DNA of 64,000 bases from a virus. The stretch's first letter is position 1, and each line of letters opens with the position of its first letter. The stretch covers positions 1 to 64,000 of IMG/VR virus record IMGVR_UViG_3300025687_000029. One strand, given 5' to 3'. The translations under genes were made by a program, and so were the position numbers. Positions 1-64,000 of this stretch are shown one piece after another. The notes beneath the pieces are model-generated. The model did not search any database and was not told the origin of the DNA. It saw only the letters and a list, made by a program, of their open reading frames with translations.

Positions 1-661
1 CACCAGATCCATTTGTATTATCTATCAAATAATCTTGATTTGCTCCGTATGTGACATCCTTTAAGTTTAGTACCACATATAATGCATTAATATCATCACC
101 TGTACCAACATACCCGGTATCTACCAAAGCTGTACCATCAAGATATAAGTAGTCTCTGTTTGTTCCAAGTTCATTAAGTATATAACCTGTTCCAGAACTT
201 ATTGCAGATTGCTTAAATACAAGATCCGATGTTGGTATCTCTAAAGGCTCCTTAATATATTTCAGTATTTTCTTATAGCAATCATAATCTGGAACTACTG
301 AATAAATTAATAATTTAGTTATCCCTATTAATACCTCAGAATCATCTTCTACTATCCCAAGAAATATCTTTGAGCCTACATCTGGCAGAGCAATTAATTC
401 ATCAACTGAAACAATTCCATATCCAAAGACTGTTAAGTCTAGTTTCCCGTCAGCGCGGCTAAATACAGCATTACTTGCATTCGTTGTGTATTGCTTCGTG
501 TACCCTACAATACTGTCTCTAGTTGGGTTGCCTGAATAGTCGTAAGGGACATATATAATGTCTGATCCGTTACTATACACATCAACTTTAACAACATGAT
601 TCCAATAACCTACATTGCCCTGCTGTATAGATACATCTGTTAATGTTAGTTTCTTTGCCAT
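1..661 (-). CDS. Tail/baseplate-type structural protein (C-terminus outside window)
   Basis: The first 220 residues are visible; the gene runs off the left edge, so the product is partial here. The start ATG at 661 overlaps the stop of the preceding gene by one base (TAATG), suggesting translational coupling. The sequence begins MAKKLTLTDVSIQQ and is rich in beta-type residues with YIPYDYSGNP-like stretches. I see no catalytic motif. Its place at the end of a tail-fibre operon suggests a virion or fibre component. As in the next two genes, codons with CG and GC-ending third positions are commoner than in the rest of the window. Function is inferred from position only. Confidence 0.6.
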   Translation of the reverse strand, partial: MAKKLTLTDVSIQQGNVGYWNHVVKVDVYSNGSDIIYVPYDYSGNPTRDSIVGYTKQYTTNASNAVFSRADGKLDLTVFGYGIVSVDELIALPDVGSKIFLGIVEDDSEVLIGITKLLIYSVVPDYDCYKKILKYIKEPLEIPTSDLVFKQSAISSGTGYILNELGTNRDYLYLDGTALVDTGYVGTGDDINALYVVLNLKDVTYGANQDYLIDNTNGSG

Positions 662-2100
662 TAGTTCAATTCTCTAATTTGATCGAAGTCAACAGTACCA
701 CTTGCTACTGTTAACCTTAATTTATAGCTTCCTTTCTTCAATCCAAACAACCTAGTTACCTGTGTTAATGAATCTGCTGTTATATTAATTGTATCGTGCC
801 AATTCTTTTTAACTGAGAAACTATAAGTCTGGCCAGTTGTAATAGTACCCCGCCAATTGTTCACGCTTGCATAATTAGCAGGTATTTTTAATTCTCCACC
901 TGTTACCGTAAAGGTTTCGTCTTGAGTGATTAAAGCACCTGTGCGTATATCTACTGCATTAGTAACATCACGCAATGTGTATTCAGTCGCACTTGTCATT
1001 GTCACGAGAAACTCTCTTTCAGTCTCATTATTAGAAAGGATATTACTATTAACGATTATCTTATGTAAGCCTGTAAGATAATTATTTGCTGCTGTCGCAT
1101 AATCTTTAATTAAAGTGCTAGGTGCTACACCATCAACTAATACATCAACACTGCCAACACCACTACCGAACATTGCTATCTCAACACCAACACCATCGAA
1201 GTCTACTTCAATGTAATCGGATACAGTCGAACTTCTTAATGTATTGACTGTCTTGTCCGTATTTATTTCTTGACTTGCAAAAGTGCCACTTGACACAATT
1301 TCTGTAATATCACTCAACTCGACTGCATCAGCGCAATTATAACTATTTTCCTTATTGGTATAAGAAATACTTAAATGTTCATTAAGGTGTAGTTCTTGAA
1401 AGAATACATCAAACAAATCACTTGCATATACATCATAAAAGTACTGCAACCTATGCACATTATCTGCTGTTACCTGCTCTTTGGTTACATCACCATTAAT
1501 CAAATCTCTGATCAACTTTAAATCCCAATCATAAACACCGCATCCGTATTTTGCAGCTAACGAATACATGTATTGCCGGATAATATAACTACCAGAAGCT
1601 TTGAATCCTGCAATATTTCCATTAGATAATAAATCCATATCACCCCCAGAAATTGGAAAAGGATTAATTAAAACAGATGCGCTTGTGTATTCTCTAATTC
1701 TTTTTAGTAAGCTTTCAAATATTTCAGCCTGCCTTGCTCCACCTTCATATTCTTCAATAATAAGTAGATCAGGATTGTAATTAATGATTTCCTCAACTAA
1801 AGCTGCATGGTAATCTGAACCTGTTCCACCTAACTGAGCATGCTTATATTCAATATCAACATTCGGAAACCGTGCATCTAAGGCAAGTTGAAATTCATTC
1901 AAGTAACTATTCCAAATCGAGTCAGCCCAAACGCTTACTCTTATAGTATTATCTTTATATACATTCTTACTACTTCGAATCTTAGATATAAAATTCTGTA
2001 TTGCGAAATTAGGGAATTGGAATAATTGATTAAAATTGTCGTTTAAATTAGGTTGTAAATCAACGCCCCATGTACCTCTATGTGCTATATCTTGTCTCAT
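661..2100 (-). CDS. SGNH/GDSL-hydrolase-like tail protein with C-terminal beta domain
   Basis: 479 residues. Around residues 52-60 is VSVWADSIW, matching the block I Ser region of SGNH hydrolases (usually GDS, here ADS). LGGTGS follows near residue 91 (block II-like Gly), and ADNVHRL near residue 214 supplies the Asp-x-x-His of block V, so a Ser/Asp/His triad is plausible. Residues about 290-350 look like a beta-sandwich of the kind attached to polysaccharide esterases (DFDGVGVEIAMFGSG). The family deacetylates or hydrolyses esters on glycans; on a phage tail this would act on capsule or surface polysaccharide. The block III Asn is not obvious, so activity is uncertain. It sits between a LamG-like protein and another fibre gene with single-base overlaps. 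Composition differs from the core genome, suggesting exchange. Confidence 0.6.
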   Translation of the reverse strand: MRQDIAHRGTWGVDLQPNLNDNFNQLFQFPNFAIQNFISKIRSSKNVYKDNTIRVSVWADSIWNSYLNEFQLALDARFPNVDIEYKHAQLGGTGSDYHAALVEEIINYNPDLLIIEEYEGGARQAEIFESLLKRIREYTSASVLINPFPISGGDMDLLSNGNIAGFKASGSYIIRQYMYSLAAKYGCGVYDWDLKLIRDLINGDVTKEQVTADNVHRLQYFYDVYASDLFDVFFQELHLNEHLSISYTNKENSYNCADAVELSDITEIVSSGTFASQEINTDKTVNTLRSSTVSDYIEVDFDGVGVEIAMFGSGVGSVDVLVDGVAPSTLIKDYATAANNYLTGLHKIIVNSNILSNNETEREFLVTMTSATEYTLRDVTNAVDIRTGALITQDETFTVTGGELKIPANYASVNNWRGTITTGQTYSFSVKKNWHDTINITADSLTQVTRLFGLKKGSYKLRLTVASGTVDFDQIRELN

Positions 2101-3605
2101 TAGCTTAATTGTGTGTATTCGTGAATATAGGTTTCAGGTTCAATCTCTGATAATTGAATATTAGGCAAATCTTGCTTTATCGTCAGATTAGAAATTGCAC
2201 TTCCTGACTTTGTTTTTTCAATATTTTCCGACTCAACAAGTGCATCAATCGCAGCGTAATTATAATTACCTGCCGATAGTATTAAATTCAATGGATAAAA
2301 CTCAGGAACTACATATTGATTAGGCAGCCCGTCAATTATGCCAGAACCTTTAGGATATTGTATTGCATTTCCTTGTGCATCTGCCGATTCATCTTCTAAA
2401 GCACATACCACATCAGCACCATCAAATGAAAACCCTTTAAATAAATGATACGGGTATATATTTGCTTTGCCCGATTTCAAGCTTGCCAAATCAGTACTTG
2501 ATTGTGTTAGGTGATTACCATTTCCTGATACATCGTAAGGAGCTGCGAAATTAGGGATATAAACATCATCATTAAATTTAAAATGATAATATAAAGCGTC
2601 TGAATTGAATGAGTCTGCTGTTCCTAGAACATTCTCATGTGCAAAACGAATTATACTATCTGTTTGAATAGTTGTCACTCTGCTTTTACTACCAATCAAT
2701 AGATCATCCACAAATAAACTAAACTCATCACCTCTACGAGTAATCTTACAAACATAATCAGTGTTTAAATCTATAGTCTTAAATAGTTTTGTAGAATTTG
2801 CAATATCAAATTCTAAAATCAAATCACTAGCTGGTCTATATGTGACAATCCGAAAATATTCACCTGTTGCAGATTGCAACCTATTAACAAATAACAAATT
2901 AATATCTTGACGTGCATTAAATGCAATTTCAAGATCAAAATCTTGATTAAAATCTAATATATTTGCAGGCAATTCATACTTCGACTGCTCTCCCATGACC
3001 ACATTCCCACATGGTGAATCTATGATATTTACATCATTATTAAATCCACTCGAATCTTCATATTTGTAATCTGTTCCGGATACAACAGGTATTGAATTAA
3101 ATACATTCATTAGTGATTGAAGCGTGTAATCATCTTCATATACTGCTCCACTTCTATCATCTTCCTCAGTTGTATCACCTGAACTCATTAAGAATTCCAA
3201 TACAGGATCCGATTGTATAGAATCCGCATAACATTTAACTCTTGAATAGTAACCTGCTACATAAAGATCGTTAGCGTAGCCAATCAGTAACTTGAATGCA
3301 TCAATAGAAAATACATCTTCTGTTTTAGTTTCCCATGTAACATTATCTATTGAATACAATACTTCAACCCTATTGACATAACCGACTATAATATCTTCAA
3401 TCTCCCCAATTGATGTTAACCCATCAAATTGCAAACAGTTGCTTATTACTTCAACATCATTACCCGCATCAGTCTTATCTAATACTTGAGTGTAATCTGA
3501 ATTGTACAAGCCTTGCCAGAAGTCAAGATTGTCGGTGCATTGTAATAAAACTCCACTCCTACTTCCTATAAAAGGAATTGGTATAATTGAATTTATTAAA
3601 CTCAT
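2100..3605 (-). CDS. LamG/concanavalin-like adhesin tail protein
   Basis: 501 residues. Residues about 215-345 look like a LamG-type jelly roll: DFDLEIAFNARQDINLLFVN, then FRIVTYRPASDLILEF and FSLFVDDLLIGS, a typical strand series with a ligand loop. It is followed by YYHFKFNDD and DVSGNGNHLTQ, a motif very common after LamG domains in phage and bacterial surface proteins. Such domains bind carbohydrate, so a receptor-binding role is likely. It shares single-base stop/start overlaps with both neighbours. Base use is less AT-rich than genes to the right, as for the adjoining SGNH gene. The exact ligand cannot be read from sequence. Confidence 0.6.
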   Translation of the reverse strand: MSLINSIIPIPFIGSRSGVLLQCTDNLDFWQGLYNSDYTQVLDKTDAGNDVEVISNCLQFDGLTSIGEIEDIIVGYVNRVEVLYSIDNVTWETKTEDVFSIDAFKLLIGYANDLYVAGYYSRVKCYADSIQSDPVLEFLMSSGDTTEEDDRSGAVYEDDYTLQSLMNVFNSIPVVSGTDYKYEDSSGFNNDVNIIDSPCGNVVMGEQSKYELPANILDFNQDFDLEIAFNARQDINLLFVNRLQSATGEYFRIVTYRPASDLILEFDIANSTKLFKTIDLNTDYVCKITRRGDEFSLFVDDLLIGSKSRVTTIQTDSIIRFAHENVLGTADSFNSDALYYHFKFNDDVYIPNFAAPYDVSGNGNHLTQSSTDLASLKSGKANIYPYHLFKGFSFDGADVVCALEDESADAQGNAIQYPKGSGIIDGLPNQYVVPEFYPLNLILSAGNYNYAAIDALVESENIEKTKSGSAISNLTIKQDLPNIQLSEIEPETYIHEYTQLS

Positions 3606-3901
3606 TATCTATATATTACTAGACCTGTAGCTGTTGTTCCACTATTAAAAACTTTAGTAATTCTTATTGGTAACCATGATCCATCTGGTATATTGGTAAG
3701 AGTTACTTCTCCACAATTCATTCCTTGAATAGCAATATTACCTCCAGTACCAACAAAGACACCAAATCCTTTAGCATCTTCATAATCATTTGATGATACA
3801 TCAATCTCTTCAAATGCAGATCCTTGATAGATCACATCATTATTATATGAGTCTACAGTTCCAACTCTTTTTGTACTTACATTCTCTTCTTTTAATGCCA
3901 T
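3605..3901 (-). CDS. Small virion spike-base/fibre-attachment-like protein
   Basis: 98 residues. The segment GVFVGTGGNIAIQGMNCG, then NIPDGSWLPIRITKVFNSGT and TATGLVIYR resembles a small beta-rich phage family (spike-base type, with the signature LPVR..RV..TGTTAT). Proteins of that kind attach spikes or fibres to the tail or head. The gene overlaps the LamG gene by one base and lies six bases downstream of a glycosyltransferase-like gene. The family recognition is from memory of the motif and is moderately secure; the structural role is inferred. Confidence 0.5.
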   Translation of the reverse strand: MALKEENVSTKRVGTVDSYNNDVIYQGSAFEEIDVSSNDYEDAKGFGVFVGTGGNIAIQGMNCGEVTLTNIPDGSWLPIRITKVFNSGTTATGLVIYR

Positions 3902-3907
3902 AATATT

Positions 3908-4540
3908 TTATTTTTTTAAACCACCTTGTAAATGAAGATAGTGATTAAATACATTATATGTTAATCCATTATCTTCTATATAATTTGCCAGAGTTATCTC
4001 TTCTACATGCCAAAGTGCATCAAAATCAACTTCTCTAATAAATGAATTTTTTATCTTATTTAATACCTGATCTGCATACTCAATAGCTTTATTTGGATCT
4101 TTAAATCCTTCTAAACCTGTACAAGGAATACCGGGTAATTTGTCAATTGGTTTTAAATTATATTCTTTTAAATATTTACCAAATATACCTGATCTAAATC
4201 TTTCTAAATATATATCTTCTTGAAGTGATTCCAATTTATCATATAGAACTGCATCAGGATCTACCATTATAAATGGCTCTGTTTGTAGTTTATATACTTG
4301 CAATTTACCTATTGAATAGTACCTATCATCAATATTTTCAAAATCTATTACTTCTATATTAACAGGAAGAACGTCTTTAATAACTTCATATCCTACAGAA
4401 TCAGTATAAATAGTTACATCATAATTTTCGTTATGAATAGCAGTAGTTTTTTTCCAAAAATCTAATAAAGATCTTTTAGTTGGAAAACCACACTTTATGT
4501 TATCTCCTTCAAAAGTATTATATATTTGTATTAATTTCAT
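3908..4540 (-). CDS. Glycosyltransferase-like protein (GT-A fold, DxD motif)
   Basis: 210 residues. It opens MKLIQIYNTFEG and has YDVTIYTDSVGYEVIKDVLP, then YYSIGKLQVYKLQTEPFIMV followed by DPDAVLYDKL. The DPD in the middle, after a hydrophobic strand, matches the DxD metal/nucleotide-sugar site of GT-A glycosyltransferases. The layout recalls small bacterial glycosyltransferases of polysaccharide loci. Its start overlaps the end of the upstream tail gene (4537-6201) by four bases, so it is cotranslated with virion genes. It might glycosylate a tail fibre or alter the host surface. The fold call is reasonable; donor and target are unknown. Confidence 0.5.
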   Translation of the reverse strand: MKLIQIYNTFEGDNIKCGFPTKRSLLDFWKKTTAIHNENYDVTIYTDSVGYEVIKDVLPVNIEVIDFENIDDRYYSIGKLQVYKLQTEPFIMVDPDAVLYDKLESLQEDIYLERFRSGIFGKYLKEYNLKPIDKLPGIPCTGLEGFKDPNKAIEYADQVLNKIKNSFIREVDFDALWHVEEITLANYIEDNGLTYNVFNHYLHLQGGLKK

Positions 4541-6201
4541 ACTAAGTCATCTTTTATTTTAGTACCTCTTAAAGTTATTATTCTTTCATAATCTCCTTGA
4601 TCTGAGCCTGTAGTATTATCTTCCCCTGTACTTCCACAAGAAGAAAAAAATTGAAAAGTTATATCTTTATCTGATAAATCTATCATTCTAGTTCCACTTA
4701 CTTGAGTATAATCAGGGGAAAAGTCAGTTTGATTTGTTTCATACAAATACTGACCCTTTTCTCCAGAATAAGTTAATACTGAAGATTTTAATTGAAAACT
4801 CTCTCCATAAAAATGATTTATCCTCCAAGATAACCACTGAGTTCCTAAACCAGCAATAGGTACAAATCCATCTATACTATTTGTAACAGTACTATTATAT
4901 AAAAATGTAATATCTTTATCACCAAAAGCTGACGAAGAATCAACTGATATATCAGGCCCACCCCCACTATCTGTTACAACGACACTCGATATAGTCTTTA
5001 AATTAGACCTGTTTACAATTTGTAGAGAATCACTTGCATATATAACACCCTGACAATCTACAGAACTACTTGATAATCCAATCTCCAATTGTTCAAATAC
5101 TTCTGACCAGTTCTCACTAGCTGTAGTATTAACTAAGTCAGCTCCTACTACTGCTATGGAACTAATAGTAAAAGTACCATCAGTTATTCTTAAATATCCT
5201 GTATCTTCAGTATTATATTCAGTTGTACATTTCTCTGATAATCCTGCTTTTATTTCTTTTAAAACCATTTCCCAAGTATCACCTGAGCCATTTGTAGTGT
5301 AAGAGGATGTCTCTGTATTACCATTATCATAAGTAATTGTAACACTGTACAATGTAGATCCTGTAGGAGAAGCTACACTACCATTAACTCTCACACTGGC
5401 AGCATCAGTAGTATAATCAACTACATCAGTACTTGCATCATTATATGTAATAGTTAATTCATATTTTTGCCCTGCATCAGGATATGATTCACTAGGGGTT
5501 ATGTTATATATTGTTCCTGGATACCATAAAAAATATGCTTCAATACTATCTAATCTACCGTATCTTTGTAATGAAGGTTTATAATTTATAAGTAAAGAAT
5601 CATAAGAATTATTACTATAATTTTCTCGTACTACTGAATCAATTCCAACTAATGCAAGAGCATCTTTTATTTCAGTTAATATGTCAACAGTTGTGTATGT
5701 AGGATCATTTGGAATATCAATATTAACTACTCTATCTATAGAACCTGTTATCAACGTTGGATAATCCTGAATTAAAAATCTAAGTGTTAATTGGGTATTA
5801 TATGGAAAAATCTTTATATTTTTATTTATTCTCAAATAACAATTAAAATAAAATCCACCAGGCTCAGTTACTACCACATCTAACATATTATCAAAATATA
5901 ACTGAGCATTTTCTTGTTCAAAAAGAGTTATGGTATAATCTCTATCACAAGATACTTTATATTTAATTTTAATATCAAATTCTCCATTAGGATACTCCGT
6001 TTTATACATTGTATAGTCATCAGTAACCTCAGTAGTACAAATATTATCACACTCCCCAACACCAACTCCGGCAGCATTTAAATATTCTAATACAGGTGCG
6101 CGATGATACTGTAATCCTGATATTTCACCTTTCTTCCTCCATATTCCTATTTCATCGGAAGGATGATAATCTTCTCTTCTTTGTGCTGGATATTGTGACA
6201 T
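4537..6201 (-). CDS. Large tail protein with repeated beta domains
   Basis: 554 residues. The N-terminal part has ordered beta segments and several Cys. Residues about 230-420 contain two or more related modules: YELTITYNDASTDVVDYTTD and YSVTITYDNGNTETSSYTTN, each followed by a Trp-containing helix such as TWEMVLKEIKAGLSEK and NWSEVFEQLEIGLSSS. The same strand-helix pattern recurs in the genes at 8474-9325, 9403-10902 and 10934-12061, so it looks like a shared virion domain. The C-terminus holds MIDLSDKDITFQFFSSCGST. No enzyme motif seen. Likely tail or fibre structural protein. Confidence 0.6.
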   Translation of the reverse strand: MSQYPAQRREDYHPSDEIGIWRKKGEISGLQYHRAPVLEYLNAAGVGVGECDNICTTEVTDDYTMYKTEYPNGEFDIKIKYKVSCDRDYTITLFEQENAQLYFDNMLDVVVTEPGGFYFNCYLRINKNIKIFPYNTQLTLRFLIQDYPTLITGSIDRVVNIDIPNDPTYTTVDILTEIKDALALVGIDSVVRENYSNNSYDSLLINYKPSLQRYGRLDSIEAYFLWYPGTIYNITPSESYPDAGQKYELTITYNDASTDVVDYTTDAASVRVNGSVASPTGSTLYSVTITYDNGNTETSSYTTNGSGDTWEMVLKEIKAGLSEKCTTEYNTEDTGYLRITDGTFTISSIAVVGADLVNTTASENWSEVFEQLEIGLSSSSVDCQGVIYASDSLQIVNRSNLKTISSVVVTDSGGGPDISVDSSSAFGDKDITFLYNSTVTNSIDGFVPIAGLGTQWLSWRINHFYGESFQLKSSVLTYSGEKGQYLYETNQTDFSPDYTQVSGTRMIDLSDKDITFQFFSSCGSTGEDNTTGSDQGDYERIITLRGTKIKDDLV

Positions 6202-6211
6202 ATATTATTCT

Positions 6212-7192
6212 TTAAAAACTAATACTATAAATATTACCTTCTGGATCAACCAATATTCTAATTTTATAAACATCGTCAGGTGTTACTCCTAAAAATTCAA
6301 TTGGAGTTCCTATATTAACAGTTATGTTATATCCTCCGGTAGAGTCAACGTTTAAATATAATAGATATTCTCCACCTAAAACTTCATTAGTAGCAGTAAT
6401 AACTGTATTACCTGTAATAGGCATACTTTGTACTTTTGCTTTAGACAAATCAAATTCTTTAGTTGTACTAAATATTTCTACAGAAACATTATTAGATATT
6501 TCATAAAAATCACTTATAGTTAAACTATTAGCAGTACCTTGAATCATATTGATATTTCCCAATGTATTTATATTTACATCAGCATTAGCTCCATCTGCTG
6601 TAACAGTAGATGAAACAGAAGCAGTCATATATCTTACCTTTAAAGTAACTGTTCCAAGGCCATATGCATTACTAAAAGAAGTAAAAGTACCTGTTATATT
6701 TAATCTAGATCTTATGTCTAATATAAAAGTCCCTGCACTAAAAGATCCAAAACCTGCTACTCCTCCTGACGCTGGAATAGTTAAAGTATATAATCCATCA
6801 ATAAATACATTCCTTGCTGAAATAAAAACAGCATTACTACTAGCAGTTATGTCAGCAGTTAGTATAATATATATAGGAGAGTCTGTATCTCTTATCAAAG
6901 CAGCTTGCAGCTCAGCATAAGTTGCTACATAAGTAATAGAAGAACCTCCTACAGACTTCCAATTAGCTGTATTAGTCCAAGTAGAGTTAGCTGTATTAGC
7001 TCCAAAAAATTTATAAGTAGTTTGTTCAGAAACTACAACAACCTCTCCTCCTACTTTTCTTTTATCAGAAGCTATAGCATCTCGTTCTGCTACATTATTA
7101 ACAATCTGTAGTCCTCTGATATTATTAGTATCAGCAATTGCAAAATTGTCTTCATTTGAATGTTTATATTCGTCTGGTCTAAATAATGCCAT
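6212..7192 (-). CDS. Tail fibre/appendage protein with beta-helix-like segment
   Basis: 326 residues. After a short N-terminal region (MALFRPDEYKHSNEDNFAI) comes GGEVVVVSEQTTYKFFGANT and then YVATYAELQAALIRDTDSPI, which looks like the entry strand of a right-handed beta-helix. Repeated short strands rich in Ser, Thr, Asn and Val follow. The C-terminal part has YKIRILVDPEGNIYSISF. Such proteins form elongated fibres or appendages. It lies five bases downstream of the gene at 7198-8145 on the same strand and is surely in the tail operon. No catalytic residues identified. Confidence 0.6.
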   Translation of the reverse strand: MALFRPDEYKHSNEDNFAIADTNNIRGLQIVNNVAERDAIASDKRKVGGEVVVVSEQTTYKFFGANTANSTWTNTANWKSVGGSSITYVATYAELQAALIRDTDSPIYIILTADITASSNAVFISARNVFIDGLYTLTIPASGGVAGFGSFSAGTFILDIRSRLNITGTFTSFSNAYGLGTVTLKVRYMTASVSSTVTADGANADVNINTLGNINMIQGTANSLTISDFYEISNNVSVEIFSTTKEFDLSKAKVQSMPITGNTVITATNEVLGGEYLLYLNVDSTGGYNITVNIGTPIEFLGVTPDDVYKIRILVDPEGNIYSISF

Positions 7193-7197
7193 AATTT

Positions 7198-8145
7198 TTA
7201 AGATATTGTTAATGTTTGACCATTCTGATAAGCCCCTGTTGCTGTAGAAATATAAACTCTATAACTTTCAGTATGCCCGTAACTATTAGTATAATTAAAA
7301 TCTCCTACTTTTGTAAATGCACTTAGTACAGGAGTTGATCCATCAAGAACTACATTACTTAAATCACCAAACTTTGCAGCATATGCTATATATGTATAGT
7401 TACTTGCATTTTGATTATCAGCAGTACAAGTAACACTTCTATCCTTACCTGCTCGTAGTTCAGATTGTTGTAAATTAGGTAATACTGCTGTAGCAGTAGT
7501 TTGATCAGTAACTTCAGTAGAATTTGCACCAAATAAATGAGCAAATCTCCAAGTTGCTGTATAAGTTCTATTTAAAACATCTTGTTCTGCATTTTCTCCT
7601 GTTATTGTCCAAGCTTGAGTTGTATTTGAAGTTTTGGTTACATCTTCAGTTGCCGCATCATCAGCAGCATGAGGAGAACTGGTAATAACAGTAGTAGGAT
7701 CAAATCCAGGACCTACTATTTGAATATTACTAGGTGGATCTCCTTCTGTATCATTTACTACTGTATAAGTTGCCTGAGTTACTGTTATTGTTCTACCAAC
7801 TTCTATTATATTGGTTCCAACATCATTTGTTACTGCAAAACTACTAAATGCTGAAGTTAGATAAGGAGCTAATAGATCTTTTACAAATTGAGTTAAAGTA
7901 GTTCCTTCAGGAATAACATCTGCAACTTCATATCCTCCAACTGATACAACTGAGGTTATATCTTCTTCAATTACAGGAGTATATGAGCCTGGAGGTAAAG
8001 TACCAGGGTCTCCTGTATCACCTGTTTGATCAAAATTAGGTATTAATTCCTTTACTTTAATTTTTGATCTTACAGGAGTACCTCCTTTATTGATAATAAC
8101 TTCTATAAAGTCATCTCCTGATATATTAATTACCTTTGGTGGCAT
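7198..8145 (-). CDS. Tail fibre-type structural protein
   Basis: 315 residues. The N-terminus (INISGDDFIEVIINKGGTPV then SKIKVKEL) resembles the attachment end of many Bacteroidota phage fibre proteins. A short Gly/Pro linker TGDTGDPGTLPPGSYTPV follows. The rest is Thr/Ser/Ala/Val-rich and reads as Ig-like beta sandwiches; WRFAHLFGANSTEVTDQT and YTYIAYAAKFGDLSN resemble modules seen in fibre proteins. It is one base from the next gene (8147). Role inferred from composition and position. Confidence 0.6.
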   Translation of the reverse strand: MPPKVINISGDDFIEVIINKGGTPVRSKIKVKELIPNFDQTGDTGDPGTLPPGSYTPVIEEDITSVVSVGGYEVADVIPEGTTLTQFVKDLLAPYLTSAFSSFAVTNDVGTNIIEVGRTITVTQATYTVVNDTEGDPPSNIQIVGPGFDPTTVITSSPHAADDAATEDVTKTSNTTQAWTITGENAEQDVLNRTYTATWRFAHLFGANSTEVTDQTTATAVLPNLQQSELRAGKDRSVTCTADNQNASNYTYIAYAAKFGDLSNVVLDGSTPVLSAFTKVGDFNYTNSYGHTESYRVYISTATGAYQNGQTLTIS

Positions 8146-8146
8146 A

Positions 8147-8470
8147 TTAAAAAGTTTCCCTAATTGATTTATAATTCTCTACATCTGTTAAGAATGTAGG
8201 TTTATATCTAGTTCCTAGTAATTTATTTAAAGTCTCTGATAAGTTAATTACTTCTGGAATAGTTAAAATGTTTATACTAAATCCATTAGTAGAAGTTACC
8301 TGGAGATCTTCATTTATATATTTTATAATAAACTGAGCTATCTTAACTCTTTTTTTATATTTATTCAAGTCTTTGCTGAAAATATCATACTTATTACATA
8401 GATCCATAACAAGATCATGATAGTCTGAATTAATTTGGCTTTTATATGTTGAAAACTCAGTTAGTGTCAT
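8147..8470 (-). CDS. Small helical protein of the tail operon
   Basis: 107 residues, not recognised. It is mostly helical (MTLTEFSTYKSQINSDYHDL; NKYDIFSKDLNKYKKRVKIA) and contrasts with the beta-rich neighbours. It could be a chaperone, adaptor or oligomerisation subunit for fibres, but nothing in the sequence proves this. It lies three bases from the gene at 8474-9325. Confidence 0.5.
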   Translation of the reverse strand: MTLTEFSTYKSQINSDYHDLVMDLCNKYDIFSKDLNKYKKRVKIAQFIIKYINEDLQVTSTNGFSINILTIPEVINLSETLNKLLGTRYKPTFLTDVENYKSIRETF

Positions 8471-8473
8471 ATC

Positions 8474-9325
8474 TTAATAGCATTGACAATCCTCATCATC
8501 ACATATAGCTTCAAGTTTACTAATAACATCTTGAGCTTCTGTAATATCTTCTGTATTGTTAATTTCTTTAACTTCCAAAGATAACATTAAGCCTGAAGCT
8601 TCAATTATATATCCTATACAATCATCATTACAGGAATTACAATTTTCAAGTTCAGGTATTCTTCCAATCAATCTTAATATACATTGTTTAATACTACAAT
8701 ATACAGGAAGATAATAATCTCTGGTATAATCTACTCCTCCTACAGTATAAGCTACTTCAACAACATATACATCATTAACAAATGTACTTGTTGTCTGAGT
8801 TGGGGTTACTATAGCTGTATCACTATTGTCAGAGGTAATAATAATTCCACTTATAGTTTTTGTACCATTACCAATAAATACTGATTGTAAAGTATTATCA
8901 TAGTTTGCTGAAGCCCAACCTTGAGTATTAATATCTGTTACTATATCATCAAAAATATCCAACCATGTATCAGGAGGAACTGTTGCAGCATAACTAGCAT
9001 TAGCAGAAGCCCCATCTGTAAATGATATATTTATTGAATATGTTGTAGAATTTGTAGGGAAAGTTGTAGTATTATAATATCTATAACTTACAAGATCGCT
9101 TGCTGCTATAGTTCCCCATGTTGTTGCTGTTTGTGGCGAGGTTACACTCAGGGCCTCTGCTAAATATTCTGTCTGATTATATCTCCTTAGTCTAAAACTT
9201 AATGCTGATATTGTATCAGCAGGATCTCCTTCTTCAATACATAAATCAGAGTATATGTCATTATATATCACTAATGATTCACAATCATATTGATATTGTA
9301 TCTTTGGACAAATTTTATAACTCAT
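8474..9325 (-). CDS. Virion protein with shared beta domain and Cys-rich C-terminus
   Basis: 283 residues. Residues about 75-190 hold the shared strand-helix module (STTYSINISFTDGASANASY and TWLDIFDDIVTDINTQGW). The C-terminal about 90 residues have CSIKQCILRLIGRIPELENC, then CNDDC and a final CDDEDCQCY, giving a Cys-rich helical tail that may bind metal or form disulfides. It starts just left of the bidirectional terminator at 9351-9370, so it may be the first gene of a separate tail-fibre transcript. Role is structural by context. Confidence 0.5.
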   Translation of the reverse strand: MSYKICPKIQYQYDCESLVIYNDIYSDLCIEEGDPADTISALSFRLRRYNQTEYLAEALSVTSPQTATTWGTIAASDLVSYRYYNTTTFPTNSTTYSINISFTDGASANASYAATVPPDTWLDIFDDIVTDINTQGWASANYDNTLQSVFIGNGTKTISGIIITSDNSDTAIVTPTQTTSTFVNDVYVVEVAYTVGGVDYTRDYYLPVYCSIKQCILRLIGRIPELENCNSCNDDCIGYIIEASGLMLSLEVKEINNTEDITEAQDVISKLEAICDDEDCQCY

Positions 9326-9350
9326 AGTAATACAAAGATAAATAAAAAAA

Positions 9351-9370
9351 GGAGACTATTATAAGCCTCC
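9351..9370. terminator. Bidirectional-looking terminator after the 499-residue virion gene
   Basis: GGAGAC (9351-9356) pairs with GCCTCC (9365-9370), allowing one G-U pair. A-run and T-run flanks lie on both sides, so it could end transcription in either direction. It separates the capsid/connector unit from the tail-fibre unit in leftward reading. Confidence 0.65.
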
Positions 9371-9402
9371 CTTTTTTTTATTATCAAAAATCTATTTAGA
9401 TA

Positions 9403-10902
9403 TTATGCAAACATTGTTGCCCAAGTTGGATAACGCACTGTTGTATCAGCAGCTATTACAATATCATTAGTAGTTGTACCACTGTTAGTTGTAATGGTAG
9501 CAGCTCCATATGCATAGATGATATTGGATCCATTACCTGATACTTGCTCTCCTCCTGCTACAAGCAATGCTAGTAATCCTGCATAAAGTTCAGCAGTAGT
9601 AGCTGAAGCGTCAGTAGTAAAGCTATAAGTAGTACCATCAATAGTCAATTCATATGCAGTAGCATTATCTACAGTTGCAGGTATTGTAACTGATTGATTA
9701 GTTGCAGGTACTGCTAGTTGAATTGAATAAAGTGAATCACTTGCAGCTCCAAGTCCTGTATAAGAATTATCTTTAGTTTGGATCTCAACTATATCATACT
9801 TTGTAGTAGTAACTGCTTCTTTCAACTGATCATCATTAGTATAAGAATCATTAGGATTCTGCATACCATCAGAGAAGGCTTGTCTTGATCTAAACTCTTT
9901 ATCAGCAACTTGCTTACCAAGTCCTCTAGGATAAGTCAATGCTGTAGTATTCTTAATAAGAGTAGTAGGAGCATCTTCAAATCCTGAACCAGAAGTTTCA
10001 AGCAACCAATTAGTCATTTTATACTCTCTATGGTTACGTTTCCATTCAGTATCTTCTGTACCTGTAATTTGAATACCAAAACTACCGGCAGTTAAATCAG
10101 CAGCAGTAATTTGTTCCAATCCTGTATCAGCAATAGTTGTAGACTCACCTTGATAAGGCATATGCAAAGTAGCAGTATTATTTGTAGCATCTATAGCTTC
10201 AATAATATAGATTGGGGAAGTTACAGTTGTACCAACTCTAAGAGCCTTACCTACTGCAAGTGCAGGATTAGTTGTAGCATCATCAATATCAGTAGCTGTA
10301 ATTGTTCTACTTCCTTTAGTAAATACTACATTATCTACGCCTGTACCAATAGCATCACCAGCATCATCATGGATCAGTTCTACTTTCAAGTCATAGGACT
10401 CACCATTAACACCGGCAGAAACAGTACCTAAATCTTTAGTAAGATAAGTAACTACTTCCTGTTCAGTAGCTCCAGAAGTAGTAGAATAAGTAGCAGAGAT
10501 TCTATCTCTATTTACCATTCTAGCTTTAGAGCCGTCTTTAACTGTAATAGTTACAGTAAAATCTTCATTATCTCCTACAGGAAAACTACCTGTTGTACCG
10601 TTAGATCCTATATGATCTACTTTCTGTACAGGGGCTATATATTTAGCTCCACTTGATTTAATGACATTAGTTGTTTTGATTTTAGGAGAAACCAATTGAT
10701 CTCCATTAGAAGTCTTAGCAATAAAATGATAAGTACCTGCTGTTGTCAAAACAGTTTCTACAGTATTTGCAAATATATCTACAAATACACCTTCTCCGTT
10801 ATCCAAAGAGTCAAAATCAAATGCAGCTTCATCAGCAAGAGATGCTCCTCCAGTACTAGGAGTTTTTAGAATAAAAAGATAACGTTGTTGTCTAGTATCC
10901 AT
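9403..10902 (-). CDS. Major tail or head-associated structural protein
   Basis: 499 residues. The N-terminus MDTRQQRYLFILKTPSTGGA is followed by beta-rich sequence with VTITVKDGSKARMVNRDRIS, and a central region with AVGKALRVGTTVTSPIYIIE. The segment FEDAPTTLIKNTTALTYPRG is unusually specific but I cannot name it. Residues about 395-490 hold the shared module (ATAYELTIDGTTYSFTTDAS and TTNSGTTTNDIVIAAD), closely related to one in the next gene upstream. Flanked by terminators, it is probably made in quantity. I infer an abundant virion protein (tail tube, decoration or ring), without deciding which. Confidence 0.55.
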   Translation of the reverse strand: MDTRQQRYLFILKTPSTGGASLADEAAFDFDSLDNGEGVFVDIFANTVETVLTTAGTYHFIAKTSNGDQLVSPKIKTTNVIKSSGAKYIAPVQKVDHIGSNGTTGSFPVGDNEDFTVTITVKDGSKARMVNRDRISATYSTTSGATEQEVVTYLTKDLGTVSAGVNGESYDLKVELIHDDAGDAIGTGVDNVVFTKGSRTITATDIDDATTNPALAVGKALRVGTTVTSPIYIIEAIDATNNTATLHMPYQGESTTIADTGLEQITAADLTAGSFGIQITGTEDTEWKRNHREYKMTNWLLETSGSGFEDAPTTLIKNTTALTYPRGLGKQVADKEFRSRQAFSDGMQNPNDSYTNDDQLKEAVTTTKYDIVEIQTKDNSYTGLGAASDSLYSIQLAVPATNQSVTIPATVDNATAYELTIDGTTYSFTTDASATTAELYAGLLALLVAGGEQVSGNGSNIIYAYGAATITTNSGTTTNDIVIAADTTVRYPTWATMFA

Positions 10903-10933
10903 TTTTGTTTAAATTTAAAATATTAATATATAA

Positions 10934-12061
10934 TTATTCACTTTGTTGTTCTTCAATCATTTGTGTTTGAATCCTTGGATCTTGAAGTGATGATAGTGTT
11001 TTAGTTACTGCCATTTCTATAATCTCCCTATGTGTAGATTCATTTAATTCACAATGTACTTGATTTAGAGGGTTGTCAAAATCAACAACAATACCTCTGG
11101 GTTTTTTAATATATCTAAGATAATAATTTTGTATTTCAAAACTACCATCTGTAATTAGCTCATGTACTTGATTATCTGTACCTACCAATGTCTGATCGTT
11201 ATTTAATTGATCAGGGACAGGTAAATAGGTTACAAATATAACTATATCATTAGTAGTACTACCTGAATTAGTTGTAACTTCTGAATCAGATAATACATAT
11301 ATAGTTAATCCATCTGAAGAAGTTCTAAATTCTTCACCTCCAATAGTCATAGCCTGAACTAAATCAGTTATTACTCCTAATTGAGTAGTAGAAGTAGAAT
11401 TATATGTATTACCATTTACAACTAAATCATAGTTAGCAGGACTATCAACTGTAGATGGAACAGATACTCTATACCATTTTGTTGTTGTTGTAGATGTAAC
11501 TGCTAATTCTGTATTAGCATTATACTCACTGGAGTATTCCATTCTCCAAGTTTCTTTAAACCAAGGTTGTTTGAATGAATTATCAATCCACTGATTATAT
11601 TCATCATGTGTAACAGGTTTAACAGAATATCTATTTCCTGAGTAACATGATTCTGATGTGTTCCATGATACTTCTTCTTTAATGGCCCAAAGGAAGTCCT
11701 TTGGAAGTTTCCAAAGGGTTCCATTGGGATTTATTATGGAAGAATCACGAAAGAAAGCATTTGTATCTTCTATACTATAAGTATTACCTCCCTGAATACT
11801 ATATACATACTCAGCAGTTGTAGTATTATAACTTATAGTTATTGCCTTTATCAATTGAGCTAAATCCTTACGTCTTTTCTCAGAATTTTCAAACCCTTGA
11901 TTATAAGGATTACCTCTCCAATTATATTTACGTTTCAAGTATTCTTCCTGGGCTTGAGATAAGGTAAATGATATTTCCTCATCTGTAAATCCAGGAGATG
12001 AATTACTTGTTCTTTTATCCAGTATATCTAAATACTCTTTAGCTTGATCGTTTGCCTGCAT
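10934..12061 (-). CDS. Head-tail connector/adaptor-like protein with inserted beta domain
   Basis: 375 residues. The helical N-terminus (SFTLSQAQEEYLKRKYNWRG) and C-terminus (NYYLRYIKKPRGIVVDFDNP and CELNESTHREIIEMAVTKTL) resemble connector proteins found downstream of capsid genes in Bacteroidota phages. Between them, residues about 190-285, is an inserted copy of the shared beta module: ANYDLVVNGNTYNSTSTTQL and TTNSGSTTNDIVIFV. The copy is visibly close to that in 9403-10902. It overlaps the upstream gene by 23 bases. Connector role inferred. Confidence 0.5.
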   Translation of the reverse strand: MQANDQAKEYLDILDKRTSNSSPGFTDEEISFTLSQAQEEYLKRKYNWRGNPYNQGFENSEKRRKDLAQLIKAITISYNTTTAEYVYSIQGGNTYSIEDTNAFFRDSSIINPNGTLWKLPKDFLWAIKEEVSWNTSESCYSGNRYSVKPVTHDEYNQWIDNSFKQPWFKETWRMEYSSEYNANTELAVTSTTTTKWYRVSVPSTVDSPANYDLVVNGNTYNSTSTTQLGVITDLVQAMTIGGEEFRTSSDGLTIYVLSDSEVTTNSGSTTNDIVIFVTYLPVPDQLNNDQTLVGTDNQVHELITDGSFEIQNYYLRYIKKPRGIVVDFDNPLNQVHCELNESTHREIIEMAVTKTLSSLQDPRIQTQMIEEQQSE

Positions 12062-12911
12062 TTAATTCTTCAGTAATAGCTGTAATAATTTCTTGCTTAC
12101 CTTCATCAGGATCTAAAAGTTTCAACATATCTCTTTTATTACCTGCAATAGGAGTTGAATTATCCCATTTTGTAAAGTATGCTTGATTCCTTGTTTTAAT
12201 TATTCCTGCTCTAATTGCCTGAAGTAAAAATGCTTTATTTTCAAAATTATCATCTGAAATAAGATAAAACAAATCTTCAGGTTTAGTTCTGGCTATATTC
12301 TTTAAAGATTTTTTAACTTTCTCAATACTATCATTAGGATGTATTCTTTTAGTAGGATCTTTTTCATAGAAGTACATATCTAACAATCTTCTAAGTTTTT
12401 TCTCCTGCTTATCATATTCAGCAAGTTTCATATATACTGAAGCTTGCATATCAGCAATATTATCTATTTCATCATTCTCATCCTCATCTGTAATAATAAT
12501 ATATCTACATAACGGTTTATTTTGAACATCTCCATAACCATCTGCAAATGTATCTTTATAACTAAGAGCTATAAGATATTTAGCATAATCTACAGGATTA
12601 TTTAATCTCAAAGTTACTTCACTACCTCTAAGTTCAAGAAATGCTGTATCCCAGTAAGAATCAGGATGATTAATATTTAAAGCTTCTATTTCAATTCCTA
12701 ATGCCTTTGCAAAGGTTTCTTTATTCTTAATATGCATTCTGTCTACAGTATTATCTACAGATCTCATTGCATATCTAAAATATGATTTATTTAATTGTCT
12801 AAGCTTTTCTTTATTCAAAAGCCCTTTAAACTCTCCTGCTTTAACAGGAACAAGCTTAATTTCAACGTCTTTATTAAAGTTTATAATATCTTTTTTTAAT
12901 GTTACTTCCAT
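12039..12911 (-). CDS. Conserved-type virion assembly protein downstream of capsid gene
   Basis: 290 residues, not recognised. It is charged and helical, with GSEVTLRLNNPVDYAKYLIA, then ITDEDENDEIDNIADMQASV and AEYDKQEKKLRRLLDMYFYE. The length and location immediately after the capsid gene suggest a structural or head-completion role. It is separated from the capsid gene by a strong terminator (12949-12968), so it would be expressed at a lower level or from its own start. No transmembrane or enzyme motif. Confidence 0.5.
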   Translation of the reverse strand: MEVTLKKDIINFNKDVEIKLVPVKAGEFKGLLNKEKLRQLNKSYFRYAMRSVDNTVDRMHIKNKETFAKALGIEIEALNINHPDSYWDTAFLELRGSEVTLRLNNPVDYAKYLIALSYKDTFADGYGDVQNKPLCRYIIITDEDENDEIDNIADMQASVYMKLAEYDKQEKKLRRLLDMYFYEKDPTKRIHPNDSIEKVKKSLKNIARTKPEDLFYLISDDNFENKAFLLQAIRAGIIKTRNQAYFTKWDNSTPIAGNKRDMLKLLDPDEGKQEIITAITEELNAGKRSS

Positions 12912-12948
12912 AATTAATTTCTTTCTATTCTTCGTTTATTAAAAGTAA

Positions 12949-12968
12949 GGGGAGGAATTAACCTCCCC
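12949..12968 (-). terminator. Strong terminator after the capsid gene
   Basis: On the minus strand GGGGAGG and CCTCCCC form a perfect 7-bp stem with a 6-base loop, followed by TTACTTTTAA. It lies just past the capsid stop codon and fits a need for high, self-contained capsid mRNA, with partial read-through into the connector genes. Confidence 0.8.
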
Positions 12969-12977
12969 ATCATTATA

Positions 12978-14498
12978 CTATGATTCTAGAATCGTTGGCT
13001 TGATTATAGCAGATCTTGTAGGATCTTTAAGAATCGCACAGAACTCAGGAGTTACCATATGATACTCACATCCTTCATCAGGCATTGTAGCTATACTATA
13101 GCCCATTCCACCTGCTTCTTTGATAAGAGGACCATAAGGAGATGCAACACCAGGTTTGATAGAAGCTATATCTTCTTTCTGATTAACATAGATCAATTCT
13201 AAGTTATTATCTCCACCTTCAGTACTAAGATTGGTAATTTGATAAGTATAAGAACTAGCCGGTCCTTGTAGACTAGGATCTACTTCAGACATTCTTATAG
13301 AAGTTCTGGCATCAGCTCTATCATCAAATATTTTATTTACTTTGAAGGTAACAATAGTTCCATCAGGAGCTTTATACTGAGTAAAAGTAGTATCAAGTTT
13401 TCTACCTCCATAAGCACCAGGTTTATCAGAATTATCAGATTGAAGAACTGTAAATCCTTTAGCTTTTTCAGTTATCCAGTTATGTGCAAACATTGCACCC
13501 CATCTACCAGTTTCAACAAGAATATTACGTTCTTTTTCAAAACCTACTTCATTATCAGATAGATCCATAATAGTATCAACTACCCCTTGAATATTAGGTT
13601 TAGTTTGAAGTACTAAGTTACCTCCTGATTCAATTTGTTGTTGAATACCTGCACCTGTTTTAGCAGAAAATCCAGAAGAATCTTTATCAAGTATTCTACC
13701 TGTACCATCAACATTAAGGACTCCATAATAAAGCATTCTGTCTTTATACATCTTCATCTGCTTCATCATCTCATATCTCAAATAGTCATCCCATACCTTG
13801 AATTTCTGACCATTAACATCAAGAGTCCAAGACAAAGCTCTACCAATCATGTTATTTGGTTTGATAGTTTGGAATCTACACTTAGTATAAGTGTTTCTCA
13901 TTTCAAATGGAGAAGTGAAGTTAAAGTCAGCACCTTTCTTAGCTAATGTAGAAGCTACAGGCGCACCATCAACAGAAAATTCTTTTCCTGAAATAAGTAA
14001 TTCACCAGGCATAAAATGATTAATATCATATCCCCATAATTGTACAGGATACCTAAATTCATTACCTAGATCATCAGGTTCACCTACTATCTTCAATTGA
14101 TATTTACTACCCTTCTCACCAGCAAGAAGTTGTACATCTGAAAAATACTTTTCTCCAAATACAAGATAAAAGATTGATTTACCTTTACCTGCTTGAGAAG
14201 CTGCCGTAATAACAGTACCATCTTCCAATTCAGCTCTAACAAGAGGAACAGTTTTGATAGCAGAACCTTGAAGTTTCCACTTAACCCATCCATCTTCATT
14301 CTGAGATACTACTCTAGTATTACCTATCATGTCAAGGTAATCAGCAGTACCGAGTTCAAATTGAGATCTGTACAGCATAGTAGTCAATCCATCAATATTA
14401 AAATCTGATGAATATCCTAATGCCTGAAGACTGTCTTTCAGTACTAATCCTGAAAAGTCTTTACTTTGCGTTGTTTGTAAAATTGATATATTGCTCAT
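12978..14498 (-). CDS. Major capsid protein, HK97-fold (crAss-like type)
   Basis: 506 residues, a typical length for crAss-like capsid proteins. Recognisable stretches are DFNIDGLTTMLYRSQFELGT near the N-terminus, VRAELEDGTVITAASQAGKG (E-loop region), MRNTYTKCRFQTIKPNNMIG, and DDYLRYEMMKQMKMYKDRML, a long spine-type helix. The order TerL, portal, scaffold, then this gene, and the terminator immediately after it, support the call. No N-terminal protease target is obvious. The gene starts at ATG 14498, 15 bases after the scaffold stop. The family call rests on context and overall character rather than a profile search. Confidence 0.85.
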   Translation of the reverse strand: MSNISILQTTQSKDFSGLVLKDSLQALGYSSDFNIDGLTTMLYRSQFELGTADYLDMIGNTRVVSQNEDGWVKWKLQGSAIKTVPLVRAELEDGTVITAASQAGKGKSIFYLVFGEKYFSDVQLLAGEKGSKYQLKIVGEPDDLGNEFRYPVQLWGYDINHFMPGELLISGKEFSVDGAPVASTLAKKGADFNFTSPFEMRNTYTKCRFQTIKPNNMIGRALSWTLDVNGQKFKVWDDYLRYEMMKQMKMYKDRMLYYGVLNVDGTGRILDKDSSGFSAKTGAGIQQQIESGGNLVLQTKPNIQGVVDTIMDLSDNEVGFEKERNILVETGRWGAMFAHNWITEKAKGFTVLQSDNSDKPGAYGGRKLDTTFTQYKAPDGTIVTFKVNKIFDDRADARTSIRMSEVDPSLQGPASSYTYQITNLSTEGGDNNLELIYVNQKEDIASIKPGVASPYGPLIKEAGGMGYSIATMPDEGCEYHMVTPEFCAILKDPTRSAIIKPTILES

Positions 14499-14513
14499 AA
14501 TTTATAAAATTTC

Positions 14514-15722
14514 TTACTTCTTTGGAAAATGCTGTTTTAGAGCATCCAATAATCCAGATGATTGACCATTTGAATTGGTGTATTTACCAGCTTTTGGTCC
14601 TGACTTCATCTGTTTCATTATAGTATTAACTTGTTTCGTACCTCCAAGTTTTAATATAGAATCCCAAGCTTTTTTATTATTATTAAATAATCCAAGATGT
14701 TCAAGATAAGCCAGCTTCACATCAAATGCCATTGGGTCTTTATCTCTTGCTATTCTAATAGCAGTAGTCATTCCTTTATCAGTTTTAATAGGTTTAAATA
14801 AAGATTCAAATACTGCATCTTTTGTCTTCTTAGTGATTTTCATACCAGGAATAATCTCATCCTGAGAATCAATTAGATTCTTATATTCTTTTCTTGTTAA
14901 CTCTAATTGTTGTTGTTGTCTCTGATACTCTTCTTGTGCTTTAGCTTCTTTAATTTTTTCTTGTTCAGCTAATGCCTTCTGTTGATTACTTAAAGCACTT
15001 TTTGCATTACTTTCAAGTTTATCTTTAGCTTCATAAAACTCTATCCTTTCTGTTATCTCCTCTTCAGGTAATCCTGTACTTCTTAGATAATTAGCTATAG
15101 TCTCTTTTTGAAGATTAACATTACCACTTAAATCCTGCTCTTTTATAGCAGCCAAAGCATTTTGTTCAATTGCTAATTTGATTGCTTCAGTTTCATCTAT
15201 ACCTCTACTAACCATATCAATAATAGCTCTGGTTTTTTCAGGTAATGATCCTATACTCTCATCAATTAGTTTTGCTGCTTTAGATTCTATTGCAGCTTCA
15301 GTATTTTCATTTTGAAATTGTAAATACTTTTCTAACTGCTGTTCTCCTTCTAATTCTGCTAATTCTTGTTGCTGCTCTTCAGTTAATTCTTGAGTAACTC
15401 CATATTGAGACAATACATTAGTTATTCCATCAAAAGAAAACTCTTCTTGAGAATCTGTTTGAATTTCTTCCTCATTAGTAACTTCAGTATTAGTTTCAGG
15501 CTCCTCACTATCATCTTCATTAGATATATCAGGAGTATTTCCTGGAGTTGTCATATTCTCTAATTGAGAATCATCCTGAGTTTGAATATCACTGTATTCA
15601 TTACTTTGTTGGGATTCTGTCAAAGAACTTGTTGTTTCTCTTTCATTCTGTTCTTTTGCCAAACTTTCAAGACCTGTTACCAGATCTCCATAAAGTCCGT
15701 CATCAGTTATTAAATCTTCCAT
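14514..15722 (-). CDS. Capsid scaffolding protein
   Basis: 402 residues from ATG 15722; a TTG codon two codons earlier is a less likely start. The N-terminal 120 residues are very acidic and Ser/Thr/Gln-rich (NEDDSEEPETNTEVTNEEEI). The middle is strongly coiled-coil (SALSNQQKALAEQEKIKEAK and EYQRQQQQLELTRKEYKNLI), and the C-terminus is basic (MKQMKSGPKAGKY). This is the classic layout of internal scaffolds: disordered acidic part, coiled coil, basic capsid-binding tail. The position between portal and capsid genes agrees. No protease motif was seen. Confidence 0.8.
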   Translation of the reverse strand: MEDLITDDGLYGDLVTGLESLAKEQNERETTSSLTESQQSNEYSDIQTQDDSQLENMTTPGNTPDISNEDDSEEPETNTEVTNEEEIQTDSQEEFSFDGITNVLSQYGVTQELTEEQQQELAELEGEQQLEKYLQFQNENTEAAIESKAAKLIDESIGSLPEKTRAIIDMVSRGIDETEAIKLAIEQNALAAIKEQDLSGNVNLQKETIANYLRSTGLPEEEITERIEFYEAKDKLESNAKSALSNQQKALAEQEKIKEAKAQEEYQRQQQQLELTRKEYKNLIDSQDEIIPGMKITKKTKDAVFESLFKPIKTDKGMTTAIRIARDKDPMAFDVKLAYLEHLGLFNNNKKAWDSILKLGGTKQVNTIMKQMKSGPKAGKYTNSNGQSSGLLDALKQHFPKK

Positions 15723-15808
15723 ATGCAAATATATTAATTACGTACTTTTTACTTATTATTTTTTATTTAGTTTATTATCAATAGGTTACTAAAACTTAAT
15801 TTTTAAGA

Positions 15809-15925
15809 TTATTTTTTAGAAATTAACTTCCAGGTTCCCTTGTTACAAGAACATCTCTTCAATCTACATGAACATCCTGAGTGTGAGGTAGTTTTACCAC
15901 ATCCTGTACATTTATATGTATTCAT
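15809..15925 (-). CDS. 38-residue Cys-rich micro-protein
   Basis: Reads MNTYKCTGCGKTTSHSGCSC followed by RLKRCSCNKGTWKLISKK. Six Cys occur as CxxC, CxC, CxC, suggesting a metal-binding knuckle. Its ATG at 15925 overlaps the TGA of the preceding small gene (ATGA), strong evidence that it is translated by coupling. It is easily missed because of its size. Function unknown; location between GroES-like and scaffold genes suggests a head-assembly or regulatory accessory. Confidence 0.6.
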   Translation of the reverse strand: MNTYKCTGCGKTTSHSGCSCRLKRCSCNKGTWKLISKK

Positions 15926-16122
15926 TCTTTCCAGTATTTACAAGTTATCCATTCACACATACATTTAGCCGGAATATAGCATCCACAATCTAAACATAAA
16001 TTAATTTTTGAGATATATCTACAGTCTGCACATATAGACCTTCTCCTAAAATAGGAAGAGGTCCTCTTTTTAAAAAGTAAAGAGAACCATCCAACTATTA
16101 TTGTTTTAATTTTAGAAATCAC
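15922..16122 (-). CDS. 66-residue zinc-ribbon-like small protein
   Basis: Starts at GTG 16122, overlapping the preceding stop (GTGA). The hydrophobic, basic N-terminus (MISKIKTIIVGWFSLLFKKR) could be a short amphipathic or membrane segment. The C-terminal half has ICADCRYISKINLCLDCGCY, then IPAKCMCEWITCKYW. The C-x2-C, C-x2-C-x-C pattern ending in W resembles small zinc-binding proteins common beside phage scaffold genes. Role unknown. Confidence 0.6.
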   Translation of the reverse strand: MISKIKTIIVGWFSLLFKKRTSSYFRRRSICADCRYISKINLCLDCGCYIPAKCMCEWITCKYWKE

Positions 16123-16505
16123 AATTTTCCGTATGACATTATAATATCATTCTTATACATTAATCTATAAGCCTTACTCTCATGGATAATGTAAACAGCA
16201 CTCTGTTGTAATTTTTCAATTTCATCAGGTTTTAGTTTACTATCTATCCAGATAGTTTGTTGTTGTTGAGGAGATGGAATAACTGTATCCCCTTCTTCCA
16301 GCCAAGTAACATCATCAGCTTTTTTAATAACTTTAAGTCTGAATGGATGCAATTTAGTTTCTACAGCAGTATTTCCTTTAGAATCTGCTTTACTACCATC
16401 AGGTAAAATAATACCACTAGTTGTCTTCTTTTCTAATTCAACCTCTAAAGGCTCTACTAATAAATATCCAGGTTGTAATTTACCTGGAATTTTTACTTCT
16501 CCCAT
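16119..16505 (-). CDS. GroES-like co-chaperonin (phage capsid folding)
   Basis: 128 residues. KLQPGYLLVEPLEVELEKKT and TSGIILPDGSKADSKG match the start of GroES/Cpn10, including the signature basic/Thr-Ser-Gly-Ile-Ile-Leu-Pro. LEEGDTVIPSP corresponds to the VKVGDxVxF strand, and YRLMYKNDIIMSYG to the C-terminal DILA strand. Residues about 40-60 between the first strands would form the mobile loop that binds GroEL. Phages such as T4 (gp31) encode a GroES substitute to fold their capsid protein with host GroEL. Here it lies between portal and scaffold genes, which fits that job. Confidence 0.75.
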   Translation of the reverse strand: MGEVKIPGKLQPGYLLVEPLEVELEKKTTSGIILPDGSKADSKGNTAVETKLHPFRLKVIKKADDVTWLEEGDTVIPSPQQQQTIWIDSKLKPDEIEKLQQSAVYIIHESKAYRLMYKNDIIMSYGKL

Positions 16506-16507
16506 AA

Positions 16508-18934
16508 TTATTTATTTGTTTTATTACTATTATTAATTTTCTTTCTTTCTAAATTTAGTTTCTCTTTATCATATAATTCTTTTGAACTCTGAGATCTTTC
16601 AGCTAATTGTTGTTTTCTTTCTTCAATACTCCTCTTGTGTGCTTCAGATTGTTCATTATTTGGAGTACCTTCATTTTTCAATTGTTGTATATCAATATTA
16701 TTCTGATTCTCCATATCTCTAAGTAGAATATCAGCTTCAATTTTTCTAGCTTCTTGTTGTGCTTCATATTCTCTCTGCAATTGTTCTCTTCTAGCTTGTT
16801 CCTCAGCTTGTTGTTGTTGCAACTCCATTGCTTCCTGTTGTCTCTTTTCATTAAGCATTTCACGCTCTAATTTAGACTCTCTAAGAATTTGTTTTTGAAT
16901 AACAGGATCATCAACTTCCATAAGTGCAATATAAGCTTCCTCATCTAATCTATCATTCTGGAACATTATAGGAGCCATTTGTTGAATAGCTTTAGATATA
17001 TCTGTGTCTTTTCTAATATTACTAAAGAATATTCCCCAATCATAAGAAGCATACTCTTCACCACTTAGTTCAATATATCCCTGCATTACACCATTCATTA
17101 TATTTTTAACAGGTATGGACTGACCGTCATATACTACTTTTGCAAGTTCCATAGTGTTCATATACACTAACTTCTTAAACTCATCATGGGCTTTAAATAA
17201 AGGCTCAGTAGTATTTGAAGATTGAACTACTGATCTTTCAACTCCTCCTACAGTTTCTCTATTAGAAATATTACCTAAACGTTGTTGTGTTATACCCAGG
17301 GTTTCTCCCATCTCAATTTTAATTCTTTGTAGTATAGTATCATATAGTTGAATATGATCTATTTGATTAAGATTGGATTGTTTTCCTGTTGTATTGTATG
17401 CACCTGCTGCATTACCTGTAATTGGATCTTTAGCAAAAGAATCTACATATTTAATCTTACTGACTTTCATCCAATACATAACTTGATCTATAGACCAGTC
17501 TTGAGGAATACTTGCCATATCTATTTCAAGAACATTACCTATATTTGCTCCAATAGCATGTTCCTTTTCTTTATTAATAAGATTATAAGTATATTTATAG
17601 TTCTTGATTGTTGACATTGGACAATTAACTTTTATACCTCCAGCGGTATAAATATATCCAATATAAGGAGCTGAACATAATTTTAAATCTTGCTGAGAAT
17701 AAACATTACCAAAGAATACCCCCCATTTAGTATAAATATCATACCCAATCTTAGTCATTTCTCTCCACTCAGGTACTCTTATTTCTTCTACAGTTTCTCC
17801 AATCTCAGTGTTTGGGGTATATTTACCATCAACTATTTCTCTAGTGATAGATCCATCATCATTCTCTGTAGTTAACACTTTAACAATTCTAAATGATTTC
17901 CAACATACTCTAACTACTCTAAGATCACCATTAGATCTTACTTCTTCTCCTATAGATGTACTATCAATATTATTAAATCCATATTCATATGAAGGTAATC
18001 CTGAACCAAAACTTTGATATTCCTTTTGTTCTGTAAACCCTGTCCTAACATAATCAGACTTACCATCTCCATTCTTGGAATATGTTTCATCAATAGTTTT
18101 TATCTCTGATTTTGTAAGAACATCTTTGTACTCATCTATTATAGTAAATGGAGATTTATAAGATACATGTAATATAACATCTGCATCTTGAATTAATTTA
18201 GAATCTCCTGATCTAATAATATATAAATCTTCAGGATGTACTTTATCAACATAAAGCTGTCCACCTCTTTCTTCAAAGGAAACAATCTCTTCACCTACAT
18301 GTAATTGGTCCCAATGAGTATCTTTGAATAATTGATCAAAATTATTTAACTCAGCTACATACTCTACCAATTGTTGTCCTCTAATTTCTTCTAATTCCCT
18401 GGTATCATATCTATAACCGTCAAGCTTTTTTTGTAATTCTTGTTTTGTTTTAACCTCATCAATGGAATTTTCCATTATTTTTTGTGCAGCAAACTTGTAA
18501 ATATCATCTATCTTTTTAGCTTGCTTCATCTCATTCATCTCAGGATTCATAATAGAGAGTTTATAATTAAAACTCCTTTCTGTACCCTCGCCAATCAATT
18601 GATTGAAGTATTCATATTCAATGGGAAAGTTTTTAACTTCTTTATACATATCCTCCATTGCAGGATTCTTAGTTGGATTAAATAATCTGGCCATATCTCT
18701 AGGGTCTGTCTCATCTTGAGCTAATCTTCTATTTATAACCATCTCACTTTTAGTGAGTCTTAATCCGTCTCTATAATTCCAATTCCCAATATTACTCTCA
18801 TTTGTTCCTGTAATATTAATAGCAGCTTCTACATTTTCTTTATGCCAATCTTTATTTTTTCTACTATCTGCTATTAACTGGCTTGGATACTTTGTAACTA
18901 TTGAATTATGATATGATGTTGGTGTAGTTGACAT
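16508..18934 (-). CDS. Portal protein
   Basis: 808 residues from ATG 18934; a TTG seven codons earlier is unlikely. It lies between TerL and the capsid genes. Recognisable are EEVRVPEWREMTKIGYDIYT, YIYTAGGIKVNCPMSTIKNY, IGANIGNVLEIDMASIPQDW, and QQRLGNISNRETVGGVERSV, typical of large Bacteroidota-phage portals. The C-terminal 130 residues are a long Gln/Glu/Arg coiled coil (MELQQQQAEEQARREQLQRE), which may form the barrel inside the capsid. The portal is the dodecameric DNA entry channel and docks TerL. Call rests on order and length. Confidence 0.85.
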   Translation of the reverse strand: MSTTPTSYHNSIVTKYPSQLIADSRKNKDWHKENVEAAINITGTNESNIGNWNYRDGLRLTKSEMVINRRLAQDETDPRDMARLFNPTKNPAMEDMYKEVKNFPIEYEYFNQLIGEGTERSFNYKLSIMNPEMNEMKQAKKIDDIYKFAAQKIMENSIDEVKTKQELQKKLDGYRYDTRELEEIRGQQLVEYVAELNNFDQLFKDTHWDQLHVGEEIVSFEERGGQLYVDKVHPEDLYIIRSGDSKLIQDADVILHVSYKSPFTIIDEYKDVLTKSEIKTIDETYSKNGDGKSDYVRTGFTEQKEYQSFGSGLPSYEYGFNNIDSTSIGEEVRSNGDLRVVRVCWKSFRIVKVLTTENDDGSITREIVDGKYTPNTEIGETVEEIRVPEWREMTKIGYDIYTKWGVFFGNVYSQQDLKLCSAPYIGYIYTAGGIKVNCPMSTIKNYKYTYNLINKEKEHAIGANIGNVLEIDMASIPQDWSIDQVMYWMKVSKIKYVDSFAKDPITGNAAGAYNTTGKQSNLNQIDHIQLYDTILQRIKIEMGETLGITQQRLGNISNRETVGGVERSVVQSSNTTEPLFKAHDEFKKLVYMNTMELAKVVYDGQSIPVKNIMNGVMQGYIELSGEEYASYDWGIFFSNIRKDTDISKAIQQMAPIMFQNDRLDEEAYIALMEVDDPVIQKQILRESKLEREMLNEKRQQEAMELQQQQAEEQARREQLQREYEAQQEARKIEADILLRDMENQNNIDIQQLKNEGTPNNEQSEAHKRSIEERKQQLAERSQSSKELYDKEKLNLERKKINNSNKTNK

Positions 18935-18957
18935 ATTAAAATTTTTTATGTACAAAG

Positions 18958-21174
18958 TTAATTAATAATTCTTTTTTCTCCAAACATTTTATTAACTCGT
19001 TTAAATGCCTCATCTTCATATATCTTTCTATGAGCTAGATTTGGATTCTTAATATATGCAAGATTTTTTTGATAATTTTCCCGGAGTATCATAACCATGC
19101 CCATAGCAGAAATTCTATCAGTATTTAAATCAGGATTCCATGCTATACATTCTTTTAGTAATCCTATGGACCTTATGGTATGCATCTTTAAAACTGTCTT
19201 AGTTTCTTCTCCTTCAGTTATCTGCTTATCTTCCAACATCCAGTTTGCTAATAATTGCATACCCCAAGCATTAATTTCTTTTGTTGCATGTGTACCTTTA
19301 GCTTTATTACCAAAACCTATAGCTTTAATCATTTGAGTATCTGTAAGAATCTTTGGAGTATCAACAAGCCAATCTAATCTATTTTTACTATCAAAATAAG
19401 CATATAAACCTTTAATGTTATTTTCATAATTAATTTTAGCCTTATAGTAAACAGCCAATCTATAAACTATTTCATAAAAATCTTTTGCCAATTGAGGTCT
19501 ACCTGAATATTCAGCAACTATTTTATCTTCAACAAGATCAAATACAAATGCAGATCCTAATGAACCATCTATAACATTATCATTGTCAACAGTATCAACT
19601 CCAACCAAGTATCTAAATACTGAAGATTCTTTAGGAGGTTCAAATATTTCAACAGCTCCTAATCTATTATTTCCTTTAATTGGAAATGTTCTTATTGGAT
19701 AACAATCTGAACTATTTTTAAAAGAAACTCCTCCATCTGATTTTATAACAAATTCACCTGTCATATGAGAAGATACAAATTTCTCTTGTGCTATTTCTAT
19801 GTCAGCCAAATATTCCTTTAAGTCTCCTACCGGAAATACAGTACCTCCAACTCTCAACATACATTCATCAGGAGTAATAGGTTTTTCTGCTTTTCTTTGA
19901 GTAAGAGCCTTTACATCAGAGGAATTATACTTAATCTTAACTCTCTCTACTATTAATTGGTATAAAGCTTTAATTACATCTGGATTTCCATTATCATCAT
20001 AACAGTTAGCTCTGTTAAGATAAGCTCCCCAAAAGAATCCACATTTAGATTTACCATCTGCATTTTTATCAAATACATTTGGGATACCATAAATATTATA
20101 TGAGTCAGGGTATCTAAACATATCCTCAGCCCCTGCAAAATCAGCTTCCTCAGATCCACCAGTACCTCCTGCAATTAATACAGAAAAGACATTCTCCCCA
20201 TCTTCAGCAGAATCTCTACAAGTATTCCATACATCTTTTATATTAGGAAATATACCATACTCTTCAAAGAATATCCAGCCTCTTTTACCCCTAAGACGAC
20301 CACTTTCATCTTTAGATGTAACACCTATTATAGAAGATTTCTGTCCTCGTTCAGCCCCTGTATCAGTATCTTTATATCCAATAATTTTTTCCATTATTGT
20401 ATCTTTCAGTCTTAATCTAGGGAAAGGGGTATTATTAGCTAAAAAGTCTAGAGTGTCCCAGGCTTTATTCATAACACCGTCTTTAATAAGATATTCTTTT
20501 TCAAAAGCTGTATAGAAAAATCTGGAATCTTTATAAAATAATGCAAGTCTTGGAGATAAAGCTCCTCCTTTATATGACCAACCAATACCTCTCTGTTTTA
20601 ATACCTCAACATGTTGACCATTATTCCTTGCTTGTTCAAGATAATGAAAAAATAAATAATCCCCTAGCCAAACATTAGGAAAGTCTCTAACTCTATCAGC
20701 TCTTTTACTATTAATATCAGTTTTTTTTGTTAATAGGATAGGAGAGTAATTCCAATAAAAATATAATTCTCCAGGTACCCATTCTCCATCAGATTCTCTA
20801 ACCATACCATTCCTAATTCTATCAGCCTCACGCTTCCAGAATTTCATATATTGGGAATTAGGATTTTTATTAGGATATAGCTTAGTATAAACTCCGTGCT
20901 TCTTAAAATAATTTCTAGTCTGACAGAAATAATCCATATCCTCAAGTTTATGAGGATTAGTTAAGTTAACTATAATTCTATTATTTGAATCTCTGGGTAA
21001 ATCTTTAGCTTGTTTAATATTAATATCACATAGATTTCTAATAAACTGTACGCTACCTATAGCATCAATAATATCAGCTTTAACTTCTTTTCTCTTAGAC
21101 TCAGCTAGGTCAGACTCCCCTAGCCATTCTTCCACATCTAGTATTGTAGAATTATGATCATTAAAAACCACCAT
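18958..21174 (-). CDS. terL: Terminase large subunit (packaging ATPase/nuclease)
   Basis: 738 residues. The ATPase domain has VEVLKQRGIGWSYKGG near residue 188 (Walker A-type with the packaging-motor variant) and RGWIFFEEYG near residue 300 (Walker B with catalytic Glu). SVLIAGGTGGSEEADFAGAE is the coupling region. The nuclease part starts near residue 523 with YLVGVDTVDNDN, giving metal-binding Asp residues; VFDLVEDKIVAEYSGRP and ISAMGMVMILRENY follow. It pumps DNA into the prohead through the portal and cuts concatemers. The start overlaps the preceding gene by 14 bases. This is the most secure gene of the virion block. Confidence 0.96.
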   Translation of the reverse strand: MVVFNDHNSTILDVEEWLGESDLAESKRKEVKADIIDAIGSVQFIRNLCDINIKQAKDLPRDSNNRIIVNLTNPHKLEDMDYFCQTRNYFKKHGVYTKLYPNKNPNSQYMKFWKREADRIRNGMVRESDGEWVPGELYFYWNYSPILLTKKTDINSKRADRVRDFPNVWLGDYLFFHYLEQARNNGQHVEVLKQRGIGWSYKGGALSPRLALFYKDSRFFYTAFEKEYLIKDGVMNKAWDTLDFLANNTPFPRLRLKDTIMEKIIGYKDTDTGAERGQKSSIIGVTSKDESGRLRGKRGWIFFEEYGIFPNIKDVWNTCRDSAEDGENVFSVLIAGGTGGSEEADFAGAEDMFRYPDSYNIYGIPNVFDKNADGKSKCGFFWGAYLNRANCYDDNGNPDVIKALYQLIVERVKIKYNSSDVKALTQRKAEKPITPDECMLRVGGTVFPVGDLKEYLADIEIAQEKFVSSHMTGEFVIKSDGGVSFKNSSDCYPIRTFPIKGNNRLGAVEIFEPPKESSVFRYLVGVDTVDNDNVIDGSLGSAFVFDLVEDKIVAEYSGRPQLAKDFYEIVYRLAVYYKAKINYENNIKGLYAYFDSKNRLDWLVDTPKILTDTQMIKAIGFGNKAKGTHATKEINAWGMQLLANWMLEDKQITEGEETKTVLKMHTIRSIGLLKECIAWNPDLNTDRISAMGMVMILRENYQKNLAYIKNPNLAHRKIYEDEAFKRVNKMFGEKRIIN

Positions 21175-21688
21175 CTTCTAACTCTCCTTTACTTATACTA
21201 CCTCTTGCATTAGATTTATTTTCCTGTTGCTTTTTAATCTGTTCCTCTAAAGTATCAATTGTTTTTGATAATTCAGGTAATTGTTTAGCACTACTAAATA
21301 TCTTAGGTAGATTTATATCTGTTATATCAGCAGTCTTTATAAACTCTTCTATCTTATGAACTGCCAATCTAGCAGTAGATAATAATCTAGATGAGACAGT
21401 TTGACTATGTTCTTTGTAGAACTCTATAGCTTCATATACTCTTTTATGTACTTTATATCCTTTACTAAATGCAAGATTTTGAAGTATTTCCTTCTCTCTT
21501 ATATCCTCATCAACTATATAAGCAAAATCAGATCTATAGTCTGCCATAAAATAAATAAAAGATAATTCATTAATTGCTTTAGATTTATCTTTAGTCTTAT
21601 CTGCATCCCAAATAGCTTTAAATGGTTTCAATGCTAAAGCTTGTGGACTAAATGTAACATTAAAGTCATTAAGTTCGAATAAATTCAT
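21161..21688 (-). CDS. Putative small terminase-type protein upstream of terL
   Basis: 175 residues, all-helical. It has SFIYFMADYRSDFAYIVDED, then REKEILQNLAFSKGYKVHKR and a C-terminal coiled coil (LPELSKTIDTLEEQIKKQQE). It overlaps terL by 14 bases and the gene before it by 20. A DNA-binding oligomer that recognises pac sites usually sits here, so TerS is a reasonable guess; I cannot identify a clear helix-turn-helix. Confidence 0.4.
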   Translation of the reverse strand: MNLFELNDFNVTFSPQALALKPFKAIWDADKTKDKSKAINELSFIYFMADYRSDFAYIVDEDIREKEILQNLAFSKGYKVHKRVYEAIEFYKEHSQTVSSRLLSTARLAVHKIEEFIKTADITDINLPKIFSSAKQLPELSKTIDTLEEQIKKQQENKSNARGSISKGELEDGGF

Positions 21689-21923
21689 CTCTTTCTTCTT
21701 TTGTAATTTTTGTACTATTTGATGCTAGTACTTTATCTTTCCAGTCTTTCCTTGGTACTAATCTACCTAAACCTCTTATATTAATTTCTCTCATCGGAGC
21801 ATTAGTACTAAGTTGCCTATCAATAGCTGCCCACATACCTCTCCACATCAAATATACTTCACTAATTGGTATATTATAGTCAGAAGCTACTTTTTTAAAT
21901 ACCTCTTTAAATTCATTAGGCAT
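21669..21923 (-). CDS. Small DNA-binding-like protein (HU/IHF-like arm motif)
   Basis: 84 residues from ATG 21923; a GTG at 21938 would add five residues and overlap the upstream stop. NIRGLGRLVPRKDWKDKV resembles the beta-arm of HU/IHF proteins (GFGxFxVRxR), and the N-terminal half is helical. crAss-like phages are known to carry IHF-like subunits, so this is possible, but the match is short. It lies next to the putative small terminase. Confidence 0.4.
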   Translation of the reverse strand: MPNEFKEVFKKVASDYNIPISEVYLMWRGMWAAIDRQLSTNAPMREINIRGLGRLVPRKDWKDKVLASNSTKITKEERDEFIRT

Positions 21924-21924
21924 A

Positions 21925-22320
21925 TCATTGTACTTCACCTAACTTAATTTTTATATCATATTTAGTGTTTAGATTTAATACAGGAGCCAAATAAGTATAA
22001 GGCTTTGGTATATTATAGTTATCAATAACTCCCAGATTCCTCATATCACTAAGGGTCTGATAAAAGCTGTTAATAGAAGCTCCATTCATATATTCATGGG
22101 CAAATGCTTTCAAATCTCCTTTGCTTGACATCAACTCTCTTAGTTCCTCTTTAGAAGAAAACTTACCTCTAAGTTCATTAATTCTAATTATTAATAATGT
22201 AAGTATTTCAAGATGGGAATCTCTAGTAATACCTAGAGGTTCTTTAATCATCCCAATATACTTTCTAATTATTTCTTTCTTAGAATTACCTTTAATTTCA
22301 ATTGTTAATTCTCCATTCAT
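21925..22320 (-). CDS. Unknown helical protein, possible winged-helix
   Basis: 131 residues. The region LEILTLLIIRINELRGKFSS and INSFYQTLSDMRNLGVIDNY reads like a winged-helix with a terminal GVI turn followed by a strand, so a regulatory role is possible. It overlaps the neighbour at 22317 by four bases. No named family recognised. Confidence 0.45.
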   Translation of the reverse strand: MNGELTIEIKGNSKKEIIRKYIGMIKEPLGITRDSHLEILTLLIIRINELRGKFSSKEELRELMSSKGDLKAFAHEYMNGASINSFYQTLSDMRNLGVIDNYNIPKPYTYLAPVLNLNTKYDIKIKLGEVQ

Positions 22321-22778
22321 CTTTCTAATAATTCTATAGATTGTTTTAATATATTCAACTCTTCTTTTGTAAAGCTATCTTTGAAATAAGGGATTACACA
22401 GTATTTTGTTAAATCGTTTATACATAATTGTAATAATACTTTACACATATATTCAATTGCTGAGTCAGCAACTATATTTCTATATTCAGACAAATCAACA
22501 ATATTATCAATACTATATTGAAAATCTGTACACGGAGGGTTACTTTCCTTTAAAAAATATCCTACTCTAGGTTCTCCGGTAATAAATTCAGGAGATCCTA
22601 GAGAAATGATACCATCTTTCGTGTTTAATATCAAATGATCAGGATAATACATATTGAATATTTCTAATTTTGATTTATCATCATGTTGCTCTAGAAACTT
22701 AGCTACTCCTTCTAATAAATCATCTTTTTTATATGTATTAACTTTTGTAATTATTTTTGCTATTTCCTTTAGTTCCAT
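22317..22778 (-). CDS. Unknown small protein
   Basis: 153 residues, not recognised. The N-terminus is helical (LKEIAKIITKVNTYKKDDLL) and the middle carries beta strands (YPDHLILNTKDGIISLGSPE). It shares a one-base stop/start overlap with the DHH phosphoesterase gene, so the two may act together. No signal peptide or membrane segment. Confidence 0.45.
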   Translation of the reverse strand: MELKEIAKIITKVNTYKKDDLLEGVAKFLEQHDDKSKLEIFNMYYPDHLILNTKDGIISLGSPEFITGEPRVGYFLKESNPPCTDFQYSIDNIVDLSEYRNIVADSAIEYMCKVLLQLCINDLTKYCVIPYFKDSFTKEELNILKQSIELLER

Positions 22779-23737
22779 TACTTAATTATTTCATCTAAAT
22801 TATCAACTACAAATCCTGCGGCCCCAAGATGTCCACCGCCTCCATATTGTTTAGCTATAGCAGAACAGTCTACTTTTCCATTATCATTGTATAATGAGAA
22901 ACTCCATTTACCATCTTTATACCAGAAACAAGCAAATCCATCATATCCATCTTTATGATAATCTATACCAAAGTTAATAGGATTGAATCTTTCTTGATTT
23001 ACACATAAGAATTTTCTAGTAGTTGCTCCATATTGTACATTTCCTACAGCGGGTTCCATTAATTCAATAGGAAAAGCTTTCTTATAAGTTTGTTCAGCTT
23101 CAGCACAGAGATAATTATATATTATCCTACCACTTTTAATCCAATCTTGTGTAAGATCATGATCTATATCTGCACATAAAGCATCATAAGCATCATCATA
23201 ATTACTTATTTCTTCTCTAGCAGCATATTGAAATTCTAATACTTTTTGTTCTTCATCAGTACCTTTATGACCAAAACAATCATATCTACCTAATAACCTA
23301 ACTATTTCAGGCATTTCTTCGTTCGGAAAGAAATATTCCCAAGTAAGTTCACAGGCTGCGAATTGATCATCTTGAAGACCTTCAATTATAGGTTGATTAT
23401 CAATAATATTTTCATTTTCATATTTTACTAATTCTTTAATAGCAGAAATGTGATGATCTATCCATATAAAGTTTTTATTTGAAATAAGTTCCACCATATT
23501 CTCAAAGGAAAAACTCACATCACACATTATTACTTTATCGTATTCTGATAAGTCTGGAATAGGGTCCCCATAATCCCAACCTAACATATAAAGAGTATCA
23601 GGATTAGCTATCATTTTACCACCTTCTTCTCCAGTATTTAAATCTATTAATACATCATGTTTAATAGCTTTTTTAACTATAGCTGCTGACACCCAGCCAT
23701 CAAGATCTCTACTGTGATAAATACAAATTGTTTTCAT
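22778..23737 (-). CDS. DHH/DHHA1-family phosphoesterase
   Basis: 319 residues. CIYHSRDLDGWVSAAIV near residue 5 is the first Asp motif, VIMCDVSF follows, and IWIDHHISAI near residue 93 is the DHH motif. The C-terminal GGGGHLGAAGFVV is the DHHA1 substrate-binding glycine motif. Members such as NrnA degrade nanoRNA and cyclic or linear dinucleotides. In a phage it may recycle nucleotides or remove host signalling dinucleotides (for example anti-CBASS or c-di-AMP turnover), but substrate cannot be told from the sequence. It lies on the leftward arm, away from the other nucleotide genes. Confidence 0.8.
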   Translation of the reverse strand: MKTICIYHSRDLDGWVSAAIVKKAIKHDVLIDLNTGEEGGKMIANPDTLYMLGWDYGDPIPDLSEYDKVIMCDVSFSFENMVELISNKNFIWIDHHISAIKELVKYENENIIDNQPIIEGLQDDQFAACELTWEYFFPNEEMPEIVRLLGRYDCFGHKGTDEEQKVLEFQYAAREEISNYDDAYDALCADIDHDLTQDWIKSGRIIYNYLCAEAEQTYKKAFPIELMEPAVGNVQYGATTRKFLCVNQERFNPINFGIDYHKDGYDGFACFWYKDGKWSFSLYNDNGKVDCSAIAKQYGGGGHLGAAGFVVDNLDEIIK

Positions 23738-23752
23738 AATTCTTTCTAATTT

Positions 23753-24685
23753 TTATTGTGTCATTAATGCTTTACTTTTATTCTCTCCTACTCTACTTCT
23801 ACTCCAACCATTACAATCCTCACATTGATATAATTTGAATACTTTAGTATTAGTATAAGTATCCTTTACATATTCTAACTTATGAGATCCACATTTAGTA
23901 CAAGACATAGAAGGATCTTCATTAAATACTGACATACTTGGATGTCTTGAATCCCAAGGTCTTAATTCTAAATAAATATTCTCTAATTCTGTAACATCTT
24001 GGATATTGTATTCTAACATTGTATCCCAGGCATTAAGATCTCCTTCCATACATTTTTTCCATAGAGTAAATCCTTCATTATCCATCTTACCTTCGTACCC
24101 CAGATATTTAGATAAAAAATCTAATCTATGATAAGTAGTACCAAAGTTAGTTCTTGCTATCTGTAAAGTATCTACTACTTTGTATGGAGAGGGTGGAGTC
24201 ATACCATGTGCTAAGAATCTTGCATTAGCTTTTTTCTTATCAAATCTGGAGCAATTGTGAGCTATGATCAAATCAGCTTCATCAAATAATCTCCATAACT
24301 CATTACATATTTCAAAATCATCATAATCTTCCTGATTCTTAGCTGTTCCAGAATATATCTTATCTTCTCCCAGGAATTTACCTGCATATGTAAGAATAGT
24401 CCAATCTCTAATAATCTGATCAGGTTGGATAAACTGCTTTCTTACTCCAAAATGATAACTAATAATAGGGGAAGTTTCAAGATCAAATATAAATATTTTA
24501 CCTCTAGATTTAGTTTCATATTGAATATTTTCATTACTCCAGTAGAATCCTCCACATAAAGAGCTATTTCTAATAGCATATCTAATACTTGCTTCATCTA
24601 CATTTATAGATTCTGCTGCTGCGGATTGACTTGGAAATTCATCTACCAGTTCCTCATCTCTATTATACTTGAATACTGTCTTCAT
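23753..24685 (-). CDS. DEDD 3'-5' exonuclease with NUMOD-like N-terminus and zinc ribbon
   Basis: 310 residues in three parts. Residues about 1-50 (FPSQSAAAESINVDEASIRY and GGFYWS) resemble NUMOD1-type DNA-binding modules of homing endonucleases. The exonuclease core has IFIFDLETSP (Exo I, Asp-x-Glu), LIIAHNCSRFDKKKANARF (Exo II) and EYNIQDVTELENIYLEL (Exo III). The C-terminus holds CTKCGSHKLEYVK and LYQCEDCNGW, a four-Cys zinc ribbon. It could proofread, process recombination ends or degrade host DNA. The 13-bp-class hairpin at 24694-24721 lies just upstream. Confidence 0.75.
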   Translation of the reverse strand: MKTVFKYNRDEELVDEFPSQSAAAESINVDEASIRYAIRNSSLCGGFYWSNENIQYETKSRGKIFIFDLETSPIISYHFGVRKQFIQPDQIIRDWTILTYAGKFLGEDKIYSGTAKNQEDYDDFEICNELWRLFDEADLIIAHNCSRFDKKKANARFLAHGMTPPSPYKVVDTLQIARTNFGTTYHRLDFLSKYLGYEGKMDNEGFTLWKKCMEGDLNAWDTMLEYNIQDVTELENIYLELRPWDSRHPSMSVFNEDPSMSCTKCGSHKLEYVKDTYTNTKVFKLYQCEDCNGWSRSRVGENKSKALMTQ

Positions 24686-24693
24686 AAATACAA

Positions 24694-24721
24694 AATGCCC
24701 CTATATCTCTATAGAGGCATT
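24694..24721 (-). terminator. Hairpin between exonuclease and upstream gene
   Basis: AATGCC and CTATA pair with TATAG and GGCATT (one mismatch between), giving an 11-bp stem with a 4-base loop. It sits downstream of the gene at 24831-25049 in leftward reading, so it probably terminates that unit, leaving the exonuclease to its own promoter. Confidence 0.6.
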
Positions 24722-24830
24722 ATTAAGTTTAATTAATTAATGATTCGTGTTTCTTCCATAACTTACTGATTCATTGCAAACTTAATCAATAATAATTATA
24801 TTTCCAAATATATCTCAAATTATTTTTTAA

Positions 24831-25049
24831 TTATCTTTTAAATCCAACTCCTTTAGTACCACTCTCATCAATAATTTTAGCTTCTAAGTCTTTATCTTTA
24901 TTAATTTCCCATAATTTAATACCTAGAAAATAAACTTTTTTAATGATGTTTTGCTTACCTACTTCATAAATAGTACTAACATCTCCATTACCATTTCTAA
25001 TAATTGTAGGCTCTAATTTTGCATCATCATACTTCTTAATTTTAATCAT
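24831..25049 (-). CDS. Unknown 72-residue protein
   Basis: Basic and beta-rich (YDDAKLEPTIIRNGNGDVST; KVYFLGIKLWEINKDKDLE). The ATG overlaps the stop of the 46-residue gene upstream (ATGA). Not recognised. Confidence 0.45.
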   Translation of the reverse strand: MIKIKKYDDAKLEPTIIRNGNGDVSTIYEVGKQNIIKKVYFLGIKLWEINKDKDLEAKIIDESGTKGVGFKR

Positions 25050-25186
25050 ACCATAATTGTTTTAGTTATTAATTCTTCTCTTTCTTTAAAATACTCATTT
25101 GTCCACAATTCTAATAATGTTTGTTTTTGTAATACATCAAGAGAATAGAAAAACTCATAAAATTTACCGTCTAATTTATCTTTCAT
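25046..25186 (-). CDS. 46-residue helical micro-protein
   Basis: Reads MKDKLDGKFYEFFYSLDVLQ then KQTLLELWTNEYFKEREELI and TKTIMV. It fills the gap between two genes, begins two bases before the RusA-like stop and ends in an ATGA overlap with the next gene. This tight packing supports real translation. Function unknown. Confidence 0.5.
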   Translation of the reverse strand: MKDKLDGKFYEFFYSLDVLQKQTLLELWTNEYFKEREELITKTIMV

Positions 25187-25188
25187 AT

Positions 25189-25623
25189 TTATTCTAAGAT
25201 TTTTATATATACACCGGGATTCTCTTTATCATAACTATACCACTTATTATCTCTTTTATAAGGCATTGGTATCAAGAAATCCATATTATCATCTTCTATT
25301 AAATCTAAAGCTGTAAGTAAATCCAACACTATTTGACAAATATTTCCAAAATCAAATTTATGCTTAGTACCTCTTACAAAATGGAATCCTAATACTAATG
25401 GTGTTTTATGATCTTTTAGAAAGCCTTTAAGCTCTTCTTCAGGAAATGTATATGAAATAGTTTTATATTTAGTTACTGTCTTCTTAGAAGAAGAGAATGT
25501 TTGTATTCCAAAGCTTCTTAAATATTTCTTTACTGTCTTTGACATAAAAGATCCTCTTGTAGTATTTATCTTACTATTTTTAGAAGAAGGGGTATTACCA
25601 GGTATAAAAATTTCTTTACTCAT
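25189..25623 (-). CDS. RusA-like Holliday junction resolvase
   Basis: 144 residues. IFIPGNTPSSKNSK at the start matches the RusA entry strand and KN motif. LVLGFHFVRGTKHKFDFGNI then CQIVLDLLTALDLIEDDNMD carries the acidic set (DxGN, DxL, EDDN) of RusA metal-binding residues. Expected length is 120-150. It would resolve branched recombination intermediates before packaging. The gene precedes TerL in the leftward arm, which fits. It starts inside the end of the 56-residue gene upstream. Confidence 0.75.
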   Translation of the reverse strand: MSKEIFIPGNTPSSKNSKINTTRGSFMSKTVKKYLRSFGIQTFSSSKKTVTKYKTISYTFPEEELKGFLKDHKTPLVLGFHFVRGTKHKFDFGNICQIVLDLLTALDLIEDDNMDFLIPMPYKRDNKWYSYDKENPGVYIKILE

Positions 25624-25786
25624 AACATTTATTTATACTTTCAATCACTTGTTCTGATTTTAACTTATATAAAGTATTATAAATATTTTCATACATTACT
25701 TCTCTCTTAGATTTAATTTTCTTAAATTTACAACTTCTACAAACTCCAGGCTGTGATAATTCTAGTAAACAGTTACAGGTTTTCAT
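25616..25786 (-). CDS. 56-residue Cys-containing micro-protein
   Basis: Begins MKTCNCLLELSQPGVCRSCK, then FKKIKSKREVMYENIYNTLY. Four Cys (4, 6, 16, 19) could form a zinc knuckle ahead of a helix. Start and stop overlap both neighbours, as is usual in this operon. Function unknown. Confidence 0.5.
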   Translation of the reverse strand: MKTCNCLLELSQPGVCRSCKFKKIKSKREVMYENIYNTLYKLKSEQVIESINKCYE

Positions 25787-25919
25787 ATTTCTCTATATTA
25801 GTTACAAATACAGGTGCTGAAATTGGCTTTTCCAATTTATACATTAATTCCCTATTCTTAGGGAATAAGCTACTTCTGAAAAACTTCGCAAATAAATCTA
25901 TCCTCTTCTTTTTTATCAT
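25773..25919 (-). CDS. 48-residue basic micro-protein
   Basis: Begins MIKKKRIDLFAKFFRSSLFP. Its ATG overlaps the TGA of the membrane-protein gene upstream (ATGA), and its end overlaps the next start by 14 bases. The N-terminal half could be an amphipathic helix. Function unknown. Confidence 0.45.
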   Translation of the reverse strand: MIKKKRIDLFAKFFRSSLFPKNRELMYKLEKPISAPVFVTNIEKYENL

Positions 25920-26263
25920 AAACAAATTTGAAATATAAATAAACAATTAGCTGTTACAAATACAAAGAACTTTAGAAATACATTACCCCATAATTTATAA
26001 TCCCAAGGCTTATCTCTAAAAGCATTCAGAATAAAATCAAATGCTGCAAATCTCCAAGCTAGTATTAATATAGATCCGTAGACTATTACTAATGGATCAT
26101 CAACTTTTAAGAATAAAGCTGTAGAAATTCCCAGAGCCATTATTAATATTTGCATGGACTGTGATAAATGAAAGTCTTCCTGTTCTATAAACTTCTTATT
26201 AAACCAAGCATTAAGAACTGTCCACACTAATCCGTAAATTGTAATAAATAAATATATAATCAT
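25916..26263 (-). CDS. Membrane protein, three to four helices
   Basis: 115 residues. Hydrophobic spans are IYLFITIYGLVWTVLNAWF, MQILIMALGISTALFLKVDD, VIVYGSILILAWRFAAFDFI and FLKFFVFVTANCLFIFQICL. This is an inner-membrane protein; the size and number of spans would suit a holin or a membrane modulator, but no family was recognised. ATGA overlaps join it to membrane genes on both sides. Confidence 0.55.
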   Translation of the reverse strand: MIIYLFITIYGLVWTVLNAWFNKKFIEQEDFHLSQSMQILIMALGISTALFLKVDDPLVIVYGSILILAWRFAAFDFILNAFRDKPWDYKLWGNVFLKFFVFVTANCLFIFQICL

Positions 26264-26475
26264 TTCTTTAAAGTTTTAACAATTCCATATACTAAATACA
26301 TACTGATAACGGTAAACATGCTCCCCCAAATTGGAAGTGTTACTAATTCCCATCCAATATCAATAGTATTATTCCATTTAAGTATTGCAAGAACTATACT
26401 GATAGCTCCCAACATAACAAAACTGGCTATTATACCTCTTATTCCTTCCAGTAAGGAACTACTTAACTTCTTCAT
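26260..26475 (-). CDS. Small membrane protein, two helices
   Basis: 71 residues with two clear spans (IIASFVMLGAISIVLAILKW and LPIWGSMFTVISMYLVYGIV) and a basic N-terminus. This helical hairpin layout is typical of class II holins, and it lies between two other membrane genes. Lysis is one possible role; no endolysin was recognised in the window. Confidence 0.5.
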   Translation of the reverse strand: MKKLSSSLLEGIRGIIASFVMLGAISIVLAILKWNNTIDIGWELVTLPIWGSMFTVISMYLVYGIVKTLKK

Positions 26476-26626
26476 ATTTCTCTAATTTAACTACTTTAAA
26501 GTCTCTATCTCCGTGATGATATTTAACAACATCTTGTATATATTCTACAGGATGAACATAAGTATATTCTTTTCCTTCTATTTCTACTGTAACCTTTTGG
26601 TTTTTAATTAACTTATAGCTTTTCAT
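26459..26626 (-). CDS. 55-residue small protein
   Basis: Begins MKSYKLIKNQKVTVEIEGKE then YTYVHPVEYIQDVVKYHHGD. It is beta-rich and charged, and cytoplasmic. Its ATG overlaps the stop of the membrane gene upstream and its end overlaps the start of the next. Function unknown. Confidence 0.5.
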   Translation of the reverse strand: MKSYKLIKNQKVTVEIEGKEYTYVHPVEYIQDVVKYHHGDRDFKVVKLEKYEEVK

Positions 26627-27105
26627 ATAATATTTATTAAGATGAATCCAATTAAAATATTAACCATACTAATAATTTCAATCCAAAAGATAGGATCTGG
26701 AACCTTGAACTTTGCAATAATTCCTGCAAATAATAAATTAGGTAAAATTATTACAACTCCCATTGGAGGATTTTCCAGGAGTATCCCAATAAATGTAAGG
26801 GAGATTCCACCGAATGCACCTATAACATGTATAATCTTCTTCCATTTAGTATGAAGATCAATAAAAATACATACTAAAGCAAGAAATCCAGAAGCTATAT
26901 AAAATATAACATCTTGACCCATAGCTGAAATACTGAGAGCTAATCCCCAAACATACCATCTAAATATAAAATCTTTACGATGAGGTAAATCATCTACAGA
27001 AGAACTAATGGAACTTGGTATTCCATATTTTGATACTATTCTAGCCAAATACATTATACTGGCTATTACTACATAAGTAAATCCTAAAATCTTTAATTCT
27101 ATCAT
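26623..27105 (-). CDS. Membrane protein, five or so helices
   Basis: 160 residues with spans such as LGFTYVVIASIMYLARIV, WYVWGLALSISAMGQDVIFY, IASGFLALVCIFIDL, IIHVIGAFGGISLTFIGILL, GVVIILPNLLFAGIIA and IISMVNILIGFILINII. Not recognised. It heads the cluster of three membrane proteins just left of the terminator at 27173-27213, so it may be the first gene of a transcript that continues to TerL. Confidence 0.5.
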   Translation of the reverse strand: MIELKILGFTYVVIASIMYLARIVSKYGIPSSISSSVDDLPHRKDFIFRWYVWGLALSISAMGQDVIFYIASGFLALVCIFIDLHTKWKKIIHVIGAFGGISLTFIGILLENPPMGVVIILPNLLFAGIIAKFKVPDPIFWIEIISMVNILIGFILINII

Positions 27106-27172
27106 ATCTTTATAATTCTACAGCTACAAAGATAAAAAGATTATTTAGATATGCAAGAATAAAAAAATAAAA

Positions 27173-27213
27173 AAGGTAGTATCCATGTTTTTGCGACGCG
27201 CAGATACTACCTT
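27173..27213 (-). terminator. Very strong leftward terminator with compound stem
   Basis: AAGGTAGTATC (27173-27183) pairs perfectly with GATACTACCTT (27203-27213), and the inner TGCG/CGCA (27192-27195/27199-27202) stacks directly on it. On the minus strand it is followed by a T-run. It ends the tRNA and small-gene transcript coming from 29.2 kb. The GC-rich inner stem is unusual for this genome. Confidence 0.8.
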
Positions 27214-27233
27214 AAAATAAATGAAAGGATTAA

Positions 27234-27276
27234 ATCTAAACTACTCTCAATGTGGTACACAAGCCCACATTTAGAT
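27234..27276. repeat. Nested inverted repeat downstream of tRNA-Thr
   Basis: ATCTAA/TTAGAT encloses ATGTGG/CCACAT. The element lies between the tRNA-Thr 3' end and the terminator and may be a processing hairpin. 27106-27285 holds this and the terminator but no gene that I can support. Confidence 0.45.
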
Positions 27277-27285
27277 GTAATATAG

Positions 27286-27358
27286 AGCTTCCAATAGGAC
27301 TTGAACCTATAACCTATTCATTACAAATGAATTGCTCTACCAATTGAGCTATAGAAGC
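27286..27358 (-). tRNA. tRNA-Thr (UGU)
   Basis: Full cloverleaf by eye on the minus strand. The acceptor GCTTCTA/TGGAAGC has one G-U pair, the D-arm has AGCTC and GAGCA around AATTGGTA, the anticodon stem ATTCA/TGAAT holds loop TTTGTAA (anticodon TGT), and the T-arm is ATAGG TTCAAGT CCTAT. The discriminator T is followed by CTA; CCA is not encoded. Confidence 0.9.
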
Positions 27359-27401
27359 ATAAGGATGTAAATATACAAAACTTTTAATACTAAGTCAAGT
27401 A

Positions 27402-27605
27402 TTATTCAATTAAATCATCAATATCTATATTATACTCTTCTAATAATTCATGAATCTTACTCCAAGCCTTAGTATAATCATAATTAGTATGCTTAAATTC
27501 TCTCCAACCATTATGGACTAATTCCCATATAAAAGAAGCCATATTTTCAGATTGTAACATCCTTTTAGCTTCTTTTATATTATTTGTTTTAAATTCTGCT
27601 ATCAT
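27402..27605 (-). CDS. Unknown 67-residue protein between tRNA genes
   Basis: Helical, acidic at the end (AEFKTNNIKEAKRMLQSENM; FIWELVHNGWREFKHTNYDY; LLEEYNIDIDDLIE). It sits between tRNA-Thr and tRNA-Gln in the same orientation. Not recognised. Confidence 0.5.
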   Translation of the reverse strand: MIAEFKTNNIKEAKRMLQSENMASFIWELVHNGWREFKHTNYDYTKAWSKIHELLEEYNIDIDDLIE

Positions 27606-27619
27606 AATTATTAATTTAG

Positions 27620-27690
27620 TTGTCCCTCCAGGATTTGAACCTAGACAAGCAGAATCAGAATCTGCTATGCTACCATTACATCAAGGGACA
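27620..27690 (-). tRNA. tRNA-Gln (CUG)
   Basis: Minus-strand cloverleaf: acceptor TGTCCCT/AGGGACA (perfect), D-arm with ATGTAATGGTAGCAT, anticodon stem GCAGA/TCTGC with loop TTCTGAT (anticodon CTG), T-arm CTAGG TTCAAAT CCTGG. Discriminator A then CTA. A CUG anticodon serves a codon rare in such an AT-rich genome, which is odd. Confidence 0.85.
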
Positions 27691-27736
27691 TTGACCAGCT
27701 TTGCAGGGCTTCTATCATTAAACTAAACCCCTAAAT
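27691..27736 (-). other. Degenerate tRNA-like segment (possible tRNA-Cys remnant)
   Basis: Minus-strand GGGGTTTAGTTTAATGATAG resembles an acceptor plus D-arm, and CCTGCAAAG resembles a Cys anticodon loop (GCA). No matching T-arm or 3' acceptor follows, because tRNA-Gln begins at once. Probably a decayed tRNA. Confidence 0.3.
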
Positions 27737-27821
27737 AAAGTAAACTGCTTTGACCCACATATAACGTTCTATGTTTGAAGCAGACAGACAATGGTATCTG
27801 TGCTAATTCTAGCTTTACTTT
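27737..27821. ncRNA. Linker-free four-way junction RNA/DNA element
   Basis: Perfect stem AAAGTAAA (27737-27744)/TTTACTTT (27814-27821) encloses three adjacent hairpins with no unpaired bases between them: CTGCTT/AAGCAG (27745-27750/27778-27783, with inner ACATA/TATGT), ACAGA/TCTGT (27784-27788/27797-27801) and GCTA/TAGC (27802-27805/27810-27813). Strand is unknown; the neighbourhood is transcribed leftward. It resembles a cloverleaf but lacks tRNA loop signatures. Confidence 0.5.
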
Positions 27822-27823
27822 AG

Positions 27824-27900
27824 AGGCTCCTGATAGATTCGAACTATCTTCACAGACTTACAAATGTATAAAAAATTACACAAAATAATCCAATTTTGTT
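27824..27900 (-). other. tRNA-like element with intact T-arm but no matching acceptor 5' strand
   Basis: Minus strand ends with T-arm GATAG TTCGAAT CTATC, then AGGAGCC, T and CTA, exactly the 3' half of a tRNA. Upstream, CAAAA TTGGATTA TTTTG looks like a D-arm containing GG, and GTGTA/TACAT can frame an 8-base U-rich loop. No GGCTCCT acceptor partner was found nearby, so it may be a decayed, split or atypical tRNA. Confidence 0.4.
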
Positions 27901-27921
27901 TGATTTATTGTACATTATCTA

Positions 27922-28080
27922 CTAATCCTCATCATATATCTCCTGTACAGCATCACATTCAAAATCACCATAGCATTCCATACAAACTAAATTACCTTCC
28001 TTAGTAATAATATGCCAATCTTCATTCTCATCAATTAGCTTATTACATCTACTACATAGTTTTTCTTCTTCCATAATCAT
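27922..28080 (-). CDS. 52-residue zinc-finger-like small protein
   Basis: Begins MIMEEEKLCSRCNKLIDENE, and later has LVCMECYGDFECD. Two CxxC pairs separated by about 20 residues suggest a zinc ribbon. The acidic C-terminus is EIYDED. The start is one base from the next upstream stop. Function unknown. Confidence 0.55.
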   Translation of the reverse strand: MIMEEEKLCSRCNKLIDENEDWHIITKEGNLVCMECYGDFECDAVQEIYDED

Positions 28081-28344
28081 TTATTTAAAAGGTTGTGAAT
28101 AAGTTACTTTTCCATTTTCATCTATTACATAACTTCCCTCAGGCAAGTTCTTTTTAAAACTTTCAACTAATAATTCTATTTCTTCTTCAGATAAACCTAA
28201 CTTAGTATACATTTGTTTCACAAACATTATAATTCCAAATTTACCGGTAGCTATAATATTATTATGCTTTCTTTCTTCATCAGGAGTATCTGATAGCTCC
28301 ATTATTAGCTTTTCTATTTTATCTGTTTTAGATTCTTTAGTCAT
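28081..28344 (-). CDS. Unknown 87-residue helical protein
   Basis: Charged and helical, with MTKESKTDKIEKLIMELSDT and GLSEEEIELLVESFKKNLPE. Starts with a four-base overlap with the gene upstream. Not recognised. Confidence 0.5.
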   Translation of the reverse strand: MTKESKTDKIEKLIMELSDTPDEERKHNNIIATGKFGIIMFVKQMYTKLGLSEEEIELLVESFKKNLPEGSYVIDENGKVTYSQPFK

Positions 28345-28550
28345 TTTAAATTAACTTTAATGATTTCATTACATTCAGGACAGATAAATCTTTCCTTAGC
28401 TTTAATTCTAGATTTAAATACGCCAGACTGATTAATAAGTTTATTCTCTAATTTTTTAATTCTTACTTCAAGAAATTCAACTATCTCTGTAGTGGCTTGG
28501 AGCCTCTTCTCAAGACTATTAAACTTTAATCTCATCTCATCTTCATTCAT
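28341..28550 (-). CDS. Coiled-coil protein with C-terminal CxxC
   Basis: 69 residues. A heptad-like helix (KFNSLEKRLQATTEIVEFLE and RIKKLENKL) is followed by RFICPECNEIIKVNLK. Could be a small dimeric nucleic-acid or protein binder. It overlaps the previous gene by four bases. Function unknown. Confidence 0.5.
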   Translation of the reverse strand: MNEDEMRLKFNSLEKRLQATTEIVEFLEVRIKKLENKLINQSGVFKSRIKAKERFICPECNEIIKVNLK

Positions 28551-28984
28551 AATACTCCAACTTGAGTTAATACTTTCTTTAATTCACTAATATTCTTTAT
28601 GGTTCCTTTAAAAAGCTGTTCTCTTATAGATTGTCTGTTCTTACCTAAATCTTCCCAATATTCTATAATAATATCTTGAGAGTATTTATCAAAGTCTAAT
28701 TCATACCAAGAGTGTCCTTCTGGAAACTCATGAATTACTGTTTGAAATATAATTTGATCAGAATAATCCTTAACCTTTCTAAACCCTAAATCTTCTATGT
28801 CAGAAGAGCCTAGGTACTTTACTCTAATTCTATCTTTAATATCTAAATCATAAGAAATATCTTCAAAATCTGACCATCCAATTATTTCAAACTTTGAATA
28901 TGCACCTTTAGAGAAATGTTCATATTCAAAACCTACATAAAATTCTGAAATATCAGGAGTATAATATTTATTTTCTTCTTCCAT
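28547..28984 (-). CDS. Unknown 145-residue acidic protein
   Basis: Aromatic, acidic and beta-rich at the start (YTPDISEFYVGFEYEHFSKG), helical at the end (NRQSIREQLFKGTIKNISEL). Similar small proteins with the YVGFEYE opening are frequent in Bacteroidota phages, but no function is known to me. Confidence 0.5.
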   Translation of the reverse strand: MEEENKYYTPDISEFYVGFEYEHFSKGAYSKFEIIGWSDFEDISYDLDIKDRIRVKYLGSSDIEDLGFRKVKDYSDQIIFQTVIHEFPEGHSWYELDFDKYSQDIIIEYWEDLGKNRQSIREQLFKGTIKNISELKKVLTQVGVL

Positions 28985-29019
28985 AGTATTTATTTAAATA
29001 AAGTATCTAATTTAGATGT

Positions 29020-29232
29020 TTATTGGGAGTTTTTACTATATTCTGATATTAACAGTTCATAATCCTCATCTCTATTAGATTTAGATTCATATGCTATAGT
29101 TGTTGATCTATTATGACCTAAATATAATTCTATACGATAGTATGTAGAGTTATATAAATCATCAGTCCAGGTATATATTCTCCATAAGCCTGTAAGATCA
29201 ATATATCCATTATTTTCTCTTAGCTTAATCAT
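29020..29232 (-). CDS. Unknown 70-residue protein, first gene of the leftward arm
   Basis: Beta-rich (NGYIDLTGLWRIYTWTDDLY; NSTYYRIELYLGHNRS). Being nearest the divergent control region it is likely expressed early. Function not recognised. Confidence 0.5.
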   Translation of the reverse strand: MIKLRENNGYIDLTGLWRIYTWTDDLYNSTYYRIELYLGHNRSTTIAYESKSNRDEDYELLISEYSKNSQ

Positions 29233-29693
29233 AAGTTATATCTTTAATTCAACAACAGTACAAATATATAAAATAAAATAGTAAAAACAATACCCCCGGT
29301 ATAAAATTATTTAAAAAAGATACCCCCTATTGGATTATATGTGAATGGGTATGGTTAAGAGGAAATAAAATTATATAGTGATGAGAGTGGGGGTTATACT
29401 ATCCTCCAACCCCCTATCAAATCTTAGTGGGGGTAATACCTACCCTTCATTTGAGTCACGCTTATACTCTGAATTAGGCGGATATTGTCCAGCATGAACT
29501 GAGTGAATCATGCAACCTTATAAACTGATCCTCTTTGGGAAGGCAATCAGTTATAACCTTATTGTTAATGAACAGTAAGGCAATGTAACTGATGAAATTA
29601 GCTGGTTAACAGCTTGCGTACTCCAAAGAGGATTAGTATTTACAACTATTATCTTCAAATTGTATTCATTTATAAACCAAAACTTATATTATT
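29233..29693. promoter_or_regulatory. Divergent control region with inverted C-run repeats
   Basis: 461 gene-free bases between leftward and rightward arms. TACCCCC occurs at 29291-29297 and 29321-29327, and its inverse GGGGGT(T/A)ATA at 29389-29398 and 29429-29438, all in very AT-rich sequence. GGGGGTT/AACCCCC (29389-29395/29408-29414) can also form a hairpin. This looks like a two-by-two operator array or origin. The right half holds the folded element 29492-29632. Confidence 0.55.
29492..29632 (+). ncRNA. Pseudoknotted structured RNA/leader upstream of first rightward gene
   Basis: Hairpins GCATGA/TCATGC (29492-29497/29508-29513), AACTGAT/ATCAGTT (29523-29529/29546-29552), CCTTA/TAAGG with inner TGTT/AACA (29557-29580) and AGCTG/CAGCT (29600-29614). 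The loop of the second, TCCTCTTTGG (29529-29538), is perfectly complementary to CCAAAGAGGA (29623-29632), giving a 10-bp long-range pseudoknot. It may regulate or precede the gene at 29694. Confidence 0.55.
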
Positions 29694-29981
29694 ATGGCAA
29701 CTGTAGCTAATGCTTCTAACGAAGCTAAATTTACTAAAGATCAAGAGTATGTTATCAGAATAACAGGCTTCACTTATGTTAAGGAGTGGGCATTGATTAA
29801 AGGTACAGAAGAAAGTACTGGTGAAAAGATTGGTGTTATCATTGGTGATAAAATGTCCTTTGGCATGCGTGATATGTTTGAGTTAAAGAACTCTGAAGGT
29901 ATCAAGGCAGGTTTCTCAGGTGAGAAGATCATCAATGGTAAGACATACAACCAGTTCTACTTAACTGAAATATTATTCTAA
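29694..29981 (+). CDS. Unknown 95-residue early protein, possible OB-like fold
   Basis: First gene of the rightward arm. It is beta-rich (QEYVIRITGFTYVKEWALIK; GEKIGVIIGDKMSFGMRDMF; INGKTYNQFYLTEILF). G+C use is slightly higher and codons more uniform than in its neighbours, as in a highly expressed gene. It is preceded by the folded leader and followed directly by a terminator, so it forms its own short transcript. Function not recognised; its strand pattern recalls the protein at 36771-37142. Confidence 0.55.
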   Translation: MATVANASNEAKFTKDQEYVIRITGFTYVKEWALIKGTEESTGEKIGVIIGDKMSFGMRDMFELKNSEGIKAGFSGEKIINGKTYNQFYLTEILF

Positions 29982-30004
29982 AAGGGATTTAGTTCCCTTT
30001 TTTT
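29981..30004 (+). terminator. Rho-independent terminator
   Basis: AAAGGGA/TCCCTTT with a 6-base loop followed by TTTTCTTTTT, directly after the stop codon of the first rightward gene. Confidence 0.85.
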
Positions 30005-30041
30005 CTTTTTATATTTACTTATTACACATAAGACTAATGCT

Positions 30042-30260
30042 ATGACTAAGACAATATCTAAGACTTGTATTATTTGTAAAAAAACTATTTTAATGATTGT
30101 ATCTATTGAAGGATATAATAATTGGATTAATGGTGAAACTATTCAATCCTCTCTACCTGAATTATCAGTCCATAATACAGAAATGTTGATTACTGGTATG
30201 TGTGGTATATGTTCTGATGATTTAGATCTTGAACTAATTAATGAATTAGACAATGAATAA
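30042..30260 (+). CDS. Cys-containing 72-residue protein
   Basis: TISKTCIICKKTILMIVSIE gives one CxxC, and GMCGICSDDLDLE another, so a zinc ribbon is likely. The acidic end overlaps the start of the next gene by eight bases. Function unknown. Confidence 0.5.
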   Translation: MTKTISKTCIICKKTILMIVSIEGYNNWINGETIQSSLPELSVHNTEMLITGMCGICSDDLDLELINELDNE

Positions 30261-30435
30261 AGCCAGTAGAAGATTTACAAGTTACAAAACAGCTAAAAAG
30301 TTTGCTGAATTTGTAAAAGGAGAATTAAAAGATTTACGTAAAATAAAAGGGTCTAAATCTAATTTTAAAGTTATTTATGATAAGAATTACGTAAAATCTA
30401 TACCCATAACTGATTGGGATGAACAATTTTATTAA
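30253..30435 (+). CDS. Basic 60-residue protein
   Basis: Lys/Arg-rich (MNKASRRFTSYKTAKKFAEF; LRKIKGSKSNFKVIYDKNYV), with a C-terminal beta segment. Could bind nucleic acid. Function unknown. Confidence 0.5.
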   Translation: MNKASRRFTSYKTAKKFAEFVKGELKDLRKIKGSKSNFKVIYDKNYVKSIPITDWDEQFY

Positions 30436-30568
30436 CCAAAAAACTCAATAACTTCCCAAGATGTTGAGGGCACCAGTTTCTTTGATTAACACACGAACCA
30501 ATATATAGGTACAGGGGATGGAATCAAAGTTTTAGGTGTAAAACACAATCAATTAAAATTTAACAATC
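30436..30568 (+). promoter_or_regulatory. Structured 5' leader of the 50-residue gene
   Basis: CTCAA/TTGAG (with inner CTT/AAG) is followed by CACC ... GGTG (30471-30474/30535-30538) enclosing CTTTGATT/AATCAAAG (30480-30487/30522-30529). The symmetric stems suggest a folded RNA leader or riboregulator. Nothing else is visible in the stretch. Confidence 0.4.
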
Positions 30569-30721
30569 ATGGAAATAACAAACGCTTATTACTTCTACAT
30601 CACTGATGTAGGTACATTCGGAAGACTAACTCATGGAGTAGATTGTAAAGATCATGATCTACTTGAAGATAATGAACCATATCATCTAATACAAGATGGT
30701 AAGATTGAAGTAATTTATTAA
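30569..30721 (+). CDS. 50-residue small protein
   Basis: Begins MEITNAYYFYITDVGTFGRL; ends LIQDGKIEVIY. It is framed by a structured leader and a terminator (30729-30748), supporting a real monocistronic gene. Function unknown. Confidence 0.55.
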   Translation: MEITNAYYFYITDVGTFGRLTHGVDCKDHDLLEDNEPYHLIQDGKIEVIY

Positions 30722-30728
30722 CCATAAT

Positions 30729-30753
30729 ACTCCTCAGAAATGGGGAGTTTTTT
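30729..30753 (+). terminator. Rho-independent terminator
   Basis: ACTCC/GGAGT stem (30729-30733/30744-30748) followed by a TTTTT run. Confidence 0.75.
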
Positions 30754-30899
30754 CAATAGTTCATTTCGCCTATCAGTAAATCATTGATTATCAATGGATA
30801 GTAAAAAAATAAAAGTGTATATATACCACTTAGATTTTTTTATAACTATTCTGATTATCAATCTTTTATAAATAGCCAAAATGAACTATTGTATTTTTG
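30754..30899. promoter_or_regulatory. Inverted-repeat locus and promoter next to RepL-like gene (candidate origin)
   Basis: A 13-bp perfect inverted repeat CAATAGTTCATTT (30754-30766)/AAATGAACTATTG (30879-30891) bounds the segment. Inside are palindrome CATTGATTATCAATG (30782-30796), an 11-bp direct repeat TGATTATCAAT (30785-30795 and 30852-30862), and hairpin AAGTG/CACTT. TATTTTTG (30892-30899) matches the Bacteroidota -7 box TAnnTTTG and reads into the gene at 30924. Confidence 0.55.
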
Positions 30900-30923
30900 T
30901 CCCTTTATTTATACCTTTACAAA

Positions 30924-31391
30924 ATGAAAGAAATTAAAGAAATTAATCCTTTTATATGTGAACAACAAATTGAAGTTTTTTCATATAAAAAGACAGAAAC
31001 ATTAGGTAATCCTGATATTGATGGTATAAATAGAATAACTACTATTAATACTAGTAAATTAATGGATAGGTCTAATAAGGTTAATATCTATATGACTCCT
31101 GAACTTAGACAAATTTATATGTTATTAACTGAAACCAGTCATAAGTTATTAAGATATATTGAAGGTATTCTACAATATAATCAAGATGTGATTAAAATTA
31201 ATGTAGATAAGTTTATGAAGGAAGGTTTAATAAAGTCTAAAGCTACTGTTTATAAAGCTATTGAAGAATTATGTAGATATGGATTTATTACTAAATATCA
31301 TAAACAAACTTATTACTGGATTAATCCTTTAAGATTTTTTAATGGTAATAGAATAGTCAAATATCCTGAGAATTTGGTTATTAAAGAGTGA
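30924..31391 (+). CDS. RepL-like winged-helix replication initiator or regulator
   Basis: 155 residues from ATG 30924; an upstream TTG is inside the promoter and unlikely. The region KVNIYMTPELRQIYMLLTET, then FMKEGLIKSKATVYKAIEEL and CRYGFITKYHKQTYYWINPL is a winged helix ending in the INP motif typical of plasmid RepL proteins (YxINPxxxFxG; here RFFNGNRI). RepL-type genes occur in crAss-like phages and have been linked to plasmid-like replication. The inverted-repeat locus immediately upstream is a natural binding site or origin. It could instead be a transcription regulator. Confidence 0.6.
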   Translation: MKEIKEINPFICEQQIEVFSYKKTETLGNPDIDGINRITTINTSKLMDRSNKVNIYMTPELRQIYMLLTETSHKLLRYIEGILQYNQDVIKINVDKFMKEGLIKSKATVYKAIEELCRYGFITKYHKQTYYWINPLRFFNGNRIVKYPENLVIKE

Positions 31392-31512
31392 TTTAAAATG
31401 CTGTAAGTGGTGGATTATCACCCAACCATATCTTCCCCTAAACTTCAAAAATATCATAAATACCAAAATATTGCTTTTAATACCAATTCTAAACCCTAAA
31501 TTAAATAAAGAT

Positions 31513-31788
31513 ATGAAAATAGAAATAATAAACAAACCAATGTTATGTTGGGATAATGATGAATCAGAAGCTAGAGAATACCATGTACTAGCTAAAGTTA
31601 CTGAATGTAATAGTAATTATCCATTCAAAGTTGTAGTTAACGAAAATACTTACAAAAGAACAAAAATCAAAGCCAGGCCTGGTCAGGCAGGGGGATTTAA
31701 AAACGCTAAACCTCTACCAGAAGTAACTGAATTAACAGTAGCTGAAATATCTAAATTATTAGGAAAAACAGTTAAAATCATTAAATAA
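31513..31788 (+). CDS. Unknown 91-residue protein
   Basis: Start ATG 31513 chosen over an upstream TTG. EYHVLAKVTECNSNYPFKVV then YKRTKIKARPGQAGGFKNA and a helix (VAEISKLLGKTVKII). Basic middle part. Function unknown. Confidence 0.5.
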   Translation: MKIEIINKPMLCWDNDESEAREYHVLAKVTECNSNYPFKVVVNENTYKRTKIKARPGQAGGFKNAKPLPEVTELTVAEISKLLGKTVKIIK

Positions 31789-31845
31789 TTGAGAAGATTA
31801 AACTACTCCCTTTATTAACTATTATGAATTTAAACCATAACAACT

Positions 31846-32094
31846 ATGAACATATATCTACTAAAACAAGACCTTATAACAGGAAAAGATACCTATAACT
31901 CAGCAATAGTTATAGCAGATACAATAGAAGAAGCTAAAAGTATTCATCCTGCTAATTATACAGATAAAAACTATTGGTGTGAATATACCTGGCCTTCTAG
32001 AGATCAATTAGATCATATCAAAGTAATTCAATTGGGAATTGCTTATGCTCACCTAAAGAAAGGTGTAGTATTATCATCATTAAATATAGATTAA
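31846..32094 (+). CDS. Phage protein of the small NIYLLKQD type
   Basis: 82 residues. The pattern MNIYLLKQDLITGKDTYNSA, then IVIADTIEEAKSIHP and a Trp-containing segment belongs to a small protein type common in many phages, of unknown function. It appears complete. Confidence 0.5.
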   Translation: MNIYLLKQDLITGKDTYNSAIVIADTIEEAKSIHPANYTDKNYWCEYTWPSRDQLDHIKVIQLGIAYAHLKKGVVLSSLNID

Positions 32095-32111
32095 ACTTAA
32101 AAAGAACTACT

Positions 32112-32375
32112 ATGAAAGTCCTATTTACAGATACATGTAATATGTTTGAATCAGCTAACCCTGTTGCAAACTTAGTCGAAGTATTTAATACTTCTGAAAC
32201 TATAATGAAGAAATTAGAATTATCTCAGGTTGGAGTCAGTCGAAGAGGTGGATCTTGGCGTGAAATAATGGATGATGGAAATATTAAATTTAATCACCTA
32301 TCTAAAGGTAAAAAAAGTGATTATGATTCTAGTGACTATGATCTAGAGTATAAATTAATTAGTGGAAATTATTAA
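32112..32375 (+). CDS. Unknown 87-residue protein
   Basis: Mixed alpha/beta with MKVLFTDTCNMFESANPVAN and RRGGSWREIMDDGNIKFNHL. Not recognised. Confidence 0.45.
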   Translation: MKVLFTDTCNMFESANPVANLVEVFNTSETIMKKLELSQVGVSRRGGSWREIMDDGNIKFNHLSKGKKSDYDSSDYDLEYKLISGNY

Positions 32376-32392
32376 TTCTAAACTTAAGAATT

Positions 32393-32644
32393 ATGACAAT
32401 CTCATTAATACTTATAATTATATTATTAAGTTGTATAGCCACATTAGCATTTGTTAAAATAAACAGATTTATTGTATTATTGATGTGTACATCAGTATTA
32501 GTAAATATTCTAACATTGATGGATTATACAACAAAAGAAACCTACCAAAAAGCTCTAACTAATAACCCTTATGAAATGGTTATATTATATGATATTGAAA
32601 AACAACCAGTAGATACAATCTATAAACTAAAGAAAGATGAATAA
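32393..32644 (+). CDS. Small membrane protein
   Basis: 83 residues with two hydrophobic spans (LILIIILLSCIATLAFVKIN and FIVLLMCTSVLVNILTLM) and a cytoplasmic or periplasmic tail. No family recognised; a membrane role in superinfection or lysis is possible. Confidence 0.5.
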   Translation: MTISLILIIILLSCIATLAFVKINRFIVLLMCTSVLVNILTLMDYTTKETYQKALTNNPYEMVILYDIEKQPVDTIYKLKKDE

Positions 32645-32696
32645 ACTACCAAAATAGTTTGAAAATAGATGGTTTTAACTTTAAAAAACTAAAATT

Positions 32697-32870
32697 ATGT
32701 ATACAGAAGAACAAGCAAAAGAATTAGCTGAAAACTTAGACATTCTTTCTAATGGAAGTGTTCAATATATAGTAGAATTTTTATTATCTAATAAAGATAG
32801 AACTATAGAAGAAATGATAGAGCATACTAACTATGCAGTTGATATGCTGATAAACTGTATTGAAGAATAA
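32697..32870 (+). CDS. 57-residue helical protein
   Basis: Begins MYTEEQAKELAENLDILSNG, then YIVEFLLSNKDRTIEEMIEH. Acidic and helical. Last gene before the large structured non-coding stretch. Function unknown. Confidence 0.5.
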   Translation: MYTEEQAKELAENLDILSNGSVQYIVEFLLSNKDRTIEEMIEHTNYAVDMLINCIEE

Positions 32871-32881
32871 AGTGCCATATT

Positions 32882-33650
32882 GCACATACTCATCCTAAAT
32901 GGTTGCCATGCTATAATTATTAGGTATGTGCTGTCAACACTTTAATACAATCTTTTGGTGGTTGGTTTACGTGGAGAATATGGATTGGGGAAAGTATTGG
33001 TGAAAGGCCAATAATTAGATTGTATTTTAAACAATGATAATGTTAGCAAATCGTTGTACCTAAAAAGGTTTTATAGCTAACGGCAAACTCTAAATTAACA
33101 CCAAGAGTTATTTTGGTCATAAGTAGATTCATTTCATCTACATTGCGTCCCACTCTGAAAGGAGATTAAGCTGAATTGACAGTCTCGCAGTAATTTATTA
33201 GAATTTTATAATCAAGATTTAGGAGGTGTTATAGGGGATATAGTAATTAAGTGGAAAATCAGGGTCTTCATCGTCGCTGTTGTCTGTTCGAGCCAGGCTA
33301 TCCCCACTAATTAACAATATTCGATAGGGGTATGGAACATCACTATACTAATTCTAGTTAATGCGAATTATATAAAATGGAAACCTTTATATACTAGATT
33401 TAAAAAGGTGAAAACTTGGTAATAAATTAATCTCCTTTTACCAAGGATCATTATAGATATAGACTTTGGAGCCATATTAACTTATTTCTATAGATAAATC
33501 TAGTGAGTAAGTTTCTAAGTTATTATGGATGATAGAACGATAACTGAAGCTAGTTAAACTAAGAGTAAAATAAACTCCAAGTAGTTAGTCTACAATTGTC
33601 TCAATAAGATGGTTTAGGGTTTAATCCAAATTGAGAACTCTTAGTTTATT
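32882..33650 (+). ncRNA. Large ornate structured RNA locus with embedded tRNA-like element
   Basis: This 830-base gene-free stretch is dense in perfect stems. They are GCACATAC/GTATGTGC (32882-32889/32924-32931), AATACAATCT/AGATTGTATT (32944-32953/33017-33026), and a pseudoknot of CAATGAT/ATCGTTG (33032-33038/33050-33056) with GTTAGC/GCTAAC (33042-33047/33076-33081). Others are AACTCT/AGAGTT (33086-33109), GTAGAT/ATCTAC (33123-33141), ACCTTT/AAAGGT (33383-33409) and CTTGGTAA/TTACCAAG (33415-33445). TAAACTAAGAGT/ACTCTTAGTTTA (33555-33566/33637-33648) encloses two hairpins and is followed by a T-run. A tRNA-like element sits at 33234-33306. Size and tRNA association recall GOLLD/ROOL RNAs. Confidence 0.55.
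33234..33306 (+). other. tRNA-like structure with perfect acceptor and T-arm
   Basis: Acceptor GGGGATA/TATCCCC (7 perfect pairs), T-arm GTCTG TTCGAGC CAGGC, discriminator A then CTA. The 41 bases between acceptor and T-arm equal the canonical spacing, but I find no convincing D-stem or anticodon stem. It may be a pseudo-tRNA or a purposeful tRNA mimic inside the larger RNA. Confidence 0.55.
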
Positions 33651-33700
33651 TTTAATAAAAAACTAATTAACAATTAAATATTCACAAAAAATTTAAAGTT

Positions 33701-33985
33701 ATGAATGTATTTTATTCAATGATATTACTAACACCTAAGCAATTTATTGATAAGTTTAAAATTTATGATACAATTGTTTTAGGTGCATTAAATGAAACTA
33801 ATGTAAAAGGGCTAAGTAATGATTTTTACGTAGATAAAGTCTTACCTAAAGTTAGAGAATCAATACCTAATTTAAGTATTGCTGCGAAGCCAATTACTAA
33901 AGACAGAACCCTATGGCTTATCTCTACTAAAAATTTAGATAAAGAGAATATAAAACAATTAAATATAGTATTAACTAAAATTTAA
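33701..33985 (+). CDS. Unknown 94-residue protein
   Basis: MILLTPKQFIDKFKIYDTIV then ISTKNLDKENIKQLNIVLTK. First gene after the structured RNA locus. Basic alpha/beta. Not recognised. Confidence 0.45.
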   Translation: MNVFYSMILLTPKQFIDKFKIYDTIVLGALNETNVKGLSNDFYVDKVLPKVRESIPNLSIAAKPITKDRTLWLISTKNLDKENIKQLNIVLTKI

Positions 33986-33992
33986 AGGAGTT

Positions 33993-34451
33993 ATGAAACT
34001 TAAATATTACAGAGGAAATATTCTTCCTCCAGAAGATGACAATCTTCCTAAATATTGGGCAGTTGTTAATGACAATTCTGAATTATATATTAATGTTGTG
34101 GTTGGTTATGTGAATAAATATTATGGGGGAGGACATTCTGCATTAAAACCAGAAAATTATTGCAAATTTCATGGAAGATTAGATGATTATGGATGCACTA
34201 ATGGAAGTCATATGAATTATATGAAATCTGAGTTAAAAATTTTATCCATAGAAGAATTCATAAAACTTACCCAACCACAAGTTGATTTTGAGATGTTGAA
34301 AGGAACGTTACAACATTTAAGACATGATCTACAATATATGATGGTAGAAGATAAATGTATTGATAATGTTGAACTATTCTTCCACCTATTATCAACTAAA
34401 CCAACATTTGCAGCTAAAGCACATGAGGAGTTAAAACGATTAAACAAATAA
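33993..34451 (+). CDS. Unknown 152-residue protein
   Basis: The N-terminal half resembles phage proteins that open with YWAVVNDNSELYINVVVGYV, with GGGHSALKPENYCKFHG following. The C-terminal half is helical (MLKGTLQHLRHDLQYMMVED). AGGAG seven bases before the ATG is a true Shine-Dalgarno, rare here. Function unknown. Confidence 0.5.
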   Translation: MKLKYYRGNILPPEDDNLPKYWAVVNDNSELYINVVVGYVNKYYGGGHSALKPENYCKFHGRLDDYGCTNGSHMNYMKSELKILSIEEFIKLTQPQVDFEMLKGTLQHLRHDLQYMMVEDKCIDNVELFFHLLSTKPTFAAKAHEELKRLNK

Positions 34452-34453
34452 CT

Positions 34454-34579
34454 ATGAAAAGATATACAGTAATAAATAACAAAACAGGTTATAAAAGCAA
34501 TTATAGTTACTTTATGTGGAATTTAGCTTGGAGTTTGGTGTTTATATTTGGAGTATTAACAGGTATATTTATATCTTAA
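34454..34579 (+). CDS. 41-residue single-span membrane peptide
   Basis: Begins MKRYTVINNKTGYKSNYSYF and continues as a helix WNLAWSLVFIFGVLTGIFIS. Follows the previous stop by two bases. Function unknown. Confidence 0.5.
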   Translation: MKRYTVINNKTGYKSNYSYFMWNLAWSLVFIFGVLTGIFIS

Positions 34580-34589
34580 ATAAATAACT

Positions 34590-35021
34590 ATGGAACTAGA
34601 ATTAGTAGACTTTTCTTTAGCCCAGGAGCTAAAAGAAGTTGGGTTTAAGGAATTATGCTTTTATTATTATGAAGATGAAAAACTAAAAGAACCTTATTTA
34701 GAAAATGGAAGCTCAACAGATACAGACTTTAGAGTTGATTTGGAAGACTTGCGAGACAATTACAATTATTTGTCTTATAGATGTAACGCTCCGTATCTCG
34801 AAGAAGCTAAAATGTGGTTTAGGGAAGTACATGAGATTGATATATGTATTAATCCACACTATAAAACTAACAACGACATAGCAGGATTTATGGTAGATGT
34901 TTACATTAGAAAAGTAAAATACAACTCACATAAATACGGTGATGCTAAAGATACCTACAACCAAGCTCTATCATCAGGATTAAAGGAGGCGTGTAAACTA
35001 ATTAAGAACCAATTAAGATGA
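34590..35021 (+). CDS. Unknown 143-residue protein
   Basis: EVGFKELCFYYYEDEKLKEP opens it; the middle has YLEEAKMWFREVHEIDICIN and the end YNQALSSGLKEACKLIK. Resembles phage proteins built on an early EVGF..P pattern and a W-F-R-E-V motif, of unknown function. ATGA overlap with the next gene. Confidence 0.5.
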   Translation: MELELVDFSLAQELKEVGFKELCFYYYEDEKLKEPYLENGSSTDTDFRVDLEDLRDNYNYLSYRCNAPYLEEAKMWFREVHEIDICINPHYKTNNDIAGFMVDVYIRKVKYNSHKYGDAKDTYNQALSSGLKEACKLIKNQLR

Positions 35022-35191
35022 AAGCAAATAAAACATATCAGGAAAAAGTTGATGATTATGTTAAACAACAAGTAGAATTAGCTAAAGAAAATGACGTTAC
35101 TGGTATAATTGTGATAGACCACTCACATATTATCTCAGATAAAGACAAAGAAGAGTTAATTAAACTAAGTGAATTAATTAAAACTGATTAA
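35018..35191 (+). CDS. 57-residue small protein
   Basis: Begins MKANKTYQEKVDDYVKQQVE, then NDVTGIIVIDHSHIISDKDK. Alpha/beta. Its ATG overlaps the upstream stop. Function unknown. Confidence 0.5.
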   Translation: MKANKTYQEKVDDYVKQQVELAKENDVTGIIVIDHSHIISDKDKEELIKLSELIKTD

Positions 35192-35192
35192 G

Positions 35193-35828
35193 ATGAAAGC
35201 AAAAGTAATAATGTTGGATAGTAAAACGAGTACTATCCACAAACATCAAAAAGAATTAAAAATTACAAAGTTTGAATTAGAAGAAACTGATTTTTTTATA
35301 CCCCAATATTTATATCTAACCAACCCAAATGCTAAAATTGAAGTTGGAGATTATTTTATTAAAGATAAAATGGTTTGTCAATGTAATGAAACTACTCAGA
35401 ATGAGTTAGGCTGTATTCCCGACAATGAAGTATATTGTAATACTCAAACTTATTTTGATAGAAGAAATTGTGTTAAAATAATAGCAACTACTAATTCTTC
35501 TTTAAGAATATTATTTGAAGGTCAAGAAGTATTAGAAGAACCTTATCCATTATCAGAACAATCAATCAAATTATTAGTAGATTACTACAATAGAAAAGGT
35601 AAAATGCCTGATGAGGTTGAGGTTAATTTTGAATACATAAATAAACCAATGAGTGACTTATTTTTAGACAAAACTATAAAACTAAACTCCAAAGGAGAAG
35701 TAGATATTATTATTCCTGAAGAAAAGATGTATAGTAGGGAAGAGGTTGAAACTTTGCTTACTAATATGGGTATTGATGCATTATTGCCTGAAGAAGAAGT
35801 TGATGAATGGATTAATGAAAACTTATAA
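35193..35828 (+). CDS. Unknown 211-residue protein
   Basis: Alpha/beta protein with EVGDYFIKDKMVCQCNETTQ and NCVKIIATTNSSLRILFEGQ. The C-terminus is acidic with MYSREEVETLLTNMGIDALL then DEWINENL. This resembles early phage proteins seen in many Bacteroidota phages that carry a YSREEV.. tail. No enzyme motif. Followed by a strong terminator at 35867-35891. Confidence 0.5.
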   Translation: MKAKVIMLDSKTSTIHKHQKELKITKFELEETDFFIPQYLYLTNPNAKIEVGDYFIKDKMVCQCNETTQNELGCIPDNEVYCNTQTYFDRRNCVKIIATTNSSLRILFEGQEVLEEPYPLSEQSIKLLVDYYNRKGKMPDEVEVNFEYINKPMSDLFLDKTIKLNSKGEVDIIIPEEKMYSREEVETLLTNMGIDALLPEEEVDEWINENL

Positions 35829-35866
35829 AAACCTAAGAGTAGGTAACTTTTGAATTTTGGAAATAA

Positions 35867-35891
35867 GGAGAGTTGTGCGACTCTCCTTTTT
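35867..35891 (+). terminator. Rho-independent terminator
   Basis: GGAGAGT/ACTCTCC (35867-35873/35880-35886) with a 6-base loop and TTTTT. Confidence 0.9.
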
Positions 35892-35903
35892 AATTTTAAA
35901 ACT

Positions 35904-36029
35904 ATGAAAAAACTATCACTAAAAGATCTAGAGCTGGAATTATTAGCTATTGCTTTACCGGGGACTAAAGTAAATGTGCTGTATTACAGTTCTATATTAG
36001 ATAAAAGAGAAATTATCTATTTAAACTAA
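35904..36029 (+). CDS. 41-residue small protein
   Basis: Begins MKKLSLKDLELELLAIALPG, then VNVLYYSSILDKREIIYLN. No membrane segment. Function unknown. Confidence 0.45.
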   Translation: MKKLSLKDLELELLAIALPGTKVNVLYYSSILDKREIIYLN

Positions 36030-36034
36030 CAATT

Positions 36035-36418
36035 ATGAGAAAAGTATTATTATTGACTATTATCATTCTAGGAATGATTAGTTGTGACAAAGAGGAACTA
36101 GTACCAATAAAAGAAACTACAACTAGAGACTCATTAATAAATGAGCTTGTAGATTTAAATACAATTTATACAGGAAGAAGTAAGTACAAATATACAATTA
36201 GATTAACAGAACAATGGTCAGATACTTCAGGATTACTTGTAGTAAAAAGATATGGACCTATAACTGTTAAGGAATATAGAGGATATTTTGATGAAGATTT
36301 AAGATTTATAGAATTATATAAAAATCAAGATACAATACTTCAAATAAATAAATTTACTGTTGATACATTATATTTAACATATTATCCAGATATAAATTTA
36401 ACAAAATTATGGAAGTAA
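36035..36418 (+). CDS. Phage-encoded lipoprotein
   Basis: 127 residues. The N-terminus MRKVLLLTIIILGMISCDKE is a lipoprotein signal: basic n-region, hydrophobic core and a lipobox ending in Cys at residue 17, followed by acidic residues. In Bacteroidota such residues after Cys favour surface export. The rest is beta-rich (SKYKYTIRLTEQWSDTSGLL and ITVKEYRGYFDEDLRFIELY). A lipoprotein made early could act in superinfection exclusion, as in several known phages; that is inference. Confidence 0.65.
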   Translation: MRKVLLLTIIILGMISCDKEELVPIKETTTRDSLINELVDLNTIYTGRSKYKYTIRLTEQWSDTSGLLVVKRYGPITVKEYRGYFDEDLRFIELYKNQDTILQINKFTVDTLYLTYYPDINLTKLWK

Positions 36419-36516
36419 TTATAGGAATAGGAATATTAGTTTTTGCAATGATTTTAAGTTATCTGGTAGGAATTAGATTAACTAAAATTGAAGATAATGG
36501 AGACACAGAAGCTTAA
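36409..36516 (+). CDS. 35-residue membrane peptide
   Basis: Begins MEVIIGIGILVFAMILSYLV then GIRLTKIEDNGDTEA. One hydrophobic span. Overlaps the lipoprotein stop by 10 bases and the next start by 20. Possibly works with the lipoprotein. Confidence 0.4.
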   Translation: MEVIIGIGILVFAMILSYLVGIRLTKIEDNGDTEA

Positions 36517-36673
36517 AGAACAACAAGATAAGATTCATAGTATAATGTTACAATTTTCTAAGGAAGATAAGACTTCGGAGATTGATGTTATACTTATGAA
36601 TCTTATTACAATCTCAAAAGAAATTAACAATTTAATCAATAAATCAATAGTAGGAGATATTGAAGATCATTGA
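36497..36673 (+). CDS. 58-residue helical protein
   Basis: ATG 36497 taken rather than an upstream TTG. METQKLKEQQDKIHSIMLQF and VILMNLITISKEINNL read as a helical hairpin. Function unknown. Confidence 0.45.
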   Translation: METQKLKEQQDKIHSIMLQFSKEDKTSEIDVILMNLITISKEINNLINKSIVGDIEDH

Positions 36674-36770
36674 GAAAAGATAGAGTAGATTAAACTCATC
36701 GAAGTATAATGACAATTCTAATACTATTAACAATTAAATCAATATTAATAATTATTAAATTTTAGAAATT

Positions 36771-37142
36771 ATGAAAACACAAGTAGCAGTAACAGTTAGA
36801 GATTTTGTAAATGGTGAAGTAGATAAAAATGGTAAAAGCCCTGTATTATTATATGTATTGGGTGGAAAATGTCCTAATAGAAATGTATTATCAGGTACAT
36901 TTGCTGAAAATGAAGGATTTGAAATAGGTAAATCTTATTTAGTTCAAGTAACAGAAAGAGAAGAAGATCCTACTTATGGTAGACAGTTTCAATTTACTAA
37001 AATAGGTGAATTGAATACTCTGGACCTTATTGGAATAGCGGATAAGCTTGGAGAACCTACAATGATAGATGTAACTGTTAAAGCTGAAATATCTGCTCCT
37101 GCTGATATTAAAGCAAAGACAACATCTGATGATGTACTTTAA
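36771..37142 (+). CDS. Unknown beta-rich protein, possible OB-fold
   Basis: 123 residues with regular strands (TQVAVTVRDFVNGEVDKNGK; PVLLYVLGGKCPNRNVLSGT; YLVQVTEREEDPTYGRQFQF) and an Ala/Thr-rich C-terminal tail ending DDVL. The layout recalls small single-strand-binding OB folds with an acidic tip, but that is a guess. It is followed by a terminator. Confidence 0.4.
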   Translation: MKTQVAVTVRDFVNGEVDKNGKSPVLLYVLGGKCPNRNVLSGTFAENEGFEIGKSYLVQVTEREEDPTYGRQFQFTKIGELNTLDLIGIADKLGEPTMIDVTVKAEISAPADIKAKTTSDDVL

Positions 37143-37153
37143 ATAAAACAATT

Positions 37154-37180
37154 AAGAGGAGTTTAATACTCCTCTTTTTC
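37154..37180 (+). terminator. Rho-independent terminator
   Basis: AAGAGGAGT/ACTCCTCTT (37154-37162/37168-37176), 5-base loop, T-run. Confidence 0.9.
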
Positions 37181-37192
37181 ACAAATATTTAC

Positions 37193-37200
37193 TAAATTTG
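37193..37200 (+). promoter_or_regulatory. Promoter -7 box before anomalous tRNA
   Basis: TAAATTTG fits TAnnTTTG and lies 9 bases before the tRNA 5' end. It sits within an inverted repeat CACAAAT/ATTTGTG. No clear -33 box. Confidence 0.45.
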
Positions 37201-37209
37201 TGACATTTT

Positions 37210-37295
37210 GGTCCAGAAGTTCATATGGTAGAATGTTGCCGGGTATACGTTAAATAATTATGGCAGAGGTATAGGTTCAAATCCTATCTGGACTA
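37210..37295 (+). tRNA. Anomalous tRNA with 21-base anticodon loop
   Basis: Acceptor GGTCCAG/CTGGACT (first pair G-U), D-arm GTTC ATATGGTA GAAT, stem TTGCC/GGCAG, T-arm ATAGG TTCAAAT CCTAT, discriminator A then CTA. The anticodon stem encloses 21 bases (37241-37261) instead of 7, so no anticodon can be assigned. It may carry a 14-base insertion, an intron-like segment, or be a tRNA mimic. Confidence 0.6.
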
Positions 37296-37363
37296 CTAAA
37301 AATCACTCATTTTGATTTTCATAATAATGGTTTATATAAGTTTTGATTGATGAGTTGCAGTAT

Positions 37364-37390
37364 AGGTAGGTTTGAGTGAGCCTACCTTTT
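37364..37390 (+). terminator. Terminator after the anomalous tRNA
   Basis: AGGTAGG/CCTACCT (37364-37370/37381-37387) followed by a short T-run. Confidence 0.65.
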
Positions 37391-37422
37391 AATAGAAATT
37401 TAGCGAACTGTGATGAAACATT

Positions 37423-37494
37423 TTAGCAAACTGATTGCTAACGATGGGTACATGAAGCGTATGAGGCACGAATATGATTTATGTACCGTATTAG
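37423..37494. repeat. Cassette-boundary-like folded site
   Basis: Hairpin TTAGCAA/TTGCTAA (37423-37429/37435-37441) overlaps a larger imperfect palindrome: CTAA, GGTACAT (37447-37453), ATGTACC (37481-37487), TTAG. The whole resembles the fold of integron attC-like sites (CTAAC left end, TTAGGT right end). The rest of 37296-37576 holds no gene I can support. Confidence 0.4.
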
Positions 37495-37576
37495 GTGTCT
37501 GTATTTATTTTTTTAAGGGAGGGTTGTTTTATTGGAATGTTATTTGTTTGTTTGTTACAAATTAAAATATATAGCA

Positions 37577-37780
37577 ATGGGAAGAAAAATAGGTTCAATA
37601 GAAGCATTTGCGCTTCAAAACTTAAAACAAGGACAGTTTTTTTATACGCATAAACAAGACAAAGATATGACTGCAATTGCAGGATATTATAAAGTTAAAA
37701 TAACAACCGAGAGAATGGTTGCTATTGATACTACAAGGCACGAAAGAATAGAATTTATAACTAAAGTAACAATACTATGA
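37577..37780 (+). CDS. Cassette-type small protein
   Basis: 67 residues from ATG 37577; an upstream in-frame start would add 15 residues with no support. GQFFYTHKQDKDMTAIAGYY and KITTERMVAIDTTRHERIEF. Less AT-biased and richer in CG than its neighbours. Resembles orphan genes of Bacteroidota mobile cassettes. Function unknown. Confidence 0.45.
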   Translation: MGRKIGSIEAFALQNLKQGQFFYTHKQDKDMTAIAGYYKVKITTERMVAIDTTRHERIEFITKVTIL

Positions 37781-37962
37781 AAGATTTTAATTTTAACATC
37801 AGACTATTTTGTATATGGAGATGTTTTATGGCTTGTCAGTTTGAATTTACGATACTAAGCATAACAATTGGTGAAACCGAAAGGAGTTTATTGTCTTATT
37901 TTAAAGACGATAGTAACAAAATACTCGACGTCTGTTTTTTTAGAGTGCGGTGGCAAAAATAA
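37777..37962 (+). CDS. Cassette-type small protein
   Basis: 61 residues; ATGA overlap with the previous gene. MKDFNFNIRLFCIWRCFMAC then QFEFTILSITIGETERSLLS. Cys-containing and beta-rich. Function unknown. Confidence 0.4.
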   Translation: MKDFNFNIRLFCIWRCFMACQFEFTILSITIGETERSLLSYFKDDSNKILDVCFFRVRWQK

Positions 37963-38000
37963 ATATTGCACCTAACGTTTATAAATAATATTAGTAGCGT

Positions 38001-38312
38001 ATGAAAAGAGATAAATATACAATAACCGACTATCTTCGATATGGTAGAAACCTTGCAAATTTGCTGTGGTGGAAGCTATTAATTTTATTTGGTATTAGGC
38101 GTAGTGCTTCACCAATACCAGAAGGAGTGTACTGTTACGAACCTGATTATGTAGACACAAAAACATTTACATATTACGTAAAGCCATGTAAATACTACAA
38201 AAACTTAGGGTACGGATGGAATGGATGTAGTTATTTAGGTGTGATTACGGATGATTTTGTATTTAATGACCAATGCAAACTATGTAATGAGAATTATTGC
38301 AATATACACTAA
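38001..38312 (+). CDS. Cassette-type Cys-rich protein
   Basis: 103 residues. An N-terminal basic helix (YGRNLANLLWWKLLILFGIR) is followed by a Cys-rich part: CYEPDYVD, YVKPCKYYKNLGYGWNGCSY, then CKLCNENYC. May bind metal. The intergenic before it has GCACCTAACG and the one after it GCCTAACGG, cassette-like boundaries. Confidence 0.45.
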   Translation: MKRDKYTITDYLRYGRNLANLLWWKLLILFGIRRSASPIPEGVYCYEPDYVDTKTFTYYVKPCKYYKNLGYGWNGCSYLGVITDDFVFNDQCKLCNENYCNIH

Positions 38313-38381
38313 CGGAATTACGCCTAACGGTTGGGGTATGGCATGTAATTTTACGAATTTGAAACACAAAATTATAATACG

Positions 38382-38609
38382 ATGGAAAAAATAAAAGAAA
38401 TAGTTGCAGATTTAATGGAATGTTATGATGGAACAGGAACACCAAACCAACATTACATAAAGAACAAAGTTACCGAGTTGCACAACATAGTTAAAAATAT
38501 TAATTATGACACTGTGTTAGCACCTGTTATTTGTGATTGGTGCGAAAAAGACATTACAAACAAAAGTAAAATTTGTGCAGATTGTGCAGATAGAATGAAT
38601 GAGCATTAA
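38382..38609 (+). CDS. Cassette-type small zinc-finger protein
   Basis: 75 residues. MEKIKEIVADLMECYDGTGT at the start; the end has ICDWCEKDITNKSKICADCA, two CxxC pairs forming a likely zinc knuckle. Preceded by GCCTAACGG and followed by GCTAAC. Function unknown. Confidence 0.5.
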   Translation: MEKIKEIVADLMECYDGTGTPNQHYIKNKVTELHNIVKNINYDTVLAPVICDWCEKDITNKSKICADCADRMNEH

Positions 38610-38661
38610 TGGTTGCTAACTATTATATATTAATAATATCAATAAAATAAATACTTATACT

Positions 38662-38844
38662 ATGATAGGAATAATAATTTTTTCAATTATATTTACAATA
38701 ATCGCTGTATTTATAATTTATGATCTAACTGTTTTTATTAAATATAAAGGCAAGAAAACACTACTAATAGGACCCTTCCTATTCTATATTTGTTTAGAGT
38801 TAATAATAACTTTAGTATTAATAGATTTAATGAAAAATTTATGA
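38662..38844 (+). CDS. Small membrane protein
   Basis: 60 residues with two spans (IGIIIFSIIFTIIAVFIIYD and IGPFLFYICLELIITLVLID) linked by a basic loop. Returns to the AT-rich composition of the phage. Function unknown. Confidence 0.5.
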   Translation: MIGIIIFSIIFTIIAVFIIYDLTVFIKYKGKKTLLIGPFLFYICLELIITLVLIDLMKNL

Positions 38845-38845
38845 A

Positions 38846-40057
38846 ATGAAAAAGAAAGTAGAAGATTTAGATTATCCTGATGTAGTCCATTGTAGGAGTA
38901 AGGAAGAATCTGATTTAATAAATAAGTATAATAAGAATGGAGTTTATGATTGGACTGAAAGAGAACCTTATTTGTTATTAGGTAAAGCAGGACATAGTAA
39001 CAGTTCTTATGGTAGAAACTACAATAATTATGATTTCTCAGATATAATATTTCCAGAATCTAAAGAAAAAGCAGTTCACTGTACTACTCAGGAAGAATGG
39101 GATTTTGTATTAGATGTAATTAAAAATCCTTTGTGTTGTAGCAATGATTGGGATGTATATTCTGAAAACTCTATTTTATATATGAATGATGGGTCCAGAT
39201 CTAATACTGATTGGGTTAATCAACATAGTAATAAATTTAAATTGTTAACCTTCTCCCAATGGCTTAAAGAATCAGGTAATGAAGAGAAGTGGGTAGAAAT
39301 AACTAAATCTGAAGAACCTAAACCTAAATTTAAAGTTGGAGACTGGGTAGTACAAAGACAGTCTCAATACTATAATTTTATTGATAATATTACTCAAATA
39401 GTTAAAATAAAAAATGACCAGATTTGGGTAAGACAAAAAAGCGGTGTGGGAGGGGTTCTTGGTTTAAACCGATTTTGTGATGTTTTTAGAGAAGCAACCC
39501 AAAAAGAAATAGATTCTGTTACTAAATCCAAACTATCAGAATTAGATCAATGGATTGAGGATAATAAGGATTTTGAAGGGAGTTTTGAAGAATTTTTAAA
39601 ACAATTTAATGACAGTGATAGTTATAGTTTAATATCATATGAATTATGGTATAAAGTTCCTGGAGATTGGAGTAAAGAAAAAGCCCAATATATTTGGAAT
39701 AAATGGGGTAGGAGTAAAGGTATTGAGGAACAACTGAAGAGTGGTAAAAAATTAACTTTTGCTAAACCTGATGTTCTAGATATTCGGGAAACACTAGGAT
39801 TGCCAGAATTTGATGCTAAATTTCCTTCAAAGCAAGATAAATATCTAGAAGACAATCAAGAATCTATATGTAAATATTGTGAAGATCATATAATTGAAGG
39901 TTGTAGCATAACTTCTACTTTTCAATGTGAAGGTAGTTTTTGTGTACAAGCTACAGAATCTTGGTTAGAAGATAATCCTTTACCAAAACCTCAAGAAACA
40001 ACTATTGTAGATAAATCTGTTTATTTTCCTAAAACAGATGAAAATGAAATTTATTAA
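38846..40057 (+). CDS. Multi-module early protein with Cys-rich C-terminus
   Basis: 403 residues. The N-terminus (YPDVVHCRSKEESDLINKYN) and the second module (HCTTQEEWDFVLDVIKNPL) repeat an H-C-x-(T/S)-x-E-E pattern. A strand module KFKVGDWVVQRQSQYYNFID resembles small SH3-like domains of phage proteins. The C-terminus has CKYCEDHIIEGCSITSTFQC then CVQATESWLEDNP, a probable zinc site. Many gut phages carry such mosaics; no function is known. Confidence 0.5.
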   Translation: MKKKVEDLDYPDVVHCRSKEESDLINKYNKNGVYDWTEREPYLLLGKAGHSNSSYGRNYNNYDFSDIIFPESKEKAVHCTTQEEWDFVLDVIKNPLCCSNDWDVYSENSILYMNDGSRSNTDWVNQHSNKFKLLTFSQWLKESGNEEKWVEITKSEEPKPKFKVGDWVVQRQSQYYNFIDNITQIVKIKNDQIWVRQKSGVGGVLGLNRFCDVFREATQKEIDSVTKSKLSELDQWIEDNKDFEGSFEEFLKQFNDSDSYSLISYELWYKVPGDWSKEKAQYIWNKWGRSKGIEEQLKSGKKLTFAKPDVLDIRETLGLPEFDAKFPSKQDKYLEDNQESICKYCEDHIIEGCSITSTFQCEGSFCVQATESWLEDNPLPKPQETTIVDKSVYFPKTDENEIY

Positions 40058-40090
40058 TAACTAGTTATAAACAATTAAAATTAAATTAAA

Positions 40091-40519
40091 ATGACAAAAG
40101 TATCATTTGTACAAAGAGTACTAAGTTTTATTAAAACTGATGATGAGTCAGCAGTAAAAAGCACTCAAAAGCAAGCTTTAAAGATTTGGAGTAAAGAAGT
40201 TAGTCTTGCTGAAAGAGCTATTAGTAGGCTTAAACAAGATTTAGCTGAAGAAGTTGAGTCTAAAGAAGAGTATATTGCTGAAGCTAAAGAACAACTTGCT
40301 AATTCCTATCTTAATATTGATGTTGAGGCAGTTAAAACTGTAGACGATAGAAAGGATTATGTTGAAAATGTATATCAACAACAAATAGCAAATGCTAAAG
40401 CTAAAGTTGAAAGCTTGGAAAAAGAACTTTCTGATCTTAAAGATGAAGTAAATGCTAAAATTGAAAGAAAAGAAAAAGCAATTGCTATGTATAAAGAGAA
40501 TATTGAAGCAATTTCATAG
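40091..40519 (+). CDS. Coiled-coil protein upstream of DNA polymerase
   Basis: 142 residues, almost entirely heptad-like helix: AERAISRLKQDLAEEVESKE and KAKVESLEKELSDLKDEVNA. Basic start, no hydrophobic span. The terminator at 40536-40561 follows. It may be a DNA- or replisome-associated rod protein. Confidence 0.5.
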   Translation: MTKVSFVQRVLSFIKTDDESAVKSTQKQALKIWSKEVSLAERAISRLKQDLAEEVESKEEYIAEAKEQLANSYLNIDVEAVKTVDDRKDYVENVYQQQIANAKAKVESLEKELSDLKDEVNAKIERKEKAIAMYKENIEAIS

Positions 40520-40535
40520 TTTTAAGTTTTAATAT

Positions 40536-40561
40536 GAGGGGTGAAAATCCCCTCTTTTTTT
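40536..40561 (+). terminator. Rho-independent terminator
   Basis: GAGGGG/CCCCTC stem (40536-40541/40549-40554), 7-base loop, T7. Confidence 0.9.
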
Positions 40562-40565
40562 AATT

Positions 40566-42485
40566 ATGAAGAAAATATATGTATATGATATTGAAACATA
40601 TCTTCATTGTTTTTTAGCAGTTTATTATGAAATATATTCCAAAGAAACCAGAATATTTGAGTTATCTAAAAATAAGAATGATTTAGAAGAACTAAAAAAC
40701 TTTCTGTATAGTAATAGTGATGAATATTTTGTTGGATATAATAATATTGAATTTGATTATCCTGTAATCCATGATATACTTTTAGGTCATTCTAATACAA
40801 CTGAAGAAATATTTAGTAAAGCCCAAATAGTAATAGATACTGAAGTTAAATGGCAAATAACTATTCCTGAATGGAAAACTGTAGGTAAGCAAATAGATCT
40901 CTTTAAAATTAATCATTTTGATAATGATGCTAAAAGAACTAGCTTGAAAGCTTTAGAAATTGCAATGAAAATGAATAATGTAGAAGATCTACCTTATGAT
41001 ATTGAACAACCTCTAAATGAATCTCAAATAAAAGAATTAACTGATTATTGTATTCATGATGTAAGAGCTACAGCTTTATTCTTTTTTAAGAATCAAAATG
41101 AAATTAAACTAAGATTAAATTTATCAAAAGAATATAATCTTAATCTTCTTAATCATAATGATCCTAAAATAGGTGAAGCTATTTTTATGAAATTTTTATG
41201 TGAAGAATTAGATAAACCAAGAAAATACTTTGTTGAGAATAATACTAAAAGACCTTATGTAGATCTTAAAGATTGTATTCTTGACTATATTACATTTGAA
41301 AACAAATCATTTAATGTATTACTTGATTGGTTAAAAGAGCAAAGAGTTTATCAAACCAAAGGGTTTTTTACAGAGATTCAACATAAAAAACTACATACTT
41401 TATTACCATATATGAATAAGAAGCAGAAGAATGGTAATATAGCTAAATTAAACATAATTTATGATGAAGTTCAGTATGATTTTGGTACTGGGGGATTACA
41501 TGCTTGTATTGATTCTGGGATTTATAAAGAAGATGATGACTTAACTATTATTGACTTAGATGTTGCCAGTTACTATCCAAATTTAGCAATTGTTAATGAC
41601 TTTTACCCAGAACATTTATCAAAGACTTTTTGTAAAATCTATAAAAATATTTATGACAAAAGAAAAGCTATTCCTAAATCTGATAGTAGAAATTATGGAT
41701 TAAAGATAGCACTTAATGGTTGTTTTGGTAAAGCTGGAGAAAGTAATTCACCATTCTTTGATATTAAATTTCTTTTATCAATTACTTTAAATGGTCAATT
41801 ATTACTTCTAAAGCTTGTTGATATGTTATATTCTCAATTAGATATTAAAATACTTCAAGCAAATACAGACGGTATTACATTTAAAGTTAAAAGATCTGAT
41901 GTAAATAAAGTTCAACAGATTAGAAAAGAATGGGAAGATTTGACCAATTTAGAATTGGAAGATGCTGTATACAAACAAATGATAATCAGGGATGTAAATA
42001 ATTATATTGCTGAATATCAAGATACTAAGATCAAACTCAAGGGTATTTTTGAAATAGAAAAAGCTTGGCATAAAAATCATTCTATGTTAGTTATTCCAAT
42101 TGCTTTGAAAGAATATTTCATTAATGATATTCCTATTGAAACTACAATTAAGAATCATAAAGATGTATATGATTTCTGTCTTAGAGAAAAGTTTAATAAA
42201 GGTTTCCAAGGAGAATTTCATTCAATAGATGGTCAAGATATTAAAATAGAGACTACTCAAAAGAATGTAAGATATTTAATATCAAATTCAGGTAAATATT
42301 TCTATAAAAGAAAACTTGAAACTGATACATTAAGTGTTGTAAATAAGAATACAAGATCTATTGAGATGAATAGAATACCAAAAGAATATAATATTGAAGA
42401 TTATGATATTAATTATCATTGGTATATCAAAGAAGCTTACAAAATTAAAAACACAATAGAAGATGGACAATTAAAATTATTTTAA
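40566..42485 (+). CDS. DNA polymerase, family B with 3'-5' exonuclease
   Basis: 639 residues. The exonuclease has YVYDIETYLH (Exo I, residues 4-13), VGYNNIEFDYPVIH (Exo II) and YCIHDVRATALFF (Exo III). The polymerase has IIDLDVASYYPNLAI near residue 326 (motif A, DxxSxYP), KIALNGCFGKAG (motif B) and QANTDGITFKV near residue 430 (motif C, TDG). The length is short for family B replicases and near the protein-primed group, but no terminal-protein gene was recognised. It is the replicative enzyme and heads the replication operon. Confidence 0.92.
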   Translation: MKKIYVYDIETYLHCFLAVYYEIYSKETRIFELSKNKNDLEELKNFLYSNSDEYFVGYNNIEFDYPVIHDILLGHSNTTEEIFSKAQIVIDTEVKWQITIPEWKTVGKQIDLFKINHFDNDAKRTSLKALEIAMKMNNVEDLPYDIEQPLNESQIKELTDYCIHDVRATALFFFKNQNEIKLRLNLSKEYNLNLLNHNDPKIGEAIFMKFLCEELDKPRKYFVENNTKRPYVDLKDCILDYITFENKSFNVLLDWLKEQRVYQTKGFFTEIQHKKLHTLLPYMNKKQKNGNIAKLNIIYDEVQYDFGTGGLHACIDSGIYKEDDDLTIIDLDVASYYPNLAIVNDFYPEHLSKTFCKIYKNIYDKRKAIPKSDSRNYGLKIALNGCFGKAGESNSPFFDIKFLLSITLNGQLLLLKLVDMLYSQLDIKILQANTDGITFKVKRSDVNKVQQIRKEWEDLTNLELEDAVYKQMIIRDVNNYIAEYQDTKIKLKGIFEIEKAWHKNHSMLVIPIALKEYFINDIPIETTIKNHKDVYDFCLREKFNKGFQGEFHSIDGQDIKIETTQKNVRYLISNSGKYFYKRKLETDTLSVVNKNTRSIEMNRIPKEYNIEDYDINYHWYIKEAYKIKNTIEDGQLKLF

Positions 42486-42521
42486 TATAAACTTAAAACA
42501 CTTTAAAAACAATAATAGAAG

Positions 42522-43097
42522 ATGAAAAAATTAAGTACATTATTTAAAAAAGATCCTAATGATTTGGGAAAAGTAATAAATGAAATTAATCCTGAAAATC
42601 AATGGGTATTTGAAAATGAAGGTATACCTACTCGTAAATTTGATGGTACTGCTTGTATGATACAAGATAATATTCTTTATAAAAGATATGATTGTAGAAT
42701 TGATAAAATTACAGGTAAATATAAAAAACCAATACCAGAAGGGGCAATACCATGTCAAGAAGCAGATAAATTAAGTGGACATCATCCTCATTGGATTAAA
42801 TGCGATAGAAATAATCCTTCTGATAAATATCATTGGATAGCTTTTGATGCAGAACAGAGAAATTTACCTAACGGTACTTATGAGCTATGTGGCCCTAAAG
42901 TTCAAGGTAATCCTGAAAACCTTTCTACTTATCACTTAATTAAACATGGAGAAGTAGAGTTAATAATAAATGACCTTTCATTTGAAGGAATTAAGGAATA
43001 TCTTAAAATTCATAATATTGAAGGTATTGTATTTCACCATGTAGAAGATGATAGGATGTGTAAGATCAGAAAGTCTGATTTTGGAATTAAAAGATAA
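42522..43097 (+). CDS. RNA ligase-like nucleotidyltransferase (DUF5565/RLIG1-like)
   Basis: 191 residues. PTRKFDGTACMI supplies motif I (Lys-x-Asp-Gly, the adenylated Lys). YELCGPKVQGNPE matches motif III/IIIa, NIEGIVFHHV motif IV (EGI/V) and CKIRKSDFGIKR motif V (K-x-R-K-x-DFG). The order and spacing fit the compact RNA-ligase family related to vertebrate RLIG1. Such enzymes seal RNA breaks and can repair tRNAs cleaved by host anticodon nucleases. The neighbour is DNA polymerase; target unknown. Confidence 0.75.
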   Translation: MKKLSTLFKKDPNDLGKVINEINPENQWVFENEGIPTRKFDGTACMIQDNILYKRYDCRIDKITGKYKKPIPEGAIPCQEADKLSGHHPHWIKCDRNNPSDKYHWIAFDAEQRNLPNGTYELCGPKVQGNPENLSTYHLIKHGEVELIINDLSFEGIKEYLKIHNIEGIVFHHVEDDRMCKIRKSDFGIKR

Positions 43098-43100
43098 ATA

Positions 43101-44363
43101 ATGAACTTAACACACTTCAAGAACGATAGACCTGAATTTCAGAAATATTGTGAAGATTTATGGTTTGAAAATGATTGTGTAGGTTCTTTTTTATTAGGTA
43201 CAGGTACAGGTAAAAGTAAAATTGCTTTAGATTGTTTAAATAGATTGTTTAATAAAAACCAAGATTTAAGAGTTGTAATTGGAATTCCATTAATCAGATT
43301 AAAAGAAGATGTATGGATTAATGAAATGAAGAAATGGGATTATGATTACATGATAGACAAAGTAGAAATACATTGCTATCAGACTCTTAGATCTTGGAAA
43401 ACTGAAAAGATTGATCTATTAATAGGAGATGAAATTGATGAATGTATATCTCCTGTTAATCTTAATCTGTTTAAAAACAATCAAATAGACAAGAGACTAT
43501 TATTAACTGCTACTGCATTTGATGAAAAAAGAACTAAACTTGAAGAATTAGCTCCTGTATTATTGGAACTATCTAGAGAAGATGCTCAAGAATTAGAATT
43601 TATTAATTATTCTAATCATTGGATTATTGAATATGAATTATCTACTATAAATAATATACCTGTTAAATATCCGAAGAATGGTAAAGAACAAGTATTTTAC
43701 ACTTCTGAGAAGAAACAGTATGATTATTATGATAATTCAATGAAACAATATGGAGCTAAACTTATGGATAGAGGATTTAAAGTAGGAGCTAACATATTCA
43801 AGTTAATAGGATATTTAAAAAGTAAAAAAGATGAGCAATCTAAAGCTTATCTGACTTGGGCTTATAAATATTCTAATGCAATGAGAGGAAGAAAGAATAT
43901 TCTTCTAAATAATCAAACCTCAATAAGCTTAACTCATAAGCTAGGTAAAGATATTCTTAATGGTAAGACTGGAATTAAAGATCCTAAAATTCTAATATTT
44001 AGTGAAAGTATAGAGCATATTGAAAAGATATGTAAAAATACTATTCATTCAAATAAAACTTTAGAAGAAAATAAAGAAGTAATAGAAAACTTATCTAAAG
44101 GTAAAATAAGAGCCGCTGGTGCATGTAAAGGACTTACTGTAGGTGTTACTATACCTGGAGTGAATTGTGGTATATATGCAGGTTATTTTGGTGCTAAAAG
44201 AGTATTATCACAAAGAGTTGGTCGAACTATTAGAGATGCTACTGCTGACATAGCAAATAACTACTATCTTGTTGCTAAAAATACTCAACAAGAAGAATGG
44301 TTAAAGAATATGTTAGAAGATATTGATAAGGAATATATTAAATATTTAGATTATAAACAATGA
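43101..44363 (+). CDS. Superfamily 2 DEAD-like helicase
   Basis: 420 residues. GTGTGKSKIALDCL is Walker A (motif I), DLLIGDEIDECISP is motif II, LLLTATAFDEKR motif III, and LSQRVGRTIRDATAD motif VI with the Arg finger. The long insert between RecA domains holds a charged linker. It is a compact two-RecA-domain helicase or translocase used in replication or repair. Its stop overlaps the next start by four bases. Confidence 0.85.
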   Translation: MNLTHFKNDRPEFQKYCEDLWFENDCVGSFLLGTGTGKSKIALDCLNRLFNKNQDLRVVIGIPLIRLKEDVWINEMKKWDYDYMIDKVEIHCYQTLRSWKTEKIDLLIGDEIDECISPVNLNLFKNNQIDKRLLLTATAFDEKRTKLEELAPVLLELSREDAQELEFINYSNHWIIEYELSTINNIPVKYPKNGKEQVFYTSEKKQYDYYDNSMKQYGAKLMDRGFKVGANIFKLIGYLKSKKDEQSKAYLTWAYKYSNAMRGRKNILLNNQTSISLTHKLGKDILNGKTGIKDPKILIFSESIEHIEKICKNTIHSNKTLEENKEVIENLSKGKIRAAGACKGLTVGVTIPGVNCGIYAGYFGAKRVLSQRVGRTIRDATADIANNYYLVAKNTQQEEWLKNMLEDIDKEYIKYLDYKQ

Positions 44364-44929
44364 ATATAGAAATAGATGAAAAGAATATTCCTCAAGATAT
44401 TATGCTTCATGAATATTTTCTTTTATATTTAGTTTACACTAAAGATAAAGAATTAGGTAATATATTAAAGACACTATCTGAAGATTATCTGGATAAAGTA
44501 TCAAGTGGACTTGAATATAGATTATACATTAAAAGAACTTGTATTAATCCTGAAGGATGGATATTTAGAAAGAAAACATTGGATATGTTTAATGGACTAA
44601 ACTCCGTATCTTCTGTAGATACTCTGGCTGAAAGAATTAGAGATTTATTTCCAAAAGGTCTTAAATCAGGAGGATATTTAGTAAAATCTTCTTTAAAAGA
44701 TATTAAAGATAAACTAAAGAAATTCCAGAAAGATTATAAATATTCTGATGAAGTTATTATTAAAGGAACTAAAACATATATTACTGAAATGCAAAAAAAT
44801 GGATATGCCTATATGATGTTAGCTAAATATTTTATTCTTAAACAAGATAAAGGAAGTACTTTAGCAGATTATTGTGAAATGGTTGAAAATAATGAAATTC
44901 CTGATGAAGAATTTGTAGATAGGATGTGA
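44360..44929 (+). CDS. Unknown helical protein between helicases
   Basis: 189 residues, all helical (IPQDIMLHEYFLLYLVYTKD; GGYLVKSSLKDIKDKLKKFQ; MLAKYFILKQDKGSTLADYC). Lies between an SF2 and a DnaB-like helicase with start/stop overlaps on both sides, so a helicase loader or accessory is a reasonable guess. No family motif seen. Confidence 0.45.
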   Translation: MNIEIDEKNIPQDIMLHEYFLLYLVYTKDKELGNILKTLSEDYLDKVSSGLEYRLYIKRTCINPEGWIFRKKTLDMFNGLNSVSSVDTLAERIRDLFPKGLKSGGYLVKSSLKDIKDKLKKFQKDYKYSDEVIIKGTKTYITEMQKNGYAYMMLAKYFILKQDKGSTLADYCEMVENNEIPDEEFVDRM

Positions 44930-46011
44930 TGAACAAGTATTATGAAAAATCCAAAGAATATAGAGATAGAGGTAAAAAAGGTGAAAATAAAGGTATTCCG
45001 TTAAATTTACCAAAGTTAAAGAAAGTAATACCTAATATACAAAAAGGTAAATATTATTTAATTTCAACTGACTCTGGTGTCGGTAAAACCAAACTAACTA
45101 ACTATCTATTCCTCTATACTCCATTCTTTAAATATATGGAAAATCCTTCTTCATTTGATATTGATATTAACTATTATACAGCAGAAATGCCAGAAGAAGA
45201 GCTTTTAGCTGAATTGCAGGCATATTGGTTATTTACTAAAAAAGGTATTTTGGTTGATACTGATCATATATATTCTCAGGGTGAAAATAAAATATCAGAC
45301 AAAGTGGATAAATTATTGGATTCCTCTGAATGTATTGAAATGATGGCTCTTTTTGAAGAGAAAGTTAATATTGTTAATGAAGGCTTTGGATATAAGTATA
45401 TATACAAAGAACTTATTAAATCTGCAAATAAACATGGTAAGATTGTTTGGGGTAAAGAAGAAGATGGACAAAAAGGATTTATAGAATCTTATACAGAATA
45501 TAATCCTAACATGTTTAATATTAACATACTCGATAATTTCCAAAGACTTCAAAGAACAAATGGTGAGTCTGCAAAACAAACTATAGATGAATTATCTAGA
45601 AGGATGGATTGGGCAAGACAGAAGTTTAATCAGATTTGGGTAGGATTACAGCAAATTAACAGAAATACTAAAAACCTTGATAGATATAAACTGGAACAGT
45701 TCTTTCCAGGACCAGAATCATTAAAGGACTCTGAGAATCCTTATCACGATTGCCAAATATGCATTGTGGGTATTTCTCCGGCAGGATTAAGACTAAAGAC
45801 TTTTGATGGATACAAAGTATTACATGACAAAGAATCTAAAGGTCTACTGGATAGATTAAGACCTATCAGAGTTATTAAAAATAGAGGAGGTATATCTAAT
45901 AAAGTAGGTTATTTAAAGTTTTTTGGAGAGTGTGCTTATTTCTCTGAATTACCGGAACCTGAGAAAATAACCAGAGAACATTATAATAATTTCTTTGAAA
46001 AATACGGATAA
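44929..46011 (+). CDS. DnaB-like replicative helicase (RecA-fold ATPase)
   Basis: 360 residues from ATG 44929 (a GTG just before is less likely). YLISTDSGVGKTKLTNYLFL is Walker A. INYYTAEMPEEELLAELQAY is the H1a region (E-M/S), and FNINILDNFQRLQ the Walker B (hydrophobic strand with ILDN). RMDWARQKFNQIWVGLQQIN matches the H3 Gln motif. VIKNRGGISNKVGYLKFFG is the C-terminal H4 strand. It lacks the DnaB N-terminal domain, common in phage helicases. It unwinds at the fork together with the primase. Confidence 0.75.
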   Translation: MNKYYEKSKEYRDRGKKGENKGIPLNLPKLKKVIPNIQKGKYYLISTDSGVGKTKLTNYLFLYTPFFKYMENPSSFDIDINYYTAEMPEEELLAELQAYWLFTKKGILVDTDHIYSQGENKISDKVDKLLDSSECIEMMALFEEKVNIVNEGFGYKYIYKELIKSANKHGKIVWGKEEDGQKGFIESYTEYNPNMFNINILDNFQRLQRTNGESAKQTIDELSRRMDWARQKFNQIWVGLQQINRNTKNLDRYKLEQFFPGPESLKDSENPYHDCQICIVGISPAGLRLKTFDGYKVLHDKESKGLLDRLRPIRVIKNRGGISNKVGYLKFFGECAYFSELPEPEKITREHYNNFFEKYG

Positions 46012-46024
46012 TTTCGTATCTTTA
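45994..46024 (+). promoter_or_regulatory. Bacteroidota-type promoter
   Basis: TTTG (45994-45997) and TATCTTTA (46017-46024), 19 bases apart, match the -33 and -7 boxes (TTTG, TAnnTTTG) with one mismatch. The expected start lies before ATG 46049, supporting that start for the next gene. Confidence 0.6.
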
Positions 46025-46048
46025 CAGACTGTTTGCAAATTAAAATTT

Positions 46049-46279
46049 ATGACAAAAGAACAATTTTTAGAGGTCTTAAATAAAGACCCTACTGAGGTAA
46101 CTACCCCTGAGATTATAGAAGTATGTCAATATTATATTGACAATTATCCTGTTAATATTAGACAACCTATGGGTTATACTAAATCAAAACTACTTGTTAA
46201 AATAACAGGAGGTTCACCTGAAAGCTGTATAAAAGCATTTAAAGGATTAAAGAAAAGAATTAATGAATTTAAAAATTAA
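46049..46279 (+). CDS. 76-residue unknown protein
   Basis: Begins MTKEQFLEVLNKDPTEVTTP, has YTKSKLLVKITGGSPESCIK. Start chosen by promoter position rather than an upstream in-frame codon inside the helicase gene. Helical. Function unknown. Confidence 0.5.
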   Translation: MTKEQFLEVLNKDPTEVTTPEIIEVCQYYIDNYPVNIRQPMGYTKSKLLVKITGGSPESCIKAFKGLKKRINEFKN

Positions 46280-46282
46280 ATT

Positions 46283-46645
46283 ATGTTCAAAACAAAAACT
46301 AAAGTAACAAGAGGAGGTAAATCCTCAAATGAGGAGTATATTGTAATTGCAGATACTCCAACAATTGCAGAAGCAATTCTAATAAAAGAATTAGAAGGAA
46401 CTACTGTAGAGAAAACTACTAATGTATCTGAGTTAAAAGTTCAAGATATATTTGAGAATGGAGGAGGTACTTTCTATGAGATTAAGATTCAATATGAAGA
46501 TGAGTCAGGTACTAAAACTATTAAAGAAACTTATATCCAAGAAGGAGCTGGTATATTAGATAGTATTGATAGATTTAGAAATAGCATAGATTGGGGAGAA
46601 TTAACAAGTGTAAAAGAATTACCATTTTTAGGAATTTTAAAATAA
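46283..46645 (+). CDS. Unknown 120-residue beta-rich protein
   Basis: Strand-rich with KTKVTRGGKSSNEEYIVIAD, then IQYEDESGTKTIKETYIQEG. This early pattern (FK.K....RGGK....) is common in phage proteins near recombinases. Function unknown. Confidence 0.5.
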   Translation: MFKTKTKVTRGGKSSNEEYIVIADTPTIAEAILIKELEGTTVEKTTNVSELKVQDIFENGGGTFYEIKIQYEDESGTKTIKETYIQEGAGILDSIDRFRNSIDWGELTSVKELPFLGILK

Positions 46646-46650
46646 ATCAT

Positions 46651-46962
46651 ATGGAAAAATTTAAAGAATTGAAAATCTCTAGTGAAAAATTAAGAGATCT
46701 AGTTTATGAAAATTACTTAGTGATTGATGATGTTGAATTAGATATTAAAGAAGTTGATTCTTCTTATGATGGTTCAGGTAGACATACAGAGTATCATAGT
46801 AAAGTATTTTATATTAAAGATACTGATCAATATTTTCAAGTTTCTTACGAGGAATCTGTTAAAGATGAAATGGGTTGGTTTGAATGTAATTATGGAGAGG
46901 CTGAATTAACTGAAGTAGAGCCTTATACAGAAACAATAACTAAATATAAAATAAAGAAATAA
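46651..46962 (+). CDS. Unknown 103-residue protein
   Basis: ATG 46651 taken as start; an upstream codon lies inside the previous gene. LVIDDVELDIKEVDSSYDGS then HSKVFYIKDTDQYFQVSYEE. Acidic and beta-rich. Function unknown. Confidence 0.5.
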   Translation: MEKFKELKISSEKLRDLVYENYLVIDDVELDIKEVDSSYDGSGRHTEYHSKVFYIKDTDQYFQVSYEESVKDEMGWFECNYGEAELTEVEPYTETITKYKIKK

Positions 46963-46963
46963 T

Positions 46964-47707
46964 ATGGAATTACCAATTAAACCAAAAACACCTGCAAGAA
47001 AGAATCCTTCTTTTATGATATTATTCAGTAAACCTAAAGCTGGAAAAACTACCGCGTTATCATTACTTGAAGATAATCTTATTATAGATTTAGAAAATGG
47101 TTCTGACTTTGTAGGAGGATTAACAGTAAAAGCTGATTCAACTTCTGACTTGGTAGAAATTAAGAAATCTCTAATTGAGATGAAAGATAAAGGTAAGCAG
47201 TATAAGTATATAACGCTTGATACAGCTACAGCTCTTGAAGATATGGTAGGAGATTTAGCTATTAAGATATATAAAGAAACTCCTATGGGAGCTAAATATG
47301 GTACTAAACCTGGAGAAGATAATATAAAGAAACTTCCTAATGGTGCTGGTTATCTTTATATTAGAGAAGCTTATGAAAGAGTTATTAACATGCTTAAACA
47401 ATTTCCAACTGAATGTTTAATCTTAACAGGTCATGTGGCTGATAAGATGATTAATAAAAATGGTGAAGAAGTTTCTGAAATGCAATTAGATTTATCTGGC
47501 AAACTGGGTAGAATTATGTATTCAAGAGCTGATGCTGTTGGGTTTATGTATAGAGAAGGAAATACATGCAAACTCAACTTTAACGGAGGAGGAGATATGA
47601 TTGTTGAAGCAAGAGCTGACCATTTGAGAGGTAAGGAATTTATACTATCTGAGATGGATGATAAAGGTAAAATTAAAACTTATTGGGATAAAATCTTTAT
47701 AAAATAA
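46964..47707 (+). CDS. Sak4-like RecA-fold ATPase (recombination)
   Basis: 247 residues. FMILFSKPKAGKTTALSLLE gives Walker A (GKTT) near residue 24, NLIIDLENGSDFVGG follows, YKYITLDTATALEDM is Walker B, and CLILTGHVADKMI closes the core. The layout fits phage AAA_24/Sak4 ATPases, which promote single-strand annealing with the phage SSB. The SSB-like gene is 1.4 kb downstream. One of the better-supported recombination genes here. Confidence 0.8.
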   Translation: MELPIKPKTPARKNPSFMILFSKPKAGKTTALSLLEDNLIIDLENGSDFVGGLTVKADSTSDLVEIKKSLIEMKDKGKQYKYITLDTATALEDMVGDLAIKIYKETPMGAKYGTKPGEDNIKKLPNGAGYLYIREAYERVINMLKQFPTECLILTGHVADKMINKNGEEVSEMQLDLSGKLGRIMYSRADAVGFMYREGNTCKLNFNGGGDMIVEARADHLRGKEFILSEMDDKGKIKTYWDKIFIK

Positions 47708-47711
47708 TATT

Positions 47712-48050
47712 ATGGAAATTAATATAAATAATTTTACAGGAACAGTTCTATTTGAAGAAAATAGAATTACTATGACTACTAATGAACTTGAAGTTATATA
47801 TAAAAAAATAGCTTCACCTACACTAAAAGTAAAAAAGTCTACTGACATACAAACGGATGATAGAATTTATTCAGATAATGCTAAAAACTTCAATAACTCA
47901 ACAAAAGTATGGTTAACTAAAAACGGTATAGATTATAAATTTCAATCTATGGTAAAAGCATCAAAAGCATTGAAAATTCCGTACAGTAAACTTAGAAATG
48001 CTATCAATGGGGATAAAATAAAAATACATGGTTTTAAGATTATAAAATAA
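47712..48050 (+). CDS. Small DNA-binding protein with NUMOD-like C-terminus
   Basis: 112 residues. The C-terminal FQSMVKASKALKIPYSKLRN then INGDKIKIHGFKIIK resembles NUMOD1-like helix-turn-helix modules, as also seen in the exonuclease at 23753-24685. N-terminal half is beta-rich. May target DNA for the recombination module. Confidence 0.5.
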   Translation: MEININNFTGTVLFEENRITMTTNELEVIYKKIASPTLKVKKSTDIQTDDRIYSDNAKNFNNSTKVWLTKNGIDYKFQSMVKASKALKIPYSKLRNAINGDKIKIHGFKIIK

Positions 48051-48054
48051 TATT

Positions 48055-48537
48055 ATGGAATTTGGAAAATTAAAAAAAGCAAGTAAAAGAGTTACTAAAG
48101 AAGAGAAGTATGATTATCCTGTTATGACAGTACATACTAAACCAGAAAAAGGATTTTCAAATAAAGTTAGTTTTAATAAAGCTGCAATTAAAGAATTTGG
48201 CTTTGAAGAAGGAGGTAAATTAGCATTTGCCTTTGATGGAGATAGTCTATTCTGTAAGATAGGAGAAGATGCTTATACAGTAACTAAAACTGAAGGAACA
48301 ATTAGTGATAAATCTTTATGTGAAGCTTTATGGGAACATTTTGAAGTAGACGGTACAGAAGAAATAGAATTAGCTATTTATGAAGAAGCTGATAATATTT
48401 ATGGATTTAACAATATAGATATTCTGGATAATACTTCGGAAGAAAATAATTCTGATAATGACTATTATTCAGATATGACAGGCGAAAGTGTGGAAGATTA
48501 TGAAGAAGAGAGTACAATAACATCAGGAATAATTTAA
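48055..48537 (+). CDS. Unknown protein with acidic C-terminus
   Basis: 160 residues. Folded N-terminal part (YPVMTVHTKPEKGFSNKVSF; AIKEFGFEEGGKLAFAFDGD) and a disordered acidic tail rich in Asp, Glu, Ser and Asn. Lies between the ATPase and SSB genes, so it probably takes part in recombination. Not recognised. Confidence 0.5.
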   Translation: MEFGKLKKASKRVTKEEKYDYPVMTVHTKPEKGFSNKVSFNKAAIKEFGFEEGGKLAFAFDGDSLFCKIGEDAYTVTKTEGTISDKSLCEALWEHFEVDGTEEIELAIYEEADNIYGFNNIDILDNTSEENNSDNDYYSDMTGESVEDYEEESTITSGII

Positions 48538-48562
48538 TAATTAATTTTAAAAATATACATAT

Positions 48563-49381
48563 ATGTTTGATTTAAGTAAAGAAGTTACAGAAAGTAAAGA
48601 AGTTGGTGGTGGTAATTTTGTACAAAAAAACTTAGAACCTGGTATTCATAAAGTAACAATTATGGATTTTGAGGTTAAGATTGCAAGTACAGGTAAATTT
48701 AAAGTAAATGCCTTAGTTGAAACTGCTCCTGTAGAGGCTATTGGAGATAAAGGATTTAAGTATGATGGTGTTGGTGGAGAACATGTAGCTAAAGGATTAT
48801 TTGGTAGAGTAGCTTTGAATAATATATGGTTTGATTTTGATATTAAATCAATGGTTCAGGAGATTGGTAATGACTTAATCCAATTTGGTACAAAAACAGG
48901 CACAATTGATGAATTATCCAAAATTGAAATGTCTACTACAGGCAATCCTCAAGATGATTTAGAAAAAAACCTAAAGAAAGTAGCTAAAGTATTAAGAGGT
49001 GCTTATTTTTATGCTTCTATTAATTCTGAGCAATATATTAATGGTAAAGGTTATCCTGCTGATAATATGTATTTTAACAAAGGATTTATTAAAAATGAAT
49101 CTGGAGAAAAAGTAAGACATGAAGGTACTAAAATTTATCTAAATACAGCAGCATCGGCTCATTCAGTAGAAGCTATTAAAGAAGTTATTATTATAGACAC
49201 TCCTACTGAAGAAGGATTTAATCTTATTGATATTAATGACAAGACTATAAGTACTTGGAGAAAAAATAAAGATAAGACAGATAGTTGGAATTTTAAATGG
49301 GCAGAACAGCCTGATACTGATGAAGATGATGTAGATTTAGGAGATATGCCTGATCTTGATGATGATTTGGGAGGTATTTAA
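48563..49381 (+). CDS. Single-stranded DNA-binding protein
   Basis: 272 residues. The middle carries beta strands (IHKVTIMDFEVKIASTGKFK; FGRVALNNIWFDFDIKSMVQ; AYFYASINSEQYINGKGYPA). The C-terminal tail is strongly acidic and ends with DDLDDDLGGI-like sequence (TDEDDVDLGDMPDLDDDLGG), the hallmark of SSB proteins that recruit partners. It is adjacent to the Sak4-like ATPase and the primase, with a one-base overlap to the latter. Confidence 0.65.
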   Translation: MFDLSKEVTESKEVGGGNFVQKNLEPGIHKVTIMDFEVKIASTGKFKVNALVETAPVEAIGDKGFKYDGVGGEHVAKGLFGRVALNNIWFDFDIKSMVQEIGNDLIQFGTKTGTIDELSKIEMSTTGNPQDDLEKNLKKVAKVLRGAYFYASINSEQYINGKGYPADNMYFNKGFIKNESGEKVRHEGTKIYLNTAASAHSVEAIKEVIIIDTPTEEGFNLIDINDKTISTWRKNKDKTDSWNFKWAEQPDTDEDDVDLGDMPDLDDDLGGI

Positions 49382-50400
49382 TGTTTGAAATAAAACCAAA
49401 ATTAACTAAAGAGAATATTCTAAATAGAGTGAGAGACAGTGAAATATTTAATTTCTACTGTCCTCACTTCAACAAGGGATTTTTCCCTGGAGAATTTAGA
49501 ATAGGTGAATCAGATAATCATCCATCTGCTAATATCTTCTTAGGAAGAGATGGTAGATGGAGATATTCTGATTTTGGTGAAGCAGGGACTTATGACTGCT
49601 TTGCTTATGTACAACGAAAGTTTAATTTAGGTTTTAAAGAAGCATTGGATAAGATTAATATGGATATGAATTTAGGATTAGGAGGGTTAAATAATAACTC
49701 TCCTTCTTCTTACTCTAATTTTCATCCAATTAAGCCTAAGTTATCAACATCAACTACTTCACTATCTGAAACAATTATTAAAGTTAAAAAGAGACAATAC
49801 GAATCAAGAGATAAAGACTACTGGTATGGTAAATATTATATACCTCAGAAACTATTTGAATATCATAATAATTTTGCTATAAAGACATATTGGATATTCA
49901 ACAATAAAGAGACTTATCCTATAAGTCCTAAAGATATTACTTATACTCAGAATTATTATAAAGACTCTACAGGAATATATAGAAGGAAAATATACAGACC
50001 TCTCAGTGACTACAAATGGACAAGTAATATTACAGGTTTAGTAGTACAGGGGATAAAACATTTACCTAAATATGGAGATATTCTTATAATAACAAAGAGC
50101 ATGAAAGACCTACTAGTATTAAAAGTTCTTGATTTTAAAGCAGTTATAGCAACTAATAATGAAACCAGTTGGATACCTGATAAAGTTAGATTAGATCTAG
50201 AATCCAGATTTAAAAATATATTTATAAACTTTGATAATGATGCTACAGGATTAGAAATGGGTAATTATATAGCAAGTCAGTATGGATATACTCCAATATT
50301 TACTGAAGATTATGATTATAAAGATCCTTCTGATATGATAGAGAAGTACGGAATTAAATATTGTAAGGAATTTTTTGAAGAACTTATTTATGCAGAATAA
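49381..50400 (+). CDS. DnaG-like primase with Toprim domain
   Basis: 339 residues. The N-terminal part keeps the CHC2-like layout (SDNHPSANIFLGRDGRWRYS then FGEAGTYDCFAYVQRKFNLG) but the zinc Cys set is largely lost (one C-x-H pair). The Toprim domain has DILIITKSMKDLLVLKVLDF (the usual E is replaced; K-S-x-K-D), AVIATNNETSWI, and NIFINFDNDATGLEMGNYIA with DxD. The TKSxKD variant is known in crAss-like primases as far as I recall. It makes RNA primers for the DnaB-like helicase fork. Confidence 0.8.
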   Translation: MFEIKPKLTKENILNRVRDSEIFNFYCPHFNKGFFPGEFRIGESDNHPSANIFLGRDGRWRYSDFGEAGTYDCFAYVQRKFNLGFKEALDKINMDMNLGLGGLNNNSPSSYSNFHPIKPKLSTSTTSLSETIIKVKKRQYESRDKDYWYGKYYIPQKLFEYHNNFAIKTYWIFNNKETYPISPKDITYTQNYYKDSTGIYRRKIYRPLSDYKWTSNITGLVVQGIKHLPKYGDILIITKSMKDLLVLKVLDFKAVIATNNETSWIPDKVRLDLESRFKNIFINFDNDATGLEMGNYIASQYGYTPIFTEDYDYKDPSDMIEKYGIKYCKEFFEELIYAE

Positions 50401-50614
50401 AAAAGAAAAGAAACTAAGAGTCTTAGTTATAGCTAATGTAGCTGAGAAGACTAAACATGGTAGATATAAAGTATCTACTGTATATGAGGCTGATACAGCT
50501 AAAGAAGCTATAGAGTTATTTAAAGAAGAATATACTCCAGTTGGAGAGATAAAAACAACTTTTTTAAAGAATGCTCATATTGATCACTATTTAAACTTTG
50601 AAGATAGATTATAA
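50390..50614 (+). CDS. Unknown 74-residue protein
   Basis: ATG 50390, overlapping the primase by 11 bases. RVLVIANVAEKTKHGRYKVS then DTAKEAIELFKEEYTPVGEI. Small alpha/beta protein. TAATG overlap with the next start. Function unknown. Confidence 0.5.
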   Translation: MQNKKEKKLRVLVIANVAEKTKHGRYKVSTVYEADTAKEAIELFKEEYTPVGEIKTTFLKNAHIDHYLNFEDRL

Positions 50615-51624
50615 TGTCAAATAAATCAACATTTAAAGTAGGACAGATAAAAGGTATCTTAGAAGGTATCTATAATAATCCTACACTTAGAAGAACTGTA
50701 GTTCCTTTATTTATGAGTAATGCTGGAATGGGTAAAACCCACATCATAGAGGAATTTATGAGAGAAAAGGGTGTTTGGCGACCACCTTTTGTATTATCAC
50801 AGAGAATGCCATTTGAAGTATCTGGTATGGCTTTAGTAGATAGAGAATTAGATAAAATGAAATATTATGACTTTGATTTTCTATTAGATTTAAAAGATGG
50901 AGATATACTATTTATTGATGAGGTATATAATGCTAATCCCACTACACTTAATGCATTTTTAACTTTCTTAGAAAGTAGAATTATGATTTCTGGTAAAAAG
51001 CTTCCAGATATTATGATTGTAGGTGCAGGTAATCCTCAAGGCCAAGGTACTTTAACTCCTCAAATTAAACGTAGATTCTTACAATATGATTTAGAATTTG
51101 ATACTAATTCCTGGAAAGATTATATGTTTAAGAAATACGGATTAGTCAAATCTATTAGTAGTAAATTATGTACTTTAATACAAGGAGAAGATTATACAGG
51201 ATATAACTTTAATTCTCCTGCTGATATTGATAAAGCAGTAGAAATGGTTATCAATAATATTGATACTCCTTATACTATAATAGTAGAGCCTATTCTTAAT
51301 ACTATTATCAAAAATCCTTTAGGTAAATCAATTAAAATAACTGAAGATAGAACTTTAGAAGCTGAAGAACAGATTTCTTGGTTAGAATTAATTAGATTAA
51401 ATAAAGGTATTAGATTAGAAGAAGATAAGAAGGTAGAAAAATCCTTAAATGAGTATGAATATGTAATTATGGATAAAGATGATAATGTTTTAGGGGAAAT
51501 TAAGGACATTGAAACATTGAAAAATATGTATTATTTTACTGATGATCAGCTAAATAATCTGGAATTAGGTAAAAAAACCCCCTCCCGCCGGACCCCCTCC
51601 CTTATTTTTCAAAAAAATAATTAA
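50614..51624 (+). CDS. MoxR-type AAA+ ATPase
   Basis: 336 residues. PLFMSNAGMGKTHIIEEFMR is Walker A, GDILFIDEVYNANPTTLNAF is Walker B with the MoxR-typical N-P-T/A-x-L-N helix, and PDIMIVGAGNPQGQGTLTPQ includes sensor 1 Asn; IKRRFLQYDLEF gives the Arg finger. MoxR ATPases act with VWA proteins as chaperone-like complexes. The next gene is a VWA protein, a classical pair. The last 20 residues are encoded by an unusual C-run stretch (51578-51601). Confidence 0.75.
   Translation: MSNKSTFKVGQIKGILEGIYNNPTLRRTVVPLFMSNAGMGKTHIIEEFMREKGVWRPPFVLSQRMPFEVSGMALVDRELDKMKYYDFDFLLDLKDGDILFIDEVYNANPTTLNAFLTFLESRIMISGKKLPDIMIVGAGNPQGQGTLTPQIKRRFLQYDLEFDTNSWKDYMFKKYGLVKSISSKLCTLIQGEDYTGYNFNSPADIDKAVEMVINNIDTPYTIIVEPILNTIIKNPLGKSIKITEDRTLEAEEQISWLELIRLNKGIRLEEDKKVEKSLNEYEYVIMDKDDNVLGEIKDIETLKNMYYFTDDQLNNLELGKKTPSRRTPSLIFQKNN
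51578..51601 (-). repeat. G-quadruplex motif on the minus strand
   Basis: Plus strand reads as two ACCCCCTCCC units joined by GCCGG, so the minus strand has four G-runs (GGG, GGGGG, GGG, GGGGG) with short loops, a textbook G4. It lies at the 3' end of the MoxR gene in very AT-rich surroundings and follows a run of seven A. Confidence 0.65.
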
Positions 51625-51629
51625 ATAAT

Positions 51630-52646
51630 ATGGAATTATTAACAAGTAGTAAATTTAAACTACCTTATCTGTTTTTTATTACAGATAGAGAAGAGATAAA
51701 AGAATTACCCCTAGGTGTTCCTTTTATTTATGGAGATGAAAGTATTAAATCTGATATTATTAGAATTTTAGAATATGAAATTTTATATCAGAAAGCTATT
51801 TCAACAGGATTACCTTTTGATTTTAGACAAATTCTATTAGATGAGGGTTATACTGGACTTCAAGATTGTCATTATGAATTGCCTGCTTATATGGACTGTA
51901 TTTCAGATGATAATATAGATGAAGATATTTTAGGAGATGATTATGATTTAGGTAAATCTATTAAAGAAGATCCTACATTATTTAATACTTTTATTAGAGA
52001 TTCTGCTGTATATGTGAATATACAAAAGATAAAAGAACTTAATGTATTTCCTCTATGGTTTGATAAATTAGAAAATGCTATTGAAACGAATATACATAAT
52101 TTTGCTGTATTCAATGATTATATGTATAATAAGAAATTAGATGGTATGTATGGAGGAGTAGAATTATCTTCTCCTAATAGAAATCTAATTATTATTGATA
52201 TTTCCGGGAGTATTCCAAAAGCTGTATCTTCAACATGTTTAACCCTATCTAAATCTCTAGCTGAGACTTTCTATGCTGATTTATTGATTACTGGAACCAT
52301 ATCTACATTATATCCTTATGAAAATCTTCATGAATTGAATGTTCAAACTATTTATAATGAAAATGGTATGGATAATGATCAGATTTATTTTAAAAAGTTA
52401 GTTACAAGTGAAAAAAGAACATATAAAACTTGCATAGCTTTTGGAGATAATCACCACCCAGGATCTAATTATTGGAAAAATGCTGTAAGTATTAGTGATG
52501 AAGATGGTAAAAAGATGTGTTTATGGGAAATAGATAAGTTAATATCTTTTCATACTGAAGGTACAAAGCATATAGCAGGATATGCAAGATGGTTTGATCC
52601 TAAAGAAATTGAAAAGATAGATAATTGGTGTAAATATTTAAAATAA
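51630..52646 (+). CDS. VWA-domain partner of the MoxR ATPase
   Basis: 338 residues. Residues about 185-215 have NLIIIDISGSIPKAVSSTCL, the MIDAS DxSxS motif of von Willebrand A domains, and DLLITGTISTLYPYENLHEL follows. The N-terminal half is helical with a hydrophobic entry (FKLPYLFFITDREEIKELPL). It probably binds a client protein and the MoxR ring in a metal-dependent way. The same order is found in bacterial MoxR/VWA operons. Confidence 0.7.
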   Translation: MELLTSSKFKLPYLFFITDREEIKELPLGVPFIYGDESIKSDIIRILEYEILYQKAISTGLPFDFRQILLDEGYTGLQDCHYELPAYMDCISDDNIDEDILGDDYDLGKSIKEDPTLFNTFIRDSAVYVNIQKIKELNVFPLWFDKLENAIETNIHNFAVFNDYMYNKKLDGMYGGVELSSPNRNLIIIDISGSIPKAVSSTCLTLSKSLAETFYADLLITGTISTLYPYENLHELNVQTIYNENGMDNDQIYFKKLVTSEKRTYKTCIAFGDNHHPGSNYWKNAVSISDEDGKKMCLWEIDKLISFHTEGTKHIAGYARWFDPKEIEKIDNWCKYLK

Positions 52647-52674
52647 TTTAATAAACAATTTAAAAAAAAGTAAA

Positions 52675-53166
52675 ATGAGTAAATTTTTAGAAAGTAAAGA
52701 AGTATTTGTAGTAAAAGGTTATTTATCAAGCAGTAAAGATAAAGTACAACCTATTTATAATGAGGAATTTATTAAAGCACAACAAGATGCTGAGTTTATA
52801 ATTACTTTTGCAAAAAAAGCTAAAGGTAAAGATTTTACGGGTAAAGAAGCTGACTCAATTACTGATATGTTAGCAGAAACTGCTTTAGAATTGTCACAAA
52901 AAGATACAAAATATCTAGCAGCTCCTAAAAAAGTAGGTAAGAAACTATCTGAGCAATTAAAAGAAGAAGCTTTAGCATTTGTTAAGTATAAAGAAGAATC
53001 TTCTAAAGTTGATAAAGTAAATGATTATCTTCAAAGATATAATGTAGTTAATGAATTTGAAGAGATTGGCTTATTCTTTGAAGATGGTATCTGTAAACTT
53101 AATAAGATCTACACTATGAAGGAGATTGTAGATGCTGCTAAAATCTTTATTGAGATTACTGATTAA
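52675..53166 (+). CDS. Unknown helical protein following the MoxR/VWA pair
   Basis: 163 residues, charged and helical (FITFAKKAKGKDFTGKEADS; MLAETALELSQKDTKYLAAP; LSEQLKEEALAFVKYKEESS). Transcription ends after it at 53189-53220, so it shares a transcript with MoxR and VWA and may be their substrate or adaptor. No family recognised. Confidence 0.45.
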   Translation: MSKFLESKEVFVVKGYLSSSKDKVQPIYNEEFIKAQQDAEFIITFAKKAKGKDFTGKEADSITDMLAETALELSQKDTKYLAAPKKVGKKLSEQLKEEALAFVKYKEESSKVDKVNDYLQRYNVVNEFEEIGLFFEDGICKLNKIYTMKEIVDAAKIFIEITD

Positions 53167-53188
53167 TTAATTACTAATTATTAATTTA

Positions 53189-53220
53189 AAGCCTGGATAT
53201 TAATTTATTCAGGCTTTTTT
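53189..53220 (+). terminator. Rho-independent terminator
   Basis: AAGCCTG/CAGGCTT (53189-53195/53210-53216) and T6. Confidence 0.85.
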
Positions 53221-53230
53221 ATTTAAAACT

Positions 53231-53986
53231 ATGAAAGAACATATAGATTACATAATTGAATATTTAAAGAAACAACCTTTTGTAGATGGCTGTATTACAG
53301 GAAGTTGTATGTTAGATGAATATTGGGATGGGATGGATGTAGATTTATTTTTGTATTCAGAAAAATCTTTCCAAGCTATTCTTTGGAATTTATACTACAA
53401 TGAAGATTTTTTAATCTTAGATAAAGCAGAACAATGGAAATTTGAACAGTATGTTACAAAAGATAATGGTAAATCTCCTTTTGGAGTTACTAGCTTGAAA
53501 TTTGTCTATAATACCTGTATTCCTGTAAATATCATATATAAGAGATATTGTAGCAGTATATTTGATATACTTGCTACATTTGATATGAATATTATAGCTA
53601 AAGGATATGATATTAAAACTGGACAAATTTTAGATTTATCAGGAGATTCCTTTAAAACTAAAATAGCTAATCCAAACTCTTGGAATTCTAATTATTATGA
53701 TCCATCTCTTTGGCAAATTTCCAGAGTATTAAGGCAATTGGAGAGATGTATTAAATATTATAAAAGAGGATACAATACAGATGCAGTAGTTCTAAAATAT
53801 ATAGAACTTATTGATATTATCCAAAACTATCAGAATATATTTGATTCTCCTACTTTTAATGAAAAACTTAAAATAAGAAAAGCTAATACTAAACTTATTA
53901 AGCAAATACTAATAGTATGGCTTAATACCCATGAGATTACAGATAAAGAAATTGAATTAATGAAAACTAAAATAAAAGAAATATAA
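53231..53986 (+). CDS. Nucleotidyltransferase-like protein
   Basis: 251 residues. GCITGSCMLDEYWDGMDVDL (residues 20-39) matches the Gly-Ser then Asp-x-Asp pattern of the pol-beta nucleotidyltransferase fold. IWNLYYNEDFLILDKAEQWK follows. The remaining two thirds are helical. Such proteins add AMP or other nucleotides to proteins or RNA, or act as MNT-type antitoxins. The acidic pair is present, but substrate and activity are unknown. Confidence 0.55.
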   Translation: MKEHIDYIIEYLKKQPFVDGCITGSCMLDEYWDGMDVDLFLYSEKSFQAILWNLYYNEDFLILDKAEQWKFEQYVTKDNGKSPFGVTSLKFVYNTCIPVNIIYKRYCSSIFDILATFDMNIIAKGYDIKTGQILDLSGDSFKTKIANPNSWNSNYYDPSLWQISRVLRQLERCIKYYKRGYNTDAVVLKYIELIDIIQNYQNIFDSPTFNEKLKIRKANTKLIKQILIVWLNTHEITDKEIELMKTKIKEI

Positions 53987-53988
53987 TT

Positions 53989-54147
53989 ATGGCAAGTATA
54001 GAAGAATTACTTAATGCTTTACAAAATCCTGAAGGATTAGAAAATACTTTAGAAAACTGGTCTAAAGTAGCTAGAAAAGAATTAGAACCTTCTGAAATAG
54101 AAGAATTTTTAGCAGAACATGGTGATGATTATGAAGATGCACTTTAA
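53989..54147 (+). CDS. 52-residue acidic helical protein
   Basis: Begins MASIEELLNALQNPEGLENT, has LEPSEIEEFLAEHGDDYEDA. Follows the nucleotidyltransferase stop by two bases, so may be its partner. Acidic DNA-mimic character is possible. Function unknown. Confidence 0.5.
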   Translation: MASIEELLNALQNPEGLENTLENWSKVARKELEPSEIEEFLAEHGDDYEDAL

Positions 54148-54158
54148 AACTAAAAGAT

Positions 54159-54437
54159 ATGAATAAAATACAACAATTTATAGTAGATAATGATCTTGAT
54201 TTAGATGATTTAGGTAGTGGTTTAAACGGTGTATGTTTAGCTATTGCAGGATATGCTTGTTATTTAGAATATGATAATATTGATGATCTTTTAGAGGATA
54301 TTTGGAAAGATGAGTTTAATGATGGAACTACCTCAGAGTTTGATTCTGAACTAGAAAGAGTATTTGATTATGCTTATGAAAATGGATATGAGGATTGGTG
54401 GAGTAAACCTGAAGCTAAGAAAATTTATAAGTTTTAG
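54159..54437 (+). CDS. Acidic 92-residue protein
   Basis: Strongly acidic (DNDLDLDDLGSGLNGVCLAI; DDLLEDIWKDEFNDGTTSEF). Possibly a DNA mimic; net charge is very negative, as for several anti-restriction proteins. Not recognised. Confidence 0.45.
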   Translation: MNKIQQFIVDNDLDLDDLGSGLNGVCLAIAGYACYLEYDNIDDLLEDIWKDEFNDGTTSEFDSELERVFDYAYENGYEDWWSKPEAKKIYKF

Positions 54438-54440
54438 ATT

Positions 54441-54881
54441 ATGAGAACATTTCTGGTAAGTAAAGAAAACAAAAGACCTCTTGTTAAATGGGGATCTATA
54501 CCAGATAATACATTCTATAAAGGAGTTGTACCTAGCAATTATAAGCTAGGTATTTCTCCTACTCCAGGATATGTTATTGTTGATATAGATAGACATGGTA
54601 AAAAGAATGGTTTTGAGCATATTCCTCAACATATTTATTATGAATTAATGACCACTTTTAATTATGCAACTAAAAATAAAGGTCGTCATTGCTGGTTTAA
54701 ATATACAGGAAATAAGCCTTTAGGTAATAAAACAAGTAAATATTCTATCGACCTTAGAAATGAACGAGGGTATGTTGCATATTGGGGAAAAGAACCTATT
54801 GAAAATATTACTAAATTAACTAAAGAATCTTCTCCTGAAATGAATAAATGGTTAGAAGAGTTATTTAGTTATAAAGATTAA
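54441..54881 (+). CDS. Prim-Pol (AEP) domain protein
   Basis: 146 residues. The pattern of bifunctional primase-polymerase domains is visible: LGISPTPGYVIVDIDRHG (DxD after a strand), ATKNKGRHCWFKYTG (x-x-H), and SIDLRNERGYVAYWG (the third Asp, then a GYV strand). The length fits the catalytic core without accessory domains. Together with the DnaG-like primase it gives two primase types in one genome. Could also bind nucleotides only. Confidence 0.7.
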   Translation: MRTFLVSKENKRPLVKWGSIPDNTFYKGVVPSNYKLGISPTPGYVIVDIDRHGKKNGFEHIPQHIYYELMTTFNYATKNKGRHCWFKYTGNKPLGNKTSKYSIDLRNERGYVAYWGKEPIENITKLTKESSPEMNKWLEELFSYKD

Positions 54882-54884
54882 AAA

Positions 54885-55172
54885 ATGAAAAAACCTGAAG
54901 AATATGTAGATTACTTCCAAGGAACTTATATGAGTTCTTGTGGAATAACTGAAGAAGCTAGAAGAGATTTAGAAACTGTATTTAAACAAGCCCAAAAAGA
55001 TACCATAGAATATGCTTTAAATGAAGCTGCTGAGAATGCTGAGATTGGCTATGATTGGGAAACTAAAGAAGCCCCTAATTGTATGGAATGTGGTAATACA
55101 GGTGTTAATAAAAACTCAATCCTATCACTAAAAGATAAATTATTTAAGGAGGTTGATGATGAGTCATACTGA
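54885..55172 (+). CDS. Unknown 95-residue protein with CxxC
   Basis: Helical (EEARRDLETVFKQAQKDTIE then YALNEAAENAEIGYDW) and ending with NCMECGNTGVNKNSILSLKD. One CxxC only. Carries the Shine-Dalgarno AGGAGG for the next gene near its end. Function unknown. Confidence 0.5.
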   Translation: MKKPEEYVDYFQGTYMSSCGITEEARRDLETVFKQAQKDTIEYALNEAAENAEIGYDWETKEAPNCMECGNTGVNKNSILSLKDKLFKEVDDESY

Positions 55173-55449
55173 AAAACAAAAATTACAGAAAGCAAGAGCT
55201 TGGTTTAAGTTTCAATTATCAGGTTTACATTTAAAAATTAAGTCAACTCATCTTACCAAGTATGAGAGGGCTATGTTAGCACAGTTATGTGTATATAGAA
55301 ATATTTTATTAAATGATTTTGATTCTAATTCTAAAAAATTAGGCTTAAATGTACCAAAACATAGATGTTGGTGTGGTAGAGAAGGTAAATATGAAGCTGA
55401 ATATAAACATGATGGATTAGTTTGTTATAAACATAGAAAAAATGAGTAA
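55159..55449 (+). CDS. Small zinc-finger-type protein
   Basis: 96 residues from ATG 55159, 6 bases after AGGAGG, which decides the start against ATG 55156 and earlier codons. HTEKQKLQKARAWFKFQLSG opens it; the C-terminus has HRCWCGREGKYEAEYKHDGL and VCYKHRKNE, a probable C-x-C...C-x2-H zinc site. Overlaps the next start by eight bases. Confidence 0.55.
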   Translation: MSHTEKQKLQKARAWFKFQLSGLHLKIKSTHLTKYERAMLAQLCVYRNILLNDFDSNSKKLGLNVPKHRCWCGREGKYEAEYKHDGLVCYKHRKNE

Positions 55450-56230
55450 AATACTATTAATTGATGGTGATTTTATTCTTTGGAAAACTGTACCTATATC
55501 TGCTTTAAGTGAGACAGAGAAAATGTATGGGGTTTCTAATGAAAAATCACTAGAAGACATTCAAGAACATATAGATTGGTATCTTGAAAATAAAATATTT
55601 ATACCCACAGGTTGTAAAGATTATCTTGCTTTTTTAGGAGGTAAAGGTAATTTTAGGAAAGAGATAAATACTGGATACAAAGAGAATAGGAAAGATATAG
55701 AATACCCTGATTATTTTTCTGAAGCTAAACAATATCTTATAGATAAATATGATTTTCATCCCATAGATAATATAGAAGCTGAAGATGCTATAGGTATCTG
55801 CATTGATTACTTTCCTAATAATATAATTGTTAGGGAGGATCATGATTTAAACCAACTACCTGGAGTTCATTATAATCCGACTAAAGAAAAATTTAAAGAA
55901 ATCTCTTTTAAAGATGCTCAGTATTATAAATACTACCAGTGTTTAACAGGATGTACTTCTGATAAAGTAGTCGGTATAAAAGGTATTGGAGACGCTAAAG
56001 CTAAAAAACTATTAGCTGGAATATCTACAGACTATCTGTTATTTAAAGTTATTGAGGAGTATTATAAGAAGTATAAACACGAAGGTCTTCAAAAGTTTGA
56101 AGAAAACTATAAGTTACTTCATATTTTAAGAACTCTTGATAATTTAAAAGATGCAGGATTGGAAAAGATAATTGAAGACAAATTACAATTTATTAATAAA
56201 CAGTCAGAAGACTTAAATTTTGATTTATGA
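55442..56230 (+). CDS. 5'-3' exonuclease / flap endonuclease
   Basis: 262 residues. ILLIDGDFILWKTV is the first acidic strand. NIEAEDAIGICIDYFPNNII (EAEDAI), then REDHDLNQLPGVHYNP carry the metal-binding acids, and GCTSDKVVGIKGIGDAKAKK is the helix-hairpin-helix DNA-binding motif. This is the PIN-like FEN fold as in T7 gp6 and T5 exonuclease. It removes RNA primers and feeds recombination. Overlaps the next start by four bases. Confidence 0.85.
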   Translation: MSKILLIDGDFILWKTVPISALSETEKMYGVSNEKSLEDIQEHIDWYLENKIFIPTGCKDYLAFLGGKGNFRKEINTGYKENRKDIEYPDYFSEAKQYLIDKYDFHPIDNIEAEDAIGICIDYFPNNIIVREDHDLNQLPGVHYNPTKEKFKEISFKDAQYYKYYQCLTGCTSDKVVGIKGIGDAKAKKLLAGISTDYLLFKVIEEYYKKYKHEGLQKFEENYKLLHILRTLDNLKDAGLEKIIEDKLQFINKQSEDLNFDL

Positions 56231-57003
56231 TAGGAGAAACTATTGAGTATTTAAATCCTGAAAAAACCCGGTATATTAAATATACTATGGAGAATGCTAT
56301 TAAGATTGTATTATCTGGTAGATATACTGTTAATATTGAAGACTTTGATAAAAATAATAATATTAAGGAGCTTGTTTTGGATGATTTAGTGTTTGAAAAT
56401 GGTCAGACTATAGAAGTAAAAATCAATGATATTACTTACAATCTACGTATTATAACTATCAAAAAAAATAAAAATAAATATGAATTATTATTAGAAAACA
56501 GAAATAAATCTTCTATATTTGTAGTTCCGTCTCTGGGATATGACAGTACATATTTCAGCTATGACAAGCTGTTTGTTAATTCATTTCTAGCAAGAAAAGA
56601 ATTAAAAGAAGAAGTGAGTGAAGTATATTTAGTATATAGATCTACTAAAGCAAATGATTATATTCAATTAGATGAAAAATTAAGAAAACATCCTAATTAT
56701 GTAGATAGTTATGACTTTGGTAATACTGATATATTACTAAGATTTGATATTCCTGAGAAGTATATTCCAGAAGTAAAGAAATTTGTAGAAGGTAGTTATT
56801 CTATGTTCTCAAAGGACTTTAAAATAAGAATCTTAAACTTCTTCAATGGAAGTAGGACTTTAATTGAAAATCTAAAGATGATATTTAATAAGGATAAACA
56901 GTATATAAAGAATAAATATCCTAAGTTAGATGATGAATCTCTAGAAGAAGTAGATGAAGTTTTCTCCAAAGTAAATATGGAAGATGAGAAAATAAATGTA
57001 TAA
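56227..57003 (+). CDS. Unknown 258-residue protein
   Basis: Alpha/beta with IVLSGRYTVNIEDFDKNNNI, then YLVYRSTKANDYIQLDEKLR and YKNRSSI-like strands. The C-terminal half has VKKFVEGSYSMFSKDFKIRI then FNGSRTLIENLKMIFNKDKQ. It lies between the flap nuclease and UDG genes and may take part in DNA metabolism. Not recognised. Confidence 0.45.
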   Translation: MIGETIEYLNPEKTRYIKYTMENAIKIVLSGRYTVNIEDFDKNNNIKELVLDDLVFENGQTIEVKINDITYNLRIITIKKNKNKYELLLENRNKSSIFVVPSLGYDSTYFSYDKLFVNSFLARKELKEEVSEVYLVYRSTKANDYIQLDEKLRKHPNYVDSYDFGNTDILLRFDIPEKYIPEVKKFVEGSYSMFSKDFKIRILNFFNGSRTLIENLKMIFNKDKQYIKNKYPKLDDESLEEVDEVFSKVNMEDEKINV

Positions 57004-57006
57004 ATT

Positions 57007-57705
57007 ATGTATGAATTATTAGGAAAAGAATGGTATGATGATAAATTTCAAAAGTTAATAAATAGTGATTATGGAAGATGGTTGGAAAAATTCTTAGTTC
57101 ATGAATGGGCTAAGAAAACCATTATTCCAAGTAAAGAAGATACTAACCTATTCAGATGCTTTAGGGAAACTCCTTATAGTAAAGTCAGTGTAGTTATAAT
57201 AGGAGAATCTCCTTACCCAACATATGTAGTTGAACCTGAAGTTCCTACTTATGATGGATTGGCTTTTAGTAATGGTAATTCTTTTAAAATATCTCCTTCA
57301 CTAAGGAATATATTTAAAGAATTAGAGAGATCCTATCAATTACCTCAATCTATGCAGGATTGGGATCTAACCAGATGGGCTAAACAAGGAGTATTCTTAA
57401 TTAATGCTGCTCAAACAGTAATTAAAGGAAATCCTGCAAATAAAGTAGCAGAATACCAAAAAGTATGGAATGGGTTTATGAGATATACAATATCAGTATT
57501 AAATACTAAAAATGATATTGTTTGGATGTTGTGGGGTAATAAAGCACAGAAGTTTGAAGAATATATTAAAAATACTACTCATGCTATTATTAAAGATGGA
57601 CATCCATCACCTCTCAACACAACAAATCCTTTTATAGGATCTGGTACTTTTTTAAAAGCTAATGAAGAACTTAAAGCAAGAAATAAACAAGAAATACAAT
57701 GGTAA
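57007..57705 (+). CDS. Uracil-DNA glycosylase-like protein with changed catalytic loop
   Basis: 232 residues. Family 1 UDG landmarks are present: VVIIGESPYPTYV near residue 62 (usual GQDPYH), DGLAFSNG, GVFLINAAQTVIKGNP, WMLWGNKAQKFEEY, and GHPSPLNTTNPFIG near residue 198. In the first motif the usual catalytic Asp is Ser and the His is Pro, while the HPSPL His remains. It may be a weaker or altered glycosylase, or a binding protein. The gene joins the next by a seven-base overlap. dUTPase is encoded 4 kb away. Confidence 0.8.
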   Translation: MYELLGKEWYDDKFQKLINSDYGRWLEKFLVHEWAKKTIIPSKEDTNLFRCFRETPYSKVSVVIIGESPYPTYVVEPEVPTYDGLAFSNGNSFKISPSLRNIFKELERSYQLPQSMQDWDLTRWAKQGVFLINAAQTVIKGNPANKVAEYQKVWNGFMRYTISVLNTKNDIVWMLWGNKAQKFEEYIKNTTHAIIKDGHPSPLNTTNPFIGSGTFLKANEELKARNKQEIQW

Positions 57706-57875
57706 AACACTTTGATAATTTTATTATAGAATTTGAATTTATAGTAGATAGATATGAAATTAAAGATATTCTACCTAAACCTGGAAAACTTATGATAGAT
57801 GTTCTAAAAGAATTAGAACTAATACTAGCCAGTGATATATTAGAAAATCTTAATAAAGCATCTAAAATTAATTAA
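57699..57875 (+). CDS. 58-residue unknown protein
   Basis: Begins MVKHFDNFIIEFEFIVDRYE; ends LIDVLKEL-type helices and LENLNKASKIN. Overlaps the UDG stop by seven bases. Function unknown. Confidence 0.5.
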   Translation: MVKHFDNFIIEFEFIVDRYEIKDILPKPGKLMIDVLKELELILASDILENLNKASKIN

Positions 57876-57880
57876 TAACC

Positions 57881-57959
57881 AAACCTGTAGTACGCAATTA
57901 ATATGTATTTATAAATACTGTTAAATGATTTCTATTCCCGTAGAATGTACTACAGGTTT
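57881..57959. promoter_or_regulatory. Perfect 13-bp inverted repeat upstream of DnaA-like gene
   Basis: AAACCTGTAGTAC (57881-57893) pairs with GTACTACAGGTTT (57947-57959). Between them is a 14-bp perfect palindrome GTATTTATAAATAC (57905-57918). It lies 14 bases before the next ATG and could be an operator, origin or structured 5' leader. Confidence 0.55.
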
Positions 57960-57973
57960 TAACTTTTAAAAAA

Positions 57974-58417
57974 ATGTTAAAGAATTTTATTTTTGATACA
58001 ACTTTTAAAGTATTTTCAATTGACAAAGAAATCTTATTTAATAAAAAAAGAGGATTGGCATGTATTATTAAACAGTATTTATGTTACTGGTTAGATACTT
58101 ATACTAAAATGTCTAATGATGATATAGCTGCAATTTTAGAGTATAATAATAGAGGATCTGTGTCATATAATATAAAAATAATAGCTGATAAAAAACAAAA
58201 TAATCCTGGATTACTATATGATGAATTTTTTGTAATTGAGAGTGAAATACGACAACATATAGACCTAGATATAAAGATTTCTGATAAGCTTATGGGCCCA
58301 TTGAAAGAAGATATTGAAATATTAAAAGCTATACTATTAGAAGTAGGTCCTAGAAAACGTTTAGGTGTAAAAAGATATGATAAAATAGTAGAAATCTGTA
58401 AAAAATATAAATCATGA
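57974..58417 (+). CDS. DnaA domain-IV-like DNA-binding protein
   Basis: 147 residues. GLACIIKQYLCYWLDTYTKM, then SNDDIAAILEYNNRGSVSYN and IKIIADKK follow the helix-turn-helix order of the DnaA C-terminal domain, which reads DnaA boxes (normally with an RDH motif; here NRGS). It lacks an ATPase domain. A site-specific DNA-binding regulator or origin factor is likely, acting on the inverted repeat just upstream. Confidence 0.5.
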   Translation: MLKNFIFDTTFKVFSIDKEILFNKKRGLACIIKQYLCYWLDTYTKMSNDDIAAILEYNNRGSVSYNIKIIADKKQNNPGLLYDEFFVIESEIRQHIDLDIKISDKLMGPLKEDIEILKAILLEVGPRKRLGVKRYDKIVEICKKYKS

Positions 58418-58599
58418 CTTATAAAGATATGACTTTCTGTAAAGCAAGTAAAGAATGTAAAAAAGGTAATAAGTGTGAAAGAGCTTACAATGAAGAACTT
58501 AAAGTACAAGCTACTATTTGGTGGGGAGGTCCAAATGCTCCAATAGCTGTTACTGATAAATTTGATTGTTTTGAATTAAAAGAAGAAAAAGATGAATGA
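58414..58599 (+). CDS. Small Cys-rich protein
   Basis: 61 residues. MTYKDMTFCKASKECKKGNK then CERAYNEELKVQA and FDCFELKEEKDE. The pattern CxxSxxCxxxxxCxR resembles a small phage protein type seen with a CPF... motif, with four Cys that may bind zinc. ATGA overlap at the start. Confidence 0.5.
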   Translation: MTYKDMTFCKASKECKKGNKCERAYNEELKVQATIWWGGPNAPIAVTDKFDCFELKEEKDE

Positions 58600-58894
58600 A
58601 CAAGTATATAAAAAGAAAGGTAGAAAATATATACCTATAGGATACTCTGATGGTTTCACAGGATTTCCTACAGATGGATTCTGGTTAGTTCAGCAGAAAG
58701 ATGGATCTAAATCATCAGAATGTATTATTAAAATAGATGAACTAGAATCTCTCAGACCTGCTGCTGATTTAATCTTAGAGTATAAAAATAAGATTATAAG
58801 ATATTTAGCAGAAAGTGAAAATTGTAAGGTATATAATGTAAGCTATGATGCTTTTGTATCTAAAATGTTAAAAGAAATTACAAACAGTAGATAA
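58592..58894 (+). CDS. Unknown 100-residue protein
   Basis: GRKYIPIGYSDGFTGFPTDG then FWLVQQKDGSKSSECIIKID. This opening resembles small phage proteins of unknown function with a GFPADG-like motif. The C-terminus is helical. Start and stop overlap neighbours. Confidence 0.5.
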   Translation: MNEQVYKKKGRKYIPIGYSDGFTGFPTDGFWLVQQKDGSKSSECIIKIDELESLRPAADLILEYKNKIIRYLAESENCKVYNVSYDAFVSKMLKEITNSR

Positions 58895-59277
58895 TGATAA
58901 AAGGAACTAAAAATCAATTATTTAATATTAACAATAATTTCCAAGGAGATTTTAAGAAAGTATTAACTGTATGTAGTGCAGGTCTATTGAGATCTGCTAC
59001 ATTACAGAATACTCTTATTAAAGAGTATGGATATAATGTAAGAAACTGTGGTACTGAAGATTATGCTTTAATACCTATTAGTGAGGCTTTGGTTAAATGG
59101 GCTGATGAGATTGTTTTTGTTGAAAAGTATAACTTTAATAGAGTTAAGCCTGATCTAGAGAAATATGATGTATTGGATAAGTGTATCATATTAGATATAC
59201 CTGATATTTATGGATTCTGTGATAAAGAATTAGTTGAAATTTGTAAAGAACAGTATGAAACAAGAAACAAGAATTAA
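58894..59277 (+). CDS. Low-molecular-weight protein tyrosine phosphatase-like
   Basis: 127 residues. KVLTVCSAGLLRSATLQNTL contains the C-x5-R-S P-loop (Cys near residue 27), as in LMW-PTPs. GYNVRNCGTEDYALIPIS and KWADEIVFVEKYNF match the next strands, and ILDIPDIYGFCDKELVEICK includes the general-acid Asp region (DIPD), like the small COG4551 group. It may remove phosphate from host proteins, arsenate or nucleotide-linked substrates. The partner is unknown. Confidence 0.65.
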   Translation: MIKGTKNQLFNINNNFQGDFKKVLTVCSAGLLRSATLQNTLIKEYGYNVRNCGTEDYALIPISEALVKWADEIVFVEKYNFNRVKPDLEKYDVLDKCIILDIPDIYGFCDKELVEICKEQYETRNKN

Positions 59278-59398
59278 ATTAGAAGCTTTGTATGAAGTTC
59301 AATCAAGAACTACTCAAGCTAAGTACACTAAAGAAGAGTATGTTAATAAAATTGCTAAAGAAAAAGATCTAATTGATAAAAACAGAGATAATGAGTAA
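59255..59398 (+). CDS. 47-residue charged helical protein
   Basis: Begins MKQETRIKLEALYEVQSRTT then KYTKEEYVNKIAKEKDLIDK. Overlaps both neighbours (22 and 8 bases). Function unknown. Confidence 0.45.
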   Translation: MKQETRIKLEALYEVQSRTTQAKYTKEEYVNKIAKEKDLIDKNRDNE

Positions 59399-60413
59399 AA
59401 TAATTTATTTAAAACAAGAAGTGTCTATTGGAGAAATAATAGACTTTGAAGGAATGAAAGTTACTGTGAATAGTGAACTTATAAATAATAATCCTGAGTT
59501 ATTTGAGGTTAAAGAAGAAGTTCCTGAATATGTTAAATACCTAGGTGAGGGTCCGTGGAGTATTTTTAAAACAAATGAAATATATAAGACCAGTACTGAT
59601 TTTATATCTAAAAATGCTAATTATAGGTGTTGGGTTAATGCTGACGGATCTTCAGGACAAGTTATATATCCAGAAGAAGAAATTTATTTTTCACATAGTT
59701 CTAAAGAAGAATTTGAGCGTCAGGAGCTTTTAAAGGAAGCTAAAAGAAGATTTCCTATTGGAAGTAGGTTTAAAGATATACTTCCTAACAATCCTGAAAA
59801 AGGAATACACACTGTAGAAGAATATCACATTAATGACCTTGTTAATGAAATGAACATTTGTGCTAAAAACAGTAAAAATACTAAAGCAAATAATGTTTAT
59901 ATTTATTGGGATGGTAAATGGGCAACCAAGTTAGAACCTATACTCACTACTGAGGATGGTAAAGAAATGTATGACGGTGATGATGTTTATTTTGTATGTA
60001 ACGATTATAATATAGTTACTCTTAAAAATATAAACATTGCTACAGATGTAATACTAAAAGGTAAATTCTTTGCAGACAAGTCTAAAGCTGAACAATGGGT
60101 TAAAGATAATAAACCTAAGACTTTAGAGGATTATGAGGATGAATTATTAACTTATAAAACTCCTTTATACGTAGAATTAAAAGAGAAAGAACCTAAACTT
60201 TATTGGTTAAAAGTTATGAAAATTATAGCTGAAGATCTTAATAAAGGTAATAAAGGTGAATATTTTATTGTTTGGGAACAAGATAAATTTGAACCCTGGA
60301 TGAGATGTGATTCTGATAAATATTCAGAACCTTTATTTGATACTAGCGAAAATGCTCAAAAAGCTATAGATATTATGGGTAATAAACTTAATTTAATTTT
60401 TGGTAATGAGTGA
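59391..60413 (+). CDS. Multi-module early protein
   Basis: 340 residues from ATG 59391; an earlier TTG lies inside the 47-residue gene. It has VSIGEIIDFEGMKVTVNSEL, RFPIGSRFKDILPNNPEKGI, YDGDDVYFVCNDYNIVTLK and FADKSKAEQWVKDNKPKTLE, typical mosaic repeats of Bacteroidota phage proteins (also in 38846-40057). No enzyme motif. Function unknown. Confidence 0.5.
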   Translation: MSKIIYLKQEVSIGEIIDFEGMKVTVNSELINNNPELFEVKEEVPEYVKYLGEGPWSIFKTNEIYKTSTDFISKNANYRCWVNADGSSGQVIYPEEEIYFSHSSKEEFERQELLKEAKRRFPIGSRFKDILPNNPEKGIHTVEEYHINDLVNEMNICAKNSKNTKANNVYIYWDGKWATKLEPILTTEDGKEMYDGDDVYFVCNDYNIVTLKNINIATDVILKGKFFADKSKAEQWVKDNKPKTLEDYEDELLTYKTPLYVELKEKEPKLYWLKVMKIIAEDLNKGNKGEYFIVWEQDKFEPWMRCDSDKYSEPLFDTSENAQKAIDIMGNKLNLIFGNE

Positions 60414-60705
60414 TAATAAAGAAAAATCAGATAGGTTTAATGAAGGTAAACTTAAATGGTCTTTAGTACACTATAAATCTCTGGAACCTATGATTAAGGT
60501 TCTGGAGATGGGTGCTAAAAAATATAGCCCTGATAATTGGAAGAAGGGTTTAGATCTTAAAGAAGTTCAAGAATCTATGCAAAGACATTTAGCTTCATTA
60601 ATGGACGGTGAAACTCATGATAAGGAATCTGGAGAATTACATATGGGTCATATTATGTGTAATGCTATGTTTTGGGTATATCATTATAATAAAAATATTA
60701 AGTAA
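60406..60705 (+). CDS. DUF5664-like dATP/dGTP diphosphohydrolase
   Basis: 99 residues from ATG 60406. DRFNEGKLKWSLVHYKSLEP, then MGAKKYSPDNWKKGLD, RHLASLMDGETHDKESGELH and MGHIMCNAMFWV follow the DUF5664 (MazZ-like, all-alpha NTP pyrophosphohydrolase) signature with the E-x-D, H and ESG-x-x-H residues. Such enzymes reshape dNTP pools and, in Z-genome phages, remove dATP/dGTP competitors. The overlap with the previous stop is eight bases. No PurZ gene is visible in this window. Confidence 0.75.
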   Translation: MSDNKEKSDRFNEGKLKWSLVHYKSLEPMIKVLEMGAKKYSPDNWKKGLDLKEVQESMQRHLASLMDGETHDKESGELHMGHIMCNAMFWVYHYNKNIK

Positions 60706-60717
60706 GGAAGGGATTAT

Positions 60718-61368
60718 ATGAACATTGAAACAATAGAAGTATGTGGTTTTCCTGGAGTATTAAAAGCTCTCAGGAAGCCATTTAAGAAAGAAATGAGGAG
60801 TACTTATAATATTGATGTATTCTATGGAGAAAATACAGGACTACAGGACATTATTACTAAATCTAGTACTATTAGGATTCACCCTGAAGATATTAAACTA
60901 ATGAGTAAATTAGTTAAAGCTGGTGATGAGCATAGTAAGGCACTCAGAGGATTAATAGTATATGCTGATTTTGAACTCCCAAGATACATTTGGTCAGAGT
61001 TTGATACATATCGTATAGGTAAAGAATGTTTAAGTTCTGAAAGTACTATGCATACTATTCTTAATGAAGATATTACAGAAAATAATTTTGATGGTATAGA
61101 TGATAATATTTCAGATATGATTATAGATCAATTTATTGATGCTGTCGATACAATTAAACAATCACAATTACCAAATAAAATAAAAAAGTTATCTATTAAA
61201 TCTATTCTTCCAGAATCATATCTTCAAACTAGAACTTTAATGTTATCTTACCAAGCTTTAAGAAGAATATACTTTCAGAGAAGACATCACGAATTACCTA
61301 TTTGGAAATCAGTATGTAACTGGATAAAAGAATTACCTTATAGTAAAGAACTAATAACAATTGAATAA
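60718..61368 (+). CDS. ThyX-like/phage nucleotide-metabolism protein
   Basis: 216 residues. FELPRYIWSEFDTYRIGKEC then LSSESTMHTIL and SILPESYLQTRTLMLSYQAL, followed by IYFQRRHHELPIWKSVCNWI is a phage family sometimes annotated as thymidylate synthase-like: it shares the early YWSEFDTYR and late RRxHxL-W patterns. I do not see the canonical ThyX RHR-x7-S motif. It lies between the DUF5664 protein and dUTPase, supporting a nucleotide role. AAGG precedes the ATG by 13 bases. Confidence 0.5.
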   Translation: MNIETIEVCGFPGVLKALRKPFKKEMRSTYNIDVFYGENTGLQDIITKSSTIRIHPEDIKLMSKLVKAGDEHSKALRGLIVYADFELPRYIWSEFDTYRIGKECLSSESTMHTILNEDITENNFDGIDDNISDMIIDQFIDAVDTIKQSQLPNKIKKLSIKSILPESYLQTRTLMLSYQALRRIYFQRRHHELPIWKSVCNWIKELPYSKELITIE

Positions 61369-61889
61369 TGAAAGTAAAAATAAAGAAAACACACAAAGAT
61401 GCAATAATTCCTAAATATGCAAAACCAGGAGATGCTGGGATGGATTTAACTGCTGTAAGTAAGATATATGATAAATACGGTAATGTATCTTATGGTACTG
61501 GATTAGCTTTTGAAATACCTAAAGGTTATGTAGGATTATTATTTCCTAGAAGTAGTAATTGTAAAAAAGATTTATTATTAAGTAATTCTGTAGGTATTTT
61601 GGATTCTGGATATAGAGGTGAGGTTTTTGTAAAATATAGACCTTCTGCTATGTTTTTTGAAGATGCATATGCTCCTGAAAATGATATAGGTACAAACGAG
61701 GATTTCTTTGACACAATTGTATTACCTAGAATTGACGAAGGGAATCATCAAGGATATGAAGAATATGACGTAGGAGATAGAATATGTCAATTAATAATTA
61801 TGCCTTATCCTCAAATAGAATTTGAAGAAGTAGATGAATTATCTGACACTGAAAGGTCTACAGGAGGATTTGGATCAACAGGAAATTAA
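61368..61889 (+). CDS. dut: Trimeric dUTPase
   Basis: 173 residues with all five motifs in order: PGDAGMDLTAV (1), LLFPRSSNCKK (2), SVGILDSGYRGEVFVKY (3), YDVGDRICQLIIMP (4) and RSTGGFGSTGN (5, the C-terminal arm). A 20-residue insert after motif 3 (AMFFEDAYAPENDIGTNEDF) makes it longer than usual. It hydrolyses dUTP to dUMP and PPi, limiting uracil in DNA and supplying thymidylate synthesis. The start overlaps the previous gene by one base. Confidence 0.95.
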   Translation: MKVKIKKTHKDAIIPKYAKPGDAGMDLTAVSKIYDKYGNVSYGTGLAFEIPKGYVGLLFPRSSNCKKDLLLSNSVGILDSGYRGEVFVKYRPSAMFFEDAYAPENDIGTNEDFFDTIVLPRIDEGNHQGYEEYDVGDRICQLIIMPYPQIEFEEVDELSDTERSTGGFGSTGN

Positions 61890-61939
61890 TATCGGCTAAT
61901 AACCCGATATTTTCAATTATCGTTTAAAAACCCGATATT
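61888..61939 (+). terminator. Hairpin with repeated CCCGATATTTT
   Basis: AATATCGG (61888-61895)/CCGATATT (61904-61911) forms an 8-bp stem. CCCGATATTTT occurs twice (61903-61913 and 61931-61941), so the second copy can compete for the same partner, as in an attenuator. The following ATG is three bases on. Confidence 0.5.
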
Positions 61940-61941
61940 TT

Positions 61942-62757
61942 ATGAAAACTGTATTAATAACAGGAAGTGCTGGTAATTTAGCCAGAGAAATAATTAAAGA
62001 ATTAAAAGGTAAATACTTTACTATTGGTCTTGATATGTTACCAAGTAAGACTGATATTAGTCAAGAAGTAGTTTTATCTGATTATAATATAGAAGAATTA
62101 CTACAAACTTATGATCCGGATATAATAATTCATCTTGCAGGTACAAGTAGACCTGTAGACTGTCAGAAAGATGTTTTATCTGCAATGGATAATAATTTTA
62201 AAATAACAGATCAAATTATTAGATATTGTAATAAAACAGATGTTCATCTTATATATCCTTCTTCTATTCATGTATTTAGTGATAGTACTGAGGAATATAT
62301 AGAATCTTCTCATTTAGATCCAATAAACTCTTATGGACTCACCAAAGCATTATCTGAGAAATATATTATAAGAAATCTTAAAAAATATACTATTCTTAGA
62401 CTAGATGGAGTTATTGGAGAAGAATCCAGATTAATTAAAGATACTGTTATAAGAGGTTTAAATGGTATTTCTTCAGAAATGTATGTTAATACTATACGAA
62501 GCTTTCTAAGAGAAGATGACTTAGCTAAAACTGTTGAATTTATTATAAAAAATAATAAATATGGTATCTATAATTTAAGAGGCCCTGAGTCTAAAACAAT
62601 GTATGAATGGGGAATAAATATAGCTGATAAGTATGGATTTGATAAAGATCTTATAGTAGCTACACATTCCAGAAATATTCATGATGTAAAGAGAATTATT
62701 CTTAATATTGATAAAGCTAAAGAAGAATTAATGTTTGAACCTAAAAGTATATTGTAA
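61942..62757 (+). CDS. SDR-type NAD-dependent epimerase/dehydratase
   Basis: 271 residues. VLITGSAGNLAREIIKELKG is the nucleotide-binding GxxGxxA motif, IIIHLAGTSRPVDCQKDVLS follows, LIYPSSIHVFSDS gives the catalytic Ser, and SYGLTKALSEKYI the Y-x3-K pair. This is an extended SDR, as in RmlD/GalE-like sugar enzymes. It is the last rightward gene. In a phage it may change nucleotide-sugars for surface glycans or DNA modification; a glycosyltransferase-like gene lies at 3908-4540. Confidence 0.8.
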   Translation: MKTVLITGSAGNLAREIIKELKGKYFTIGLDMLPSKTDISQEVVLSDYNIEELLQTYDPDIIIHLAGTSRPVDCQKDVLSAMDNNFKITDQIIRYCNKTDVHLIYPSSIHVFSDSTEEYIESSHLDPINSYGLTKALSEKYIIRNLKKYTILRLDGVIGEESRLIKDTVIRGLNGISSEMYVNTIRSFLREDDLAKTVEFIIKNNKYGIYNLRGPESKTMYEWGINIADKYGFDKDLIVATHSRNIHDVKRIILNIDKAKEELMFEPKSIL

Positions 62758-62762
62758 TTATT

Positions 62763-62790
62763 AGGAGGGATTAACTTCCCTCCTTTTTTA
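62763..62790. terminator. Terminator between convergent operons
   Basis: AGGAGGGA/TCCCTCCT (62763-62770/62777-62784), 6-base loop, followed by TTTTTT on the plus strand. It ends the rightward block just before the stop codon of the leftward gene at 62788. Confidence 0.85.
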
Positions 62791-64000
62791 AAACTTCTCA
62801 TAATAATCAAAAAAATCTAATATTTCAGACCAAAAAGGTACTTTCTTCATAGTATAGTGACCAAAACCGGTCTGATCATTTTTTTTAGTATCCTCATTAT
62901 ACCAAAACCTCTCCTCTCCAAAAGCAGTATCTATAGTTTCATCAAGGGTATTTCCAAGTATATTACTAGCATCTTCCAGTAGTCTATAAATTACTAGAGG
63001 ATTCTGTAATAACTGATCAGCAGAGCCTTTATCATAGAAAAAGGTTAGCTCTAAAGCTGATCTCTTAACTAATCTATAAGCATATAAAGTAAATAAATTA
63101 GTTTCTTCATCATCATCCCATCCTGCAAAGAATCCTAACATTGCAGCAGCAGTAGATAGTATCATTATAGTTCTAGCTTCTTGAATAGTAGCTCTAAGCT
63201 TTCCTTCCAGCATTGGAATATACCACTCTTTAAATTCATCAAATGTAAATTCTGTTTCAGGATTCTTTAACATAAATCTTTGATAAGACTTTTCAAGATT
63301 TTGCTGATTAATTTCTTTTGAATACATACCAAAAGATAATAACTCACCAGATACTTTACCTAACTCTTTAAGAGTTGGAATAAATCCATTACCAATTATA
63401 TCACCCCAAGCTGCTCTAATTCTACCTTCATTATAAGACTCTAAGGTGTTATCATATTTTAGTTTACCAAATCTTGACATTGCAGAGCCTGGAATCCACT
63501 GTTTGAATTTCATTAATATTCTATAAATTAGAGCAGTGTCCATAATAGAAGTATTTTCTCTATTAGTAGATCCTTTTATTAAATATGCAATACGTTGTAC
63601 TTTTGCTCTAAAACTATCAAATTCTTCATTTAGATTTTCAATATTCTTAATCTCTAACTTATCATCTTTTATAGAAATGCTGTCATAAAGGCTTGGAGCA
63701 TCTTTATTAATAAGTTTATCAGTCTTTGGATTCTTAATTTTACCATCTGAATCAACTTTATAATGCCTTACCATTGATAATAATATCTGATTATCAACAG
63801 AATTATCACCCCATTCATGTAACTTTAAAGCATTCCTCATGGTAATTGTAGAAACTAATTTAGAAGCTGACTGCTCTATAGCTTGCTCATAATTAAAGTT
63901 TCTTGAAGTAGGCTTAAACAATTCAACTATAGAAACTCCTTTCTTATCTTTGTTAGTGAGTTCTTTCCTTGAATCTTTAAATCCCATATTAGTAAAAAAT
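62788..64000 (-). CDS. C-terminal part of a large virion protein (probably partial)
   Basis: At least 399 residues. ATG at 63987 is followed by an open frame; the 13 bases left of it hold no in-frame stop, so the true start may lie outside the window. The sequence is helical and charged, with KFKQWIPGSAMSRFGKLKYD, then SYNEGRIRAAWGDIIGNGFI, a hydrophobic stretch MILSTAAAMLGFFAGW and YAYRLVKRSALELTFFYDKG. This recalls the end of large ejected or internal virion proteins of Bacteroidota phages. Opposite in direction to the replication block. Confidence 0.45.
   Translation of the reverse strand, partial: FFTNMGFKDSRKELTNKDKKGVSIVELFKPTSRNFNYEQAIEQSASKLVSTITMRNALKLHEWGDNSVDNQILLSMVRHYKVDSDGKIKNPKTDKLINKDAPSLYDSISIKDDKLEIKNIENLNEEFDSFRAKVQRIAYLIKGSTNRENTSIMDTALIYRILMKFKQWIPGSAMSRFGKLKYDNTLESYNEGRIRAAWGDIIGNGFIPTLKELGKVSGELLSFGMYSKEINQQNLEKSYQRFMLKNPETEFTFDEFKEWYIPMLEGKLRATIQEARTIMILSTAAAMLGFFAGWDDDEETNLFTLYAYRLVKRSALELTFFYDKGSADQLLQNPLVIYRLLEDASNILGNTLDETIDTAFGEERFWYNEDTKKNDQTGFGHYTMKKVPFWSEILDFFDYYEKF

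Follow-up and report, generated by a model that had tools for sequence, protein, structure and literature searches.

To our knowledge, only a few large structured RNAs are known from phages, GOLLD and ROOL among them, and their functions are open. GOLLD has a conserved 3′ region and a less conserved 5′ region, its linker may hold a tRNA, and it lies near tRNA islands (PMC12286853). We analyzed a 64-kb window of a virus record 95,666 bases long, in which a preliminary description had proposed one gene-free stretch as a giant ornate RNA with an embedded tRNA mimic and a possible member of the GOLLD or ROOL class. Like GOLLD, the candidate RNA (~32871 to 33660, + strand) is near 800 nt long and phage encoded, with putative pseudoknots and two predicted helical regions around a linker. 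The variable GOLLD linker can hold a tRNA, and the linker seen here holds a half-tRNA, with tRNA genes within a few kilobases. Unlike GOLLD, it matches no Rfam model beyond chance at E values up to 10, and its embedded element is a degenerate half-tRNA. It shares size class, phage setting, and, putatively, pseudoknots with ROOL, but the ROOL model (RF03087) gave no match in the whole record at E values up to 10. We ran cmscan with all 4227 families of Rfam 15 on the region from 32700 to 33760, again at E values up to 10, and obtained three chance matches only, none of them to GOLLD; at gathering score, no Rfam family was assigned to the stretch. Because Rfam gave no match, we rejected membership in GOLLD, ROOL, or HEARO; a negative Rfam search is one of the three results that the preliminary description had named as together refuting its proposal. 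As a picture of the sequence itself, the ornate RNA with a tRNA mimic that it proposed is fair. The two helical domains and the tRNA-like linker recall the published GOLLD layout, which is a resemblance and not membership. We regard the stretch as a plausible orphan RNA, structured and containing a genuine half-tRNA, that is GOLLD-like in layout only and is known from one sequence.

The capsid protein of this phage is 27% identical to that of Cellulophaga phage phi14:2, and its terminase is ~41 to 43% identical to those of crAss001 and other crAss-like phages. Judged by these two proteins, the phage is crAss-like and distant from every known one. The + strand is the gene strand from 29.7 to 62.7 kb of the window, and the candidate RNA lies on this same strand within the early region, 7 kb upstream of the gene for a family B DNA polymerase (40566). 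The real tRNAs of the phage are located at 27285 and 27619 on the − strand and at 37210 on the + strand, 4 to 6 kb from the stretch. The last of these (37210 to 37295) has a long variable arm and was matched by Rfam at 46.6 bits, and ARAGORN missed it. Elsewhere in the 64 kb, the most extreme + strand window by folding was the start of a helicase-like gene (43101 to 43891), with a z score of −7.8 versus shuffles (0/20).

Neither strand has an ORF of at least 40 amino acids between 32870, where one flanking ORF stops, and 33701, where the next one starts, which bears out the 830-base gene-free stretch first described (32871 to 33700). We counted perfect Watson-Crick helices in 32871 to 33660 and compared the counts with those of 200 dinucleotide shuffles. 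Helices of at least 7 bp within 120 nt were weakly in excess (13 versus 8.0 expected, with 11/200 shuffles reaching 13), while helices of at least 8 bp within 120 nt (8 versus 2.3 expected) and of at least 10 bp within 150 nt (4 versus 0.2 expected) reached numbers found in 0/200 shuffles. The excess sits in stems of 8 to 12 bp, and stems of 6 to 7 bp are near chance, so that the earlier count of at least ten perfect long stems stands only when the near-chance class is included. The eight helices of at least 8 bp are the highest count among 790-nt stretches of the 64 kb (mean, 2.9; runner-up, 7), and each domain carries an excess separately, which 1/60 shuffles reached for the 5′ domain (363 nt) and 0/60 for the 3′ domain (353 nt). 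The strand cannot be assigned from helix counts, since helices that include G-U pairs occur in similar number on the minus strand. Compared with the flanking genes, whose GC content is 0.27 to 0.29, the 5′ domain (0.33) and the tRNA-like element (0.49) are richer in GC, and the 3′ domain (0.27) is not. Promoter-like sites in the stretch are no more frequent than expected by chance, and no terminator-like site was found on its + strand.

The minimum free energy (MFE) of the stretch was no better than that of shuffles (z = 0.02), and local windows fell between −2 and +1. We calibrated this test on known RNAs and obtained z scores of −0.6 for the tmRNAs of phi14:2 and FpV4, −1.5 to −2.7 for other phage tmRNAs, +1.4 for the phi14:2 copy of an RNA that we call family B (described below), and −0.1 to −2.1 for other family B RNAs. 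The energy test is therefore undiagnostic in either direction for these AT-rich, pseudoknotted RNAs, and we dropped folding energy as evidence. A folding energy equal to that of shuffles and the lack of a homologue in the searched records would fit a stretch with no RNA function, being AT-rich filler or a DNA-level site with chance stems and a tRNA remnant. We consider this very unlikely, since none of the 200 shuffles reached the count of stems of at least 8 bp and 830 noncoding bases are costly for a gene-dense phage. The lack of an ORF, the long-helix excess, and a tRNA-like element at tRNA spacing indicate that the stretch probably encodes a large structured RNA. That 32871 to 33660 is one phage-specific structured noncoding RNA, with two domains joined by a tRNA-derived linker, is our preferred reading, and we give it about an even chance; the ordinary folding energy, the lack of a homologue, the unraised GC content of the 3′ domain, the chance-level promoter-like sites, the lack of a terminator-like site, and the similar helix count of the minus strand weigh against it. 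The raised GC content of the 5′ domain and of the tRNA-like element and the RNAs found in gene-free stretches of crAss-like relatives weigh for it.

In the 5′ domain, helix lists gave the stem GCACATAC/GTATGTGC (32882 to 32889/32924 to 32931) and a 10-bp perfect stem, AATACAATCT/AGATTGTATT (32944 to 33026), around a hairpin (32995 to 33001/33007 to 33013), all on the + strand. Downstream lie two candidate H-type pseudoknots, with helices taken from the helix list and the crossing read from the sequence. The first (33031 to 33082) would combine the helix ACAATGAT/ATCGTTGT (33031 to 33038/33050 to 33057), which includes one G-U pair, with TGTTAGC/GCTAACG (33041 to 33047/33076 to 33082), and the second (33086 to 33117) would combine AACTCT/AGAGTT (33086 to 33091/33104 to 33109) with ACCA/TGGT (33100 to 33103/33114 to 33117). 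A hairpin, GTAGAT/ATCTAC, and a GNRA hairpin, CTCT-GAAA-GGAG, occupy 33123 to 33164. Together with a third in the 3′ domain (33403 to 33445), the candidate pseudoknots are sterically plausible as read from the sequence, in agreement with the pseudoknot noted in the preliminary description. The 5′ domain also contains the 12-mer CTGAATTGACAG (33171 to 33182), within which lies the −35-like element of a sigma70-like site with the sequence TTGACA-17-TAGAAT (33176 to 33204).

This 12-mer recurs in a subset of family B RNAs. Family B is a pseudoknotted RNA of ~260 to 470 nt that is conserved in 81 viral contigs (L002 and L208 to L287), which are crAss-like relatives and others of up to 306 kb. Phi14:2 (L002, 2905 to 3370) is the only annotated phage found to carry family B, and the family has no match in Rfam 15. 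In an alignment of 29 members, 89% of cells pair in the named structure, versus 40 to 44% in slid controls, and both bases have changed in 23 of the 46 pairs, a level reached by 0/500 shuffles. A loop-to-strand pseudoknot, TGAGAA/TTCTCA, is nearly invariant, the hairpin modules are swappable, and in several contigs the RNA lies directly after a tRNA gene or near a tmRNA. Family B is thus an RNA family of crAss-like phages with strong support from covariation that is absent from Rfam and has a cultured representative in phi14:2.

The candidate RNA resembles family B in its crAss-like phage, its early-region position, and the exact 12-mer, which also occurs in the family B RNAs of phi14:2, G016, and G018 and nowhere else in the 3.3-Mb set, and which is followed in the window by AGTAAT and TAGA, as in family B. 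It differs in that neither the window nor the remainder of the record contains the family B core (GAGTTCTCAGCAAGTAGTTA ... TAACTACGTGACCCTACTC ... GAGGGTGCTAA). The covariance model of the shared hairpin module is at noise level in the stretch, since it scored 19.3 bits there and 21.5 bits at an unrelated position elsewhere in the record, and the 12-mer overlaps the sigma70-like site. It is improbable that the stretch is a distant family B member that kept this one hairpin and lost the remainder, and kinship of the two RNAs is unproven. Pattern scans with the 12-mer found contig L289 and one unrelated prophage, neither of them like the rest of the window RNA. The L289 stretch (1059 to 1440), in a crAss-sized phage contig, is gene poor, comes straight after a tRNA gene, and has a family B-like module, CATAAAG-CCTGAATTGACAGG-AGTAAT-TAGA.

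The window holds another RNA, here called RNA X (30432 to 30560), in which ~80 conserved bases flank a variable hairpin (AACTTCNCAAG..TTGAGNGCACCAGTTTCTT ... AAAGTTTTAGGTGTAAAA). RNA X is common to at least 11 other phages and has a small ORF downstream, Rfam has no match to it at gathering score, and the 400-nt stretch from 30401 that contains it has a fold z score of −4.6. Family B and, in the window, RNA X are the better-supported novelties beside the stretch.

The tRNA-like element lies at 33234 to 33306 on the + strand. Its 7-bp acceptor, GGGGATA/TATCCCC (33234 to 33240/33299 to 33305), pairs perfectly, and its T-arm, GTCTG-TTCGAGC-CAGGC (33282 to 33298), stands at exact tRNA spacing to the acceptor. 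This signature has a chance of ~4 × 10−4 per 830 nt and is found elsewhere in the 64 kb only at the three real tRNAs. The discriminator A33306 is followed by CTA, as in two of the three tRNAs that the phage itself encodes. The element is therefore like a tRNA in its acceptor, its T-stem of 5 bp with a TTCGAGC loop, its canonical spacing, and its discriminator A. It is unlike one in that the D and anticodon stems, both degenerate, do not form and in that it is called neither by ARAGORN nor by the covariance model for tRNA (E values up to 10). These results show that the element is tRNA derived yet not a tRNA. The T-arm and the 7-bp acceptor at tRNA spacing bear out the tRNA-like element first described, and a true tRNA is ruled out by ARAGORN and the covariance model.

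An acceptor and T-arm with no D stem is also the arrangement of tmRNA, and crAss-like relatives carry tmRNAs and permuted tmRNAs with several pseudoknots, that of phi14:2 in the corresponding early gene-free region. A derived tmRNA that retained the tRNA-like domain and the pseudoknots, which here lie upstream of the element, and that lost its tag frame is nonetheless highly improbable. Neither tmRNA (RF00023) nor permuted tmRNA (RF04321) matched in the record at E values up to 10, and no tag-like peptide ending in small hydrophobic residues was found in any of the three frames of the stretch. Alanine charging requires the alanine identity pair G3-U70, but acceptor pair 3 of the element reads G3-C70. 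Without a model match, a tag, or G3-U70, both tmRNA and permuted tmRNA were rejected.

In the 3′ domain, an 8-bp hairpin, TATATAAA/TTTATATA (33369 to 33393), is followed by a 10-bp perfect stem, ACTAGATTTA/TAAATCTAGT (33393 to 33504), around the third candidate H-type pseudoknot (33403 to 33445), all on the + strand and found in the helix counts and lists. This pseudoknot would pair AAAAGG/CCTTTT (33403 to 33408/33434 to 33439) and CTTGGTAA/TTACCAAG (33415 to 33422/33438 to 33445), and since the 3′ strands share two bases, not all of these pairs are possible simultaneously. The stem CCATA-x-TAACTTA/TAAGTTA-x-TATGG (33472 to 33528) crosses the 33393-to-33504 stem. The 12-bp terminal stem and T-run of the preliminary description are both present: TAAACTAAGAGT/ACTCTTAGTTTA (33555 to 33566/33637 to 33648) is followed by TTTTTAATAAAA, the whole feature extending from 33555 to 33653. 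The stem fits the closing helix of the proposed three-way junction (33555 to 33648), with GTAG/CTAC and TCTCAAT/ATTGAGA (33599 to 33605/33630 to 33636) as its arms.

The sequence CTAATTAACAAT occurs at only two places in the 64 kb, directly after the tRNA-like element (33307) and directly after the closing stem, ahead of the next gene (33663). This repetition would suit a cluster of separate short elements, namely, hairpins of the 3′ untranslated region or leader of the neighboring genes, a decayed tRNA gene at 33234 to 33306, and a small RNA in the 3′ part, as would the promoter-like TTGACA-17-TAGAAT and the D and anticodon arms, which are degenerate like those of a dying tRNA. However, the acceptor and T-arm are perfect while the other arms are lost, which argues for selection on that half, and the helix excess lies on either side of the element. 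We judge such a cluster fairly unlikely.

Beyond AT-rich chance matches, no homologue of the stretch was found among 50,697 phage records or in ~4 Mb of related phage DNA; 46 (35 plus 11) related records were covered. Searches by blastn against the gene-free stretches of related records and by nhmmer over 3.3 Mb likewise gave no homologue, and neither did the later-added loci. One 75% match to 33374 to 33433 in G016 and G017 (E value of 0.002 per record) was taken as chance. The flanking proteins and the capsid protein found no relatives among viral contigs, and a search of genome contigs for relatives returned one 4-kb contig. In the terminase alignment, no relative exceeds 49% identity, and even the nearest ones lack a match to most of the proteins around the stretch.

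If the stretch is a single RNA, it would be made together with the early + strand genes, and its drawn fold would comprise a 5′ domain (32871 to 33233) and a 3′ domain (33308 to 33660) linked through the acceptor/T-arm element. Both domains would contain abundant long stems and pseudoknots. The acceptor/T-arm half of a tRNA is the part recognized by RNase P and RNase Z, so the host enzymes might cut or bind the RNA at this stack. A cut would either separate the two domains or leave the 5′ domain with a tRNA-like 3′ end and an added CCA. The RNA may ultimately serve as a scaffold, a decoy, or a ribosome- or tRNA-linked RNA. If it is built on a half-tRNA, assays with RNase P and RNase Z could test the role of tRNA elements in large phage RNAs. 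Only tentatively do we propose that it represents a new class of large phage RNA, of which it would be the first member seen, with two ornate domains around a tRNA-derived linker as in GOLLD but no relation to GOLLD. It would then be one of several unrecognized large early-region RNAs of crAss-like phages, others being family B and the tmRNAs of these phages.

Crass-like relatives have long gene-free stretches that contain a tmRNA, a permuted tmRNA, or a family B RNA, and several of them have such stretches in the early region, upstream of the gene for DNA polymerase. In phi14:2, another gene-free stretch (1270 to 1983; MFE z score of −2.4), for which no homologue was found, has a tRNA-like element at ~1760 to 1855 in which the D-arm, T-arm, and acceptor are present and the anticodon arm is replaced. 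Permuted tmRNA genes (RF04321) occur in G006 (L133, 14561 to 14794) and G002 (42873 to 43115), and a permuted tmRNA in G012 (~23457) scores below the RF04321 cutoff; other relatives have ordinary tmRNAs. The tmRNA genes of G001 (L128, 46895 to 47435) and G005 (L167, 28479 to 29041) have a T-loop interrupted by an insert of group I intron-like sequence (GTTCAACGACTAG ... GATATAGTCTAATCA) that is 89% alike between the two phages. The tmRNA tag peptides of L214, L284, G018, and G005 look long and end in LAA, MAA, or IAA, and in G018 and G005 a common motif, ANMxKVxSLIN, can be seen by eye before this end.
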